From Actinomycetota bacterium (GTDB lineage Bacteria; Actinomycetota; Aquicultoria; Subteraquimicrobiales; UBA9087), in assembly GCA_030019215.1 (NCBI GenBank), contig JASEEZ010000004.1, forward strand, positions 27,028-91,027: a DNA stretch of 64,000 nt, in the 5' to 3' direction. A model generated the notes under the pieces. That model was given only the letters and a program-made list of their open reading frames with translations, did not search any database and was not told where the DNA came from. Below, piece by piece: positions 1 through 64,000 of the stretch (the first letter of the stretch is position 1; each line of letters begins with the position of its first letter). The position numbers and the translations under genes are program-made.

Positions 1-68
1 TACTCAAAGAATAAGAGACGAGTACTATAGCTTCCTCCACAAGCGGATTAAAGAGGGGAGAATGACAA

Positions 69-494
69 GTGAGCATCGACTTCACAAGTATCAACAATCG
101 TTTAGAAAAGCTCAAAGAATGTTTGGAGAAGCTAAAACCAGTAAGCGCAGTTAGCTTAAAAGAGTTTCTCGAAGACACTGTTTCTCAAGACATAACTGAA
201 AGAAACCTCCAGATAGCTATTCAGGTTTGTCTTGACATCGGTACACATATTATTTCATCCTTGGGTTTGGAGCGCCCCAAAGATTATAAAGATGTCTTCT
301 CTATTCTGGGCAAAGAAGGCATAATCCCCAGCCAATTTGCTTCCAAAATAGCCCCTATGGCAGGTTTTCGAAATATTCTAGTCCACGATTACATTGAAAT
401 AGACTTGAATAAGGTCTACAGCCACTTACAAAAACTAGAAGACTTTAACCGATTTGCTCAATACATTTCAGAGTTTGCCTCAAAAGAGACCTAA
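69..494 (+). CDS. HepT-like (DUF86/HEPN) toxin-family protein
   Basis: 141 aa, GTG start; C-terminal RNILVHDYI fits the Rx4-6H motif of HEPN/HepT RNases; an open frame upstream (RDEYYSFLHKRIKEG...) could be the tail of an MntA-like antitoxin. Confidence 0.7.
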   Translation: MSIDFTSINNRLEKLKECLEKLKPVSAVSLKEFLEDTVSQDITERNLQIAIQVCLDIGTHIISSLGLERPKDYKDVFSILGKEGIIPSQFASKIAPMAGFRNILVHDYIEIDLNKVYSHLQKLEDFNRFAQYISEFASKET

Positions 495-601
495 TGAAAA
501 TAGGTATTGACACGAGGATGATAGGTTGGAGCGGAGTGGGGGCTTATTCAAGAGGTCTCTTAAACGTTCTTGCTAAAATTGAGGGCCTTCTCCATTTTTA
601 G
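494..601 (+). pseudogene. Truncated N-terminus of GT4 glycosyltransferase (35 codons)
   Basis: MKIGIDTRMIGWSGVGAYSRGLLNVLAKIEGLLHF* aligns with the start of the 1884 gene product MRIGFDARMIEWGGVGTYSKNLLKALSGID. Confidence 0.7.
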
Positions 602-830
602 TGGGTAACTTGCCAACCTCGTTCTTCTCCCAAAGAGTTGCTCACAGAAGGATTCGAGGAGTCGAGGATTCTAGGGTTCTAGTGTTGAAATATCTTGTCT
701 TTTAAGATTTTCACTTGACCCCTTGACCCCTGGAATCCCGTATAGAGACTACGTTCTTGAGTCCTAAAGTTCTCCCTGTCCTTACCACACTTTAGTGGTT
801 TCTACTCACTATTTTTGGAGAAGAGCCAAA

Positions 831-896
831 ATTGTAAACTCGAGTTGGCAAAAAATTGTAAGAATTGCAAACTCTACTTGACAAAAAATCGCAATG
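831..896 (+). repeat. Imperfect 33-bp tandem duplication upstream of CDS 927
   Basis: ATTGTAAACTCGAGTTGGCAAAAAATTGTAAGA followed directly by ATTGCAAACTCTACTTGACAAAAAATCGCAATG. Confidence 0.6.
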
Positions 897-926
897 TTTT
901 TGTTTCCTTAAAAAAGGAGAGAAGAA

Positions 927-1880
927 ATGGGTAAAAAGTATGAGCCGGTGGATTTAAGCAAGATAAAAACTTATCCGCTTTCCGAGAGGAAGAACCTGGT
1001 GAAAGTGGGCGATTTTGGCAAGGTTGGCAAGGCGGGTGCGTCTTTTAAAGGCTTTCTTGATTCGCTGCCCGATATTCTCGCTACAAGGGATTTCCGAGCT
1101 GTAGTCGAGGCCATAGTCTCCGCCCGAAGGAAGAACAAGCCGGTCGTCTTTGCCATGGGTGCTCATGTGATCAAATGTGGTTTGAACCCCATCGTCATTG
1201 ATTTGGTAAAGAAGGGGGTTATCACGGCGGTGGCTATGCATGGAGCGGGGATGGTCCACGATGTGGAGGTGGCCTTGATCGGCGAGACCTCCGAGGATGT
1301 CCAGGAGGGTTTGAAGAGGGGCACATTTGGGATGGTCAAGGAAACGGGCGAGGTTATCAACGAAGCCATCAACGAGGGCGTCCAGCGGGGCCTGGGAATC
1401 GGCGAGGCGGTGGGCAAGAAGCTGATAGCTCTCAATCCTCCTCATCTTGAGCACAGCATCCTGGCGGCCAGTGTAAGGATGGATATTCCAGTGACCGTTC
1501 ACGTGGCGATCGGAACCGATATAACCCATACCCATCCCAACGTGGACGGCGCCGCTCTGGGAAAAGGAAGCTTGACCGACTTCTGCATCCTCACCTCGGT
1601 CGTCTCCGATTTGAGGGATGGCGGGGTTTATCTAAATGTCGGTTCGGCGGTCATCCTACCCGAGGTCTTCTTGAAGGCGTTGACCGCGGCTCGAAACCTG
1701 GGGCATAGGGTGGAGAATTTCACCACCGTGAATATGGATTTCATTCAGCATTACAGGCCATGTCAGAATGTGGTCAAACGTCCTACCACCGAGCCGGGCT
1801 CGAAGGGATACGCTCTCACCGGTCACCACGAGATAATGATCCCCTTACTCGCCCAGGCAGTTCTGGAGGAGCTGGGATAG
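927..1880 (+). CDS. Conserved protein, possibly deoxyhypusine-synthase-like fold
   Basis: 317 aa; good RBS aaaggagag; conserved-looking blocks (FAMGAHVIKCGLNP, AMHGAGMVHDVEVALIGET); family assignment uncertain. Confidence 0.5.
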   Translation: MGKKYEPVDLSKIKTYPLSERKNLVKVGDFGKVGKAGASFKGFLDSLPDILATRDFRAVVEAIVSARRKNKPVVFAMGAHVIKCGLNPIVIDLVKKGVITAVAMHGAGMVHDVEVALIGETSEDVQEGLKRGTFGMVKETGEVINEAINEGVQRGLGIGEAVGKKLIALNPPHLEHSILAASVRMDIPVTVHVAIGTDITHTHPNVDGAALGKGSLTDFCILTSVVSDLRDGGVYLNVGSAVILPEVFLKALTAARNLGHRVENFTTVNMDFIQHYRPCQNVVKRPTTEPGSKGYALTGHHEIMIPLLAQAVLEELG

Positions 1881-1883
1881 TAA

Positions 1884-2987
1884 ATGCGGATAGGTTTCGA
1901 TGCCAGGATGATAGAGTGGGGCGGGGTGGGCACCTATTCAAAAAATCTCCTCAAGGCTTTGTCTGGGATAGATGCACAAAATGAATATGTGCTCTTTTGC
2001 TATCCCGAGACGGCGGAACTTATCCTGGAGGCCCCCAACTTCACCAAAAAATTGGTCAAGCAACCGGTTTTTTCTCTTTTTCGTCAGTTTGGTTGGATTA
2101 ACGATCTAAAAGAGGCTAACTTAGATATTTTTCATTCGCCTCATTTTGTTTTTCCGCCGGTCATTCCTTGCCCATCGGTGGTGACCATTCATGATCTCAT
2201 CCCGCTGATAATTCCGGCTGTGATGCCTTCACGAGGCGATCGTTTTTATTACAAACGCGCCAATAGGAGTGCTTTAGAGAAGGTTAAAGGGATTATTGCC
2301 GTTTCAGAATGCACGAAGCGAGATATAATCCGCTTTTTCGGAACGCCCGAGGAGAAGATACGGGTGATTTATGAGGCTGCCGCACCGGAATTTAGAGAGA
2401 TCAAAGATGAATCGTTGTTGAAAATAGTGTTGGATAAATATGGTTTGCAAAGACCATTTATCTTGAATGTGGGGAATCCCAAGCCTCACAAGAATTGGGT
2501 GGGTTTGCTCAAGGCTTTTGCTGGGCTTAAGAAGAAAGGGTTTGATCATAAGCTAGTTTTAATCGGCCCCGAGGATCCCAGATTTCTGGAACCAAAAAGC
2601 TTGGTGGAGCAGTTCGGAATGGAAAAAGATGTGTTATTTCCAGGTTTTGTTGAGAAAGAAGATTTGCCCATGCTCTATAATGCGGCGGATGTTTTAGTTT
2701 TTCCCTCCTTTTACGAGGGATTTGGCCTCCCTCCGCTCGAGGCTATGGCCTGTGGGACTCCCGTGGTCTGTTCAAATGCGGCTTCGCTCCTCGAGGTGGC
2801 AGGAGATGCAGTGTTGATGGTTGATCCTAATGATGTCCGGGGGCTTGCAGCAGCGATAAGCGATGTTATCAGCGACGAATCCTTGAGAAAATCTCTGAAA
2901 GAGAAGGGCCTAGCTCGCGCAGCCCAATTTTCCTGGCAAAGGACAGCCGAGCAAACATTGGAAATTTACAACGGAATTAGTAAGTAA
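1884..2987 (+). CDS. Family 4 glycosyltransferase
   Basis: GT4 signatures: HDLIPL, NPKPHKNW, FPSFYEGFGLPPLEAMACGTPVV. Confidence 0.9.
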   Translation: MRIGFDARMIEWGGVGTYSKNLLKALSGIDAQNEYVLFCYPETAELILEAPNFTKKLVKQPVFSLFRQFGWINDLKEANLDIFHSPHFVFPPVIPCPSVVTIHDLIPLIIPAVMPSRGDRFYYKRANRSALEKVKGIIAVSECTKRDIIRFFGTPEEKIRVIYEAAAPEFREIKDESLLKIVLDKYGLQRPFILNVGNPKPHKNWVGLLKAFAGLKKKGFDHKLVLIGPEDPRFLEPKSLVEQFGMEKDVLFPGFVEKEDLPMLYNAADVLVFPSFYEGFGLPPLEAMACGTPVVCSNAASLLEVAGDAVLMVDPNDVRGLAAAISDVISDESLRKSLKEKGLARAAQFSWQRTAEQTLEIYNGISK

Positions 2988-3201
2988 ACTTTTGCGTTTT
3001 TAAAATTTATAAACGAACGATTGATTCTGGCAAAGGCCAGACCTCCGAAAACACGCAGTTGCCCGCCCCAGCGAGGCGGCCACTGCTCGGCTCTCAGCCT
3101 CGCTCTTCCCCACTGGCGGCGGGGAAACCGTGCCCGCTCGGCCTCCGAGACGGTTTTATTGAGGTCTAACCTTTGCCTCAGTTCCTAAGAACGCAAAAGT
3201 T
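2987..3201. mobile_element. MITE-like non-coding element with nested inverted repeats
   Basis: Terminal AACTTTTGCGTT / AACGCAAAAGTT plus inner GGCAAAGGNNAGACCTC / GAGGTCTAACCTTTGCC. Confidence 0.5.
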
Positions 3202-3482
3202 CAATTAGCGAATTCACGGTTTATAAAGAAGTTGGCGAGTCCGCTCTTTAGGTCTTGGGTTTATCTTACAGTCACTGCTATAAAGAGGGCAAATTCCCAC
3301 TTTGTAAAGAAAATGAGTGCATGCAACAGATCACACCCTCCGAGGTTTTTGAAACGGTAAAAGGAATTCCAATGGATTAGAAGAAGCCTCACGATCTTCC
3401 AAGGAAATGCAGCTAATGAACTCGAAGAAATTCGCCACTAAAGTTTCGTAAAAAGTGGCCGATATATAAAACAAATAAGGGC

Positions 3483-4205
3483 GTGTCGCTGGAGGGGGAT
3501 GTGATTAAAAAAATTTTCATTGGCTTCATTGCAATAGTCCTACTACTTCCCTCGTTTTTTTATATCTACTACTTCCTGCCCCATGCTTTGGCGTTCAAGT
3601 CCCAAGCTCCTAAAATTATCCAAATCATTGATGCCTTTGAGGAAGGAGGAGTTCACCTTTTTTATATTAGCCCGGGGGAATCTAAAAAAGAGATAGCAGT
3701 GACGCTAATCGACGAAGAATCTGCATATGGTAAGCAAGGGGTCTGCGGCATAAACTATCTCTTCGGTGCAGATAGAGAGAGAATTCTTCGAGAACGAGAG
3801 CAAATGGACTCCAAAGTTGCTGGCCTCTTAAGCTCAACTAAAAGGGGGGATAACTGGATATTGTATTTTTCCACGGTAGTTGGGCCGAGGCTTGCCACAC
3901 CCGAACAGGCTGCCAAGATGAGATCCATCTTCGATCGATTGGTCATCGAGGATGTGAAGTGGCATTGGCGACCAGTTTTGGAGACAAAGCTTCTTTTTTG
4001 GCTCAATAAGCAATATTTTGCCATTCACCGCCCCGATTTCTTCTTGGGTGTTTGGATTTATACGTTGGCTTATCCGGGCAAGTGGTTCTGTTCCTACATC
4101 TTGGCGCCGGTTCTCGGCGCCACTCCTTACTTTCTGTTGCCGTTTTTGCCGGTGCTTGTTGTGGTTGTTTTTCTTTTACTCATTGTTCTTAGGAAGAGAG
4201 GCTAA
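3483..4205 (+). CDS. Membrane protein of unknown function (TM at both ends)
   Basis: 240 aa ORF with N-terminal and C-terminal hydrophobic segments. Confidence 0.55.
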   Translation: MSLEGDVIKKIFIGFIAIVLLLPSFFYIYYFLPHALAFKSQAPKIIQIIDAFEEGGVHLFYISPGESKKEIAVTLIDEESAYGKQGVCGINYLFGADRERILREREQMDSKVAGLLSSTKRGDNWILYFSTVVGPRLATPEQAAKMRSIFDRLVIEDVKWHWRPVLETKLLFWLNKQYFAIHRPDFFLGVWIYTLAYPGKWFCSYILAPVLGATPYFLLPFLPVLVVVVFLLLIVLRKRG

Positions 4206-4258
4206 ATTTTTCTAGGGATTTGATATTTGGTTTTAAGACAGGATAAGGAGGGATTTTA

Positions 4259-6433
4259 ATGACGAGGGGAAGCAAGCTTTGCAGCAGATTTTTGGTGGTC
4301 TTTCTTGGGTTCCTGCTTTTCTTGAGTGGTCTTCCGCTTGGGTCTTCTTATGCCCAAGAAAATAAGGGTGCGATTTTCTTCGAGGGAGAGACTGTGCCGG
4401 TAGTCCGCGAGCCGTACACCACCGTGGATTTGAGGATAGCCGCTGCTAATCTTACCGATGAGCACCCACAAATTTTGCTTAAAGGTGTGGCTATTTTAGA
4501 TGAGGTTGGCAAGAAGGTGAAGGAAAGGAAAACGGAAAAGAAACTTGCCAATCTTTCGGTGAAGATAGAGGACGAGGAGGTTTTGAGAGAAAATCTGGGA
4601 CTTCGCAAGAGAGATCCTCGAAAGAGGAACAAGAAACTTGTCCTAAGCGAGGAGGATGTCGAAAGTGGGTTATATCTCGGCAATCTTGAATTGGATTTAA
4701 AAAGCATAAAGCCATCACTAAAGGTGGGAGATGAAGTGCCTTTTGCGGTGGTTGGAACATTTTCCGTTGGGGAGAGCGATGTGAAAATAGCAAGACAGCT
4801 TTCCATCCTATATTCCGATCCTCTTCCCAGGCCCCAGGATGAAGAGGGTTTCTGGGTTCCCGGCGACGGGCATGTTCATACTGCCTATAGCCACGAGTGG
4901 ATTATCCCGTGGTATATCAAACCCAGTTCCAGGGCTGCGGCCGCTGCTTCTGTTGGTTTGGGTTGGCTAAATATTACTGATCATGCGCCAAACATGAGCT
5001 TTTCGGACTGGACAAACCTGGTTCAAGATTGCGGACAGGCAACCGGTGAAAGTGGAGTCATTACCCTGCCCGGTCTTGAACTCAGCACCATGGACGTTGA
5101 CGAATTTGTCTATAAGCCCGATGAAGATTACCAAAAACCATATGACAGTCACTATCTTGCCTATGATTTAAGTGGTTTTATATTATAACCCGATACCTTG
5201 GGTGAACGATACAGGAAAGGTTGGACGGGGCAAAGGGTGATCGACGAAACGAACGATAATAACCTCGGCGTTTCTTTTGGTGTAATTGCCCATCCTTTTA
5301 GCTGGAGTTATCCTTGGTTTTCCCATTGGGATGGGGCCAGCGGATATTCTGGGATGGAGCTCATCAATGGAGGGGAATATCTCTTTGGTAATCCTTTTGG
5401 AATATCTCAAAGCATTGTTAAATGGGATGAGTTACTTAAGAATGGGCTAGGCAATACCCTGTCTAGCGGAAAGTTTGCTTGTGGCACTTCAAACAGCGAT
5501 ATTCATTTTGGTCTGCATACCTTCGGCCAAACGGTCACCTACCTTTATCTTCCCAGTCAGGATGGTTTCTCCAGCGGTGCGGTTCAAGAGGCACGCCGAG
5601 GTGGTAGAGCAATAGCTTCAACGGATGGTTCCGTGGCTTATTTCACTCTTAATGGTGCCCATATCGGTGATGTTGTTACCGTTTCTTCTCGCGATCCGAT
5701 AGAGATAAAAGTTCATGCTAAAGCGGTTGACAGAAAACGCGTGAGGAAAATTAGGCTTGTGTCAAGCTATGCGGAACCAATGAAGTTTCCTGCTCACGGA
5801 AGGGATTATCAAAGAACGATCACCATCGATAAAACTAAACAGAGCGATTATCCCTATCCCTCCTCCAGTTGCTATTTCCGAGTTGAGGTGGACTTTGCCT
5901 ATCGCGGTAACATTTATACCTGTTACACTAATCCCATTTGGGTCAAGATGGGGGGTCAAAATGTACTAGTCAATTCTAGCTTTGAGACGGGCGATACTTC
6001 GGGATGGAAAGTCGTGAATCTCCGTAACGCAACTAGTTCTGTTGTGAGTGGGAATGCGGCTGATGGTTCCTATTGTTATGGGATATATCATACTTCAGCA
6101 GTGGGTTGGTACGTATCTGATTGGAGTTCTATAGGGCAGAATATTAATGGTATTATCGAGCCAGACACTCCTTATAGGGTTGGGTTCTATTACCGGACAA
6201 CCGATTCCTACCCATTTCGCATTGCTACCACTGACACGAGTTTAATGATGCATAGCACACCCATAGTCACGGTAAGTAATCCTATCGCTGATGGACAGTG
6301 GCATTATGTGTCAGCTACATTTTCGCGGAGTCCTGCGGAGCTGAATTATGAACCGTATTTGGCATTCTTCTACGACTACAGCACACCTGGTACCGTATAT
6401 GTCGATTGTATTACTTGTTCGGCTGGTCCTTAG
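4259..6433 (+). pseudogene. PHP-domain (CehA/McbA-like) metallohydrolase interrupted by one in-frame TAA at 5186-5188
   Basis: ORFs 4259-5188 and 5198-6433 share a frame; first half has DGHVHTAYSHE and NITDHAPNM, second half has GVIAHPFSW and MELINGG; signal peptide at N-terminus. Confidence 0.7.
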
Positions 6434-6589
6434 GATGGTCGACAACTTAGGTGCGTTGTGCAAGGATGAAAAAATTTCTGCTGGCAGTTTGGGAAGTAGC
6501 GAGCAGAAAGCTACAGTGAGTGCTTCCAAGGAAAATTAACTAACTCTAGGAGCTCTGTTAGCAAAGAGTGCTTAAGGGGCATTAATTTT

Positions 6590-7495
6590 ATGAATAAACA
6601 TTGGGAACACGTCAATTGCAATCTTTGTGGGGCCGATGACGCCCATCACCTGTTTCTCATTAAGCACTTCCAACCAAACTTTAATGTTGTTAAGTGTCGC
6701 CGCTGCGAGCTTGTTTATATGAATCCTCGGCCCCCCTTCGCATATCTAAAAAAGCTATATGGCAAAGACTACTATGGCGGAGAGGCTCAATACACTTATG
6801 GCGATGAGCGAAAGAATGCACCGGCAAACAAAGTTATTCATGAAAAAAGGCTCAGCGTAATTGAGAAATTTGTTGGCAGGGGGAGGATACTGGATGTGGG
6901 CTGCGCTTTTGGTTTGCTTCTGGAGGTAGCCAGGGAGCGGGGCTGGCAGCCCTATGGGCTTGAGATTTCGGAGTATCCTGCTGAGTATGTTAGGCAACAA
7001 CTCAAAATCGATGTTCTAACCAAGGATATCACGGAGGCAGACTATCCCGATTGTTTTTTTGATGCCGTTGTCATGGTGGAATTGATCGAGCATCTTCTAG
7101 ATCCTCTTGGTGCCCTGAAGGAGGTTTGGAGAGTTTTAAGAGTGGGAGGAGTAGCGGTTATTCAAACGGCCAATATTGACAGCTTGAAGGCAAGAATTTG
7201 GAGAGATAAGTGGGAGTATTTTTTGCCCGGGCACACTTACTGTTTTTCCAAAACGACACTGACAAAAATGCTAGAGAAAACCGGATTTAGAGTCGAAAAA
7301 ATTTATGTTGGTGATGAGTTAGGTTATCAGGCAAAGATTAGAAAATATTATTTGACCGAAGAAAATAAGAACAAAAGTAGACCTAAGAAGTTTTTGGATA
7401 TTGCGAAAATAGTTAGCAAGCATACTTTTAGGCGTATTTCTATAGCAAATCTCACGGTGGGAGGTATGGTTTTTTATGCCCGTAAGCCTTCCTGA
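6590..7495 (+). CDS. Class I SAM-dependent methyltransferase with N-terminal zinc-ribbon-like motif
   Basis: CNLCG...CRRCELVYMNPRPP, ILDVGCAFGLLLEVARERGW, VVMVELIEHL. Confidence 0.85.
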   Translation: MNKHWEHVNCNLCGADDAHHLFLIKHFQPNFNVVKCRRCELVYMNPRPPFAYLKKLYGKDYYGGEAQYTYGDERKNAPANKVIHEKRLSVIEKFVGRGRILDVGCAFGLLLEVARERGWQPYGLEISEYPAEYVRQQLKIDVLTKDITEADYPDCFFDAVVMVELIEHLLDPLGALKEVWRVLRVGGVAVIQTANIDSLKARIWRDKWEYFLPGHTYCFSKTTLTKMLEKTGFRVEKIYVGDELGYQAKIRKYYLTEENKNKSRPKKFLDIAKIVSKHTFRRISIANLTVGGMVFYARKPS

Positions 7496-7513
7496 AAGGA
7501 TGATGCCAGGTGC

Positions 7514-7689
7514 TAGTGCCGTTACAACTATTTCTTATGCCACTTCTTTCAAGTAACACCTTTCCCCTTTTGTTTGCCATCTGACCGACCTTTTGGGAGA
7601 TCAGCCGTTGCACCTTCTTTGTCTTTTCCTACTAAAAAAGATGCAGGTTGGTTGACAACACGTTCTACCTTAAAGTTGTAACGGTACTA
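7514..7689. mobile_element. MITE-like element, copy 1
   Basis: Terminal inverted repeats TAGTGCCGTTACAACTA / AAGTTGTAACGGTACTA; related ends at 58348-58513. Confidence 0.55.
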
Positions 7690-7723
7690 GGGTGGCATAA
7701 GTTGTAACTGTGGGGGTCACTGT

Positions 7724-7866
7724 GGGGGTCAGACCCCAATGCACTAATTTACCAGGCATGATAAATCCTTAATTCGAATTTCTCATAATCAATTTGGCAG
7801 ATTTCTGCAAATTTAAAATAAGATTTTAACCCCGCAGGTAAAAGGCTATGAGGAGGTCTGACCCTC
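7724..7866. mobile_element. Non-autonomous relative of the RAYT element at 42.4 kb
   Basis: Ends GGGGTCAGACCCC (7725) and GAGGAGGTCTGACCCT (7850); internal CTGCAAATTTAAAATAAGA resembles the reverse complement of the 42.47 kb sequence. Confidence 0.6.
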
Positions 7867-7934
7867 TTCAGGCAATTATCTTGATGTTGCCGCCCTTCGG
7901 TGACAGTTGCAAGAAGTTTTCCTAAATGTTATTA

Positions 7935-7952
7935 TTTTCCCGTACGGGAAAA
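7935..7952. promoter_or_regulatory. Perfect 18-bp palindrome, likely operator of the AbiE-like operon
   Basis: TTTTCCCGTACGGGAAAA about 20 bp upstream of the ATG at 7973. Confidence 0.65.
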
Positions 7953-7972
7953 ATTGCTTTTAGGAGAAAATC

Positions 7973-9055
7973 ATGAGCAGAGAAAAGGAAATCATTTCCC
8001 AACTTATCAAAGGCTTTCAAGATATAGTTCCAAATGGGAAAGTGATCAGTAAGCAGCTAAGCAAAAAAACTAAACCTTACGATCTTGCGCTCGATGTTCA
8101 GATAAACAAAACAAGAAAAAGATTTATCTGCGAAGTAAAATCTGTAGGCGAACCTCGTTATCTTTACCAAGCCATTGGTCAGCTAAAGTTGGGGATCCCG
8201 CCAACGGCGGGAGATGTATATCCTGTAATCGTTGCTCCCTATATTTCCGAGCAGGGAAGAAATATCTGCAAAGAGGCAGGAGTCGGTTTTATAGATCTTC
8301 AGGGCAATGTATTCTTGAAATTCAACAATATCTTGATAGATGTACGGCCGGGATTAAGAGTGAGGGCGAACGATCGAGTTGCAGTTGCAGATCGCGTAAG
8401 TGTCAAAAGAGAGAGGAAAACTTTGAGGCGTCTCTTTTCACCTGTATCATCGCGAGTCATGAGGGTGATGTTGGAAAATCCAAAAGAAGTTTGGACCCTT
8501 AAAGTTCTCTCTGCCGCGGCAAAGGCAAGTTTAAAGCAAACCTATCTCGTAACGAATGCTTTGGATGAGAAGGGTTTCGTTGACAAAAAAAGAGGAGCGA
8601 TTACCCTAACTAAACCAGGTGAGCTACTTGATCTCTGGGCAAATAACTACAATATCACAATCAATGAAATCCAAACCTTTTATTCTTTTGAGAAAACCCC
8701 AGCGTCCTTAATGAAAAAAGTGAGCAGGATAGCCAAAGAAAATGATTTGCAATATGCTTTCACTCTTCACGCGGGAGCTTCTCTTGTGGCGCCTTTCGTT
8801 CGCTTTACTGACGTTCATTTTTACATTGTTGGTTCTCCCGATATTTGGGTTAAAAAACTTGATCTTCGTCCAGTGGAGTATGGGGGAGCTGTGCATCTGA
8901 TAATCCCCTACGATGAGGGAGTATTCTATAATAAGCAGGTTGTTGAGGATATGGTGGTTGTACCCAATACTCAACTTTACCTCGATTTATATAATTATCC
9001 CGCTAGAGGAAGAGAACAAGCAAATTTCTTGCGGAAACAGAAGCTTTCTTTCTAA
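7973..9055 (+). CDS. AbiEi-like antitoxin/regulator (type IV TA family)
   Basis: 360 aa; N-terminal region with EVKS motif, winged-helix-like middle; paired with nucleotidyltransferase-like ORF. Confidence 0.55.
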   Translation: MSREKEIISQLIKGFQDIVPNGKVISKQLSKKTKPYDLALDVQINKTRKRFICEVKSVGEPRYLYQAIGQLKLGIPPTAGDVYPVIVAPYISEQGRNICKEAGVGFIDLQGNVFLKFNNILIDVRPGLRVRANDRVAVADRVSVKRERKTLRRLFSPVSSRVMRVMLENPKEVWTLKVLSAAAKASLKQTYLVTNALDEKGFVDKKRGAITLTKPGELLDLWANNYNITINEIQTFYSFEKTPASLMKKVSRIAKENDLQYAFTLHAGASLVAPFVRFTDVHFYIVGSPDIWVKKLDLRPVEYGGAVHLIIPYDEGVFYNKQVVEDMVVVPNTQLYLDLYNYPARGREQANFLRKQKLSF

Positions 9056-9067
9056 AAGGAGTGAGAG

Positions 9068-9919
9068 TTGCCAAGACTTAGTAGCAACTATGAGTTTGGA
9101 GTAACAGAAGCTTCAAAATCGGTTTTGGTTGAACTTATGACCATCCTTAAAAGCTATGCCGAAGCTCTGGTTTTGATTGGTGGATGGGCCCCTTATTTCC
9201 TATTGGAAAAGCATAAATCACCAAGTTCTGACTTCAAGCACGTGGGCTCCATCGATATCGATCTGGTAATAGATCCTCAAATCATTGATGAAGAAAGATA
9301 CGCTACCATCACTCAGATGCTTCTGGATCGAGGATACACACCCTCTCCTCAAATCCTTTATCAATTTGAAAGAAAAATAGTCTCCCCCTTAGATCGGAAG
9401 GAATACGTTGTTGGAGTAGATTTTCTAACTCCAAAGCCGGAAAAAGGCAGAGGAAGAAGACATCGTCATAGGCTTGTGCAACCAGATTTATGCGCGAGGA
9501 CTTTGGAGGGAGCAGAAATCGCACTGAAACATAACTGGGATTGTTCCCTGTCCGGAATACTGCCTGAGGATGGAGAAACAACAGTCACTTTCAAAGTTAC
9601 CAATATAGTGAGCTCCCTGGCCCTTAAGGGCGTTGCTCTAGGCGAAAGGTATGCTGAAAAAGATGCGTATGATATCTATACGCTTCTTTCTTATTACAAA
9701 GACGGTTCTAAGGACGTGGCGGGCGAACTCAAGCCTTATTTAGACAACAAAATTCTCCAAAAAGGGCTTGTGAGCATCGAGTCTAAATTCAGGGGTCTCG
9801 AGGCTGAGGGACCATCTTGGGTTGCCAGTTTTCTGTTTCAAACCGATCCCGAACTCATCAGGCGAACAAAAATGGATGCCTATATGAGCGTAAAGGAGTT
9901 CTTTGAGCATTTGAAATGA
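9068..9919 (+). CDS. AbiEii-like nucleotidyltransferase-fold protein
   Basis: LIGGWAPYFLL...GSIDIDLVID, GVDFLTP; directly downstream of AbiEi-like ORF. Confidence 0.6.
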   Translation: MPRLSSNYEFGVTEASKSVLVELMTILKSYAEALVLIGGWAPYFLLEKHKSPSSDFKHVGSIDIDLVIDPQIIDEERYATITQMLLDRGYTPSPQILYQFERKIVSPLDRKEYVVGVDFLTPKPEKGRGRRHRHRLVQPDLCARTLEGAEIALKHNWDCSLSGILPEDGETTVTFKVTNIVSSLALKGVALGERYAEKDAYDIYTLLSYYKDGSKDVAGELKPYLDNKILQKGLVSIESKFRGLEAEGPSWVASFLFQTDPELIRRTKMDAYMSVKEFFEHLK

Positions 9920-10063
9920 TAATTTCGCAGGGCATTAATAGATTTCCGCGCGATTTGTAAAGGAAGATTATGGAGAGATACTCGTTTTTGAGGAGCTTAG
10001 GCGTGCTCTTCGGGAGATTTTGAACGAGATGTTCATTGGTTTATAGTTTTTCAAGCCCTTGGA

Positions 10064-11224
10064 GTGGTCGTGAAGACAGAACTGCTTAAAAAGATAGATA
10101 AGATAGTGGGTACGCCGCTCTGTGTCTTGCTGGGCATTTTCGATAAGCTCACCCGTCCTTTTCGAAGAAAAATTGATTTAAAAGAGGCCGAGCGCATCCT
10201 CATCATCAAGACGGTTGCCCTGGGAGATTTGGTGGTTGCCCTTCCCGCTATCAAGGCGATCAGGGAAACCTATCCCCGTGCTTACATCGCCATGCTGGTC
10301 ACCCCTCGCGTCAGGGAAATAGTCGAAGGGAACCCCCACCTGGATGAGATAATCTACTATGATGTGTTGGGAAAAGACAGGGGCATCGGTGGGCTGTTTA
10401 CTCTAATCAAGCGCCTCAGGGCGGGGAAGTTTGATATGGTTGTCGAACTGGAACATTACTATCGGTTCACCACTCTCTTGTCTTATCTTTCCGGTGCTCC
10501 AGTTAGAGTCGGATTTGACTTGCCCAACCAGGGCAGGAGCTGGCTTTTTACCATCAAGGTCCCTTATCCCTATCACAAGCACGAGGTGGAGACTTTCCTG
10601 GAGGCGGCCAAAGCGGTTGGAGCCAATGTGGCGGAAATCAAATTGGAGGAGATACCCACTTCCAGGGAGGACAAGGAGTTCGCTGAAAAGTTCTGGGGGG
10701 AGTACGGTATCATCGATCACGACTTGGTTGTAGGGATTCATCCCGGCACCAGTGAGATAGCCAAGGCCCGCCGGTGGATGCCCGAGCGTTTTGCCGAGGT
10801 CGCCGATGGGCTAGCGCGGGATTATAATGCCAGGGTTGTTTTCACCGGTGCGCCCGCCGATGTAGAATTAGTTGATGATATTGCTGGGTCGATGCGGACG
10901 AAGCCAGTTGTGGCTGTTGGAAAGACGACCTTGAAGCAATTTGCTGAACTGACGAGGAGATTTAACCTTTTCATCAGTGTCGATACCGGACCGATGCACA
11001 TCGCCGCTGTCATGGGGACTAGGGTGATTGGTTTGTTTGGACCGAATACCCCCGAGAAGTGGGCTCCCTACGGGGGAGGAAATATTTCCATTTACAGGAA
11101 GTTAGATTGCAGCCCCTGCACCAAGCAGTATTTAGGGCAGGTCTCGAAATGTCGAAAAGATGATTGCATGAGAGCGATAACCGTGGAAGACGTGATGGAA
11201 GCAGCGAGGACGATGCTAAGGTAG
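10064..11224 (+). CDS. Glycosyltransferase family 9 (heptosyltransferase-like)
   Basis: ALGDLVVALPAIKAIRETYP; GIHPGTSEIAKARRWMPERFAEVA; SVDTGPMHIAAVMGTRVIGLFGPNTP. Confidence 0.9.
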   Translation: MVVKTELLKKIDKIVGTPLCVLLGIFDKLTRPFRRKIDLKEAERILIIKTVALGDLVVALPAIKAIRETYPRAYIAMLVTPRVREIVEGNPHLDEIIYYDVLGKDRGIGGLFTLIKRLRAGKFDMVVELEHYYRFTTLLSYLSGAPVRVGFDLPNQGRSWLFTIKVPYPYHKHEVETFLEAAKAVGANVAEIKLEEIPTSREDKEFAEKFWGEYGIIDHDLVVGIHPGTSEIAKARRWMPERFAEVADGLARDYNARVVFTGAPADVELVDDIAGSMRTKPVVAVGKTTLKQFAELTRRFNLFISVDTGPMHIAAVMGTRVIGLFGPNTPEKWAPYGGGNISIYRKLDCSPCTKQYLGQVSKCRKDDCMRAITVEDVMEAARTMLR

Positions 11225-11340
11225 AAGTAAGAAGGCAGAAGCAAGAAGTCAGAGAGTCAAAAGTCAAGAGTCGAATGACGAAGGACGAAGGACGAAGGAC
11301 GAAGAGCGAAGAAGGAGGCACCAGACATAAGGGAACAGGT
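11225..11340 (+). repeat. Heptad-repeat array (AGTCAGA / GGACGAA families)
   Basis: agaaggcagaagcaagaagtcagagagtcaaaagtcaagagtcgaatgacgaaggacgaaggacgaaggacgaag. Confidence 0.75.
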
Positions 11341-11376
11341 TAAAATTCTGAATTCAGAATTTTCTGGGGGGTAGGA

Positions 11377-11958
11377 GTGGCCATGGAGGATATCATTATT
11401 CAAGAACTTAGGGAGAGTGTCGAGGTTAAGAAGGCCACGGAGTCTTTGGTGGGAGAGATTGCCGAAGCAGCTCAGGCGGTTATTGATGCTTTAAAGGCGG
11501 GTAGTAAGGTCATCTTATTTGGGAACGGGGGGAGTGCCGCCGATACTCAGCACATCGCCTGTGAGCTCGTGGGTCGGTTTGGGCGGGAACGCCCCGCGCT
11601 GCCGGCCGTCGCCTTGACCACCGATACCTCCGTCTTGACGGCGGTTGGCAACGACACAGGATTCGAGAATATCTTCGCTCGTCAGGTCGAGGCACTGGCA
11701 AAGGCCGGTGATGTGGCCATCGCCATCAGCACCAGTGGCTCATCTCCCGATGTGCTCAAGGCTGTGGAGGTTGCCAGGGAGAAGGGTTGCAAAGTTGTCG
11801 GATTTACGGGCAAGAATGGTAAGAAGCTTGCTGACCTGGCCGATCTGGCCGTAGTTATTCCGTCAGACGAGACTCCACGTATCCAGGAAGCCCACATCAC
11901 CATCGGGCACATCATCTGCCGGCTGGTGGAAGAAGAGATATTTGGGAAGAAGAAGTAG
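11377..11958 (+). CDS. gmhA: D-sedoheptulose 7-phosphate isomerase
   Basis: FGNGGSAADTQHIACELVGRF, SIS-domain STSGSSPDVLKAVEVA. Confidence 0.9.
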   Translation: MAMEDIIIQELRESVEVKKATESLVGEIAEAAQAVIDALKAGSKVILFGNGGSAADTQHIACELVGRFGRERPALPAVALTTDTSVLTAVGNDTGFENIFARQVEALAKAGDVAIAISTSGSSPDVLKAVEVAREKGCKVVGFTGKNGKKLADLADLAVVIPSDETPRIQEAHITIGHIICRLVEEEIFGKKK

Positions 11959-12020
11959 GAAGTCAGAAGTCAGAGTTAAGAAGTCAGAAGGCAGAAGTCA
12001 GAATTAAGAAGTGGAAAGCG
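11959..12020 (+). repeat. Heptad-repeat array (AGTCAGA family)
   Basis: gaagtcagaagtcagagttaagaagtcagaaggcagaagtcagaattaag. Confidence 0.75.
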
Positions 12021-12088
12021 AGAGGCTGAGGTTTTTCAATTCATACGTCTTAATTCTAACTCCATAATTCGCGATTGCGAGTGGGAAG

Positions 12089-12637
12089 ATGAGCAATCGG
12101 GCGGTTTTTTTAGATAGAGACGGTATAGTCATAAGGGACACGGGCTATCTCGGCGACCCCGATCTCGTGGAGTTGCTACCGGATGCGGCACAGGCCATAA
12201 AGTCTCTGAACGAAGCCGGTTACAGGGTGGCCATCGTGACTAATCAGTCGGGGGTTGCTCGAGGATATTTTACCGAGGAGACTTTGGGGAGGATAAATCG
12301 ACGGTTGAATGAGCTTCTGGAGAGGGAAGGAGCTCGTCTGGATGGAATTTATTACTGTCCTCATCACCCCCAAGCTGAAGTGGAGGCATATCGGCGGGAT
12401 TGTGATTGCCGTAAGCCAAAACCGGGCCTAATTTTCAAGGCGGCCAAGGATTTGAATGCGGATTTGAAGAATTCCTATATGATTGGTCATGAAGAGAGGG
12501 ATATCGAGGCCGGGCATCGGGCGGGATGCAAAACTATCTTAGTCGCCACCCCGCCGCAGGCGGGGCAGGCACCGAATAAAGTAGTTGCCGGTTTGAGAGA
12601 GGCAGCGGAGTGGATACTAGCTTTCGACAGAGACTAG
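12089..12637 (+). CDS. gmhB: D-glycero-manno-heptose 1,7-bisphosphate 7-phosphatase
   Basis: RAVFLDRDGIVIRDTGYLGDPD, YYCPHHPQ..CDCRKPKPG; HAD family with zinc loop. Confidence 0.9.
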   Translation: MSNRAVFLDRDGIVIRDTGYLGDPDLVELLPDAAQAIKSLNEAGYRVAIVTNQSGVARGYFTEETLGRINRRLNELLEREGARLDGIYYCPHHPQAEVEAYRRDCDCRKPKPGLIFKAAKDLNADLKNSYMIGHEERDIEAGHRAGCKTILVATPPQAGQAPNKVVAGLREAAEWILAFDRD

Positions 12638-12830
12638 GGTACAGGGACGAATGACGAATGACGAATGACGAAGAACAAGGCACCAGGCACCAATTCGAAA
12701 CTCGGAATTGGGAGCCAGGAATTAGCATGGAGCGGAAAGCCCCGCATCTTGCGGAGTAAACTCCGAGCACAGAGCGTAGAGACAAAAGATTTTTCTCTGA
12801 GCTCTAAGCTCCGAGCTCTAAGCTGATAAG
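12638..12830 (+). repeat. Mosaic heptad-repeat array
   Basis: gacgaatgacgaatgacgaatgacgaag...ggcaccaggcacc...gaaactcgg...gagcacagagcgtagagacaaaagatttttctctgagctctaagctcc. Confidence 0.8.
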
Positions 12831-12843
12831 TGTTGGAGGCGAG

Positions 12844-13836
12844 ATGAATAAGGACCGGTTGAAGGAGATTTTTGCCAGCGCGCTGGGTAAGACCATTATG
12901 GTTTTCGGCGATGTCATGGTGGACGAGTTTCTCTACGGAAAGGTCGATCGCATCTCACCGGAGGCGCCCGTACCGGTGCTGGAGTTCAATTCGCATGTCT
13001 TTCTCCCTGGGGGAGCCGCTAATGCTGCTAACAATATAAGGTCGTTGGGGGGAGAGGTTTTGCTCGCCGGTTGCATCGGGGAGGATTTTGCCGGGGAAAG
13101 GCTCCTTCAAGAGCTTGCCCGGAGAGGGATATCCACCGATGGTCTGATCACCGCCTCCGGTAAGCCGACAACTTTGAAGACCAGGGTCATTGCCCACACC
13201 CAGCAGGTCGTTCGGATAGATAGGGAGGAAAGGGCTCCCATAAATTCTACTGTCGAGGGGGGAATTAAGGAGTATATAAAGGGCAATTTGGAAAAGGTGG
13301 ACGCTGTCCTCGTCTCGGATTATGGCAAGGGAACCGTCACCGAAGGTGTTCTCAAGGAGTTGGTTGTACGATGCAGAGAACCAAGGAAGCCCATCGTTGC
13401 CGATTCCAAGACCTTGTTTATCGATTGCTATAAGGGTGTTGCTGCTCTCACTCCGAATGTGGCCGAGGCAGAGAGATTCACGGGGATAAAAGTGGCTGGT
13501 GAGGAGTCCCTTGTTGAGGTCGGGCGGCGACTCCTCGAACTCCTCGATGCAAAGGCGGTTTTGCTCACCCGGGCGGAACAGGGCATGTCTCTATTTGAGA
13601 AAGGTGGCGACGTGACTCATATACCGGCGATTTCCACTGAGGTACACGACGTCACCGGAGCGGGAGACACCGTGGCTGCTGCTTTTGCCCTCGCTTTGGC
13701 CGCCGAAGCGACCATAAAAGAGGCGGCCTTCGTAGCGAATCTTGCGGCTGCGGTGGTGGTGAGAAAGGTTGGAACGGCCACCGCGACTCCGGAGGAGGTC
13801 ACGGAGATTTTGCACGAGTGGAAGGGTTCATCCTAA
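12844..13836 (+). CDS. hldA: Heptose-7-phosphate kinase (RfaE domain I, PfkB family)
   Basis: VFGDVMVDEFLYGKVDRISPEAPVPVL; DVTGAGDTVAAAFALAL. Confidence 0.9.
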   Translation: MNKDRLKEIFASALGKTIMVFGDVMVDEFLYGKVDRISPEAPVPVLEFNSHVFLPGGAANAANNIRSLGGEVLLAGCIGEDFAGERLLQELARRGISTDGLITASGKPTTLKTRVIAHTQQVVRIDREERAPINSTVEGGIKEYIKGNLEKVDAVLVSDYGKGTVTEGVLKELVVRCREPRKPIVADSKTLFIDCYKGVAALTPNVAEAERFTGIKVAGEESLVEVGRRLLELLDAKAVLLTRAEQGMSLFEKGGDVTHIPAISTEVHDVTGAGDTVAAAFALALAAEATIKEAAFVANLAAAVVVRKVGTATATPEEVTEILHEWKGSS

Positions 13837-13904
13837 AGAGTTCACCCTGTTAGAAGCCGGGCTTCTAACAGGGTTCACCCTGAAAGAAAGAAGCTGGGGG
13901 CAGT

Positions 13905-14405
13905 ATGAAATCTAAGGTTTTGAATTTGGAGAGATTGAGGGAGTTGCTGGGAAGCAAGCGCGAGGGCAAGAAGGTTGTCTTCACCAATGGCTGTTTTGAT
14001 CTTCTCCACGTCGGCCACGTGAGATATTTGCAGAAGGCGAAGAATATGGGGGATATTCTGGTCGTGGGCATAAACAGCGATGATTCGGCGAAGAGGCTCA
14101 AGGGAGAGGGTCGTCCGATCATGCCCGATAGCGAGAGAGCCGAACTGGTAGCCGCTCTCGACTGTGTGGACTACGTGACCATTTTTACCGAAGACACCCC
14201 ATCAAGGTTGATAATGCTTTTGAGGCCCGAGATCCATGTTAAGGGTGGGGATTATACGCTTGAAGATCTGCCGGAGCTCGAGTTCGTCGAGTCCTACGGT
14301 GGCAAGGTGGTCATCGTGGAGGAGGAGAAGGGCTACTCCAGTAGCGGGATTGTGAAGAAGATAGTCGAGAGGTTCAGTGCTGAAGCAGAGGCGAGCGAGG
14401 CGTGA
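13905..14405 (+). CDS. hldC: Heptose 1-phosphate nucleotidyltransferase (RfaE domain II)
   Basis: VFTNGCFDLLHVGHVRYLQKAK; KGGDYTLEDLPE. Confidence 0.9.
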   Translation: MKSKVLNLERLRELLGSKREGKKVVFTNGCFDLLHVGHVRYLQKAKNMGDILVVGINSDDSAKRLKGEGRPIMPDSERAELVAALDCVDYVTIFTEDTPSRLIMLLRPEIHVKGGDYTLEDLPELEFVESYGGKVVIVEEEKGYSSSGIVKKIVERFSAEAEASEA

Positions 14406-15166
14406 AAGTTGAGGAGTATCGGCGGATGTTCGAGCTTGAGGACTCCCACTGGTGGTACCGAGGGATCAGAAAAATTTTCCTGACACTTCTCGATCAGCGC
14501 TACAAAGGGGAGAGTCCCACCAAGGTGATACTCGACGCTGGGTGTGGAACCGGTGCCATGCTCGAGCGGCTGAGGAGATACGGAAGTCCCATCGGAGTCG
14601 ATATCTCCAGCGAGGCCCTAAAGTTCTGTGGGTTGCGCGGGAAGGATGAGGTAGTCAGGGCCTCGATTCAAAGGTTGCCCTTCAAGGATGAGACCTTTGA
14701 CATCGTCACCTCCTTTGATGTTCTCTATCACAGGGATGTGTGCGACGATGTTGGCGTTCTTCGCGAATTTCATCGTGTCCTGGGGAAGGGTGGAAGACTG
14801 GCGTTAAATGTTCCGGCCTATAGCTTTCTTTATAGCGAGCACGACGAGGCCATTCACACCAGACACCGATATACTCGGGGGGAGTTGAGGTGCAAGATGA
14901 GGGAGTGTGGTTTTACTGTGGAGAAGGCATCCTACTGGAATACCTTTCTCTTTCCGTTGGCCGCGACGGTTCGGTTGGCGAAAAGGGTGGTCGGTCTCGT
15001 CGGTGGGTTGAGCGAGGAAGGGAAGGCGCGGTCCGAATTGAAGCCCCTGCCCTCCTGGGCCAATGCCTTTCTCGCATCGATACTCTCTCTGGAAGCCCTC
15101 CTTTTAAAGAGGATGAATTTCCCGTTTGGGCTATCCGTCCTTTTGCTGGCAAGAAGGGGAGATTAG
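14402..15166 (+). CDS. Class I SAM-dependent methyltransferase
   Basis: VILDAGCGTGAMLERL, FDVLYH, ALNVPAYSFLYSEHD. Confidence 0.85.
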   Translation: MKVEEYRRMFELEDSHWWYRGIRKIFLTLLDQRYKGESPTKVILDAGCGTGAMLERLRRYGSPIGVDISSEALKFCGLRGKDEVVRASIQRLPFKDETFDIVTSFDVLYHRDVCDDVGVLREFHRVLGKGGRLALNVPAYSFLYSEHDEAIHTRHRYTRGELRCKMRECGFTVEKASYWNTFLFPLAATVRLAKRVVGLVGGLSEEGKARSELKPLPSWANAFLASILSLEALLLKRMNFPFGLSVLLLARRGD

Positions 15167-15170
15167 TTCC

Positions 15171-16532
15171 ATGTCGAAGTCGAGCTGGGTAGCTCTCTCC
15201 ATGATCATGGATGCTATCCTCGTGAATGCGGGGATAATTCTGGCTTTCTTGATCCGTTTTGGGGGAAGGCTTCCCGCTTTCAACTTTCAGGCCTATACGG
15301 GTTTGGCCGTTTTCATCACACTCATCCAGATAGCTGCCTTCTACATCTATGACCTATACGTTGTTGAGAAAGCCCAGAACAGCTGGGATATCTTTCTGGC
15401 GGTTTTAAAGTCGGTCACACTGGGGATGCTCCTCACCGTGGTTTTGACCTTCTTCTACCGATTCTTTTCCTTTCCTCGAACCGTTCTTTTCCTATCCTGG
15501 TTCTTGCTGATCTTATTGATTGCTGGTTGGCGGGTGCTGGCGGCCAAAGCTCTGAAGATAAGATGGCCTACACAACGCGTTCTCATAGTGGGAGCGGGAG
15601 AGATCGGCCAAAAGATTTTGAGGGAGCTCAAAGGTCGTTCCCAATGGGGCTATGAGGTAGTTGGTCTGGTTGAGAGAGATCCGGAAAAGCTTGGGAAGCG
15701 TTTTGAAGGGGTTCCCATCCTGGGTACGGTGAAGGATATTGCCCCCTTGGTACATCAGCGGGATGTAAACAGGGTAATAGTAACCACCCCCATTCGCCAT
15801 CGAGAGCTACTTGAGGATCTCGCTAAGTCCGATGGCGTGCATGTGAGGGTCGAGGCCGTTCCCGAGCTTTATGAGATCTATATAGGCAAGGTTGACTACG
15901 CGCTCATCAGCGATATTCCTTTGGTCGAGTTGACCAGGGAACCCGTTCCGGAATGGGTCCATCTGGCAAAAAGGGCTATGGATTTCTCTTTGGCTGCAAT
16001 TTTATTGATTTTGGCTTCTCCCTTGATGCTTTTGGCGGCCATCCTTATTAAGCTGACTTCGCGCGGCCCCATTATTTATAAACAGGAAAGGGTTGGAGAG
16101 GGCGAGGGAATTTTTAATGTTTACAAGTTCAGAACCATGATTAAGGGCGCGGAGGCGGAGAGCGGTCCCGTTCTTGCCACGGAGAAGGATTCTCGCGTCA
16201 CCCCCATCGGTCATTTTTTGAGGAGATATCGAATTGATGAACTACTTCAGCTCATCAATATCCTGAAAGGGGAGATGAGCTTCGTGGGCCCCCGGCCGGA
16301 ACGCCCTTTCTTTGTGAAGGAGTTTGAGGAGAGTATATCGGGCTATGCGGAGCGTTTTCGGGTCAAGCCAGGCGTGACTGGATTGGCACAGGTGAGCGGG
16401 ACCTACGCCACCACTCCTCAAACCAAACTGAAATACGACTTAATTTACATCTACCATCAGTCCATCTTCCTGGATATAAAGATTCTTCTGCACACCCTCA
16501 AGGTTGTTTTGACAGGCAAGGGAGCCCGATAG
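15171..16532 (+). CDS. Polyprenyl-phosphate sugar phosphotransferase (WcaJ/WbaP-type)
   Basis: Five-TM N-terminus, Rossmann GAGEIGQKI, C-terminal KRAMDFSLA...VGPRPERPFFV...KPGVTGLAQVSG. Confidence 0.9.
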   Translation: MSKSSWVALSMIMDAILVNAGIILAFLIRFGGRLPAFNFQAYTGLAVFITLIQIAAFYIYDLYVVEKAQNSWDIFLAVLKSVTLGMLLTVVLTFFYRFFSFPRTVLFLSWFLLILLIAGWRVLAAKALKIRWPTQRVLIVGAGEIGQKILRELKGRSQWGYEVVGLVERDPEKLGKRFEGVPILGTVKDIAPLVHQRDVNRVIVTTPIRHRELLEDLAKSDGVHVRVEAVPELYEIYIGKVDYALISDIPLVELTREPVPEWVHLAKRAMDFSLAAILLILASPLMLLAAILIKLTSRGPIIYKQERVGEGEGIFNVYKFRTMIKGAEAESGPVLATEKDSRVTPIGHFLRRYRIDELLQLINILKGEMSFVGPRPERPFFVKEFEESISGYAERFRVKPGVTGLAQVSGTYATTPQTKLKYDLIYIYHQSIFLDIKILLHTLKVVLTGKGAR

Positions 16533-16750
16533 GCTAAAGACAGGGACGAGGGGCGAGGGACGAAGGGCGAGGGACGAGGGGCGAGGGGCGAGGAACCAGG
16601 CACCAGGCACGAAGTGGGGAAGATTTGTGGAGATCCATGGAGATACATCGAGATTGGTGGAGATCTATCGAGGTTGAGACTCTAAGCTCTAAGCTCCGTG
16701 CTCTAAGCTAACAGCATCCGTCATCCGTCATCCGACATCCGACGAGGGTT
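16533..16750 (+). repeat. Mosaic heptad-repeat array
   Basis: (GGGACGA/GGGGCGA)n, ggaaccaggcaccagg, (GGAGATC)-like words, ctaagctctaagctccgtgctctaagc, (CATCCGT/A)n. Confidence 0.8.
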
Positions 16751-16761
16751 AGGGGTGAATC

Positions 16762-18777
16762 ATGAACCGAAGGAGGCTTAAAGAGAGGGCACTTTCCCGT
16801 CTTGACACTATACAGTTTTATATCTTTCATGGGCTCGTCCTTCTCACTCCGTTGGCGTTATTTCGCTGGAGCTATGATCAGTTTGACCTCCCCAAGCTCG
16901 TCTTACTACGCGTTCTTACTCTCCTTCTCCTCCTCCTTTGGTCGGTGAAGATTTTGTTCTCTGACCAAGTTGGGATAAGACGCAGCAAACTTGATCTGCC
17001 CATCCTTCTTTTTTTAACTTTGGCTGCCCTCTCCGCGCTTTTTTCGATTCACCTTCCCACCGCCCTTTTCGGGAAGTACAAGAGATATGAAGGTTTTCTT
17101 ACCCTCTTGACCTACGCCATTCTTTATTTCTTGGCTGTTCAGAGCTTCTCAGATTTTTCTCGTCTCCGTTCGCTCACCAAGACGACGGTGGTGGCCGCCG
17201 CTATCGTTTCCTACTATGGGTTGATGCAGTATTTGGGTTACGATTTTTTGAGGTGGACTCAAGTTCCCTTCGAGGTCAACAGGAGCTTCTCGACACTGGG
17301 AAATCCATCGCTTCTCGCCGGATATTTGGTGATCATGTTCTTCGTTGGGTTGGGGGTTTACTTCTCGGCTTCCAGGCCCATCGAAGGGTTGCTGTTTGGC
17401 GTGTTCACCTTTCTGATTTTCACTTGCCTGCTCACCACCTTTAACAGGGGAGGCTGGTTGAGTTGTCTGGTTGGCCTGTTGCTAGTGGTGGTCTTGATCG
17501 GTGGCAGACTTTGGAGATATCGGCGAGGGCAGCTTTTAGCTTTGGTGATATCGCTGCTCTTGGTCACCCTGCTGGTTGGTCTATTTTCGGCCAGATCCTT
17601 CAATCCTGCGACGAATCTCCTTCGTCGGGCCCAGTCGGTGGCGAGGGCGGAAGAGGGCAGCCTCCGCTCAAGAATAGAGATATGGAGAAGCGCCCTGGGG
17701 ATGATCAAGGACAGACCCCTTTTTGGATACGGGCCGGACTGTTTCCGCTTGGCTTTCCCCCAGTATCAAACTCTCAGGTACACTATGGGTTCCCCACGCA
17801 CGATAGCCGACAACGCTCACAACTACCCTCTCCAGTTGGCCTCCATGCTGGGGCTGCCGGCCGCCATCGCTTTTCTGTTTATCGTGGTTCTCTTTTTCAA
17901 ATCAGGCCTTGGGCTTCTTTCTTCCACCCCGCCGACGGTGGGGAGAGTTTTTTTAAACGTGGGACTTCTGGTGGGGGTCTTTGGGTACTTGGGCTATCTC
18001 CTTTTGGGAGTCAGTGTCATCGGGAGCACCACTTTCCTCTGGTTGTTGATGGGTTTGATTGTGGCACAGGGGGATTTAAAGGAAGTTGTCTTCTCCTGGG
18101 GACCGGTTTCGCTTTGGTTCAGGGGGATTGTGTTCACGGTGGCGACCATTGCCATTCTCTGGTGTTCCGTTCTTTCCACCTACCCACTGATAGCTGATTT
18201 TCATTTTACTAGAGCCAGGTCCACGGCGGGAGTCGGTCCCGATTTTGTGGTGAGGGAGTACGAAAAGGCGATCAGATTTTTTCCCTACATCGATCGTTAT
18301 CCCTGTGATCTGGGTAATTTTTATCTCCGGTGGAGCAGGACCACGGGGGAAAGAGCTCCCTTTGACGGGGCCGTCAAATCATTTGAGATTGCCAAGAGGA
18401 TTAGCCCATACGAGGTTGATAACTACATTTTTTTGGCCGATGCTTATATGTATGGAGCGAGCTGCTTCGATTCAGCCTATCTAGTCAAAGCCATCGGTGA
18501 ATTGAAGTTAGCTTTAGAGTTGAAGCCCTACTCTCCCCCTGCTCACTACCTACTGGGTGCTTGCTATCTGGACAGAGGAGAACTCAAGCTGGCCTGCGAA
18601 CATCTTCTTTGGGTGGTGAGGGTGAGTCCCGACTATGCTCCAGCTCATCTCCTTCTCGGGCGTTGTTACGAGAGAATGGGCGATGATGATAAAGCCTTAG
18701 AAGCTTATCGGAGGGCTTTGGAACTAAATCCTGATTCGCTGGAAGCCAAGGAGTCGGTCGAGAGGCTAAAAAGCTAA
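16762..18777 (+). CDS. O-antigen ligase-like multi-TM protein with C-terminal TPRs
   Basis: FGKYKRYEGFLTLLTY, FNRGGWLSCLVG, FGYGPDCFRLAFP...NAHNYPLQLASMLGL; TPR motifs at the end. Confidence 0.75.
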   Translation: MNRRRLKERALSRLDTIQFYIFHGLVLLTPLALFRWSYDQFDLPKLVLLRVLTLLLLLLWSVKILFSDQVGIRRSKLDLPILLFLTLAALSALFSIHLPTALFGKYKRYEGFLTLLTYAILYFLAVQSFSDFSRLRSLTKTTVVAAAIVSYYGLMQYLGYDFLRWTQVPFEVNRSFSTLGNPSLLAGYLVIMFFVGLGVYFSASRPIEGLLFGVFTFLIFTCLLTTFNRGGWLSCLVGLLLVVVLIGGRLWRYRRGQLLALVISLLLVTLLVGLFSARSFNPATNLLRRAQSVARAEEGSLRSRIEIWRSALGMIKDRPLFGYGPDCFRLAFPQYQTLRYTMGSPRTIADNAHNYPLQLASMLGLPAAIAFLFIVVLFFKSGLGLLSSTPPTVGRVFLNVGLLVGVFGYLGYLLLGVSVIGSTTFLWLLMGLIVAQGDLKEVVFSWGPVSLWFRGIVFTVATIAILWCSVLSTYPLIADFHFTRARSTAGVGPDFVVREYEKAIRFFPYIDRYPCDLGNFYLRWSRTTGERAPFDGAVKSFEIAKRISPYEVDNYIFLADAYMYGASCFDSAYLVKAIGELKLALELKPYSPPAHYLLGACYLDRGELKLACEHLLWVVRVSPDYAPAHLLLGRCYERMGDDDKALEAYRRALELNPDSLEAKESVERLKS

Positions 18778-19022
18778 GCTTCGGGATTTGTGAAAAAAAT
18801 CATAAGTATTTTCTCATTAAAAGAAGGAAGTCCAAGTCTTGTCTCGAATTACTAAGCGAAAATGGTTGTTTTCTCAACCGATTGATTTTTTTCCAGAAAT
18901 AAGAGTGAAAAAATCTTGCTTTTGACCGCCAGTTCTGCAAATATTTTGTAATAACTGGTAAAGTTGGGGTGTTTCGGTTTATCCTGTGAAGTTTCCTATG
19001 GCGTGAAGATGGGGGTGGGAAT

Positions 19023-19799
19023 TTGAAAAGGAAGCCGCTGCTCTTTAGAGGTCTTCTACTTGTCCTTATGGTTTTTTTTCTAGCTTCTTCTCTTTCTGGA
19101 TTCGCTTTTGCTCTTGATCCCGAAGGCTGTCTGGTTTGTCATGGTGACAAGGAGCTGGCCGCGGACAAAAAGTCACTTTATATAGACCCAGGTATTTATG
19201 ACAAGTCTGTTCACAAGGATCTTTCCTGCTCCAGTTGTCACCTCGGCTTCACCATTACCCTTCCCCATCAACCCGTGACCGGGGAAAGTGCTAGAATCGC
19301 CGCCATAGCTTGCAAGAACTGCCACGTTAAATACTACGGAGAATACCGCCTCGGCATCCACGGTCGTGAGTTTTTGATGGGCAATACCAAATCCGCTGCT
19401 TGCGGAGATTGCCATGGTTCCCACTACATCAAGAGCTTGAAGGACGAGAAAGTGAAGAAGGAGTTTTGGGCTTCCGCCAATGAAGTGTGCGGGAAGTGCC
19501 ACGAGGAGGAGTGGGAAAACTACGGCGATTACTATCATGGCCAGGCTTACAAGGTTGGTTTCGAGAAAGCTCCCACCTGCTGGGAGTGCCATGATTATCA
19601 CAAGATTCTTCCGGCTACTTATGTGGATTCCACTATTTCCTCCGAGAATCTTCACGTGACCTGCGGAAAGTGCCATCCGGGCTCAACGAAGGGTTTTGCC
19701 GATGGATATGGGCCGACGATCCACGGTCTCCAAGGTTACTTTAAGGAGAATGTCGTATTGAAGTGGTTGAGGGGTATTTTCGCCTGGTTTCCATGGTAG
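19023..19799 (+). CDS. Multiheme c-type cytochrome, about 7 CXXCH
   Basis: Signal peptide; CLVCH, CSSCH, CKNCH, CGDCH, CGKCH, CWECH, CGKCH. Confidence 0.9.
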   Translation: MKRKPLLFRGLLLVLMVFFLASSLSGFAFALDPEGCLVCHGDKELAADKKSLYIDPGIYDKSVHKDLSCSSCHLGFTITLPHQPVTGESARIAAIACKNCHVKYYGEYRLGIHGREFLMGNTKSAACGDCHGSHYIKSLKDEKVKKEFWASANEVCGKCHEEEWENYGDYYHGQAYKVGFEKAPTCWECHDYHKILPATYVDSTISSENLHVTCGKCHPGSTKGFADGYGPTIHGLQGYFKENVVLKWLRGIFAWFPW

Positions 19800-19824
19800 T
19801 TAAACTGAAGGAGGTGCTGTTCCC

Positions 19825-21261
19825 ATAGGAAAACTGAAACGTTCCAAGATAATACTATATGTTCTTTGTCTTACTCTCGTTATATTTTTGATGGGCGGTG
19901 TTCTCTATGCTTTTGCTGCTGGCGAGGAGAGCGGGCAGGCCGCGGTCTCCATGGCGAAGTGCACCAAATGTCATGGGGTGCTCGACAAAGTCGCCAAGTG
20001 GTTGGAGAGATACGGCCTGATCTTCAATCATGCCGTTCACTTCGAGAGGAAGTATCGGTGTGAAGCTTGCCACATCGGGGAGGTTCATGAAAAAGGGGTT
20101 ACCAACCGTCCCCCGATGGACATCTGCTACAACTGCCACGGCCTCAGTCACGGGCCCCAAGGTGTGCTCGCTCCCTACGAATGTGGTAAGTGTCACCCAC
20201 CCGAGTTCGATTTGAAGCCCGCTTATCACAAAAAGGAAGGTTTCTTCACGGCTGAGCATGTTAGAAAAGCCAAAGAGAATATGAGGCATTGTTATACCTG
20301 CCACGCTCAGACCTTCTGTGTCGATTGTCACATCGAGAGAAAGGCTCTTCCCGCCTCCCACAAGGCCGCCGATTGGGGCGAAACTCATGGCGAACTCCCG
20401 TTGTTCAATATAAGAGCAGAGTGTTACTACTGTCACGATGATGAGTTCTGCACCAAGTGCCATAAGACGCCCATGCCTCACTCCATCTTCTTCGTCGGGC
20501 AGCATGGGCCGGCGGGAGAAAAGGACAAACCCGACTGTCTCATCTGCCATAAGGTGAAGTTCTGTTCTGATTGCCATCATGAGAAGGGCCTTACCCTGGA
20601 TTTGAAGGTGTGCGGGCGCTGCCACAAGGATTTGAAGACTACCATGGAAAAGAGGACGGCATCGCTCATCTTCCGACACGCACCGCACACTGGCTTTCCG
20701 TGCACCGATTGTCACGATGCCAAGAAGCCGACGGCATCGGTGGTAATGCCCATGCACGGGTGTTACGGCAGTAAATGCCATGGTTTGGTGAAAGCACCCG
20801 GTCCAGGTGAGTGTGCCGTTTGCCATCCGGCCGAATTCAACCTCGTGCCCGGCACCGGTTCTGTCTATGGTGATCACGTGGCTGCCAACTTCCTGCGAAG
20901 GAACCACGCTGACCTAGCCATCAAAGATCTGAGCAAGTGTCAGATGTGCCACCTGCAGAAGTTCTGTGATGACTGTCATGGCACACCGATACCTCACTCG
21001 GCCGAGTTCGGGAAGAAGCACGGGCCAGATGCCAGGCGAATACCGGATAAGTGCAACTACTGTCACCCGGATCCGTCCTTCTGTGCCAAGTGCCACCACA
21101 AGGGTTATGATCCCGCCACTATGGGTGACTTCATAACTCAAGCTCACCCGGCCATGGTCAAAGAGAAGGGCGCCCATCCTTGCTTCGAGTGTCACAGTCC
21201 GACTTTCTGTGCATATTGTCATGTGCGTGGCGTGAAGCCACCCAGCATAAAAGGTCAGTAA
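19825..21261 (+). CDS. Multiheme c-type cytochrome, about 20 heme motifs; start uncertain (ATA 19825, CTG 19834 or ATG 19888)
   Basis: Counted CXXCH plus one CX4CH (CYGSKCH); the signal peptide GKLKRSKIILYVLCLTLVIFLMGGVLYAFA is only complete if the start precedes 19888. Confidence 0.85.
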   Translation: MGKLKRSKIILYVLCLTLVIFLMGGVLYAFAAGEESGQAAVSMAKCTKCHGVLDKVAKWLERYGLIFNHAVHFERKYRCEACHIGEVHEKGVTNRPPMDICYNCHGLSHGPQGVLAPYECGKCHPPEFDLKPAYHKKEGFFTAEHVRKAKENMRHCYTCHAQTFCVDCHIERKALPASHKAADWGETHGELPLFNIRAECYYCHDDEFCTKCHKTPMPHSIFFVGQHGPAGEKDKPDCLICHKVKFCSDCHHEKGLTLDLKVCGRCHKDLKTTMEKRTASLIFRHAPHTGFPCTDCHDAKKPTASVVMPMHGCYGSKCHGLVKAPGPGECAVCHPAEFNLVPGTGSVYGDHVAANFLRRNHADLAIKDLSKCQMCHLQKFCDDCHGTPIPHSAEFGKKHGPDARRIPDKCNYCHPDPSFCAKCHHKGYDPATMGDFITQAHPAMVKEKGAHPCFECHSPTFCAYCHVRGVKPPSIKGQ

Positions 21262-21400
21262 ATTCTCAGGGTGTGATGTTCGGGAACTGAGAGAAAACGG
21301 AGGAGAGTGTGCTTTGAGTTCAGGGCACGCTCTCTTTTACCCCGTGTTTGTGAAAAAAAGAATTTGGTGAAGTGCTTTAGGGCAAGAGAGGAGGTTGTCG

Positions 21401-22273
21401 GTGCCGAAATCGTTTTCAAAAGGGAAACTTGGATCCACTCTCGTAATTTTAGTTTTGCTATTCCCATTGGCGGTGGCTTTACTGACTGGGTGTGAAGTCA
21501 AGCCCGCGGAGGTGGAGAAACCAGCAGAAAAAGTGGAAAAACCGGTGGAAAAGCCAGCCGAGGTTTCGGGGCTCCCACCGATAGAGGAAGGTTTCAAGGA
21601 TTGCACTTACTGTCACGGAAGCATCGATTATGGGCGGGTGAAGGAGAAGGAGTTCGGCAGAAACTTACTCATCTTCACCCATGTTCCTCACATCAACATT
21701 GGGACGAAGTGTTCCGTCTGCCATGAGCTTCCTGTTCACGTTGAGGAAAAGGTGAATCGGCCTCCAATGCACGTTTGCTACAGTGCCGACTGCCACGGGC
21801 TTGCTGCGGCAAAGGTTTCGGGGAAGTGCGAGTTCTGCCATCCCCCCGCATTCAATTTGAAGCCGGGGGCCGGTTCCCAATACGGTGATCACGTGGCTGC
21901 GAATTTTCTCCCCCCCGAGCACGCGAAACTGGCCAAAGCCGAGGCCGGGAAGCATTGTGAGATATGTCATCTGAAGGATTTCTGCCTGGGTTGCCACGGG
22001 ATGGAAATACCCCATCCCAAGAAGTTCAAGGAGACCAACGAGCATGGAAAATTGGCTAAGCAGAATATGGCCGTCTGCACCATGTGCCATCCCGACTACA
22101 ACTGGTGCGAGAAGTGCCATCATAAGGGCTACGATCCTTCCATGGGACCCTGGACGACTCAGGCTCATCCGGTGATAGTTAGGCAACAGGGTGCCGAGGG
22201 CTGCTTCAAGTGCCATGGCCCCTCTTATTCGCCCTTCTGTGCGGACTGTCACGTGAGAATGTTCAGGAAGTAG
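21401..22273 (+). CDS. Multiheme lipoprotein cytochrome c, about 10 heme motifs
   Basis: Lipobox-like VALLTGC; CTYCH, CSVCH, CYSADCH, CEFCH, CEICH, CLGCH, CTMCH, CEKCH, CFKCH, CADCH. Confidence 0.88.
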   Translation: MPKSFSKGKLGSTLVILVLLFPLAVALLTGCEVKPAEVEKPAEKVEKPVEKPAEVSGLPPIEEGFKDCTYCHGSIDYGRVKEKEFGRNLLIFTHVPHINIGTKCSVCHELPVHVEEKVNRPPMHVCYSADCHGLAAAKVSGKCEFCHPPAFNLKPGAGSQYGDHVAANFLPPEHAKLAKAEAGKHCEICHLKDFCLGCHGMEIPHPKKFKETNEHGKLAKQNMAVCTMCHPDYNWCEKCHHKGYDPSMGPWTTQAHPVIVRQQGAEGCFKCHGPSYSPFCADCHVRMFRK

Positions 22274-22282
22274 AAGGTACGG

Positions 22283-22313
22283 AAGGGCCCCCGATTTAAT
22301 CGGGGGCCCTTCT
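22283..22313 (+). terminator. Intrinsic-terminator-like hairpin
   Basis: AAGGGCCCCCGATTTAATCGGGGGCCCTT directly after the cytochrome stop. Confidence 0.75.
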
Positions 22314-22577
22314 TATCGAGATGTTACTTGGACTATTAACGAGTGAGGTTTACACTTTAGACATTCGAGGGAGGGGTAATTGTGTAGAAAACCGTGTCGC
22401 AGTCCCGCCAGAAAAAATCCTTAAGCGTTAGAAAAGTCTGTAGCGGGACGAGACCCGAGCGGCGGCCGGAGCAAACTTTAGTGAAACCTAAAAGTTAAGC
22501 CGACCGCGTGTTTTCGGAGCATTTACCCCGACCATTATGTTAACCCATCTTGTTAATAAGACACGTTACTAATTGAG

Positions 22578-23225
22578 GTGAAGGTGAAGAAACAGCAAAT
22601 TCCACCTACAACAGTTACGCGTCTGCCTATCTATCTTCGATGTCTCTCAAAGCTTTCTCACAGGGGGATACGTATCATCCCCTCTCACGACTTAGCTGAG
22701 CTGGCTGGAACTAGCGCCGCTCAACTTCGAAAGGATCTGTCGTGCTTCGGGGAGTTCGGCACTCGAGGAGTGGGATATGACGTTGATCATCTCTCCCATC
22801 ATTTGTTCAAATTTCTGGGACTGACCCGGGAGCGCAAGGTTGCCATCGTTGGCCTGGGTAAGCTTGGTTCGGCCCTTCTCAGGTACAGTGGGTTTAGGGA
22901 GAAGGGATTTTTGGTGGTGGCCATCTTTGACAGAGATTCCAAGAAAGTCGGCAGGAGAAGAGATGGCCTGGTTGTTTGCGATGTCTCCTCGCTACCCGAG
23001 GAAGTAAAGAGGTTGGGAGGGGTGGATATAGGTATAATTACCACCCCAGCATCGGCGGCCCAGGAGGTGGCCGATAAGCTGGTTTCCGCCGGCGTTAAGG
23101 CGATATTAAACTTTGCTCCCGTCTCTCTGGATGTCCCATCTGATGTATTCCTGCGAGAGGTGGATCTCTCTGTTGAGTTGCAGATACTCTCTTTTTATCT
23201 GGCCAAGGATAGACTTGTCTGCTAA
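22578..23225 (+). CDS. rex: Redox-sensing transcriptional repressor Rex
   Basis: IPPTTVTRLPIYLRCL, SAAQLRKDLSCFGEFGTRGVGYDVDHL, VAIVGLGKLGSALL. Confidence 0.92.
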   Translation: MKVKKQQIPPTTVTRLPIYLRCLSKLSHRGIRIIPSHDLAELAGTSAAQLRKDLSCFGEFGTRGVGYDVDHLSHHLFKFLGLTRERKVAIVGLGKLGSALLRYSGFREKGFLVVAIFDRDSKKVGRRRDGLVVCDVSSLPEEVKRLGGVDIGIITTPASAAQEVADKLVSAGVKAILNFAPVSLDVPSDVFLREVDLSVELQILSFYLAKDRLVC

Positions 23226-23247
23226 GATACAAGCTCTCTGGTTTAAC

Positions 23248-25476
23248 ATGAAAATCAAGAGGAAATCGGTTCTTCTGGCCTTCAGCCTCCTTTTGACTAT
23301 TTTTTTTCTGTTTCTCTTCCTTGAGATTCAGCCTGCTTGTGCTGTCCGAGCGCCCGTTGGTGCCGAATGGTTATACGGCGTCCGGGGGCGCGCCTACTCT
23401 TCCCCGATGGCCGATAACGCTATGGTTTACGTGGGCTCCGACGAGGGTAAGCTTTACGTCCTGAAGGGATCCACAGGGGTTTTGAAGTGGTCTCACGATA
23501 CCGAACAGAAGGTTCGCTGCTGCCCCCTGGTTCACAAAGGGGTGGTCTATTTGAGCCTGAACAATGGGAATCTCTTTGCCCTCAACGCTTTTAGCGGCGA
23601 ACCGATCTGGGCTTATGATGTGGCCACCGAGGAACATCTTCCAACCCAAGTTGGTTATTTCTTCGTTTCTTCCCCCGTTGTTCTGGACGATCTGGTGGTT
23701 CATAGCGCTCTCGATGGCAAGATCATTGCCTTCGATACTGAGAATGGTCGGGTGATTTGGATTTACAACACCGGCACATCCTTTGCCTCTCCGCCGGGAA
23801 GCGGGGAAAATCTGGTGTACTTTAGCTCCATTGATGGAGAACTGCACGCTGTGAACCTAAACGGAAAACTTGAGTGGAGTTACGAGGGAATGTTTGGTTG
23901 CGACTACGCCCCGGCTGTGACCGATGAGATGGTTTTTCACGGCTCGGAAGATGGCAACATATATGCCCTCGATGCTCGAAGCGGGGATACTGTTTGGAAG
24001 CGCGGAGGTTTGGAGATCGCCAAAGGTATAATGGCGGTCAAAGATTTGGTCTATTTCACCTCACACAATGGTAATCTTTATGCTTTGGATTCAAAGGATG
24101 GCAGTTTGAGGTGGCGGTTTGATACCGAGGGACCTTACCTCTCTTTGCCAAGGGTATTCAATGGGGTTCTTTATCTGGGCTCCAGCGATGGTCGCTTGTA
24201 TGCGTTGGATGCCAAGACGGGCGATCTAAATTGGGTTTACGACACGGAAGGTTACTTTGTGACCTCAGTGGCGGCGGAGGGAAAGATGCTCTATGTGGGG
24301 GCCAGCTTAAGAAGGGGCCCATCCTGGTTCATAAATTTAATCGGTTTCAAGAAGGGGAGTTATCTGGGGACGAGAATCTGGGTCAGGAGTGGCAAGCAGG
24401 ATCTTTTCTCTACAAAGCTGATGGACTACCTGACGGGGACGGCTCGGGGCACCCTTCGCGCCAGCGTTTCGGATGAGGCATTCCGGATGGTCTTTTATCC
24501 TTTCGGTCTCCCTCTTAACGGTGTCGAGGAGGTGGCCGGCAAAATCGGGTCTTTGGGTCTTCTCCGGGGATACGTCAAAGATTTTATGCCCTCGCTAGCT
24601 ACTTGTTGCTTTCTTTTCTCTCTGGTTCTTTCCTCTCAAATAGTGGGAGCTAGCTTTTCTTTCATCCTCCTTTTTGGTGGCCTTCTGGTTTTGGTGGCCG
24701 GTCTTTATCCCCTTGAAAAGGTACCGTTTCTGGCCGGGACCATCGCTGAAGGTGAGAAGAGAAAGGTTTTAAAGAAGACACTCGTTTTGACCCTAAAGAA
24801 CTATCCCTTGATCTTTGTAAATCTTGTCATCATCGGTTTTTGTCTTCTCTTCTCCTGGGCGGCGAGTGAGTATCATTACGATGTGCGCACTGTTGCTCTG
24901 CTTTTCCTGGTCGTGCCGGTGGGCTGGATTCTGGTCATTCTGGTTGGCAGCTTGATTCGATGTTGGTGCCTTTCTCTTATTGTTCAAGAGGGGGAGAGAT
25001 TTTGGAGCCGCTTGAGGGGAGCGATTGCCAGGACGGGGAAGCATTTCCCACGACTGGTAGCTGTTTCGGTCTGTCACATCTTTTTGGTGTGTCTTGCCTC
25101 CTTCTTGCTCGGTTTCGGGAAGTTGACAAACTCTTATCTTCTGATAATTCCTGCTTTCCTTGCGAGCTTGTTGCTCGTCCTGATATCCTTTGCCGATGCC
25201 TGCGTTGTTTTTAGGGGAAGCGGCGTCTTTAAATCCCTCTATCTAAGCGCGATATTCTGTCTGCGTAATTTTCACCGTGTGGTGGTCTATGTGTTTTTCC
25301 TTGGGGTTGTTCTTTTGTTCTGTTCTTACCTTCCTCTGGTCTTGAGTGGGTTTCCCTTCGGGGGACCGATCGCACTGGCGGTTATGGTTTCAGTTCTCTC
25401 CGTTCCCCTGACTCATTTACACGGAGCTTTCTTTATTGGCTTGAGCTCGGTTAAAAAGGAGGAGAAGAAGGGTTAA
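23248..25476 (+). CDS. PQQ/WD40-like beta-propeller protein with C-terminal multi-TM domain
   Basis: Repeated VYVGSDEGKLYVL, VVYLSLNNGNLFALNAFSGEPIWAYD, FHGSEDGNIYALDARSGDTVWK; then several TM segments. Confidence 0.85.
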   Translation: MKIKRKSVLLAFSLLLTIFFLFLFLEIQPACAVRAPVGAEWLYGVRGRAYSSPMADNAMVYVGSDEGKLYVLKGSTGVLKWSHDTEQKVRCCPLVHKGVVYLSLNNGNLFALNAFSGEPIWAYDVATEEHLPTQVGYFFVSSPVVLDDLVVHSALDGKIIAFDTENGRVIWIYNTGTSFASPPGSGENLVYFSSIDGELHAVNLNGKLEWSYEGMFGCDYAPAVTDEMVFHGSEDGNIYALDARSGDTVWKRGGLEIAKGIMAVKDLVYFTSHNGNLYALDSKDGSLRWRFDTEGPYLSLPRVFNGVLYLGSSDGRLYALDAKTGDLNWVYDTEGYFVTSVAAEGKMLYVGASLRRGPSWFINLIGFKKGSYLGTRIWVRSGKQDLFSTKLMDYLTGTARGTLRASVSDEAFRMVFYPFGLPLNGVEEVAGKIGSLGLLRGYVKDFMPSLATCCFLFSLVLSSQIVGASFSFILLFGGLLVLVAGLYPLEKVPFLAGTIAEGEKRKVLKKTLVLTLKNYPLIFVNLVIIGFCLLFSWAASEYHYDVRTVALLFLVVPVGWILVILVGSLIRCWCLSLIVQEGERFWSRLRGAIARTGKHFPRLVAVSVCHIFLVCLASFLLGFGKLTNSYLLIIPAFLASLLLVLISFADACVVFRGSGVFKSLYLSAIFCLRNFHRVVVYVFFLGVVLLFCSYLPLVLSGFPFGGPIALAVMVSVLSVPLTHLHGAFFIGLSSVKKEEKKG

Positions 25477-25480
25477 AGGA

Positions 25481-27556
25481 ATGGGCTGGATTGCTCGGAT
25501 CTTCGATGAGGCGATTTTTTGGGGGCTGGCGATATTCGCCTTCCTTTACCCTCTTTTGGTCAATCCCTTCTTTGCGCCCGTCTTTGGGCTGATCAAGCTC
25601 ACCTTCTTGAGGGTTGTGGTTATCTTTCTTCTTTTTGCCTGGTCATCAAGGGCACTCGCCGAGGGCGAGTTAAGACTCGTTCGTTCCCCCCTCAACTTGC
25701 CCATTCTGGTTTTTTTGGGGGCCGCTTTCCTGGCTGCGATTTTTTCCATCCATCCATTGACCGCTTTCTTCGGGGAATACAGCCGGTGGGAAGGGTTCTT
25801 CACTCTTCTTTGTTACCTTATTTTGACCGTGGTTGCGATGAACTTTGTTCGGGATGAAGGTCGGTTGCACTCGATCTTGCTGTTCTTGTTTGCCGCTGCC
25901 TCTCTGGTTTCGATCATCGGCATCATCGAACACTACTGGGCGAATGTTGTACTCCTGGTGGCCAAGGTCTATTGTCCGGCTGGATTCGGGAAGCAAACTG
26001 CCTTTGAAAAAGCCCGTTCCTTTGCCACCTTCGGAAATCCGCTGTATCTGGCGGCCTATCTCTCTCTCATATTTCCCTTGGCGGCAACCATTTTCCTGAG
26101 GGGGAACTGTCCTCCAAAGCTCCGGCGGATTCTGCTCCCCACCCTGGTTCTGACCTTTCCTTGCCTGCTCTTTACCTATGGTCGGGCTGCCTGGATTGGT
26201 GTCTTCGTCTCTTTCTTGTTTATTTTCGCTCTCAGTTTTCGAGCAGTTTTGAGGGGCAAGAAAAGGGCCCTTGTTTTCTGTGTCGTCGCACTCCTTTGTC
26301 TCGCCGTCCTTTCGATCCCCGGAAGATATGGTGGTTACACCCTCGTCAGGCGAGTGGTCTCCATAGTTCAATACGAAAGTGCCCTCGCCCGTTTTCAGAT
26401 GTGGCGTCAAACGTTGCCCTTGGTTATGGACCGGCCAATTCTGGGTTCGGGACCGGACACCTACAAGCTGGTCTTTCCGCGGTATAAGCCGGTTGGTTGG
26501 GTGACCGTCTTTCATCAACCTCTTCTGGACAAGGCTCATAACGAGTTGCTTCAGATGGCGGCGACCACGGGATTTTTGGGCCTCCTATCGTATCTGTGGC
26601 TGCTTATCGTTTTTCTCTGGGTTGGAATTCGGGGAATGAAGGGAGCCGAGGAACGTAAATTTATACGTTCCGAGGATGGTTATTCAAAAACCTTGCTTGT
26701 GGGGATCCTTGCGGGGGCTCTGGCCTACCTTGTTCAGATACAATTCAACTTCAGCCAGCTTTCATCCGCTCCCATCTTTTGGCTGATGGTGGGTCTGGCT
26801 GTTGCCATTGGAGGATTTGAGAGACCGACCGGCAAAATCTCTTTAAATCTCGGGGGTCTCTCCGAGAGGACAAGATTAATCATCTTGGGGTTTTTGGCGG
26901 TTCTTTGCATATTTTTGATCGCCGGTTGTTTTAGACTTCTTCTCGCTGATATCCACTTCAATGAGGCCTTAGTCTACCAGCGTGAAGGGAATCTGGATCT
27001 GGCGATAGAGAAAAATCGAAGCGCCGCTGATCTCAATCCTTGGGAGGAGTTGTACTGGCTATCGCTGGGAAAAGCTTATGCCAGGAAGAGTTTTTCCTAC
27101 GAGGATGCTCTCTACGGGAAGTTATTTTTTGAATCGGCCGAGACGACGCTCAAGAAAGCTCAGGTGCTCAACCCCTTAGAGGAAAGCGTTCATTTCGCCA
27201 TAGGTGATGTTTATTTTGAAGGAGGAAAGAGGTTTGGTGACACCTTTTTCTTCGAGGAAGCGGCGGGTGCTTTTAGAGAGGGGCTTAAACTCAATCCGAC
27301 CTCAGCTGAGGGGCACTTTCGTCTGGGCCTCGTCTATGCCCATCTTGCTCAGTATGAACAGGCCGTCTCGGAATGGAATGAGGTAATAGCCCTGGGTTTA
27401 GCTGATGCCAATACCCATTTCAATTTGGGATGGGTCTATGAAAGACAAAATGAAAGCCAACGAGCTAGGGAGGCCTACGAGAAAGCTCTCGAGTTGGACC
27501 CCGCACTTCTGAATGCCAAGAAAGCCTTAAAGCGTTTGAGCGAAAAAGACGATTAG
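25481..27556 (+). CDS. O-antigen ligase-like/TPR membrane protein
   Basis: FFGEYSRWEGFFTLLCY, TYGRAAWIGVF, ILGSGPDTYKLVFPRY; C-terminal TPRs. Confidence 0.75.
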   Translation: MGWIARIFDEAIFWGLAIFAFLYPLLVNPFFAPVFGLIKLTFLRVVVIFLLFAWSSRALAEGELRLVRSPLNLPILVFLGAAFLAAIFSIHPLTAFFGEYSRWEGFFTLLCYLILTVVAMNFVRDEGRLHSILLFLFAAASLVSIIGIIEHYWANVVLLVAKVYCPAGFGKQTAFEKARSFATFGNPLYLAAYLSLIFPLAATIFLRGNCPPKLRRILLPTLVLTFPCLLFTYGRAAWIGVFVSFLFIFALSFRAVLRGKKRALVFCVVALLCLAVLSIPGRYGGYTLVRRVVSIVQYESALARFQMWRQTLPLVMDRPILGSGPDTYKLVFPRYKPVGWVTVFHQPLLDKAHNELLQMAATTGFLGLLSYLWLLIVFLWVGIRGMKGAEERKFIRSEDGYSKTLLVGILAGALAYLVQIQFNFSQLSSAPIFWLMVGLAVAIGGFERPTGKISLNLGGLSERTRLIILGFLAVLCIFLIAGCFRLLLADIHFNEALVYQREGNLDLAIEKNRSAADLNPWEELYWLSLGKAYARKSFSYEDALYGKLFFESAETTLKKAQVLNPLEESVHFAIGDVYFEGGKRFGDTFFFEEAAGAFREGLKLNPTSAEGHFRLGLVYAHLAQYEQAVSEWNEVIALGLADANTHFNLGWVYERQNESQRAREAYEKALELDPALLNAKKALKRLSEKDD

Positions 27557-27574
27557 AATAGAGGGGAATTTAAG

Positions 27575-28213
27575 ATGAGTGCAGAGGGGCGAAAAGGAAC
27601 CGATAGGGTTAGTCCCTGGCTTGTGGGAGTAGTCTTCATTCTTTTGGTGGCCATCTTTGTGGTGGGGTTTCTCCTCATCAGAAGGGCCTTTTTTGAGCCA
27701 AAGGTTCCCCAAAGTCTTCTTGAACGCGATCTCATTTACTACCAGGGGCAAGTGAGAGCGAATCCCGAGGATTCGAATGCTCACGCCAATCTGGGCTACC
27801 TCTATTTTCAGAAGGGCAACAGCGGAAAGGCACGCGAGGAGCTTAAAGTGGCTATCAAGCTGAATCCCCGATCGGATATGGCTCATTACTACCTGGCTTT
27901 GGTCTTGGAAAAGGATGGCGAGTTGGAAGAAGCCATTAAAGAGTTGGAGACCACTGTCAAGCTCAGGCCCAGGCACGAGTACGCCTATTTTTTGATGGGA
28001 GAGATCTACATGAAGCAAGAAAGGTACGAACGCGCAATTGAGATGTTCGAAAAGTGCCTGGAGGTCAATCCCACCCTGGCCGATGCCCATTACAACCTGG
28101 GCTTGATTTACGAGAAACAAGGAAAGAAAGATTTGGCAAGAAAAAAATACCAGGAGGCGCTCAAATATATTCCCGACTACCTTGAGGCCAAAGAGGCCCT
28201 GAGGCGTCTGTAA
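27575..28213 (+). CDS. TPR-repeat membrane-anchored protein
   Basis: N-terminal TM; SNAHANLGYLYFQKGNSGKAREELKVAIKLNP repeats. Confidence 0.8.
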   Translation: MSAEGRKGTDRVSPWLVGVVFILLVAIFVVGFLLIRRAFFEPKVPQSLLERDLIYYQGQVRANPEDSNAHANLGYLYFQKGNSGKAREELKVAIKLNPRSDMAHYYLALVLEKDGELEEAIKELETTVKLRPRHEYAYFLMGEIYMKQERYERAIEMFEKCLEVNPTLADAHYNLGLIYEKQGKKDLARKKYQEALKYIPDYLEAKEALRRL

Positions 28214-28225
28214 AGGGAGCTTTTT

Positions 28226-29449
28226 ATGGGTGAGGAGAAAGAGAAGGGGCGCTCAATCTGGAGGGATTTAACCCGCCGTCAATGGCTCATCCTGGGAACA
28301 ATAGCTTTTCTACTCGTGGTTTTAATCGTCCTTCTGTGGTTTCTCTTGAGGGAGAGGCCTAGGATAGTTAAACCCTTCCGTGCCTATCAATGTCTGGCCT
28401 GTCATCGATTGGAAAAGGGGAAGTATGTCCATTCCCCCTACGGCAATGTCTACTGTACGAGCTGCCACACTCCCCACAAATTGGGGGAAAAATCGAAGCT
28501 CGTGGTTCCCCTTAAGGAACTCTGTCTCTCCTGTCATCCGGGCATCGGGAAGCAGCTCAATTTGAGCTTCGTCCACGATCCGGTGGGCAAGGGAAACTGC
28601 CTGGACTGCCACGAACCCCACGTCGCCGATTATCAGTATCTTTTGAAGAAATCATCGAAGGATCTGTGTGTGGCTTGCCACAGGTTTGTAAAAGAGTTCA
28701 CCATGGCCGACACTCACCTTCCCTTTCTCAACAGGCAGTGTCTCAGCTGTCATGTGGCTCATGGTTCGGAGGAAGATCATGGCCTAATAAAGGGCCAGAA
28801 GATTCTCTGCATCATTTGTCATCGGGAGGTAGGTCGGGTAATTCAACGTCCCTACCCGCATGACCCGGTTGATGGGGGAAGATGTACCGACTGCCATGGC
28901 CCGCACGCCACGGACTTCGCTCGCCAGCTCTACGCACCGAAGACCGAGTTTTGCTTTCTGTGCCATCGAGAGATCTCCCCTTACTTTGACAAGATATCTC
29001 ATCATCCCTTAAATGAGGATTTCTACTGTGCCGACTGTCACGATCCTCACGCCGGGCTTTATCGGTATCTGTTGCCCGAGGAGGGAAACGTTTTTTGCTA
29101 TCTTTGCCACGAGGCTATAGGGCGAACCTATCCGGACTGCGCCCACAACTTCGTGAGCTGGACGAAGGGTAAGGGGCTCTGCCTTAACTGCCACGAAGTG
29201 CACGGTTCTGACTACCCGCCCTTACTCGTCAATGAGTCCGTGGCTCTTTGCAAGAGTTGCCATCTCACCGTTCCTCATGACCGGGTGGATCATCCTTATG
29301 GGCCTCTGTTCATAGATGAACTGAAGGGCACCACCCTTACTTGCACCAGTACCTGTCATGATCCGCATGGAACCGGTCTTCTGGCCATGCTCACCAGTTT
29401 GCCCGATGGGCTTTGCTTAAGGTGTCATCCCGCAAGTGAGTTGCCGTAA
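28226..29449 (+). CDS. Multiheme cytochrome, doubled-CXXCH type with N-terminal TM
   Basis: About 15 heme motifs, recurring CXXCHDPH/CXXCHEPH. Confidence 0.85.
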   Translation: MGEEKEKGRSIWRDLTRRQWLILGTIAFLLVVLIVLLWFLLRERPRIVKPFRAYQCLACHRLEKGKYVHSPYGNVYCTSCHTPHKLGEKSKLVVPLKELCLSCHPGIGKQLNLSFVHDPVGKGNCLDCHEPHVADYQYLLKKSSKDLCVACHRFVKEFTMADTHLPFLNRQCLSCHVAHGSEEDHGLIKGQKILCIICHREVGRVIQRPYPHDPVDGGRCTDCHGPHATDFARQLYAPKTEFCFLCHREISPYFDKISHHPLNEDFYCADCHDPHAGLYRYLLPEEGNVFCYLCHEAIGRTYPDCAHNFVSWTKGKGLCLNCHEVHGSDYPPLLVNESVALCKSCHLTVPHDRVDHPYGPLFIDELKGTTLTCTSTCHDPHGTGLLAMLTSLPDGLCLRCHPASELP

Positions 29450-29520
29450 GGTGGCAGATGGCAGATAGCAGATGGCTGATGGCAGATGGCTTATGGCAGA
29501 TGGCAGATGGCAGATGGCGT
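29450..29520 (+). repeat. Heptad array (GGCAGAT)n
   Basis: ggcagatggcagatagcagatggctgatggcagatggcttatggcagatggcagatggcagatggc. Confidence 0.85.
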
Positions 29521-29536
29521 GCGAGGAGGAGATTGA

Positions 29537-29893
29537 GCGGCATTTAGATTTGAGAGTTTAGAGATTTGGCATTTAGCGATCAAATATGCAGGCAAAGTTT
29601 ACGAAATTACGGAATTATTCCCGCAAACAGAAATCTTTGGGCTCACTCAGCAGATTAGACGAGCTGCGGTTTCGGTATCTCTTAATATTGCTGAGGGAGC
29701 TGGCCGAGATAGCGATAAAGACTTTAAACGTTTCTTAGGCATAGCCAATAGCTCCATATTTGAAGTTGTTTCAGGATTTGCGGTAGCTTTAGATAGAGGA
29801 TATGTTACCGAAAGTAGCAATCAGGAAATTTATAGTGCCTCAGAAGTTCTCGCCAAGAAAATTAACTCTTTTAAAAGCACTTTAAGCAATTAA
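29537..29893 (+). pseudogene. Four-helix-bundle (S23/23S-IVP-like) protein lacking a canonical start
   Basis: Frame from TGA 29534 to TAA 29891: RFESLEIWHLAIKYAGKVYEITELFPQTEIFGLTQQIRRAAVSVSLNIAEGAGRDSDKDFKRFLGIANSSIFEVVSGF...; no ATG/GTG/TTG before the conserved N-terminus. Confidence 0.65.
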
Positions 29894-30096
29894 ATAGAAA
29901 GTTTTATTGTTGGCTATCGAGTGACCCCGCCATCGGTGGGGGAACGAGCTATATGCTATCGAGCGAACGGCAGTGAGCGGGCCATTGGCTACCGAGGCTG
30001 TGAAGCTGAGCCGTTTTTTCTTGCAGCCGAACTCAAGCCCGTGCTATATATTAAGGAGGCTGTTTTGCCGATAATGTTTGTGTGGAGGTATAGGAG

Positions 30097-31077
30097 TTGA
30101 AGCCGCGTACTTTCCTCATCATAGTGCTCATAGTTCTGTTGCTTCTCCTGGGGGTCTTGGTCTATCTCTACTGGGCTCTTTATCGCCCCTCGGTGCCCGT
30201 CATCAGTCCGCTCAGAGTCAAGGGGATGACCCATCTTACCACCATTTATGGTTATGGGGATAAGCCGGGGGAGTTGATGGGGAGGCCTCACGGGGTCGCC
30301 GTGGACAAGGACGGGAATATTTACATCGCCGATATGGAAAATGCCCGCATTTTGGTCTTCGATAAGACGGCCAAGTTCCTGTTTAAGTTTGGCGAGCGGG
30401 GCACCGGCGAAGGTCAGTTCTTGAATCCCATGGGAGTGGCGGTGGCTCCAAATGGGCGAATTTACGTCACCGAGAATAACCTGAGCAAGGTGCTCATCTT
30501 CAACTCCAAGGGCAAGTTCATCAAGGAGTTCGGGGTGATGATGCCCCTTATGCCCACGGTCGCCCTCAACAAGCTCTATTTGACCACTTATGGTCATGTG
30601 ATAATCTACGATCTGGACGGCAATGAGCTGGCCAAGTGGGGGAAGAAAGGGAAACTTGCCGAGCAGTTCGACTGCCCCACCGGAATCGCCGTCGATAAGG
30701 CGGGTAACGTTTACGTCTCGGACACCCTCAACCTGAGGCTTCAGGCTTTGAACAAGGATGGCGAGGTACTCTGGGTGGTGGGTGAACCCGCCAAGGATAT
30801 AAAGGCTCTCGGACGCCGTTTTGGTCTGCCGGCTGGTCTCACCATAGATGAAAACAACCTTCTCTACCTCGCAGATGCCTTTCATTTCAGCATAAGGGTT
30901 CTGAACACCAAGGGGAAGGAGCTGGCCGAGCTGGGCGGCGAGCTCGGAGAAAAAGAGGGGCAGTTCAACCACGCGGCTGGGATCGCCTCTGCCGGGGGTG
31001 GCGTCTTTGTGGTCGCCGATAAGTATAACGACAGGGTTCAGTTGTTGAAGATTTCCGTTCCAACCTCGCCCGAGTGA
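30097..31077 (+). CDS. NHL-repeat beta-propeller protein, N-terminal TM
   Basis: GRPHGVAVDKDGNIYIADMENARILVFD, FLNPMGVAVAPNGRIYVTE; TTG start. Confidence 0.88.
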   Translation: MKPRTFLIIVLIVLLLLLGVLVYLYWALYRPSVPVISPLRVKGMTHLTTIYGYGDKPGELMGRPHGVAVDKDGNIYIADMENARILVFDKTAKFLFKFGERGTGEGQFLNPMGVAVAPNGRIYVTENNLSKVLIFNSKGKFIKEFGVMMPLMPTVALNKLYLTTYGHVIIYDLDGNELAKWGKKGKLAEQFDCPTGIAVDKAGNVYVSDTLNLRLQALNKDGEVLWVVGEPAKDIKALGRRFGLPAGLTIDENNLLYLADAFHFSIRVLNTKGKELAELGGELGEKEGQFNHAAGIASAGGGVFVVADKYNDRVQLLKISVPTSPE

Positions 31078-31256
31078 GAAAATTTGTTAATTTTTGTCCC
31101 CATCGTGCCGATAATCGAAATGGAAGGGTGATTAAAAAAAATTCTTTACAGGATGTCAAAGGGCGTGCTAAAATAGGGTTGCCTCCGCCGAGGGCGGGGT
31201 ATAGAGGGGCGCAATGTAGAAAAGATAAATTTTGTTAGTAGAGAGGAGGTGCGAAG

Positions 31257-32078
31257 GTGAGAAAAGCACTTGTTCTAGCACTGATACCAATATTTTTGCT
31301 GGCAATGTCCGGGGCGGCCTTTGCTGCTGGTTACCTTGATGACAGCATTATCCAGGCGATGACGTCTCCTGATGATCCTCACGGTGGCTATGCGAACACC
31401 ACCAACAGGTGCAAGGCCTGTCACGCCGTTCACTTGGCGACCGGAAGCTATCGTCTGTTGAGGGCGAGCACGGCGGCTACAGAGTGCGATTACTGTCATA
31501 AATCCGGCACTGGAATCATCACCACCGTTTCCCGGGTGGATGGTACCACCACTGAAGGCCACACCATGGGCGCTTATGTGAACACGACCGCTCCCGATGA
31601 AGTGGATGCCAGTGCCTTCAAAGCGGGCAGTGGCGGCTTGAAGTGTGCTGACTGTCATTCTGTTCACGACAACAACACTGTCATTCTTTCCGGCAAATCC
31701 AGTAGCAAACTCTTGAAGAACAATCCCGATGGTTACGGCTCGGCCTTTACCACCACCAGCGATGAGAGCCAGTGGTGTGCCGACTGCCACGATGCCAACT
31801 ACGGACTTCACACTCAGTCGAAAACGGTTGGCGGAGCCACGGTTTACGGCCACGACTGCGATACGGCTGGCATGAGCACCACCGCTGATGGTTTTGCCGT
31901 GGTTAGTGCGGCTGACGCTTCCAACAAGGGGCCGACCTGTAAGCAGTGTCACCAGTCAAGTGGCTATCCCCACAGCCAAGGTGGAGCCACTTCCAGAGAT
32001 ATGCTCAAAGATGCATTTAATGGTACCGCCTTGGACGACGTCTGCAATGACTGTCACAACACCGTGTCGTTGCCGTAA
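31257..32078 (+). CDS. Secreted doubled-CXXCH cytochrome, about 6 hemes
   Basis: Signal peptide; CKACH, CDYCH, CADCH, CADCH, CKQCH, CNDCH. Confidence 0.88.
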   Translation: MRKALVLALIPIFLLAMSGAAFAAGYLDDSIIQAMTSPDDPHGGYANTTNRCKACHAVHLATGSYRLLRASTAATECDYCHKSGTGIITTVSRVDGTTTEGHTMGAYVNTTAPDEVDASAFKAGSGGLKCADCHSVHDNNTVILSGKSSSKLLKNNPDGYGSAFTTTSDESQWCADCHDANYGLHTQSKTVGGATVYGHDCDTAGMSTTADGFAVVSAADASNKGPTCKQCHQSSGYPHSQGGATSRDMLKDAFNGTALDDVCNDCHNTVSLP

Positions 32079-32130
32079 TACTTCGACAGGCTCAGTATCG
32101 CAGATGTGAGGTTGTCAGCAAATTGAAGAT

Positions 32131-32168
32131 AAAAAAGAGGGACCCCGCCGATGGCGGGGCTCTTTTTT
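32131..32168 (+). terminator. Terminator-like hairpin built around a CCCCGCC-GAT-GGCGGGG palindrome
   Basis: AAAAAAGAGGGACCCCGCCGATGGCGGGGCTCTTTTTT. Confidence 0.75.
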
Positions 32169-32343
32169 ATCTGTGGAATCTTCCCTCCGCTTGAACCCGA
32201 AAATTGCATTAGAAACTTGTGACATGTGCTAAGATCAAGCTAACTTATTATATTGGCTAATTTTGCTAATGCAAAATTTGGGTTGAATTAAAATCAAGCA
32301 TGATGTCGGATGACGGATGTCGGAGGAAAGGAGGCGGGACCTG

Positions 32344-34386
32344 TTGAAGGCCAGGAAACTTGGAATCGATGAGTTTGTTCGGTTTGGGTTGATGCTCATT
32401 GCTCTTCTTCTGCCCCTCATCTTCAGCCCCTCTTCTTTATGGAGATATGACTTTCCCAAACTCATCTTCTTACAGATAACGGTGGTTTGCCTGTTGGTCC
32501 TCTGGATTGTCAAGGTGGTAAGCGAGGGGAAGGTAAAGCTTGTCAGGACTCCACTGAATTTACCCGTTTTAGCCTTTCTCCTGGCCGTGGCTATTTCCAC
32601 CTTCACCTCGATTAGTTTTCATACCAGCTTGCTGGGGGAAGGAATCAAATATCACGGTCTTCTGACCCTTTTGATCTACGTCCTCCTTTTCTATCTCCCC
32701 ATCCATTTTTTTGAGAGGAAAAGGGACGTCAAGCTATTCTTGTGGGCGGTGGTGGTCTCCTCCGTCATCGTCTCCATCGTGGGTTTACTTCAACATCTTG
32801 GTTTCATTTTTGGGCGGTGGCATCTCTTTTTCTTCCTCGATCCAAAAAGAATCATGGGGACGATGGGCAACCCCGTATCGCTGGGGGCCTACCTCGTCCT
32901 GGTGTTGCCCTTGAGTTTGGTCCTTTTCTTGGGACAGAGAGAACTCTTCCCCCGGGCTCAGTTTTCCAGGTTCCTCGCATGGGTGGCCCTTCCCTTGCTC
33001 GTTGCCTGCCTGGTCTTTACCTACTCTCGGGCTGCCTGGCTGGCCTCTTTGGCCTCTTTTGCTTTCCTTTTTCTCTTTTTGTCCAAGCGTTTTCTCTTTC
33101 CCTTGAAGAGAACCCTTTTGATGATAGTTGGTGTCCTTGCTGTGCTCTTGATCTTCCAGGGCTTGCCCAAGTTCACCGAGTTTAAGGGACCTTCTTATTC
33201 TCCTGCCGAGAGAGCTCTTTCCGCCGTCAATCTGGGGGAGGGCAGCATCGCCAGCAGACTTCTGATGTGGCGCATCTCATTGAGGGTGGCCTCGGGTTAT
33301 CCCCTCTTTGGAAGCGGCCCGGATACCTTTGCTCTGGCTACCCCGCCTTACAGGCCGGTGGAGTACGGGCGGGTGATAGAGGAGACCGCCAGGTTCTCCT
33401 CCCCCCACAACGATTTTCTGGAAATAGCGGCGACCATGGGGTCTCTTGGACTTTCGACCCATCTCTGGATGGTGATCACCTTTTTTGGCGTGGCTTTTTC
33501 CATGGTGAGAAAGGTCGGGGATGAGTTAAGGTTGCTGGTCGCCGGCATATTGGCGGCCGTCGTGGGTTACCTGATACAGGTTCAGTTCAGTTTTCACTAT
33601 ATCTGTGCGGCTCCTCTTTTCTGGATGCTCATGGGCACGGCACTGGCTCTGGGGAAGATCGGGGGATTCCCTTCCTTTCGTATCGCCGAATTTGATTTTT
33701 TGCCCAGGCTTTCCGGCAATGCTCGGTTCGCGATCTGTGTCTTGGTCGCCTTCGTGGGGGTGGGCTTAATTTCCTTGAGCGTTGGCTTGTTTATCGCCGA
33801 TAGGCAAGCCGCCAGAGCCCTCGCCTATTACAAAGCGGGCTTTTATGAGGGTGCCTTTTCTGCCATCAAGTGTGCCGAGAAGTTAAATCCCTACGAGGAG
33901 CGTTATTTCTTCATGGAGACGCGGATCTGCCGGGCGAAGGCCGAGCGAGATGGCAGCTTGTTTTGGTGGGAAAAGGCGATTGGGGCCGCTCGGCGGGCCC
34001 TCGCGTTGAACCATCGCGACAGGGATGCTTTTGCCACCTTGGCTGACACTTATCTGGCGTCGGCCGAAGCGGGTAATAAGGAGTTCCTCGACGAGGCAAT
34101 TTTGGCCTATAAGGAGATGATCGAGTTTGAACCGAACCACTCCCAGTCCCATTATAATTTGGGGGTGGCCTATTATTTAAAGGGGGAGCTTGATGAGGCG
34201 GTTGCCGAGTGGGAGGAGGCCGCGAGGCTTAAACCGGCCGAGGTCGATGCCTACCGCATGATGGCCAAAGTTTGCGAGAAGAAGGGAGACACCGCCATCG
34301 CCATCCGGGCGTATAAGAAGGTGCTTCAATTGGATCCTGACAACTCGGAGGCCCTTGAGGGCCTGAAGCGATTGGGTGAAAGTTGA
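32344..34386 (+). CDS. O-antigen ligase-like/TPR membrane protein
   Basis: LFGSGPDTFALATPPYRPVEYGR, TYSRAAWLASLASF; C-terminal TPRs; SD AAAGGAGG before TTG 32344 (ORF track extends to 32317). Confidence 0.75.
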   Translation: MKARKLGIDEFVRFGLMLIALLLPLIFSPSSLWRYDFPKLIFLQITVVCLLVLWIVKVVSEGKVKLVRTPLNLPVLAFLLAVAISTFTSISFHTSLLGEGIKYHGLLTLLIYVLLFYLPIHFFERKRDVKLFLWAVVVSSVIVSIVGLLQHLGFIFGRWHLFFFLDPKRIMGTMGNPVSLGAYLVLVLPLSLVLFLGQRELFPRAQFSRFLAWVALPLLVACLVFTYSRAAWLASLASFAFLFLFLSKRFLFPLKRTLLMIVGVLAVLLIFQGLPKFTEFKGPSYSPAERALSAVNLGEGSIASRLLMWRISLRVASGYPLFGSGPDTFALATPPYRPVEYGRVIEETARFSSPHNDFLEIAATMGSLGLSTHLWMVITFFGVAFSMVRKVGDELRLLVAGILAAVVGYLIQVQFSFHYICAAPLFWMLMGTALALGKIGGFPSFRIAEFDFLPRLSGNARFAICVLVAFVGVGLISLSVGLFIADRQAARALAYYKAGFYEGAFSAIKCAEKLNPYEERYFFMETRICRAKAERDGSLFWWEKAIGAARRALALNHRDRDAFATLADTYLASAEAGNKEFLDEAILAYKEMIEFEPNHSQSHYNLGVAYYLKGELDEAVAEWEEAARLKPAEVDAYRMMAKVCEKKGDTAIAIRAYKKVLQLDPDNSEALEGLKRLGES

Positions 34387-34398
34387 GGATGAGAAATC

Positions 34399-36426
34399 AT
34401 GCAAGCTGAGCGGAATTCATCTCTGGACAAGGTAATTTACTGGGCTCTCTGGCTCTTCGTCTTTCTCCTTCCGCCGACCCAAAATCCCTTTGGTTTCGAC
34501 ATCTGCCAGATTCCAAAGCTCACTCTATTGAGGATCTTTACTCTCATTATTTTGGCCATCTGGCTGATCAGGGTGGTCGATGAGGGGCAAATCACGGTGA
34601 GTAGGACTCCACTCGATGTGCCAATTTTGTTTTTTCTGCTGGCTGCTCTGGTTGCCACATTGAACTCGATTCACCTACCGACCGCCTTTTTTGGAGAGTT
34701 CTACGGTGCCCGTCACGAAGGCCTGCTCACCGTGGCCAACTACGTTTTGCTTTACTACATTGTGGTCAATGTGGTGAGGGAAAGAAAACATTTCACTTAC
34801 CTTGTGATGGGCCTGATGGCGAGCGCGCTCGTCGTTTCGATTTATGGTGTCTGCCAACGCTTTGGTTTAGACCCCTGGCTGGCGATTTACTCGCGTAGCG
34901 CCGATGTGGCCCGCAGCTTTTCCACCTTCGGCAACGCTCTATTCTTTGGAGGGTACCTGGCTCTTGTTTTGCCCCTTCCCTTGGTACTTCTCTTCAGGCA
35001 CAAGCACACCTTATCCACGTTCATACCCCTTTCCCTTCTGAGTGGCATTGTGCTCGCCTCTCTCATTTTCACCTACGCCCGTTCAGCTTGGCTGGGAGCA
35101 TTGGGAGGGATCGTTCTCATCGCTCTCTTTAGTTACAAAAGGATTTTCAAAAACAAAGTTGTCATCGCGGCTTTATTGGTGATATTTCTTTCTTCCGTTC
35201 TCTGGCTCGTTTTGCCCAGCCCCTATAAGTCCAGGTACACGGTGGGCGGTCGGGTCGCGTCTCTTGCCGAGGTCACTGAGGGATCGGGGGCGACTCGCCT
35301 TCAGACCTGGGGAATGACCCTTCGTATGATAAGGGATCGCCCCATCCTCGGTTCAGGTCCCGATACGTATGGTCTGATTTCACCCTGGTATAGGCCGGCT
35401 ACCTGGAAGATCTACTCCGGGGGGGATTTTGAGAACAAGGCGCACAATGATTTTTTGCAGATTGCCGCCACGATGGGCTTATTGGGGCTTCTTGGCTATC
35501 TCTGGGTGCTGGCGGTTTTCTTCTGGAGGGGGTTTTCAATCTTTAAGGGAACCAGAGATCCTTATCACAAGACCTTGATTTTGGGCTTCTTGGCCGGTGC
35601 GTTTGCCTACATAATTTTTCTTCAGTTCAGTTTCGCTGAGGTCTCGACCACTCCCTTTCTTTGGATGTTTATGGGGCTCATCATCGCCTTGGGAAGACAC
35701 CAGGGGATGGGAGGTGTCACTCTGTTAAGGAAGGTCAGATTGGGTGAGGGAGGCAGGTACGCGGTTTATGCTTTGGTGATATCGTTGACCCTGTTTTTGG
35801 TGGTAAAGGCCATGGCTCCCTTCTACGCCGATTTGCATTTAAGAAAGGGAATGGAGTGTACGAGGGCAAAGGATTGGCGGGAGGCGGAGCGGGCGTTCAA
35901 GAAGACGGCCAGCCTGGTTGGAAATGAGGAGTATTTGATGTGGTTGGGTGATTTTTATCTGCGCAGAGCCGAATGGAATCCCGAGCGAAATGGCAAGTTG
36001 TTCTATTTGACCCTTTCGACGGAGACATTTCAGAGGGCAAAGGCGGTCAATCCCCTGGATGAGCTAGCCTACATTTGTCTGGGCGAGGTTTATCTTTATG
36101 GGGCTGGATTGGATGAAACTTACTTTGATAGTGCCATCGGTGAGTTTAAAGAGGCTTTAAAGATAGATCCGAATTACTACCGCATTCACCGCCTTTTGGG
36201 CGTAGCTTACCTGGGACATGGCGACTTGGCCGAGGCGGTGGAACACCTGGAGGTGGCGGTGAACCTATATCCCAAGGCGGCCTATTCCTACGTTTTGTTG
36301 GGCGATGCCTATCGGGAAAGTGGTCTCAAGGATAAAGCCATCAAGGCTTACGAGAAAGCATTGGAGTTGAACCCCACCGCTCACGGGGCCAGAAAAGCGT
36401 TGGAGGAGCTGCTCAACACGGAGTAG
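34399..36426 (+). CDS. O-antigen ligase-like/TPR membrane protein
   Basis: ILGSGPDTYGLISPWYRPATW...KAHNDFLQIAATMGLLG; TPRs. Confidence 0.75.
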   Translation: MQAERNSSLDKVIYWALWLFVFLLPPTQNPFGFDICQIPKLTLLRIFTLIILAIWLIRVVDEGQITVSRTPLDVPILFFLLAALVATLNSIHLPTAFFGEFYGARHEGLLTVANYVLLYYIVVNVVRERKHFTYLVMGLMASALVVSIYGVCQRFGLDPWLAIYSRSADVARSFSTFGNALFFGGYLALVLPLPLVLLFRHKHTLSTFIPLSLLSGIVLASLIFTYARSAWLGALGGIVLIALFSYKRIFKNKVVIAALLVIFLSSVLWLVLPSPYKSRYTVGGRVASLAEVTEGSGATRLQTWGMTLRMIRDRPILGSGPDTYGLISPWYRPATWKIYSGGDFENKAHNDFLQIAATMGLLGLLGYLWVLAVFFWRGFSIFKGTRDPYHKTLILGFLAGAFAYIIFLQFSFAEVSTTPFLWMFMGLIIALGRHQGMGGVTLLRKVRLGEGGRYAVYALVISLTLFLVVKAMAPFYADLHLRKGMECTRAKDWREAERAFKKTASLVGNEEYLMWLGDFYLRRAEWNPERNGKLFYLTLSTETFQRAKAVNPLDELAYICLGEVYLYGAGLDETYFDSAIGEFKEALKIDPNYYRIHRLLGVAYLGHGDLAEAVEHLEVAVNLYPKAAYSYVLLGDAYRESGLKDKAIKAYEKALELNPTAHGARKALEELLNTE

Positions 36427-36460
36427 CGGGGTTGGTTGGTGGTTTTTATAGTTTCCTCGG

Positions 36461-37474
36461 CTACATTTCTCTTCCGTGGCAGATTTTGCAGAAGGTTTTG
36501 CGGTCATGGCAACCACAAGTCCCGGGCCTCTTGGAGACCTCCCCGTGAGTTTCAGGGAAGTCCTCGGGGTGCGGCCAGGGCATCCCAGCGTGACATCTCT
36601 GACAGAAGTTGACGTTGTGGCAGCGCCAGCAGACCCTTTTTCTAGTGAAACCCTCCCGAGCGTGTCCTTCCCCCTTCTCCCAACCCGGTGGGTGGGGCAT
36701 CTCGAGACCATGGCATTCATTGCAGGCTTCGATGGGATGACACCCCTGACAGGTCGTTGGCTCTCCCAGATGAACCTTGGGATAGTCCATCGTTTCCCTG
36801 GGTCTTTTCCCGATGTCTTCGACGTGACAGAACTCGCAATCGCTGGAGGCGGTCTTGTCGTCATGACAGAGGATGCACTTGTCCATGCTCGGATATTTCT
36901 TGGCCAGTATCATCCTTTCGTGGGCCACGGTGTTGTGACAGTCGACGCATCTTTCCCCCTTTTCCAAAAACTCCTTGTGGCTCACCCGGATCGTGTATCT
37001 GACGACCGTTTTTTTCTCGATTTTTTCGTGGCATCTAAGACAGGAGGCGTTGGCGATTTGGGTAGTGGCGGGCTTCTCCCGCTGGGGCTGCTTTGCGTAG
37101 GAAATGGCCCTCTTCACCATCTCGAGTTTTTCAATGCAGAAGCCGATGGCACCCGGTTCCTGATGACAGGCAAGGCAGGTTGCCTCCTTGTGAGGGGAGG
37201 TCTGCCAGCTCTGGTGGTAGCGCTTCTCAAAGTGACAGAGCTTGCAGAAGGAGGGCTGGGAGGTGTAGATGGACCCCATCGTGAGTGAAAGCAGAACGAT
37301 AAAGATGATGACCTCGACGGTGATCCAGATATGTTTCTTGGAGATGCCCTTCTTTTCCTTTCTCTCCGGGGGCTTGACGGCAAAGATGCCGATCAGGGTC
37401 AGGACTATGAAGATGAGCACCAAGAGCATTCCCAGCAGGAGTATGGTCTCCTTTGGACTCTCCTCAGGGTGCAT
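36461..37474 (-). CDS. NapC/NirT-like membrane-anchored multiheme cytochrome
   Basis: TM then SQPSFCKLCHFEKRYHQSWQTSPHKEATCLACHQEPGAIGF; further C-terminal hemes. Confidence 0.8.
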   Translation of the reverse strand: MHPEESPKETILLLGMLLVLIFIVLTLIGIFAVKPPERKEKKGISKKHIWITVEVIIFIVLLSLTMGSIYTSQPSFCKLCHFEKRYHQSWQTSPHKEATCLACHQEPGAIGFCIEKLEMVKRAISYAKQPQREKPATTQIANASCLRCHEKIEKKTVVRYTIRVSHKEFLEKGERCVDCHNTVAHERMILAKKYPSMDKCILCHDDKTASSDCEFCHVEDIGKRPRETMDYPKVHLGEPTTCQGCHPIEACNECHGLEMPHPPGWEKGEGHAREGFTRKRVCWRCHNVNFCQRCHAGMPWPHPEDFPETHGEVSKRPGTCGCHDRKTFCKICHGREM

Positions 37475-37558
37475 CAGGATGTTGATGATCTTTTCCTTGT
37501 TAAAGAGGGCAAAGAGCTTCTCTTTCAGCGCTAATCCTCCTTTTTCTCTTCACCCCGC

Positions 37559-38521
37559 CTACGGCGGGGTGAATCTCAGCCCGGGGTGGGCATGCTTGGT
37601 GTGGCAGAGATCACAGGAGCTTTTTGCGTGACAGTGGAGGCAGATTTTTTCGCCCACTTCCTTGAGCTCATCTGCGTGTACCGGTAAGAACTCTTCCGGA
37701 TGAGGCATCTCAATCTGGTGGCAGTTTTCACAGAAACTCTTGATGTGACAAAAGTCACAGTTGCTATTTTCTTCACGGGCGTTTTTGCCGTGGAGGTAAG
37801 GCCAATTTTCTGGGTGGGGGATCAAAACGTGACATTTGGTGCACTTTTCTTCCTCGTGGCAGACGATACAACTGGTCAGATTCCCCATGCCGTGGGTCTT
37901 TTCCCATTTGGGACCGTGGGTCACCGCCCAGGGACCGGTGTATCTCACTGTCCTTTCGGCTCCCTTCACATGGCAGATTTCGCAGGTTGTGGGGGCTATC
38001 CTTTTGTTGTGGCAGGGGGTGCACTTATCCATATGTGGATACTCCTCTATCGCACTTACCTCGCCGTGGGCCACAGTGCTGTGACAGTCGATACATTTGT
38101 AGGCTTTCTCCAGGAACTCCCGGTGGCTGACTCGAATGCCCTTCTTTATGGCCAATTTCTTTTGAATCCACTCATGACATTTAAGGCAGGAGGCGTTGCT
38201 GACGTTTCCGATGACGGGCTTTCGATAAGAACGCAGGGTGTTAGATATGATTCTCTTCGCCATCTCCAGCTTCTCGGCGCAGAAACCGAGGACGCCCGGC
38301 TCCTGATGACAGGAAAGACAACCCATTTCGTTGTGTGGGGACTCTTTCCAGCTCTGGTAATACGGCTTCTCGATGTGACAGGACTTGCAGAAGGAGGGAT
38401 GGGAGGAGCCGACCAGCCCGCCCGTGAACAGTAGAATTAAAATCAGTGCCGTGATGCTGAAGATATCCCTTTTTCCTTTGGCTTTTCTCAAAGCCTCGCG
38501 CCTCTCATTCTCTCTCATCAC
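37559..38521 (-). CDS. NapC/NirT-like membrane-anchored multiheme cytochrome, paralogue of 36461 gene
   Basis: TM then SHPSFCKSCHIEKPYYQSWKESPHNEMGCLSCHQEPGVLGFCAEKLEMAKR. Confidence 0.8.
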   Translation of the reverse strand: MMRENERREALRKAKGKRDIFSITALILILLFTGGLVGSSHPSFCKSCHIEKPYYQSWKESPHNEMGCLSCHQEPGVLGFCAEKLEMAKRIISNTLRSYRKPVIGNVSNASCLKCHEWIQKKLAIKKGIRVSHREFLEKAYKCIDCHSTVAHGEVSAIEEYPHMDKCTPCHNKRIAPTTCEICHVKGAERTVRYTGPWAVTHGPKWEKTHGMGNLTSCIVCHEEEKCTKCHVLIPHPENWPYLHGKNAREENSNCDFCHIKSFCENCHQIEMPHPEEFLPVHADELKEVGEKICLHCHAKSSCDLCHTKHAHPGLRFTPP

Positions 38522-38800
38522 TAGTCCTATCGGATATCCCTGGTTCCTGGTTCCTGGTTCCTGGTTCCTAGTACCTATCTAGCTTAGAGCTTGGAGCCTA
38601 GAGCTTAGAGACAAAACCATTGGCTTAGAGCTCGGGGCTTTGAGCTTAGAGAAAAATCTTTTGTCTCTACGCTCTGTGCTCTGTGCTCTGTGCTCTCTGC
38701 TCACTGCTCTCTGCTCTCTTCGCCCTTCGTCCCCCGTCCTTCCTCCCTTGACTCTTGACCCATGACTTCTGGTAGCTGGTAGCTGGCAGCTGATAGCTGA
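38522..38800 (-). repeat. Mosaic heptad array, reverse-complement orientation
   Basis: ggttcctggttcctggttcc, gctctgtgctctgtgctctctgctcactgctctctgctctctt, ggtagctggtagctggcagctgatagctga; long near-identity (reverse complement) with 52.68-52.83 kb. Confidence 0.85.
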
Positions 38801-39055
38801 CACTGGCTTTATTCTAACGGGCAGGGGGTGCTTGCGCAATCTGTCCCGCCTTGTCCCGCCAACGGCGGGGCCGATGGTGAGGTCAAGAGGCAGGCCCGCC
38901 TGCCAACGCCTGAGCCTGCGAGTTCTCAGTCGCAGGCAATGGCGGGCAGGTTGGGCACGCTTTTTCTTGTTTGGGAAGGCACTCTTTGATAAGATGTTCA
39001 CAAGCCCTGCCTGAAAGGACAAGGCAGCTAAGGGAAAGGAGAGGCAATAAAAAGA

Positions 39056-39979
39056 TTGGCTTTGAACAGGAAAAACCTCATAGCTCTCCTTATTGTTTTA
39101 TCCATGCTGTTGGTCGTTCTTGTCGGCCTGGCTCTATATTATTATTGGCAAAATGAGCTCAAGGTTGAACCGGGGTTTAAGTTTCTCTTCAACATCAGCG
39201 GAGATGGAAAGGAGCTCAAAACTCCCCTGGGAGTTGCCCTCTCGGATAACAAATTATTTGTGACCGACAGTGGTAACAGCCAGGTGCAGGTCTTTACCAA
39301 GAAGGGAGGATATCTCTTTTCTTTCAAAGTGGTGATTTCCGGGGACAAAAAGTCCTATCCTATGAGGATAGCCGTCGGCGACGACGGAAATATCTACGTC
39401 TCCGAAATAACCGAGCAAAAGATAATGGTCTTTGACCCCAGTGGCACATATTTGCATGACTTTCCGAAGGAAGACAAAGTACTTGTTAAACCGGTGGCTC
39501 TGGCATTTGCCGGCGGTAAGCTTTACGTCACCGATGTGGGCGATCAGAGCATAAAGATTTTTAGTTCCCGTGGCAGGTTGTTGAGAAAGTTTGGTCGGGA
39601 CGGCGATGGGGAGGGAGAGTTTGCTTTTCCCAATGGCATCGCCGTCTCCGAGGACGGCACCATCTTTGTGGCCGATTCCAATAATAGCCGGGTTCAAGTA
39701 TTCGATGGGAACGGTCGGTTTTTGAGGGTCTTCAAGGGAAGATTTTCACTGCCCCGGGGAATCGCCACTGATGGTGAAGGTAGAATCCACGTGGTGGACA
39801 CTTTTGCCCAGATGGTGCGCGTGTTCAACAAGGGAGGGAAGCTTCTTTTCTCTTATGGGCAGGATGTCGTCGAGGAAGGAAAACTTTCTTTCCCAAATGG
39901 GATAGCCATTGATGACTCTACCAGACAAATCTACATCGCCAACCGGGCGAAGGATTGTGTTTCGGTCTGGAGTTATTAA
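39056..39979 (+). CDS. NHL-repeat beta-propeller protein, N-terminal TM
   Basis: FPNGIAVSEDGTIFVADSNNSRVQVFDGNGRFL, LSFPNGIAIDDSTRQIYIANRAKDCVSVW. Confidence 0.88.
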   Translation: MALNRKNLIALLIVLSMLLVVLVGLALYYYWQNELKVEPGFKFLFNISGDGKELKTPLGVALSDNKLFVTDSGNSQVQVFTKKGGYLFSFKVVISGDKKSYPMRIAVGDDGNIYVSEITEQKIMVFDPSGTYLHDFPKEDKVLVKPVALAFAGGKLYVTDVGDQSIKIFSSRGRLLRKFGRDGDGEGEFAFPNGIAVSEDGTIFVADSNNSRVQVFDGNGRFLRVFKGRFSLPRGIATDGEGRIHVVDTFAQMVRVFNKGGKLLFSYGQDVVEEGKLSFPNGIAIDDSTRQIYIANRAKDCVSVWSY

Positions 39980-40086
39980 AGAGTTCGGTTGAAAATAACG
40001 ATAATAAGGATAGAGGAACAATATCATTAAACATAGAACTAAAATGGGTTGGGGTGGTATTTGTGTACCCAAGTGGAGGTAGTTGT

Positions 40087-42288
40087 ATGAGATTTTTTGC
40101 CACGCCGTTGGCGGTGTTGATGGGGTGGGACCGCCTCCGCCGATGGCGGGGTGGGGCGGTCTTGGTCATCATTTTTGTCTGGCTTTTTTCTGCCTCGCCT
40201 GCGGCGGGGTTCACGGATCCCCACGATAGTTACAGCGATGCCACCAATTTGTGCCAGCAATGCCACAAGGTTCACCTGGCGTTGGAACCCACCCTGATTT
40301 TTAAGCAGCTCACCGAGAAAGAGGTCTGCTATGCTTGCCATGATGGCAGCGGAAGCAATTACAATGTGAAGACGGGAGCGGGCGGTTTCGGGGAGTCCAC
40401 CTTGGGTTCTTCAACCAGGGTCTCTTACCATCCAGTTCCCAACACCGACCTTGAACTCGAAGATCCCAAGCATGCCATGACCTGCACCGATTGTCACACT
40501 CCTCACAAGAGCAAAGCCACGAGGGCGAAGCTTCTTTCCGCCGGTGGGCTCGATGGCGGGGATGCCTTCTGCGGCTACTGTCACGGGGCGACGGCCAATT
40601 GGTACAGCCAGACGCTACCCGGCGGGGATCACATAACCTATATGGGGCCCCCTCACTCAACCGGGATAACCTACACACCGTCAGGTGCTCAGACGCCCAT
40701 CAAGTGTCTCGCCTGCCACGGTTATCACGGCGAGGATATCAGGCCGCTCGTCAGGACGGCTGTCAAGAACAATGCCGGGAATACCATGACGGTCACGGCG
40801 GGCTCCGACAATTTCAGCAACAACTCCCTCTGTGAAGCCTGCCACAGCAGCTCCATTTCCAGCTCGGCCTGGTACGGTTTTGCCCTCTACACAAAGACCA
40901 AGCACTTTGCCGGCGGGACGAGGGCCCTGAATACCTGGACGAAAGGGGCCTATAACAATGAGTATCAGACTGGTTACTGTTTGAACTGCCATAATCCTCA
41001 CGGGACGAATTACAGCAAGAGCTTGGCAACCTCCTACACTTCGGCCTTCACCGATTATCAGGGGGACTATCTCAATCAGCTTTGCTATGACTGCCACACC
41101 GATGCCTTGATACCGGCCAGCGGATATTCCTATCGGGGAAGCAATACCTACACCAACTCCTCCCACGGCTCCTACACTGGCCTGGGCAACACCTGGCCCA
41201 CCTCCACCGACACCGGAAGCGGGGTAGGAACAGGGGGGGCGGCCACCAGACAGTGCATCAACTGCCACAATCCTCACGGCAGGGATGACGGCAGCGGGAC
41301 AAACACCCCGTTTAAGTACCTCACCCTAAAATGGGAGGTGGGAGCCAACTCCGCCGAAGAAGGCTTATGTTACGGAGGAAATACCGCCACCAAGACCAGC
41401 GGGTGTCACTCCTTGGGCTATGATTATAGCAACTCTGGCACCGGCACGTTTTACGGAAGTTATTCTAACTGGTGTATTTTTGATCTATTTAACCCCGCAA
41501 CGCTTCGCGAAGCCACTGCGAATGCCAGTAATGCCAAGATCAATCAGAGGCACGACATCGGCTTATACGATCAGGGCACCTATAATTCGGGGGCCAAGAT
41601 AGAGTGCGATCACTGCCACAATCCACACATAAACAACAACGATTATAATTTTTCGACCAAAAGCAGAATGGCAAATCCGGACAATACCACGCGGAATTTC
41701 ACCACTCAGTACAGCAAAACCAACACATACAATTATGGCGGCACCAATTATTCCTACCAAAGTGGCACCGATTCGGATCCCGCGTTTGGAAAGAGCCTGC
41801 CGGACTTTGTTGCTTTCTGCCTGGCCTGCCACGAGGGGGCGAACAACTCCCTTCCCGGTGGAGTTAGCTTTGGTACAGCCGGGGAGACGGCAAATATAGG
41901 TTCACTTTACTTTGTTTCTCCTCCTGACCAGCACGGGACGGCCGACAGTGACAGCACTACGGGGGGGAGTCTAAAATCTCCCTACAGTTCTCCTCCCTAT
42001 GCCGCCCTGAACTGTACCGACTGTCACGATCCGCATGGTTCGGGTGGTCTTTATCATTTGAAGTCGAGCATCACCATCAACAGTACCGTCTTGACCACAG
42101 ATGGTGGGAACACGGAATACATTGTGGTAAACAAAAACTATGGCAACACTGGAACGGCGGGGAGCTTCACCAATTCTTGGTGCAGCTTTTGCCACAACGT
42201 AGCATCTCATAAGAGTGGAAATACCAACTGTGGCGACTGTCATTATCATGGGGCGACCGAGGGAATGGGAAAAAGTGCCTCATTTTAA
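40087..42288 (+). CDS. Large doubled-CXXCH cytochrome, about 14 CXXCH
   Basis: CQQCH, CYACH, CTDCH, CGYCH, CLACH, CEACH, CLNCH, CYDCH, CINCH, CDHCH, CLACH, CTDCH, CSFCH, CGDCH. Confidence 0.88.
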   Translation: MRFFATPLAVLMGWDRLRRWRGGAVLVIIFVWLFSASPAAGFTDPHDSYSDATNLCQQCHKVHLALEPTLIFKQLTEKEVCYACHDGSGSNYNVKTGAGGFGESTLGSSTRVSYHPVPNTDLELEDPKHAMTCTDCHTPHKSKATRAKLLSAGGLDGGDAFCGYCHGATANWYSQTLPGGDHITYMGPPHSTGITYTPSGAQTPIKCLACHGYHGEDIRPLVRTAVKNNAGNTMTVTAGSDNFSNNSLCEACHSSSISSSAWYGFALYTKTKHFAGGTRALNTWTKGAYNNEYQTGYCLNCHNPHGTNYSKSLATSYTSAFTDYQGDYLNQLCYDCHTDALIPASGYSYRGSNTYTNSSHGSYTGLGNTWPTSTDTGSGVGTGGAATRQCINCHNPHGRDDGSGTNTPFKYLTLKWEVGANSAEEGLCYGGNTATKTSGCHSLGYDYSNSGTGTFYGSYSNWCIFDLFNPATLREATANASNAKINQRHDIGLYDQGTYNSGAKIECDHCHNPHINNNDYNFSTKSRMANPDNTTRNFTTQYSKTNTYNYGGTNYSYQSGTDSDPAFGKSLPDFVAFCLACHEGANNSLPGGVSFGTAGETANIGSLYFVSPPDQHGTADSDSTTGGSLKSPYSSPPYAALNCTDCHDPHGSGGLYHLKSSITINSTVLTTDGGNTEYIVVNKNYGNTGTAGSFTNSWCSFCHNVASHKSGNTNCGDCHYHGATEGMGKSASF

Positions 42289-42432
42289 ACGCTTTTTATG
42301 AGGGTTGGGTTTGAGCATTTTAAAGAAGGTTATTTTTGTCATCCTGGTGCTCATTCTTCTGGGCACCGGGGTCTTACTTTACGCAGGTTATTGGGAGCGA
42401 AAGAGCAAACTTCTAGTTCTAGGGGTCATTCT

Positions 42433-43236
42433 AGGGGTCAGACCTCCTCATCCCATTTCACCAGGCAAAACAAATTCTTATTTTAAATTTCGGCAGACAT
42501 TGTTCCTTTGAAGCTAAGATAATATTAAAATATCGCTATGGTTATTTAATTGAAGGATTGGAGATGGGAAAATGCCTCGAAAACCAAGAATTGATCTCTC
42601 AGGCCAGCTTTATCACGTAACTGTAAGAGGCAACAATAAAGAGGATATATTTATCGATAAATCAGACAGAGACGTCTATTGTAAGTACTTGAGAAAAGCA
42701 AAAGAAAAATATTGTTTTTTCCTATATTGTTATGTCTTGATGAATAATCATGTTCACTTACTTCTCAGGCCTACTGAAAAAGGAGCAGTATCGAAAATAA
42801 TGCAATCAATAAATACTGGATATACTATGTATTTTAACTACAAATACAAGAAGTGTGGTCATCGCTTTCAAGGTAGATATAAAAGCTTTCTGGTGGAAGA
42901 GGAGCCCCATTTTCTTGAGCTTTTACGGTATATTCATCAAAATCCTGTCAGAGCAGAAATAGCGAGGAGAGTTGAGGATTACCCATACTCCAGTTACTTT
43001 GCTTATTTTGGAAAAGCGGAGGATAAATTGGTCGATATAGGAGAGGTGCTTTCTCGGTTTGGTGCAAGAGAGTCGGTTCAAATAAAAAGGTTTAAGGTTT
43101 TTATCGAAGATATAAGGGAGAGAAATATCTATAGACCTGAACGATTTATGAAAGACGGTTTAATTGTAGGAAGCGAAGAATTTAAAAATAAGATTTTTAA
43201 ATTGCAGGTAAATAGCAGTGGAAAGGTCTGACCCTG
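42433..43236 (+). mobile_element. RAYT/IS200-like single-strand transposon
   Basis: Left GGGGTCAGACC (42434) and right AGGTCTGACCCT (43224) bracket the transposase ORF. Confidence 0.7.
42572..43231 (+). CDS. REP-associated tyrosine transposase (Y1_Tnp, RAYT/TnpA_REP)
   Basis: LYHVTVRGNNKEDIF, YCYVLMNNHVHLLL (HUH), GHRFQGRYKSFLVE..LLRYIHQNPVRA. Confidence 0.9.
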   Translation: MPRKPRIDLSGQLYHVTVRGNNKEDIFIDKSDRDVYCKYLRKAKEKYCFFLYCYVLMNNHVHLLLRPTEKGAVSKIMQSINTGYTMYFNYKYKKCGHRFQGRYKSFLVEEEPHFLELLRYIHQNPVRAEIARRVEDYPYSSYFAYFGKAEDKLVDIGEVLSRFGARESVQIKRFKVFIEDIRERNIYRPERFMKDGLIVGSEEFKNKIFKLQVNSSGKV

Positions 43237-44027
43237 ATTTGGATTTAGAGGAAATCCAGGACGATCTCGGGCGAGTTGTAGAAGAATTGAGGCAAGAGGC
43301 TCGTGGTGGCCCTCGCTTGCGGCGGGGCGAGAACAAGCTCATCTTTCAAACCATGAAGGACGAACTCGATGAGTACCCCCTTCGGGCTGCCCTGCTTCTT
43401 TTATCCGCAAAATTTGGCGACTATGATTTTGAAAGACTGAAACCGGCCGCTGTGGGCATTGAATTGCTCAATCTGGCCGTGCGGAAACACTATCCTAGAC
43501 CAGGGGCCAGGGTACAGGGGCTAAAGACAAGGGTCATGGGTCAAGGGGCAAGAGAGGAAGGACGAAGGACGAAGGACGAGGCATCCTTTGGCAAGCTCAG
43601 GATAAAGCCGTCATCCGACAACTTTTCTTTAATCACTGGCGATTACTACTACGCCAGGGCCGTTTCCCTCGGTTCTACTTTCGACGACACTAGAGTGGTA
43701 AAGATAATGGTTCAGGCAATCTCCGAGATCGCCCAGGGCGAGGTTGAGTCGCAAAAGTCTTTGAACAAGAGTGCTCTCAAGAAGCTAGCTTCCCTCTATT
43801 CGGCTTCCTGCCATCTGGGGGCCTTGATCAGCGGGGTCTCTGAAGTGGCGACGAAGGTCCTCAAAGAGTATGGCCTGAACCTTGGCGCGGCTTATAGATT
43901 GACCAGCGAGATGCATGAAAAGGGCGAGCCTCAAAAATTTCTAACCCTGGCAAGGAAGGCACTGGTGGACTTGCCATCAAATAAACATCGCTTCCATCTC
44001 GAACAACTCGCCGATTCCATACCCTAG
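43218..44027 (+). CDS. Degenerate polyprenyl-synthase-like protein with in-frame heptad-repeat insertion
   Basis: Aligns by eye with the 49994 gene product (LRAALLLLSAKFGDYDFERLKPAAVGIELL; ITGDYYYARAVSLGS; SLYSASCHLGALISG) but lacks both DDxxD motifs. Confidence 0.6.
   Translation: MERSDPDLDLEEIQDDLGRVVEELRQEARGGPRLRRGENKLIFQTMKDELDEYPLRAALLLLSAKFGDYDFERLKPAAVGIELLNLAVRKHYPRPGARVQGLKTRVMGQGAREEGRRTKDEASFGKLRIKPSSDNFSLITGDYYYARAVSLGSTFDDTRVVKIMVQAISEIAQGEVESQKSLNKSALKKLASLYSASCHLGALISGVSEVATKVLKEYGLNLGAAYRLTSEMHEKGEPQKFLTLARKALVDLPSNKHRFHLEQLADSIP
43495..43625 (+). repeat. Heptad array within the polyprenyl-synthase-like ORF
   Basis: ccaggggccagggtacagg...gggtcatgggtcaaggggcaagagaggaaggacgaaggacgaaggacgag...gtcatccgac. 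Confidence 0.8.
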
Positions 44028-44039
44028 TCGCTGGTCGAA

Positions 44040-44290
44040 CTGCCTTTCAATCCAGGGGCCAGGGGCCGGGAATCATGAGTCATGGGTCAAGGGACAAGGG
44101 TCATGGGACGAGGGACGAAGGACGAAGAGAGCAGAGAGCAGTGAGCAGAGAGCACAGAGCACAGAGCACAGAGCACAGAGCGTAGAGCGTAGAGACAAAA
44201 GATTTTTCTCTAAGCTCTAAGCTCTGGGCTCTAGGCTCTAAGCTAATAAAGCTGCCAACTAATACGAATTCCGAATAGTGAGTTACTAAT
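44040..44290 (+). repeat. Mosaic heptad array
   Basis: (GGGTCAA/GGGACGA)n, (GAGCAGA/GAGCACA)n, gtagagacaaaagatttttctct, (AAGCTCT)n, gccaactaatacgaattccgaatagtg. Confidence 0.85.
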
Positions 44291-44338
44291 ACATCTTATT
44301 TTTTTTGGATTGGCCGATGAAGATACTGGGATGTTGCG

Positions 44339-45154
44339 ATGAATCTTTCGACGAAAGAAAAAATAGCTATATTTGTCTTTGCCCTGATTTTTGCGACTGG
44401 CTGTAAGGCTGCTCCAACCAGGCAGTTTGTTGAGCCTATCGCTGAGTCGCCTCAGCCGAAGCTGGCTGAGAAGTCCTGCAACAGGTGTCACGGCGATTTT
44501 GAGAAGTCGGCGACCGAGTTTCTGCCTGCTGGAGGGGATAGGGGGATGAGGTTCTCTCACAAAGCTCATCGTTTGGTCAAAGTCGCCTGCGAAGTCTGCC
44601 ATCACGAGGGACACAAGACCGACCCCTTGCCCAAACCGGAGGACTGCTACGGGTGCCATCCCTACGAGCTTCCTCACCCGCTCGATTGGAAGGAGAGCCA
44701 CGGTAAAGGTAAAACTGCCTTTGACCTGGTTCCTTGCTATCCCTGCCACACCGCAGACGATTGCATCCGTTGCCATGGCGGGCTGACGATGCCTCATCCC
44801 GCGAATTTCCGAAAGATTCATCCCGCGGCGCTGGCGAAGTACCCGACCAGTTGTGATAACTGTCACACTCGGGACTTCTGTATCAACTGTCACAAGATTC
44901 CAATGCCTCACCCCGCCGATTTTCCAGCCCAGCACGGCAAACTGGCCTTGACCGACAGGGGTGTTTGCGCCAACTGCCATGAGGAGGAGAAAATTTGTTG
45001 GGACTGCCACAAGTTGGAGATGCCTCATCCCAAAACTTTCTTGGTCGCTCACAATGGGTTGACGAAGAAGGTGGGAGAAGATGCTTGCGACAGGTGTCAC
45101 TATCGAGAGGATTGCAATGCCTGCCACCAGGCCCATAAGGGACATGGGAAGTAG
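44339..45154 (+). CDS. Multiheme lipoprotein cytochrome c, about 11 hemes
   Basis: ATGCKAAP lipobox-like; CNRCH to CNACH; repeated MPHP. Confidence 0.88.
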   Translation: MNLSTKEKIAIFVFALIFATGCKAAPTRQFVEPIAESPQPKLAEKSCNRCHGDFEKSATEFLPAGGDRGMRFSHKAHRLVKVACEVCHHEGHKTDPLPKPEDCYGCHPYELPHPLDWKESHGKGKTAFDLVPCYPCHTADDCIRCHGGLTMPHPANFRKIHPAALAKYPTSCDNCHTRDFCINCHKIPMPHPADFPAQHGKLALTDRGVCANCHEEEKICWDCHKLEMPHPKTFLVAHNGLTKKVGEDACDRCHYREDCNACHQAHKGHGK

Positions 45155-45157
45155 AAG

Positions 45158-45859
45158 ATGAGAAACAAAGGGGTTCTAGCGAGCTTAATAATCGTTCTGG
45201 TGATCATCGGGGGTTTGCTGGCTCTTTCGGCTGAGGCCAGGTCCCGTCAGGCTTCAGCGGGGTTGAGCAATGCTATCTGCCTGAAGTGCCACCCGAAGAT
45301 TAAGGCACTCGGCGATCGGGAGGGTGGAGTGGTGTTTTCCCACCACTCTCATCTGCCCAGGGTTCAGAGGTGTGTGGATTGTCATCGGGAGGTTGGGCAC
45401 AAAGGAGAGGAGATTTTACCAGAGATGTCCGATTGTATGAAGTGCCACGACGGCAAGAAAGCTTCGGGTGTGTGCGATCTCTGCCACGAGAAGAGGGAGC
45501 CCAGGGTTTACCCGAAGGTTCACATCGGCCTTGATTTGACGAACAAGAGGAACTGTTTCAGTTGCCATTCCGGGGCTTTCTGCATGGATTGTCACGGTGT
45601 GGAGATGCCCCATCCGGCCAGTTTTATGGCCTTACATGGGGTTTTAGCTTCAGAAAAGCGCTCCACTTGCGACAAGTGCCATCCGGCGTCGGAGTGTGCA
45701 AATTGTCATGGTCTGGAGATGCCCCACCCGGCTGATTTTACCGGGAAGCACTACAACGAGGTAAAAACCAGGGGAGCGGCGGTTTGTAGCAGGTGCCACG
45801 GAAATGATCCGGGCAGTCCGCAGGGCTGCTTCGGTGGGGAGTGCCACCGCTACCAGTAG
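45158..45859 (+). CDS. Multiheme cytochrome c, about 10 hemes
   Basis: CLKCH, CVDCH, CMKCH, CDLCH, CFSCH, CMDCH, CDKCH, CANCH, CSRCH, CFGGECH. Confidence 0.88.
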   Translation: MRNKGVLASLIIVLVIIGGLLALSAEARSRQASAGLSNAICLKCHPKIKALGDREGGVVFSHHSHLPRVQRCVDCHREVGHKGEEILPEMSDCMKCHDGKKASGVCDLCHEKREPRVYPKVHIGLDLTNKRNCFSCHSGAFCMDCHGVEMPHPASFMALHGVLASEKRSTCDKCHPASECANCHGLEMPHPADFTGKHYNEVKTRGAAVCSRCHGNDPGSPQGCFGGECHRYQ

Positions 45860-45926
45860 CGCTTTTGCATAAATTGGGTTATAATTTGGGGTGGAAAGTG
45901 GAAAGATTTGTCAGAGGCGAGTGGAG

Positions 45927-47345
45927 ATGAAGCTATCCGCTAAGGCCAAAAGAAAACTTGTGGCTTTCGCCTGTGTTTTCTTCGCGGTGATTTTTCTAAC
46001 CACCCTTCTTTTCGGTTGGACTGCTCTGGGTGTGGCCGGGAGCAAAACGGGTGGCGGTTCTGGCGGCGGAGGTTCCAGTGGCGGAATGTTCAGTGGTACC
46101 GCTGGTACCGGAGGCACGGGCGGTAGTGGAGGTGGTAGCTCTGGAGGAGGAGGCACCAGCGGAGGTGGTACAGGCGGAGGTGGTACAGGCGGAGGTGGTG
46201 GCATGCCTGGCGGCGGCCCTGGAGGTGGGGGCGTTCCCGCGGGCGGCAACTGCCTGAAGTGTCACACCGGAAAGCAATATCATGCCAACCAGGTTGCCTG
46301 CGCCGATTCTTCCTGTCATCCCGGTGCCCATCGGACCATCATCTGGGATGGTTGCAAGAACTGCCACGCTGAAAGACAGCATCCTGGCTCGACCTACTGC
46401 TGGATGAGTTGTCACAGCGATGTTCCACAACATCGGGCCTCTCCCGCTAAATTGAGTTATCGAGTTTGTCTAGCCTGTCATGGAGCTCAGGCTGGCGGCG
46501 GAGATTGCTTGAAATGTCATAAGAGTGCCATTCACACTCCCAACCCAACAGTTCCGACTAACTGTAGAGATTGCCATGCCATTAATCTGCACGCTGGAAG
46601 GGTTCAGTGTATCTCCTGTCACGTGGTGGTATCCCATCACGGTGGAACCAACACTATAAGGAAGTGCGCTGATTGTCATACCGCTCAGGCCGTGGCTGGA
46701 GACTGTGCGAAGTGTCATCCCGCGGCACATCACAGCACCAATCCTCAAGCCGGCAACTGCGATAAGTGTCACCCGCAACGGAAGCACTTGAATAAAGTTG
46801 AGTGTGTCAAGTGCCATTTGAAGACGCCTCACCATGGAATGCAAAACGTTGTCGCCGGGTGTTCGGCTTGTCACTCTCAGCAGCAGCATGCCAGTAAAGG
46901 ATGCAAAGAGTGCCATACACCGATTCACGGGTTGACCCTCGTTCCCTCCAGTTCTATCTGCTCGAACTGTCACAGGGTTGGACACACCATATTCGGGGAC
47001 TGCTTGCAGTGTCACAGGACGGCTGTTCATGCAACTTCTCCATATCTTCCCACCGCTCAGATGAGGGAGCGTGTTCGGGGCGAGGTAGCAGAAGCGGCAG
47101 AGGCAGCGGAGGCGCCGGAGGGCGAAGAGGGCAGGGTTAAGGCACCCTCTTTGGAAGAGGAAGGGCCCAAGAGACCTCCAACCGCTGTTCTTTCCGAGAC
47201 TGTGAAGAAGAAGATTTCCGAGGCCAAGGATATTATCTCGAAGAATGGTCGTGCCCTAGTGTCTCTTGTGAGCTTCTTGCTTCTGATCTTGGTTGCGCTG
47301 CTTGTCCTCACAAGAAAGCGCATCTTTGCTAGATTGAGAGGATAA
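45927..47345 (+). CDS. Gly-rich multiheme cytochrome with C-terminal TM anchor
   Basis: Signal/TM, Gly/Ser-rich segment, about 14 CXXCH plus CX4CH and CX3CH, C-terminal TM followed by RKRIFARLRG. Confidence 0.85.
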   Translation: MKLSAKAKRKLVAFACVFFAVIFLTTLLFGWTALGVAGSKTGGGSGGGGSSGGMFSGTAGTGGTGGSGGGSSGGGGTSGGGTGGGGTGGGGGMPGGGPGGGGVPAGGNCLKCHTGKQYHANQVACADSSCHPGAHRTIIWDGCKNCHAERQHPGSTYCWMSCHSDVPQHRASPAKLSYRVCLACHGAQAGGGDCLKCHKSAIHTPNPTVPTNCRDCHAINLHAGRVQCISCHVVVSHHGGTNTIRKCADCHTAQAVAGDCAKCHPAAHHSTNPQAGNCDKCHPQRKHLNKVECVKCHLKTPHHGMQNVVAGCSACHSQQQHASKGCKECHTPIHGLTLVPSSSICSNCHRVGHTIFGDCLQCHRTAVHATSPYLPTAQMRERVRGEVAEAAEAAEAPEGEEGRVKAPSLEEEGPKRPPTAVLSETVKKKISEAKDIISKNGRALVSLVSFLLLILVALLVLTRKRIFARLRG

Positions 47346-47508
47346 TAGCGGCCCGGGCGGAGTTGAGTGGGGGCGATTTGTTCGCCCTCTTTTCTTTTTG
47401 ACCGGGCAAATCCCCCAAACTCTTTTTCGTGAAGATGATATGCTGTAAAATGCTTTCTGATGTTGCTGTGGATGGGTAGACCCGAATCCAGTTAAGAGGA
47501 GATCAGTT

Positions 47509-49293
47509 GTGCCCAAGACCGATTTAATTTTGTTGCACGCCCCCAGCGTCTACGATTTTCGAAAGCTCTCCATAATGTACGGGCCCGTGAGCGATTTGAT
47601 ACCCTCTGCTCCCATCTTTGAGATGTATCCCGTGGGCTTCAGCACTATCGCCGAGTATCTGAACCGTCATGGCTACAGCGTTCGCATAATCAATCTGGCG
47701 GTGAGGATGCTTAAGAGTGCGAAATTCGATGCAGGGAGGCTCATCAAATCCTTGAGACCCAGAGCCTTTGGAATAGACCTTCACTGGCTTCCCCACGCTC
47801 ACGGTAGCCTTGAAGTGGCAAAAATCATCAAAAGATATCATCCCCGGATCCCGGTCATCTTCGGTGGATTTTCCGCGACTTATTTTCACAGGGAACTGAT
47901 CAACTATTCCCAGGTGGATTTCGTGATGAGGGGCGATTCCACTGAAGAACCGATGAAGCGACTAATGGACTGTCTGGTTGATGAAAGGGGTTATGAGTCG
48001 GTTCCCAATCTCACCTGGAAGGGCAAGAATGGCGAGGTCCATGAGAATCCCCTGTCCTACGTGCCCGATGATATCAACCACATCGTTCTCGACTACAGCC
48101 ACGTTATGAAGTCGGTAGTGAGGTATAGGGACCTCGTCGGTTGCCTTCCCTTCAAAGACTGGCTCAAGAATCCGGTGACTGCGGCTCTCACCTGCAAGGG
48201 ATGCACGAGGAACTGCACTTTCTGTGGCGGATCGGCCTACACCATGAAGAATTTTTACAACCGGGAAAAGATTGCCTACAGGGACCCCGAGCTGGTGGCC
48301 GAGGATATAAAACGCATCCAAAGAAATCTCAAGAGCCCCACCTTTGTTCTGGGCGATTTGAGGCAGGCGGGAGACGACTACGCTGATAGGTTTTTTGAGG
48401 CTGTAAAAGGTAAGATTAGCAATCAGGTTGGCCTGGAGTTCTTCCTCCCGCCGCCCGAGGATTTCTTCAAGAAGGCCCAAGATGCTTTACCTCATTACAG
48501 CATGGGGGCCTCTCTGGAATCCCACGATCCCAAGGTGAGAAAGGGTTCGGGTAAGAGTTATACAAATGAGGAGGTCGAGGCGAGCATAGGTTGGGCGCTG
48601 GGGAATGGGGTGGAGAGATTCGAGATCTACTATATGACCGGCCTGCCTCATCAGACGGCCGATTCCGTCCTTGAGACCGTGGACTACTGCGATTACCTCT
48701 ATCGGAAATTCAATGGCGATAAGCGGGTGCTCATGTTCATCTCCCCGATGACTCCCTTTGTGGATCCGGGCAGCTTGATTTATGAAAATCCCGAGAAGTA
48801 TGGTTGTAAAATCCGCTACAGGACTCTGGAGGAGCACAGACAGGCTCTCTTGCAGCCGAGCTGGAAGTATATACTCAATTACGAGACTGTTTGGATGAGT
48901 CGAAGCGAGCAGGCGGAAAGTACCTATCAGGCCATGCTGGGGATAAACAGGGTGAAGGCCAAATATGGAGCGATTAGCGAAGCCGAGGCCCGGCAGATGG
49001 AGTCCAGGCTGCTCTATGAGATGGATGTGATGGGGGAGATTGATGAGATAATGGACGATCCCGACCCGGAGGTCAGAGCGGTCAAGCTGAGGGGACTTAA
49101 GAAGAGGGTGGACAAGTACAGTGTGGCTTCGGCGGCGGGAAGATATAAGGAGTTGGACTGGCTCACTCAACTCTTCACCGGCGGTCGCTTGCGCAACGCC
49201 GGTTTATTCAATTTCAGGTTGATGGGCATCCTACGCACCATAATGACACCGAGCAGGATCGTAGGGGGAGCGAATGAGTCCCGGCGTGGGTAA
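47509..49293 (+). CDS. B12-binding domain/radical SAM protein
   Basis: N-terminal B12-binding-like domain; TCKGCTRNCTFCGG (CX3CX2C preceded by CxxC). Confidence 0.85.
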   Translation: MPKTDLILLHAPSVYDFRKLSIMYGPVSDLIPSAPIFEMYPVGFSTIAEYLNRHGYSVRIINLAVRMLKSAKFDAGRLIKSLRPRAFGIDLHWLPHAHGSLEVAKIIKRYHPRIPVIFGGFSATYFHRELINYSQVDFVMRGDSTEEPMKRLMDCLVDERGYESVPNLTWKGKNGEVHENPLSYVPDDINHIVLDYSHVMKSVVRYRDLVGCLPFKDWLKNPVTAALTCKGCTRNCTFCGGSAYTMKNFYNREKIAYRDPELVAEDIKRIQRNLKSPTFVLGDLRQAGDDYADRFFEAVKGKISNQVGLEFFLPPPEDFFKKAQDALPHYSMGASLESHDPKVRKGSGKSYTNEEVEASIGWALGNGVERFEIYYMTGLPHQTADSVLETVDYCDYLYRKFNGDKRVLMFISPMTPFVDPGSLIYENPEKYGCKIRYRTLEEHRQALLQPSWKYILNYETVWMSRSEQAESTYQAMLGINRVKAKYGAISEAEARQMESRLLYEMDVMGEIDEIMDDPDPEVRAVKLRGLKKRVDKYSVASAAGRYKELDWLTQLFTGGRLRNAGLFNFRLMGILRTIMTPSRIVGGANESRRG

Positions 49294-49990
49294 GGAAGAG
49301 CGCGTTCGGTCGATGTTTTCTTCCATCGCAGAGCGGTATGATCTGACCAACGCTCTTCTGAGTTTCGGCTTGCACCGTTGGTGGAGGAGTTTTGCCGTTC
49401 AGCAACTGGGGATATCTTCGGGAAGCAGTGTCATTGACATTTGTTCGGGAACCGGTGATCTGGCCGTTGGTCTAGCCGAAGCCGTCGGCGATTCGGGCAA
49501 GGTCACGGCGGTCGATTTTTGCGGCGAGATGATCGAGGTGGGTAGAAGAAAAATCACTGCCAGGAGTATCGAGAAACGCGTGGAGTTTGTGGAAGCCAAT
49601 GCTGAAGACCTACCCTTCCCGGCTGACCATTTCGATGGCGTCATTATGGGATTCGGTGCTCGTAATGTTGCTCACCTTGATCGGGCTTTTGGAGAGATGC
49701 TTCGAGTGATAAAACCTGGTGCCCGGGCTGTTTGCCTCGAGTTTGCCGGACCTTCCTCGAGCCTTTTTGGTCATCTTTATCGATTTTACCTCTTTGAAAT
49801 GTTGCCTCTCATCGGGGGTTTCATCACCGGAGATATGGATTCATACAAGTATCTGGCCGAGTCCATAGACCGATTCCATCATCCGGAGGAGCTCAAAGAG
49901 ATGATGGAGAAAATCGGCTTTTTGAATGTGCGTTATTTTGGTTTGACCTGTGGGGTTGTGACCGTTCACGTGGGAAAGAAGACGAGGTGA
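49274..49990 (+). CDS. ubiE/menG: Demethylmenaquinone/ubiquinone methyltransferase
   Basis: VIDICSGTGDLAVGLAE, MGFGARNVAHLDRAFGEMLRVIKPG. Confidence 0.9.
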   Translation: MSPGVGKEERVRSMFSSIAERYDLTNALLSFGLHRWWRSFAVQQLGISSGSSVIDICSGTGDLAVGLAEAVGDSGKVTAVDFCGEMIEVGRRKITARSIEKRVEFVEANAEDLPFPADHFDGVIMGFGARNVAHLDRAFGEMLRVIKPGARAVCLEFAGPSSSLFGHLYRFYLFEMLPLIGGFITGDMDSYKYLAESIDRFHHPEELKEMMEKIGFLNVRYFGLTCGVVTVHVGKKTR

Positions 49991-49993
49991 GTT

Positions 49994-50968
49994 GTGGCTG
50001 ATTCTCCTTTATCACCCCGAGTCATGCGGGATCTGAAGAGGGTGGAGGAAGAGCTTGAGAAAGTAGTCTTCTTGGACGAAGGAGAGTTGCGTGAAGCTTC
50101 CTTGACCACACTTCGGGGAGGAGGAAAGAGGCTCAGACCGGCTCTGGTTCTGATCTCTGGCCAGGTGGGCTCCCATGGTCTTGAGAGCCTAATCCCCGCA
50201 GCGGTGGCGGTGGAGTTGATTCACATGGCCTCGCTAATTCACGATGATATCGTGGACGGTGCCGATTTTCGAAGGGGACTGCCCACCGTGAGTTCAACCA
50301 AGGGCTTGTGCGTGGCTACCGCCGCAGGGGATTTTCTCTTCGCTACGGCCTTCGTACTTTTGTCGGGACTGAGAAGCGGGAGAATAGAAGCTGTGAGGAT
50401 GATGGCCGAGGCAGCGAACATTCTCAGTCTGGGTCAAATTCGCCAAATGGAGATGGCCCACAGGACCGATCAAAGTATGGAGGATTATCTTCAGATGATT
50501 TGGAGCAAGACGGCGATACTGTTTACGGCCTCCTGTCGCTTGGGTGGATTGATCTCCGGGGCAGGGGAAGAAGAGATTGATTTCCTTGGGCGGTACGGAG
50601 ATAATCTGGGCATGGCTTTTCAGATCTACGACGATGTGCTGGATATAACCGGAACCGAGGAATCGTTGGGCAAACCCGTTGGGATCGATCTCAAAGATGG
50701 AACGGTGACGATGCCCATCCTCTTTGCCTTGGAGGAGACGAGGTTCGAGCGGGAGTTGTGTGCGGCCATTGAGTCCCCCAACTTGACCGAGGAGGAAATA
50801 TGCAGGGGAATGGAGATAATCCTCAGCACCAGGGCGTTGGAGAGGTCTAAAAAAGAGGCAAAAAAATATATGGAGAGGGCCATTGATAGCGTGAGGTTTC
50901 TTTCCAAACCGGAAGTAAGAGAAGAGCTTGTAACTATCGGAAAATTTGTGATAGACAGATACCACTAG
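49994..50968 (+). CDS. Polyprenyl diphosphate synthase
   Basis: GGGKRLRPAL, LIHDDIVDGADFRRG, YDDVLDITG. Confidence 0.92.
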   Translation: MADSPLSPRVMRDLKRVEEELEKVVFLDEGELREASLTTLRGGGKRLRPALVLISGQVGSHGLESLIPAAVAVELIHMASLIHDDIVDGADFRRGLPTVSSTKGLCVATAAGDFLFATAFVLLSGLRSGRIEAVRMMAEAANILSLGQIRQMEMAHRTDQSMEDYLQMIWSKTAILFTASCRLGGLISGAGEEEIDFLGRYGDNLGMAFQIYDDVLDITGTEESLGKPVGIDLKDGTVTMPILFALEETRFERELCAAIESPNLTEEEICRGMEIILSTRALERSKKEAKKYMERAIDSVRFLSKPEVREELVTIGKFVIDRYH

Positions 50969-51290
50969 ATGGCGGATAGCGGATGGCATATGGCTGATGG
51001 CAGAGATGGCATATGGCAACCACAAGGCACCAGCCTCCAGAGGCCAGCTGCCAGGGGATAGTGTGCAGTGGCCAGTGGCGAAGGACGAGGGACGAGGGAC
51101 GAGAAACCAGTTAGAAACTCGAAATTAGAAATTAGAAACTCATAACTGTCAACGAATAACGAATTCCGAATAACTAATAACTAATTCCGAATAACGAATA
51201 GCGACATCCGACATCCGTCATCCGACATTCGACGAGGAACCAGGAACCAGGCATTCTTCGACTGTCGCTCAGGATAAACCAGACACCAGA
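50969..51290 (+). repeat. Long mosaic heptad array
   Basis: GATGGCA words, GGACGAG words, (GAAATTA/GAAACTC), AATAACGAATTCCGAATAACTAATAACTAATTCCGAATAACGAATAGCG, CATCCGACATCCGTCATCCGACATTCG, GGAACCAGGAACCAGG. Confidence 0.85.
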
Positions 51291-51296
51291 AGGGAA

Positions 51297-52649
51297 GTGT
51301 GTATGTTACTGACGGCGAAGTGGGTTTTACCCATCACCAGCGATCCAATAAAAAATGGGGCGGTGTTGGTCAGACGGGACAAGATTGCGGCAGTTGGTCC
51401 CAAAGGAGATTTGGTTGGGGCCTATCCCGGTGAGGAGGTCACCAATTTCGGGCAGGCCGTGATTCTTCCGGGTTTTGTGGATCTTCACACCCATTTAGAG
51501 TACAGCATCTTTAGGGGGCTCTGCGACGATTTGCCTTTTACCCCTTGGAAGATGCAGGTGACTAAGAAGGGGAGAAAGCTCTCTCCCGATGACTGGTTGT
51601 CCTCGGCCAAACTGGGGGCTTTGGAGGCCATTCAGTCCGGCATCACCTGCATTGCTGATGTAAACAAGACCGCTGCCGGCCTACACGCTGCCCTTGCTGC
51701 TGGTCTCCGGGGCATCGTCTTTTGTGAAATCACGGGGATGGACGATTCTAGGATTCAGCGAGTGGTGGCCGAGGCTCGTGATATGGTTCTTCGGTGGAAG
51801 GAAGCCACGAAGAACAGCCATATTAAAATTGGCGTCTCTCCCTATGCTTCCTACGCTTCTACGCCTCTTCTTTTCAAAGCTCTCAGCGATTGGGCTAGGG
51901 AGGAGAAGTTGCCAGTTTGCTTTCATTTGGCTGGCTCTCCCGACGAATATGAATTCGTCAAGCATGGCTCAAGCGCACTGGCCACTTCCTATCGTGATTT
52001 GATGGGTTGGAGTGATTTTCTCTGGCAACCGACGGGGGTTAGCCCCGTCAAATACCTTGAGCAGTGGGATGCGTTTGAGGGAGATGTTCTGGCCACTCAT
52101 TGTATCCAGGTAAGCGAGATGGACATCGATCTTTTAAAGAAGTACGATGTGGCCATCGCTCACTGCCCAAGATGTAGCGCCAAGCTGGGGATGGGAATAG
52201 CCCCCCTTAAGGAGTTCATTGGACATAATTTGAGAGTTGGTTTGGGGACGGATAGCCCGGCGAGCAACAACACTATGGATATATTCGATGAGATGCGGAT
52301 AGGCCTCCTTCTTCAGCGGGGTGCGGAGGAGTCCGTCGAGGAATTTTCAGCGAAGCGCTTTGTCGAGATGGCAACCCTGGGTGGGGCTCGGGCTTTGAGG
52401 ATGGAGGACGAGATCGGGGCGTTAACCCAGGATAAACAGGCGGACATCATCGCTGTCGATCTTTCCCGAAGCCATCAGATTCCCGTGACCGATCCCTACT
52501 CTGCGCTGGTCTACACGGCGAATCAGGAGGACGTGATCTTTACAATGGTTGGAGGGAAGATTTTGTATAATAAAGAGGAAGGCACCGTTTTGGACGAGAA
52601 GGCCATTCTGGCTGAGACAAGATCGGCCCGGTCGAAACTTTGGGCTTGA
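51297..52649 (+). CDS. Amidohydrolase, aminofutalosine-deaminase-like
   Basis: GFVDLHTHLEYS, HCPRCSAKLGMGIAPL, GLGTDSPASNNTMD; clustered with ubiE/menG and polyprenyl synthase. Confidence 0.75.
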   Translation: MCMLLTAKWVLPITSDPIKNGAVLVRRDKIAAVGPKGDLVGAYPGEEVTNFGQAVILPGFVDLHTHLEYSIFRGLCDDLPFTPWKMQVTKKGRKLSPDDWLSSAKLGALEAIQSGITCIADVNKTAAGLHAALAAGLRGIVFCEITGMDDSRIQRVVAEARDMVLRWKEATKNSHIKIGVSPYASYASTPLLFKALSDWAREEKLPVCFHLAGSPDEYEFVKHGSSALATSYRDLMGWSDFLWQPTGVSPVKYLEQWDAFEGDVLATHCIQVSEMDIDLLKKYDVAIAHCPRCSAKLGMGIAPLKEFIGHNLRVGLGTDSPASNNTMDIFDEMRIGLLLQRGAEESVEEFSAKRFVEMATLGGARALRMEDEIGALTQDKQADIIAVDLSRSHQIPVTDPYSALVYTANQEDVIFTMVGGKILYNKEEGTVLDEKAILAETRSARSKLWA

Positions 52650-52845
52650 GTGCAGGGGCCAGGGGTGAAGGACGAGGGACGAAGGGCGAAGAGAGCAGAG
52701 AGCAGAGAGCAGAGAGCAGAGAGACAAAAGATTTTTCTCTAAGCTCAAAGCCCCGAGCTCTAAGCCAATGGTTTTGTCTCTAAGCTCTAGGCTCCAAGCT
52801 CTAAGCTAGATGGGTACTAGGAACCAGGTACCAGGAACCGGAAAA
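52650..52845 (+). repeat. Mosaic heptad array, inverted near-copy of 38.5-38.8 kb
   Basis: (GAGAGCA)4, gacaaaagatttttctctaagctcaaagccccgagctctaagccaatggttttgtctctaagctctaggctccaagctctaagctagatgggtactaggaaccagg. Confidence 0.88.
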
Positions 52846-52857
52846 TGAGGGTATACC

Positions 52858-53286
52858 ATGGAAGAAGTAGGCAAGGTTGTTGGAATAAAAGATGATATGG
52901 TCACTGTGGAGGTCGAGCGCTCCGCGGCTTGCCAGGGTTGCGGGGCCTGCCGGTTGAGTACCGGAGGCAAGATGCTCACTGAGGCCCGGAATCTGGTTGG
53001 GGCAGGAATTGGAGATAGAGTTAGGGTGGAGATAGCCCCCAAAGCTTTTCTCACAGCAACCTTTGTTGTATTCATGATTCCTTTGATCCTTCTGGTGGCC
53101 GGTTTCATCCTGGGGAGCTTCCTGGCGTTCTTGTTCAATCGGCCGGCCTATTCTCAGGGGATGGGGGTCTTTTTTGGTTTTGTTTTCCTTGCTCTCTCTT
53201 TGCTCATTGTGAGAGCAGTGGATAGAAGGGCGACTAAAACACGTAAGTTACAGCCGATCATCACGCAAGTAATTGAGGAGGTTTAG
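52858..53286 (+). CDS. SoxR-reducing system protein RseC-like
   Basis: CQGCGACRLS, two TM helices. Confidence 0.75.
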   Translation: MEEVGKVVGIKDDMVTVEVERSAACQGCGACRLSTGGKMLTEARNLVGAGIGDRVRVEIAPKAFLTATFVVFMIPLILLVAGFILGSFLAFLFNRPAYSQGMGVFFGFVFLALSLLIVRAVDRRATKTRKLQPIITQVIEEV

Positions 53287-53287
53287 A

Positions 53288-53680
53288 ATGGTGGAGGAAG
53301 AGTACTTCGAAGACGAAGCCACATTGGGAAAGTTGGCTAAGACCGGTAGGTCGGGAAAGAAATCCGGTAAGCCGAGAAAGAAATCGACCAAGAGGGAGGA
53401 AGGCCTGGAGACACCAAAGACCGTCAGCTTTACATTGGCGGTCATTCTCATAATTTGTTCTTTCGTTGTTGGTTTCCTGGTGAGGGGAATATTTATTCCC
53501 CGTAGCACGACTACATTTCCCTCTGGCCATCCAGGGGTTACTCCAGGAGAGGTTGCTCCTCCCTTAACTCCTGAGCAGATGGAACGGGGGGTTATGCCTC
53601 CTGGCCACCCCCAGATAGAGGGGGCCACACCAGAGACGCAAACTCCCTCGGAGACGACTGGCACCACCACGACTCCCTAG
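53288..53680 (+). CDS. Single-TM hypothetical protein with Pro/Thr-rich C-terminus
   Basis: ATG 53288; basic N-terminus, TM, PGVTPGEVAPPLTPEQ tail. Confidence 0.5.
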   Translation: MVEEEYFEDEATLGKLAKTGRSGKKSGKPRKKSTKREEGLETPKTVSFTLAVILIICSFVVGFLVRGIFIPRSTTTFPSGHPGVTPGEVAPPLTPEQMERGVMPPGHPQIEGATPETQTPSETTGTTTTP

Positions 53681-53716
53681 GATTTCCTTCAGGATGAATC
53701 CGGAGAGGTTTAAAAA

Positions 53717-54283
53717 ATGTTGATGGATAAACGGAAAGCCTCCCTGGTAACCAAGGTGATCGCCTTAATCGTTGCTTTGGCCTTCGTGTCATCCATGGTT
53801 GTCTGGATCATTCCATTCATTCGTCAGGAGAAAACCTCCCCCGCCAATGGCGAGGCTCAGAGGTATCACGAGGAAGCGGTCTATAGACTGGAGCAGGTTC
53901 TCAGCAAGGATCCCAAGAATTTGCCCGCTCTCATCGAGCTAGGAAATCTTCATTTCGATTACCGTAACTATCCACAGGCCATCGCCGCTTACCAGAAAGC
54001 TTTGGAACTCGATCCTGACAATGGGGACGTGAGAACGGATATGGGGATCGCCTATTTTTACTCCGGGGATCCGGATAGGGCCATTGGGGAGTTCAATACG
54101 GTGATCGAGGCGAATCCGCAGCACGCCATAGCTTATTTGAACCTCGGGGTGGTCTATGCGGAGACCGGGAGGAAGGAAGAGGCCATAAAAGCCTGGGAGA
54201 AGTACCTTGAGCTGGAACCGGAGGGTGCCTATGCCGATTTCGTCAAGGAGGAATTGGCGAAGGTGAAAAAGGCGGGGGAGTAG
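53717..54283 (+). CDS. TPR-repeat membrane protein
   Basis: IELGNLHFDYRNYPQAIAAYQKALELDPDNGDVRTDMGIAYFYSGDPDRAI. Confidence 0.8.
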   Translation: MLMDKRKASLVTKVIALIVALAFVSSMVVWIIPFIRQEKTSPANGEAQRYHEEAVYRLEQVLSKDPKNLPALIELGNLHFDYRNYPQAIAAYQKALELDPDNGDVRTDMGIAYFYSGDPDRAIGEFNTVIEANPQHAIAYLNLGVVYAETGRKEEAIKAWEKYLELEPEGAYADFVKEELAKVKKAGE

Positions 54284-54290
54284 GATAAGG

Positions 54291-54923
54291 ATGTTTACCG
54301 ATCGCACCGAGGCGGGCAGGAGATTGGCCGAGTGCCTCTTGGAGTACAAAGGGCAGGATGTGGTGGTGTTGGCCATTCCTCGTGGTGGGGTGGTGGTGGC
54401 CGGTGAGGTGGCGAAGGGCCTCAGTTGCCCCCTCGATCTCATAATTCCCAGAAAGATAGGGGCACCGGGTAACCCAGAGCTGGCCATAGGGGCGGTGGCA
54501 GGCAAGGGAAAGGTGATGCTGAACACCCAATTAAAAGAGACCCTTCGAGTATCCAGTGAATATGTGGAGGAAGAAGTTCAAAGACAACTAGCGGAGATAG
54601 ATAGGCGCAGGAAGAGGTATTTGGGGGACAGACCTCCGGTGAACTTGACTGGCAAGACGGTGATCGTAGTGGATGATGGTTTGGCCACCGGCTATACTGC
54701 TCTGGCGGCGGTGAACGCGGTGAGGGAAAAGAAGCCCAAGAAAATAGTTTTAGCTGTCCCGGTGGCTCCCCGAGACACCTATGAGCGCTTGGTTGGAGAG
54801 GTCGACGAGCTGGTTTGTCTGAGTATCCCAGAGTTTTTCTATGCAGTTGGGCAGTTTTACCTGGACTTTTCGCAGACGACCGACGAGGAAGTCATTGAAA
54901 TATTGAAAAAGTATCACGGGTAA
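54291..54923 (+). CDS. Phosphoribosyltransferase-domain protein
   Basis: TVIVVDDGLATGYTALAAV PRPP-binding motif. Confidence 0.85.
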   Translation: MFTDRTEAGRRLAECLLEYKGQDVVVLAIPRGGVVVAGEVAKGLSCPLDLIIPRKIGAPGNPELAIGAVAGKGKVMLNTQLKETLRVSSEYVEEEVQRQLAEIDRRRKRYLGDRPPVNLTGKTVIVVDDGLATGYTALAAVNAVREKKPKKIVLAVPVAPRDTYERLVGEVDELVCLSIPEFFYAVGQFYLDFSQTTDEEVIEILKKYHG

Positions 54924-54924
54924 G

Positions 54925-55145
54925 TTGCGAACAAAGCCACCAGCTGCCAAGGGTCAGGGACGAAGGACAAAAGGCGAAGAGAGCACAGAGCACAGAGCAG
55001 TGAGCAGAGAGCGTAGAGACAAAAGATTTTTCTCTAAGCTCTTGGCTCTGAGCTCTAAGCTAATAAGATCTGTCAACTGTCAACCGTGAACTGCCAACTA
55101 ATAACGAATTCCTAATAACGAATAGCGTCATCCGACCTCAGGCGG
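54925..55145 (+). repeat. Mosaic heptad array
   Basis: gggacgaaggacaaaaggcgaag, (GAGCACA)n, gtagagacaaaagatttttctctaagctcttggctctgagctctaagctaataa, gtcaactgtcaaccgtgaactgccaac, aataacgaattcctaataacgaatagcg. Confidence 0.85.
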
Positions 55146-55154
55146 AGGTTGAAG

Positions 55155-55706
55155 ATGAGATATATCTATGTTGTTCCCGTGGGCGAGATAGAACAGGATA
55201 TCTTGGAGACTTTGCGGGAGGCGATCGAGAAAAGGTTCAAGGTCAAGTGCAAAGTCGCGGACCCCTTGGAACATCCCGGGTATGCCTATGATTCTCACCG
55301 AAGGCAATATGGCTCCACGGCGATTTTGAGAAAGGTGAAGTCCATTTTACCGAGGGATGCTTTAAGAGTGCTTGGAGTAGCGGACGTTGATTTATATGTG
55401 CCCGAGCTTAACTTCGTATTCGGGGAGGCGGAGATCGGTGGCGAATCCGCGGTCATCTCGCTTTATCGTCTTCGACCGGAGCTGTACAGTTCTTCCCCGG
55501 ATGAAAAACTCTTTAGGATCAGGGCTATTAAGGAAGCTGTCCATGAGCTCGGTCACACTTTTAGTCTGCGCCATTGCCCCGACCCCAAGTGCGTAATGCA
55601 CTTCTCCAATAGCTTGGCAGATACGGATATAAAGAGTACTGATCCTTGTCCCCGCTGCGAAAGCGAGTTAAGTTTATCCCTTGAGCGGGTTGGGTTTTGG
55701 GTGTAG
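55155..55706 (+). CDS. amzA: Archaemetzincin-family zinc metalloprotease
   Basis: HELGHTFSLRHCPDPKCVMHFSNSLADTD...CPRC. Confidence 0.88.
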   Translation: MRYIYVVPVGEIEQDILETLREAIEKRFKVKCKVADPLEHPGYAYDSHRRQYGSTAILRKVKSILPRDALRVLGVADVDLYVPELNFVFGEAEIGGESAVISLYRLRPELYSSSPDEKLFRIRAIKEAVHELGHTFSLRHCPDPKCVMHFSNSLADTDIKSTDPCPRCESELSLSLERVGFWV

Positions 55707-55781
55707 TATAAGCTAAAATTTCTTAGGTTTAGGTTAACCCCGCCAGCGGCGGGGTAAATCCAGGTTGGGAGGTAGAGCCAG

Positions 55782-56054
55782 ATGTTTGGTTTGGGTATGC
55801 CCGAGTTGATGGTTATCCTTATCGTTGCTCTGATTATATTCGGTCCTCGGAAGTTGCCCGAGATTGGAGCGGCCATAGGAAGGGCCCTGGGCGAGTTCAG
55901 GAAGGCCTCGACGGAGATAGAGAGTCAGGTTAGGAGGGAGTTTACGGAGGTAACCAGCTTGAACAAGTCCACGCCCACCAAGGGGAAAGAGAAGGAAGAA
56001 GAGAAAGAGAAGGAAGAGAACAAAGAAGAGAAAGAGAAATCTAAGGAGACTTAA
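55782..56054 (+). CDS. tatA: Sec-independent translocase TatA
   Basis: MFGLGMPELMVILIVALIIFGPRKLPEIGAAIGRALGEFRKA. Confidence 0.92.
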   Translation: MFGLGMPELMVILIVALIIFGPRKLPEIGAAIGRALGEFRKASTEIESQVRREFTEVTSLNKSTPTKGKEKEEEKEKEENKEEKEKSKET

Positions 56055-56071
56055 GTCTGGGGAGTTGGCCC

Positions 56072-56767
56072 GTGGTCGATGAAAGAATGAGTATTATTGA
56101 ACACCTGGAGGAGCTCCGGAGGCGGATCATCATCTCGGTCATTGCGATCTGCGTGGGGGCGAGCGTCTGCTATGCTTACTGGGAGCCTCTCCTTGGTGTG
56201 ATAACCAAGCCCCTTGGCAACCACAAGTTGTTCTATCACACGGTGATGGAGCCCTTCGTGGGCAGATTTAGGGTAGCTATCTTCGCCGGGATATTTTTGG
56301 CCTTTCCGATCATTCTTTATCAGGTTTTGGCCTTTGTGACTCCCGCTTTGAAAGGAAAGGAGAAGAGATTCTTCTATCCCACGCTGGGTTTGCTGGTCAT
56401 TCTCTTTGTTTGTGGAGTCGTCTTCGGCTATCAATTCGTACTTCCTGTGGGTGTGAACTGGTTGATCTCTCAGGGCGGGGGTGTACTGGAGGCCGTTCTT
56501 TCATTCGATAAATATGTCGCTTTTGCGAGTCTCTTTCTGCTTGCCTTTGGGGTTGGTTTTGAGACGCCTGTTCTGATATTGCTCCTGGTGAAATTGGGGG
56601 TGGTGACACCACAGGGTTTGAGGAGACAATGGAGGGTAGCTTATATCGTCATTCTTTTCATCGCTGCCATCATCACTCCCGACTGGAGTCCGGTCACCAT
56701 GGGACTTATGGCTCTTCCGATGATCGTTCTTTATGAGCTGAGCATCCTTTTGTCGCGCGTAATTTAA
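56072..56767 (+). CDS. tatC: Sec-independent translocase TatC
   Basis: SIIEHLEELRRRIIISV, six TM segments, FGVGFETPVLILLLVKLG. Confidence 0.93.
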   Translation: MVDERMSIIEHLEELRRRIIISVIAICVGASVCYAYWEPLLGVITKPLGNHKLFYHTVMEPFVGRFRVAIFAGIFLAFPIILYQVLAFVTPALKGKEKRFFYPTLGLLVILFVCGVVFGYQFVLPVGVNWLISQGGGVLEAVLSFDKYVAFASLFLLAFGVGFETPVLILLLVKLGVVTPQGLRRQWRVAYIVILFIAAIITPDWSPVTMGLMALPMIVLYELSILLSRVI

Positions 56768-56867
56768 AATAAAAAATTGAGTATTTGGGAAGGATTGAAG
56801 GGTTCGAAGAGCGAATAATATCACAATCATAGAAAGTGGAGTATTTCACAAAGAGGGGGTGTAGGGC

Positions 56868-57065
56868 TTGAACTTGCTGGAGAAGGTCAATATCTGGGCG
56901 GATATACTGGGATTTGGTTTTTGGATCGTTGTCATCGCCGTCTTCTGGATTGGTGATTTTGCCGTGCGCATCATCACCAAAAGATTCTCAAAGAAGGTCT
57001 TGGGAAAAGAAGATGTTAAAGCCTGGAGTATCTTTAAGTATAAGGGTCCAGTTGAGCACCACTAG
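56868..57065 (+). CDS. Small single-TM protein in hydrogenase-related cluster
   Basis: 65 aa; RBS-preceded; directly upstream of cytochrome b ORF. Confidence 0.5.
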   Translation: MNLLEKVNIWADILGFGFWIVVIAVFWIGDFAVRIITKRFSKKVLGKEDVKAWSIFKYKGPVEHH

Positions 57066-57079
57066 GGAGGTGAAGATTA

Positions 57080-57724
57080 GTGGCTGAGTTAGAATATGCC
57101 CCGATTCCGAGAAGGTTTTTCCATTTCGCTCATCTTATCTGCATCGTTGGTTTGACCATTTCCGGTCTTTATATCCGTTTTCCCTTCTATCAGGGTGGAA
57201 TGACCTTTATGAAGTGGGCTCACTACGTTTTGATGTACGTGGTGGGCGTCAATTTGATACTGCGGATAATCTATTGCTTCTTCACGGTGGACAAGAGCGC
57301 CTACAAGGACCTGGCCATTGGGTTGAAGGACATAAAGAACACCCCCGCCGTTCTAATGTATTACGGATATATAAAGGATGACTATCCTCACATTGCGAAG
57401 TACGCTTCCATGCAAAAAATGACGTATGATTTGTTCTGGGTTCTTCTGTTCATTCAAGGTTTCACGGGGTTTTCTCTGATGTGGAGGGAGCAACTGTTAA
57501 GCTGGTGTGCTGGTCCCTTTGGTGGGGTGGCCATTGCTGCCGCTTGGATGAGGGTTTTCCACTACATCGGGATGTGGATTTTCGTGATATTTACCACAAT
57601 CCATGCTCATCTCTCTATCCAGGAAGGTTATCCAATTATGAAGCACTGGATTTTCTGGGTCACCCCTCCCTGGCTTAAAGGAGAGTGGGAGGAAATGCTC
57701 AAAAAAGGGGAGGCCCATCACTGA
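57080..57724 (+). CDS. Ni,Fe-hydrogenase b-type cytochrome subunit-like protein
   Basis: RRFFHFAHLICIVGLTISGLYI, FHYIGMWIFVIFTTIHAHLSIQEGYP. Confidence 0.8.
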   Translation: MAELEYAPIPRRFFHFAHLICIVGLTISGLYIRFPFYQGGMTFMKWAHYVLMYVVGVNLILRIIYCFFTVDKSAYKDLAIGLKDIKNTPAVLMYYGYIKDDYPHIAKYASMQKMTYDLFWVLLFIQGFTGFSLMWREQLLSWCAGPFGGVAIAAAWMRVFHYIGMWIFVIFTTIHAHLSIQEGYPIMKHWIFWVTPPWLKGEWEEMLKKGEAHH

Positions 57725-57755
57725 TTCCCGTGGGGGTTTATCATAAACTTTGAGG

Positions 57756-57789
57756 GCGTCTGCCCCCGATTTTATCGGGGGCAGACGTC
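57756..57789 (+). terminator. Intrinsic-terminator-like hairpin
   Basis: GCGTCTGCCCCCGATTTTATCGGGGGCAGACGT followed by TTTTC. Confidence 0.7.
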
Positions 57790-57814
57790 TTTTCTCGAAG
57801 TAGAGGGTGTTGGA

Positions 57815-58285
57815 ATGACAGAGAAATCCGCCAGAAAAATAGTGGTTTTGGGAGCGGGAAACATCCTGCTGCGGGATGAGGGGATTGGAGTTCATGTGAT
57901 CCGAGAGATGGAAAAGATGGATCTCCCGCCGAATGTTGAACTTCTGGATGGCGGAACTTTGGGTATAGATATTCTCAATTTGATCGAGGGAGCGGACAAA
58001 CTTATCATCGTCGATGCCGTGAAGACCGAGGCCGAAACCGGAGCCATCTTTAGATTTCGACCTGAGGACATCAAAACCGTCTCAAAGGGATATAAGACTT
58101 CTTTGCATCAGATTGACCTCTTCGAGGCCCTGAAAATAGCCAAGTTGATGGATCAGTATCCGGAAAGCATCGTCATCGGAGTTCAACCGGGAAAGATAGA
58201 GTGGGGACTCGAACTCTTCCCAGAACTCAGAGAGAGAATCCCCGCAATCATCGATGTGGTGCTCGAGGAGATAGCCAAGGGCTAA
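57815..58285 (+). CDS. Hydrogenase maturation protease (HyaD/HybD family)
   Basis: VVLGAGNILLRDEGIGVHVI, LLDGGTLGIDIL, GVQPGKIEWGLELFPEL. Confidence 0.9.
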   Translation: MTEKSARKIVVLGAGNILLRDEGIGVHVIREMEKMDLPPNVELLDGGTLGIDILNLIEGADKLIIVDAVKTEAETGAIFRFRPEDIKTVSKGYKTSLHQIDLFEALKIAKLMDQYPESIVIGVQPGKIEWGLELFPELRERIPAIIDVVLEEIAKG

Positions 58286-58347
58286 ATCGCTTCTTCTGGC
58301 ACAAGAATGGGCCTTATTTGCTTTTAGGGATGGATTTATTTATATTC

Positions 58348-58513
58348 TAATACCGTTACAACTAATTTTTCCTGAGAAATCTAAGCTTTTGTTCAATCTA
58401 TTTATCAAAGAAGCGTTTGGCCCGTTAGAATTTTTAATGTAAATGCAGTTACTAACATCAAACAAAGTAAATTTAATTCTAACGGGCTGAAGCGGCAAGT
58501 TGTAACGGCACAA
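58348..58513. mobile_element. MITE-like element, copy 2
   Basis: TAATACCGTTACAACTA ... AAGTTGTAACGGCAC ends; internal GCCCGTTAGAATT/AATTCTAACGGGC inverted repeat. Confidence 0.55.
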
Positions 58514-58575
58514 GGGACGAACTCACCAGGGTGGCCTTCACTTGCTGATAAAATCGGTCTGTACTGGTTGGTGAT

Positions 58576-58950
58576 ATGATGCACGAATTGGCGGTGACTC
58601 AGGAAATACTCTCGATAGTCCTTGCCGAGGCCGAGTCCAATGGGGCAAAAAGGATAAATAAGGTCAGGGTGAAGGTGGGAGAGATGACGGCGGTAGTTGG
58701 CGACTGTGTTTGTTTTTACTTTGATATAATTAGTCGGGGCACCATCGCTGAAGGGGCTGAGGTGGAGATAGAAAACATCCCCATCGAGGCAAGGTGCTCG
58801 GCCTGTGGGAAGGTTTATCGAGCCAGTGAGCTCGATTTTCTTTGTCCCTTCTGCGGGGGCATTGGGAATTTGATCTCCGGCAAGGAGCTTTTGGTGGAAA
58901 GGATAGAGATAGATCAATTGGGAGAAGGCAGTGGAAGTAAAGATCCTTAG
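58576..58950 (+). CDS. hypA: Hydrogenase nickel-incorporation protein HypA
   Basis: MMHELAVTQEILSIV; zinc site CSACGKVY...CPFCGG. Confidence 0.92.
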   Translation: MMHELAVTQEILSIVLAEAESNGAKRINKVRVKVGEMTAVVGDCVCFYFDIISRGTIAEGAEVEIENIPIEARCSACGKVYRASELDFLCPFCGGIGNLISGKELLVERIEIDQLGEGSGSKDP

Positions 58951-59587
58951 GGACGTTCTGGCCACCAATGAGGCCATTGCCAAGGAAAATGAGCGGTTGT
59001 TTGGGGAGAAGAAGATCTTTGTCCTCAACCTCATGGCCTCCCCGGGAGCCGGGAAGACGAGCTTCATCCTTCGCACTATCGAAGGGCTGAGGGATGATTT
59101 TAAGATGGCGGTCGTCGAGGGCGACATCGTCTCGAAAGTTGATGCGGAGAGAATCCGAGAGCAAGGGGTCCCGGCTGTTCAGATAAACACGGGTGGTGCT
59201 TGTCATCTGGACGCGAATATGATCAAGAACTCCTTAGCTCTCTTGGATCTGGATGAAATTGATTTTCTGATCATCGAGAATGTGGGGAATTTGGTCTGTC
59301 CAGCCGAGTTCAACCTGGGGGAGACCCTAAGGGTGATGATCTTGAGTGTTCCCGAGGGGGACGACAAGCCGTTAAAATATCCGTTGATGTTTACGGAATC
59401 ACACGTTCTCATCGTGAATAAGATAGATCTCCTGAATCAGACCGATTTTGATCTGGAAAGGTTCAAGAATGTCGTCCGGCGCTTGAATTCAGATATGAAG
59501 GTTTTTGAGCTCTCTTGTAAAAGTGGTGAGGGAGTCGAGGATTGGATCGATTGGTTTAAAACCCGGCTGATCTCGTTTAGGACGTAG
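58931..59587 (+). CDS. hypB: Hydrogenase nickel-incorporation GTPase HypB
   Basis: NLMASPGAGKTSFILRTIE, NTGGACHLDANMI, IENVGNLVCPAEFNLGE. Confidence 0.93.
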   Translation: MEVKILRDVLATNEAIAKENERLFGEKKIFVLNLMASPGAGKTSFILRTIEGLRDDFKMAVVEGDIVSKVDAERIREQGVPAVQINTGGACHLDANMIKNSLALLDLDEIDFLIIENVGNLVCPAEFNLGETLRVMILSVPEGDDKPLKYPLMFTESHVLIVNKIDLLNQTDFDLERFKNVVRRLNSDMKVFELSCKSGEGVEDWIDWFKTRLISFRT

Positions 59588-59649
59588 AATGTCCTTTAGA
59601 TCGCCGAAGAACTGACGTTAAGAATCCCTGCTTGCAACGAGGTGGACGG

Positions 59650-61725
59650 ATGAGGGAACTGATCGTTTGCGAAAAAAATAATGCGGCCAAAAGGATAGCT
59701 CATATCCTTTCCGCCGGCAAAGCGCGGATGGAGAAGGTTTACAATCTCCCCGTCTATGTGTTTGGCAACGGAGAAGGAGAGACTCGTTGCCTTGGCCTGA
59801 AGGGTCACATCCTCAAGGTCGATTTTCCCATCCAGTATCAGGATTGGGAGAAAGTCGAGCCCGCGAAACTCATCGATGCGCCAATAGTAAAGGTTCCCAT
59901 CCATAAATCAGTCGTCAAAGTCCTTCAAAAGTTGGCCGAGGAGGCTGATTTCATCATTATAGGCACGGATTTTGATCGCGAAGGGGAGCTGATAGGGGTC
60001 GACGCCATTAATAAAATAAAAGAGGTCAATCCCGGTGTGAGGGTGAGAAGAGCGAGGTTCTCGGCCTTGACCGAACTCGAAATCAAAAGAGCTTTTTCCG
60101 GGCTCGAGGACGTGTACATGGATCTTGCTCAAGCGGGAGAGGCAAGGCAGGACATCGATCTCGTCTGGGGGGCAACCTTAACGAGGTTTTTGTCCCTGGC
60201 CTCCAGGCGCCTCTGGAAGCAGTTTCTCTCTGTGGGGCGAGTTCAAAGCCCCACTCTTTGCTTGATAGCTGAGCGTGAGAGGGAGAGGCAGGCTTTCATT
60301 CCAAAGCCGTATTGGCAAATTAAGGCCTTATTTGAGTGCGAGGGCGAAAAATTTTCGGCCAACCACAAAACCGATAAGTTTTGGGAAAAAGAGAAAGCTG
60401 AAGGGGTTCTCTCCAAACTACTCGACCCCGCCGTTGGCGGGGCAGGCGGGATCGGGCACATCTCTAAGGTTGACCGGACCCTCCGTCGTCTGGCTCCTCC
60501 TAGCCCTTTCAACACAACCGCCTTTTTGAGCGCTGCGGCCTCTCTGGGTATTTCTCCCTCTTCGGCCATGCGGATAGCTGAGGGTCTTTATATGGAGGGT
60601 TTGATAAGTTACCCCAGGGTTGATAACACTGTTTATCCTCCTTCTCTTGATATAAAGGGGATTTTGCGACTGCTCGCCCCGATGGACATCGGGGCCGGCG
60701 GAATAGGGGAGTTGGCCGGGGAACTTCTCGGTCTGGATAAGCTCGTGCCCACCAGAGGGGCCAAGGAGGCGACCGATCATCCACCCATTCACCCAACTGG
60801 CCTAGCGAGGAAGGCGGACTTGAGTCCGAGGAATTGGAAGGTTTACGAGCTGATTTGCCGAAGGTTCCTGGGGACACTTGCCCCCCAGGCCGTCATCGAA
60901 AATGTGAGGGTGGATGTGAACATCGGGGGTGAAATCTTTATCGCCAGGGGGACTTCTGTGATCGAGGAAGGTTGGTTCAGGTTTTATCCCTATGGTCGCA
61001 GGAGAGAGGAGAAAATACCCCATCTGCAGCAGGGTGATGAGGTGAAACTCGTCAAATCCACCTTGGAGGAAAAAGAGACTCAACCCCCTCTCCGCTACAC
61101 TCAAGGACGACTGATTTTGAAGATGGAGGAGCTGGAGCTTGGGACCAAAGCCACCAGACACGAGATCATCAAGAACCTTTATGACCGGAGATATGTACAT
61201 GGCGACCCGATCGTTCCCACGGAGATGGGACTCTCAGTGGCCGAGGCCTTGGGAAGATACGCTCGAGAGATTTCAACTCCTGAGATGACGGCCTCGCTGG
61301 AGAAGGATATGAATGCCATTGCCGAGGGAAGAGTCAGCAGGGAGGCGGTCGTTGGGCGCTCCAGGGATATGCTCGTCAGTGTGATGCTCGCTTTGGAGAA
61401 GAACAAGAAGGAAGTGGCCTCGGAAATAAGGGAGGGAATCAAGGGGGATAGAGTCGTGGGTAAATGTCCCCGCTGCGGTCAGGACTTGAGGATAATCAGG
61501 GCGAAGAAGACGAGGAAGAGATTCGTTGGCTGCACGGGTTACCCGGCTTGTAGTACCTCCTATCCTCTTCCTCAGTATGGAGAGGTGATCGCTTTGGGTG
61601 AGACCTGTGAGGCCTGCGGAGCTCCCAAGGTTAAGGTGCTGTCTCGCCCCAAAGGGGCCTGTGGCGGTAAACCCTGGATTCTCTGCATCGATCTGAGTTG
61701 TCCTACCAAGCAAAAGAAGGAATGA
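59650..61725 (+). CDS. topA: Type IA DNA topoisomerase (archaeal-like)
   Basis: IGTDFDREGELIGVDAI, SVGRVQSPTLCLIAERERE, GLISYPRVDNTVYP; C-terminal zinc fingers CPRCGQDLRI. Confidence 0.88.
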   Translation: MRELIVCEKNNAAKRIAHILSAGKARMEKVYNLPVYVFGNGEGETRCLGLKGHILKVDFPIQYQDWEKVEPAKLIDAPIVKVPIHKSVVKVLQKLAEEADFIIIGTDFDREGELIGVDAINKIKEVNPGVRVRRARFSALTELEIKRAFSGLEDVYMDLAQAGEARQDIDLVWGATLTRFLSLASRRLWKQFLSVGRVQSPTLCLIAERERERQAFIPKPYWQIKALFECEGEKFSANHKTDKFWEKEKAEGVLSKLLDPAVGGAGGIGHISKVDRTLRRLAPPSPFNTTAFLSAAASLGISPSSAMRIAEGLYMEGLISYPRVDNTVYPPSLDIKGILRLLAPMDIGAGGIGELAGELLGLDKLVPTRGAKEATDHPPIHPTGLARKADLSPRNWKVYELICRRFLGTLAPQAVIENVRVDVNIGGEIFIARGTSVIEEGWFRFYPYGRRREEKIPHLQQGDEVKLVKSTLEEKETQPPLRYTQGRLILKMEELELGTKATRHEIIKNLYDRRYVHGDPIVPTEMGLSVAEALGRYAREISTPEMTASLEKDMNAIAEGRVSREAVVGRSRDMLVSVMLALEKNKKEVASEIREGIKGDRVVGKCPRCGQDLRIIRAKKTRKRFVGCTGYPACSTSYPLPQYGEVIALGETCEACGAPKVKVLSRPKGACGGKPWILCIDLSCPTKQKKE

Positions 61726-61750
61726 GGCCCTATTTCCGCGAGGGTAAATT

Positions 61751-62422
61751 GTGAAAGGAAAAGAGTTTCTCGGACCGCTTCTGGGCAAGGAGAAGGTGAA
61801 GGGCTACGCCGAAGCCCTTCTCGGGCGGGGTAAGGTGGAGAAGGTCTATCGACCTCTCATCGAGAGGGCTTTGCTGGAGTTGTCCCGCGCGGGTTTCTGT
61901 GGCAAACCCCGGAGGATCTTGGATTTGGGCACCGGACCAGGCTTTCTGGCCGTTGAGCTAGCCAGAAGGTTTCCCCGGGCTCAGGTGGTGGGGGTCGATC
62001 TCTCCCCCGATATGCTTGATTATGCTCGATCTCAGATGGGATCAAAGAGCTTAACCAATCTCGACTTCGAGCTGGGGGATGCCCAGGGCATCCCATTTGA
62101 AGATGGCTTCTTCGATTTAGTGGTGTCCCATGGGATGATCAAATGCGTTCCCGATATATCCAGGGTTCTGGGTGAGGTTTATCGCGTCCTCGCCGGCGGC
62201 GGTCTCGCTCTTATACTGGATGTTAGAAAAGAGGCGCTCCGAGAGTTAGAAGAAGAAAGGGAAAAGCTTGATCCCGAAGAATTTTCCAGGAAGAAGCGGG
62301 CCATGGAGAAGAGCTTGACCACGGATGAGGTTAGATCGATCCTTGAATCCTTACCCTTTAAGGAAGTAGTAGAGCTGAGAAGGAGGGGTTATCACTTCGA
62401 GATAGCGATCCACAAACTGTAA
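61751..62422 (+). CDS. Class I SAM-dependent methyltransferase
   Basis: ILDLGTGPGFLAVELARRFP, VVGVDLSPDML. Confidence 0.85.
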   Translation: MKGKEFLGPLLGKEKVKGYAEALLGRGKVEKVYRPLIERALLELSRAGFCGKPRRILDLGTGPGFLAVELARRFPRAQVVGVDLSPDMLDYARSQMGSKSLTNLDFELGDAQGIPFEDGFFDLVVSHGMIKCVPDISRVLGEVYRVLAGGGLALILDVRKEALRELEEEREKLDPEEFSRKKRAMEKSLTTDEVRSILESLPFKEVVELRRRGYHFEIAIHKL

Positions 62423-62450
62423 ATTGGATCGCGGTTTAGCGGAGGCGAAG

Positions 62451-63380
62451 ATGGTCAAGATAAGTGTTATTGGAAGCGGGCGTGTTGGGGGGAGTTGCGC
62501 CCATCTCCTTGCTCAGAGGGAGCTCGCCGATGAGGTTTTGCTCTTGGATGTGGTGGAGGGATTGCCTCAGGGTACAGCCCTGGATATTATGCAGACGGCA
62601 CCCCTCGAGGATTTTAGGGCAAGAGTTTATGGAAGCAACGAATACGGCGATATTGAGGGGTCGGATCTCGTGGTGGTCACCGCCGGTTTGGCCAGGAAAC
62701 CCGGGATGTCTCGCCGGGATTTGTTGCAGAAGAATGCTCAAATAGTGCAGAGCGTAACGGGGAAGATTTCCAGGTATGCACCTCGTTCGAAAATACTCGT
62801 GGTCACCAATCCCTTGGACGTGATGACCTATCTCGCCTTCAAGACCAGTGGTTTTGAGAGGAATCATGTCTTTGGAATGGGGGGAGTCCTGGACTCCGCC
62901 AGGTTTGCCTATTTCATCGCCGAGAAGCTGGAAGTTTCTTTGGAGGAAATCTCGGCTCTCGTCATCGGCGCCCACGGAGATCGAATGCTTCCCCTTCCCA
63001 GATTCTCCAGGGTTTCCGGAGAGCCCATCACTGAGCTTTTACCCCCGGATGTCGTTGAGAACCTCGTGGAGCGAACCCGGGGTGCTGGGGCGGAAATTGT
63101 CTCTTACCTCAAGACCGGCAGTGCCTTTTATGCGCCCGCTGCTTCGGTGGTTCGAATGGTGGAGGCCATCTTTGGGGATGGGAAGGGCTCTCTCCCCGTC
63201 TGTGTTTATCTAGATGGGGAGTATGGGCTGAAGGATGTTTGTGTTGGTGTGCCCGTGAAGCTGAGCCCCGATGGCGTTGAGGAGATAATCGAACTCGATT
63301 TAACGCCGGACGAGATGAGTATCCTGCGGGATTCGGCAGCTGAGGTCAGGAAGAGCATCGAGAGCCTAGGCTTGGAATAA
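62451..63380 (+). CDS. mdh: Malate/lactate dehydrogenase family
   Basis: ISVIGSGRVGGSCAHLLA, VTNPLDVMTYLAFKTSGF, VIGAHGDRMLPL. Confidence 0.9.
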   Translation: MVKISVIGSGRVGGSCAHLLAQRELADEVLLLDVVEGLPQGTALDIMQTAPLEDFRARVYGSNEYGDIEGSDLVVVTAGLARKPGMSRRDLLQKNAQIVQSVTGKISRYAPRSKILVVTNPLDVMTYLAFKTSGFERNHVFGMGGVLDSARFAYFIAEKLEVSLEEISALVIGAHGDRMLPLPRFSRVSGEPITELLPPDVVENLVERTRGAGAEIVSYLKTGSAFYAPAASVVRMVEAIFGDGKGSLPVCVYLDGEYGLKDVCVGVPVKLSPDGVEEIIELDLTPDEMSILRDSAAEVRKSIESLGLE

Positions 63381-63430
63381 GGAAGCGGTGGCAGCAGAAA
63401 GCAGAAATTAGGAAACTCGGAATTAGGAAT
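63381..63430 (+). repeat. Short heptad array abutting the group II intron
   Basis: gcagcagaaagcagaaattaggaaactcggaattagga. Confidence 0.65.
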
Positions 63431-64000
63431 GTGTGCCCTGCAGCTAAGGGGACTAGCGGGTGAAAGTCCCGCCAAGCTCTTTGACTTAGGGAGGACTTGT
63501 AGCCGATAGACCAGGGTGTTTGCCGTGAGGCAAAATCTGAAGGGGTCAAGGCAAAATTCCAGCCCGAAGCGCAAGCGAACCAGAGGTGGCTCTAAGGGGA
63601 GGCGACCTGCCATTCCTACAGGGAAGCCAATAATACTAAGTTTTCCTCTTAGAGTGATTATGGTCGGGATGGAAGGAAAGTTCTCTTAGTGACCAGGGGA
63701 GGCCTTACACAGTCCCCCGATAACCATCGGGGGTAAGGATGGTATAACCCAAAGGGGAAAGCCTGAATGATGCTGTGTAAGGAGTCGGAGGGATGCATAG
63801 TAGCGAGGAAGTCTCTGTAATGGAGACGGAGCGAAGGCGTCCTGCTATACCGAAGTCTTTAAGACCCTGAATTGATGGTAGCCCGCAAGGTTCTTTGAAG
63901 GAAAGAAGCGAGGAAGGTCAGCTCAGGGGCAAAAGACTGGCAAGAAAGGAGGTAAATGGGTAAAAAGTTTAAGCACCACTCATTGATCGACAAGGTCTAC
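63431..64000 (+). mobile_element. Group II intron, 5' portion (truncated by window edge)
   Basis: GTGTG 5' end, domain I-like ctagcgggtgaaagtcccgc and gatagaccagggtgtttgccgtgaggc, RBS and ORF start near 3' edge. Confidence 0.85.
63956..64000 (+). CDS. ltrA: Group II intron reverse transcriptase/maturase, N-terminus only
   Basis: ATGGGTAAAAAGTTTAAGCACCACTCATTGATCGACAAGGTCTAC = MGKKFKHHSLIDKVY. Confidence 0.7.
   Translation, partial: MGKKFKHHSLIDKVY

Follow-up and report, generated by a model that had tools for sequence, protein, structure and literature searches.

Several families of short repeats that lie within or between the genes of prokaryotes have been described. In the neuO gene of E. 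coli K1, every three units of the poly-psi repeat (AAGACTC)n encode a 7-residue peptide, the full-length protein is made only at multiples of three units, and the repeat region is disordered in the crystal structure (PMC3046976, PMC13001214); moreover, neuO activity increases with the heptad number (PMC3046976). The Rickettsia palindromic elements are reviewed as repeats of about 150 bp that encode a conserved peptide and lie in frame in unrelated metabolic genes (PMC10969869). In Geobacter metallireducens, heptanucleotide elements with the consensus GGACCGG consist of four tandem units and are present in 49 copies (PMC2700814). Other heptad families are represented by the TAACTGA direct repeats of Beggiatoaceae, whose in-ORF copies lie mainly at protein ends (PMC4679880), and by the GGGAATC/GGGGAYT repeats of Xanthomonas and Nostoc (PMC4692102). 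Lastly, the tandem repeats of Borgs create disordered regions, and the hotspot gene TolA carries different repeats across Borgs (PMC9879509).

The locus analyzed in this work is a heptad array embedded in frame in a gene of an Actinomycetota genome (G000, 1.63 Mb) of a little-known deep-branching lineage. On the published descriptions, neuO is the closest system in its working, since its heptanucleotides, too, are coding, each 7-residue peptide takes three units and the repeat region is disordered; its repeat, however, consists of perfect copies of a single word and lies at the N terminus of one phase-variable prophage gene, whereas the G000 arrays combine degenerate, mixed words with a REP-like element, occupy internal loops of unrelated housekeeping genes and belong to a genome-wide intergenic family. 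The Rickettsia elements, as reviewed, are the closest in genome behaviour, being dispersed repeats in frame within unrelated genes, but in G000 the repeats are tandem heptads and the peptide varies between lineages; the insert does not have the features of a palindrome of about 150 bp with a conserved peptide, and its REP part folds no better than shuffled sequences. The Geobacter family, too, lies both between and within genes, but it is compact and built on one word, and no in-gene orthologue comparison was found in its description (PMC2700814). The TAACTGA and GGGAATC/GGGGAYT arrays are likewise genome-wide and mostly intergenic; they are described as having one dominant word per genome, whereas the arrays of G000, which are many and mostly intergenic (STRR/TAACTGA-like), mix many word classes. 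In the account of the TAACTGA repeats (PMC4679880), the in-ORF copies do not occupy loops common to orthologues, unlike the G000 arrays. Borgs share the disordered segments and a conserved hotspot gene with differing repeats, but they are archaeal extrachromosomal elements with varied repeat units, whereas G000 has a fixed 7-nt unit on a bacterial chromosome. None of the systems compared, as far as the cited sources describe them, unites mixed words with REP composites and with the occupation of the same internal loops across orthologues; since precedents exist, each without that combination, the G000 arrays can be regarded as a variant of a known phenomenon.

The features discussed below are listed in Table 1; plain coordinates refer to the window, that is, the whole stretch of 64,000 nucleotides that was analyzed. 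The named relatives in the class are Candidatus Oleimmundimicrobium, Subteraquimicrobium and Geothermocultor MAGs, on which a literature search found nothing.

Table 1. Position of the host gene, of its insert and of the related repeats and genes in G000
Feature	Position	Strand	Remarks
RAYT element	42434..43234	+	bounded by GGGTCAGACC and GGTCTGACCC
REP-associated tyrosine transposase ORF	42572-43231	+	NCBIfam NF047646 above cut-off
Host gene, non-catalytic polyprenyl-synthase-like paralogue	43218..44027	+	269 aa; Pfam PF00348, 6.8e-9
In-frame insert (linker)	43494..43619	+	codons 93-134, 126 nt; from alignment with orthologues
Heptanucleotide core	43500..43583	+	12 units in one unbroken phase, 84 nt = 4 x 21
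REP-like element	43580..43609	+	GGCATCCTTTGGCAAGCTCAGGATAAAGCC; abuts/overlaps the 3' end of the heptad core
Intergenic composite heptad array just 3' of host gene	44052..44249	+	word order as in the insert
Catalytic paralogue	49994..50968	+	DDIVD and DDVLD; PF00348, 1.3e-66; HepT-like
HemD loop of the CobA-HemD fusion	L066:1297-1342		ACCCGAC heptads; filled in several relatives too
Heptad and REP composite between the AhbA and AhbB domains	L066:10480-10575
Array between lpd and LipA	L059:12040-12180		possibly translated as a LipA N-terminal extension

The original prediction, based on the letters of this DNA, had described in the host ORF a translated segment encoded by the heptad words found between genes, and had estimated it at about 126-130 nt with the frame preserved. 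The ORF, the segment and the words were all as described, and the length measured falls within that estimate (Table 1). The core reads CCAGGGG, CCAGGGT, ACAGGGG, CTAAAGA, CAAGGGT, CATGGGT, CAAGGGG, CAAGAGA, GGAAGGA, CGAAGGA (twice) and CGAGGCA, and its number of units is divisible by three, as in neuO. Lag-7 identity over 43500-43580 is 0.69 vs. 0.33 +/- 0.05 in dinucleotide shuffles, none of which (0/2000) reaches 0.69. Fourteen regions of the window pass the lag-7 threshold and 0-3 do so for each of the other lags from 4 to 13, many repeat regions being found window-wide for lag 7 and its multiple 14 only. What had been taken for a heptad array alone proved to be a composite of heptads and a REP-like element, and the 3' end of the linker, GTCATCCGAC, is a remnant of CCGTCAT/CCGACAT words. 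The net excess of the insert varies with the orthologue chosen as reference, amounting to 37 codons against the shortest linker (5 aa) and to about 31 against array-free relatives (linkers of 10-11 aa). The exact insert is single copy in our data; the genome of the same genus, G001, is incomplete, its contig beginning just 3' of the host gene.

The host protein shares 29% identity with the paralogue at 49994. Catalytic polyprenyl diphosphate synthases possess two aspartate-rich DDxxD motifs; both are present in the paralogue and absent from the host gene and from all its orthologues in the class. The statement that the insert sits at the first DDxxD of the paralogue is thus correct as an alignment position but misleading, all the orthologues being without the motif. 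The idea that the insertion destroyed it was rejected for the same reason, the motif having been lost before the insertion. The model of the host protein matches solved polyprenyl synthases, including the heterodimers 9kp1 and 3aqb, and those of B. subtilis and M. luteus are among the structures matched; the protein probably serves as the small, non-catalytic subunit in a prenyl diphosphate synthase of the heterodimeric type. In the AlphaFold model (mean pLDDT 74), residues 95-132 have a pLDDT of about 30 and are flanked by well-predicted helices (71-91 and 132-152), so that the insert is modelled as a long disordered loop between helices.

Comparison with the orthologues revealed that the linker at this site is heterogeneous in the class: 42 aa in G000, 5 in G012 and G005, 12 in G021, 19 in G017, 21 in G002, G003 and G004, 29 in G009 and 6-19 in the other members. 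Both insert-free and differently filled linkers were observed directly, some orthologues in array-bearing genomes having a short empty one. Significant heptads occur only in G000, G021 (TCCCGAC x4) and G002/G003/G004 (AACCCGA x4), all from array-bearing families, and are marginal in G017 (p 0.09). The linker of G021 is exactly 7 aa longer than that of G012. The peptides encoded are unrelated (RLPTPDS, QPETLNPK, GRRTKDE). Period-7 arrays are present in sampled stretches of the families of G000, G021/G012/G024 and G002/G003, and were not found in those of G009 (44 kb), G013 (60 kb) and G022 (40 kb). The original prediction was to fall if orthologues of array-free genomes carried the same segment; the linkers of these last three genomes revealed no heptads, that of G009 being KE-rich, and the prediction therefore stands. 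In G002, G003 and G004 the dN/dS of the array-bearing orthologues is about 0.25, which indicates purifying selection and therefore working genes. That a single site holds three word sets with no relation to each other suggests repeated events. Replacement of words within a single ancestral array could give the same picture as independent insertions, and we keep this option because, in the array of the LipA region, G000 and G001 have both ends in common and a different middle block (REP vs. GTTGACG-type words; net 12 nt).

A second position with orthologue evidence is a loop of HemD in the CobA-HemD fusion, which is filled with heptads in G000, G024, G012, G017 and G005, retains one residual TCCCGAC unit in G021, and in 15 other genomes is 5-11 aa long and devoid of heptads. 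Here the sequence is AAAC(TCCCGAC)4CATCT in G017 and AAAC(TCCCGAC)1CATCT in G021; the flanks match and the lengths are exactly three units (21 nt) apart, in agreement with the predicted requirement for multiples of three units. Hence, orthologues at two gene positions, independent of each other, support the idea of insertion or expansion of arrays within genes. The array of the AhbA-AhbB fusion is flanked on each side by a siroheme decarboxylase subunit that scores above the cut-off, and the linker of relatives differs, with PTGRQAG-type palindromes. Two other candidates were downgraded as clear in-gene cases: the LipA array lies between the lpd stop codon and the conserved LipA core, with a possible downstream TTG start, and that of AhbD is N-terminal with an uncertain start codon.

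The survey of G000 covered 441 of 1628 kb (27%), was aimed at contigs known to hold arrays, and used ORFs rather than curated genes and calling thresholds set by us; it retrieved 90 period-7 arrays, any other period giving at most 18. Only 12 of the 90 midpoints fall in ORFs, which cover 86% of the sample, a strong depletion. GTCA words are found on the 5' side of CGA words in 16 arrays and on the 3' side in one. The insert matches other arrays better than do 199 of 200 versions of it with permuted units, and 54 nt of it can be aligned ungapped with one intergenic array. A local duplication from the array just downstream of the host gene is not favoured as a source, since other arrays match better. 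Part of that array (44124-44252) can form a hairpin with AGAGCNN and NNGCTCT arms, six paired bases and one unpaired per heptad (z -4.95), and a weaker one exists at 54963-55105. As a general property of the arrays this was rejected, the median fold z of 70 arrays being -0.29 vs. -0.20 for random genome windows. The G001 contig L118:1-7121 begins just after the same array (44296), which suggests that heptad arrays fragment assemblies.

The core of the REP-like element, TTYGRCAAGCTCAGG, has 18 copies in G000 at no more than one mismatch, and the element recurs in the AhbA-AhbB and LipA arrays. It accompanies three of five gene-associated arrays and none of the 85 others (Fisher 8.5e-5, on a split chosen after looking), an association to be treated as a lead. 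The genome harbors six RAYT-type genes (six Y1_Tnp matches), one of which adjoins the host gene. The right end of this RAYT element supplies the GTG start and the first codons of the host gene, which has therefore been struck by two different repeat elements. The REP TTCGACAAGCTCAGG and the RAYT end GGTCTGACCC are different sequences.

On this basis, we consider it likely that the insert is a copy of a dispersed composite array that landed in a surface loop and was retained because it was in frame. According to this model, a block of heptad words in the usual order, together with the REP-like element, would have been copied into the loop, possibly through recombination, template switching or RAYT-assisted insertion, and the insert would have been kept in a non-catalytic prenyl-synthase-like protein since its frame stayed intact. 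A stop-free heptad word encodes one 7-residue peptide whatever the frame of entry, because a 7-nt unit passes through the three frames in 21 nt. Inside genes, only gains or losses summing to multiples of three bases would survive; expansion by three units might occur most simply by replication slippage, and three-unit steps after arrival are those that frame selection on slippage predicts. The encoded peptide may be tolerated rather than useful.

The main alternative is that the array was born in place, a short seed having grown by slippage within a permissive linker of low complexity, independently in each lineage and with no copying between loci. The different words per family at one site and the exact 21-nt steps fit this idea, and the pure four-unit arrays of G021 and G002 do look slipped. 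In G000, however, the many words of the insert share their order with distant intergenic arrays, and slippage alone yields neither the 54-nt ungapped match nor the dispersed REP element; the conserved word order and the REP disfavour a slippage-only origin, which we judge unlikely. Indeed, the 16:1 word order, the permutation result and the ungapped alignment argue that a multi-word block was copied, and whole blocks appear to be copied besides slipping in place.

It seems very improbable that the locus is a contingency locus like neuO, in which frequent changes in unit number switch the protein on and off or tune its activity. The unit length and the three-unit rule are those of neuO, whose activity is reported to rise with the heptad number (PMC3046976), but degenerate words lower slippage, the host genes code for housekeeping enzymes and not for surface structures, and all the in-gene arrays found are in the ON frame, even though an ORF-based search would miss broken genes. 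We give still less weight to a pseudogene or an assembly artefact, which the replacement of the 5' end by the RAYT element, the MAG origin of the assembly and the contigs broken by repeats might suggest: the frame is open over 269 codons, identity to orthologues is about 40% 3' of the insert, and the same phenomenon recurs in several independently assembled genomes. Least credible of all is the view that selection for function has kept a linker of ancestral origin, in which the repeats merely resemble intergenic arrays, since, although all orthologues have some linker and the KE-rich one of G009 is 29 aa long without heptads, the heptads are confined to array-bearing genomes and encode unrelated peptides.

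Copying of composite blocks thus remains the preferred reading: intergenic heptads have become established within functional genes as well, and the frame is kept there because units are gained and lost three at a time and the added residues form a flexible loop. This represents a natural experiment in the passage from intergenic repeat to protein, as a given loop is empty in some related genomes and holds one word or another in the rest, with exact three-unit steps; the choice of a 7-nt unit can be tested in coding DNA, the frame acting as a filter. Annotators should consider peptides such as GRRTKDE, PTPDSR or SFGKLR in these genomes as repeat-encoded, and alignments around heptad-filled loops as misleading. 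More tentatively, we can speculate that the heptad and REP composites are a class of dispersed elements that move as blocks and repeatedly enter the same loops of core enzymes, a possible, though doubtful, general route to new disordered segments; if true, frame-independent 7-nt coding would be a general source of them. Elsewhere in the phylum, other families too have period-7 arrays, the words of which (GGTTCAT, GTGAACA) look similar (L149:7469-7506, L150:4274-4385 and L151:15205-15271).
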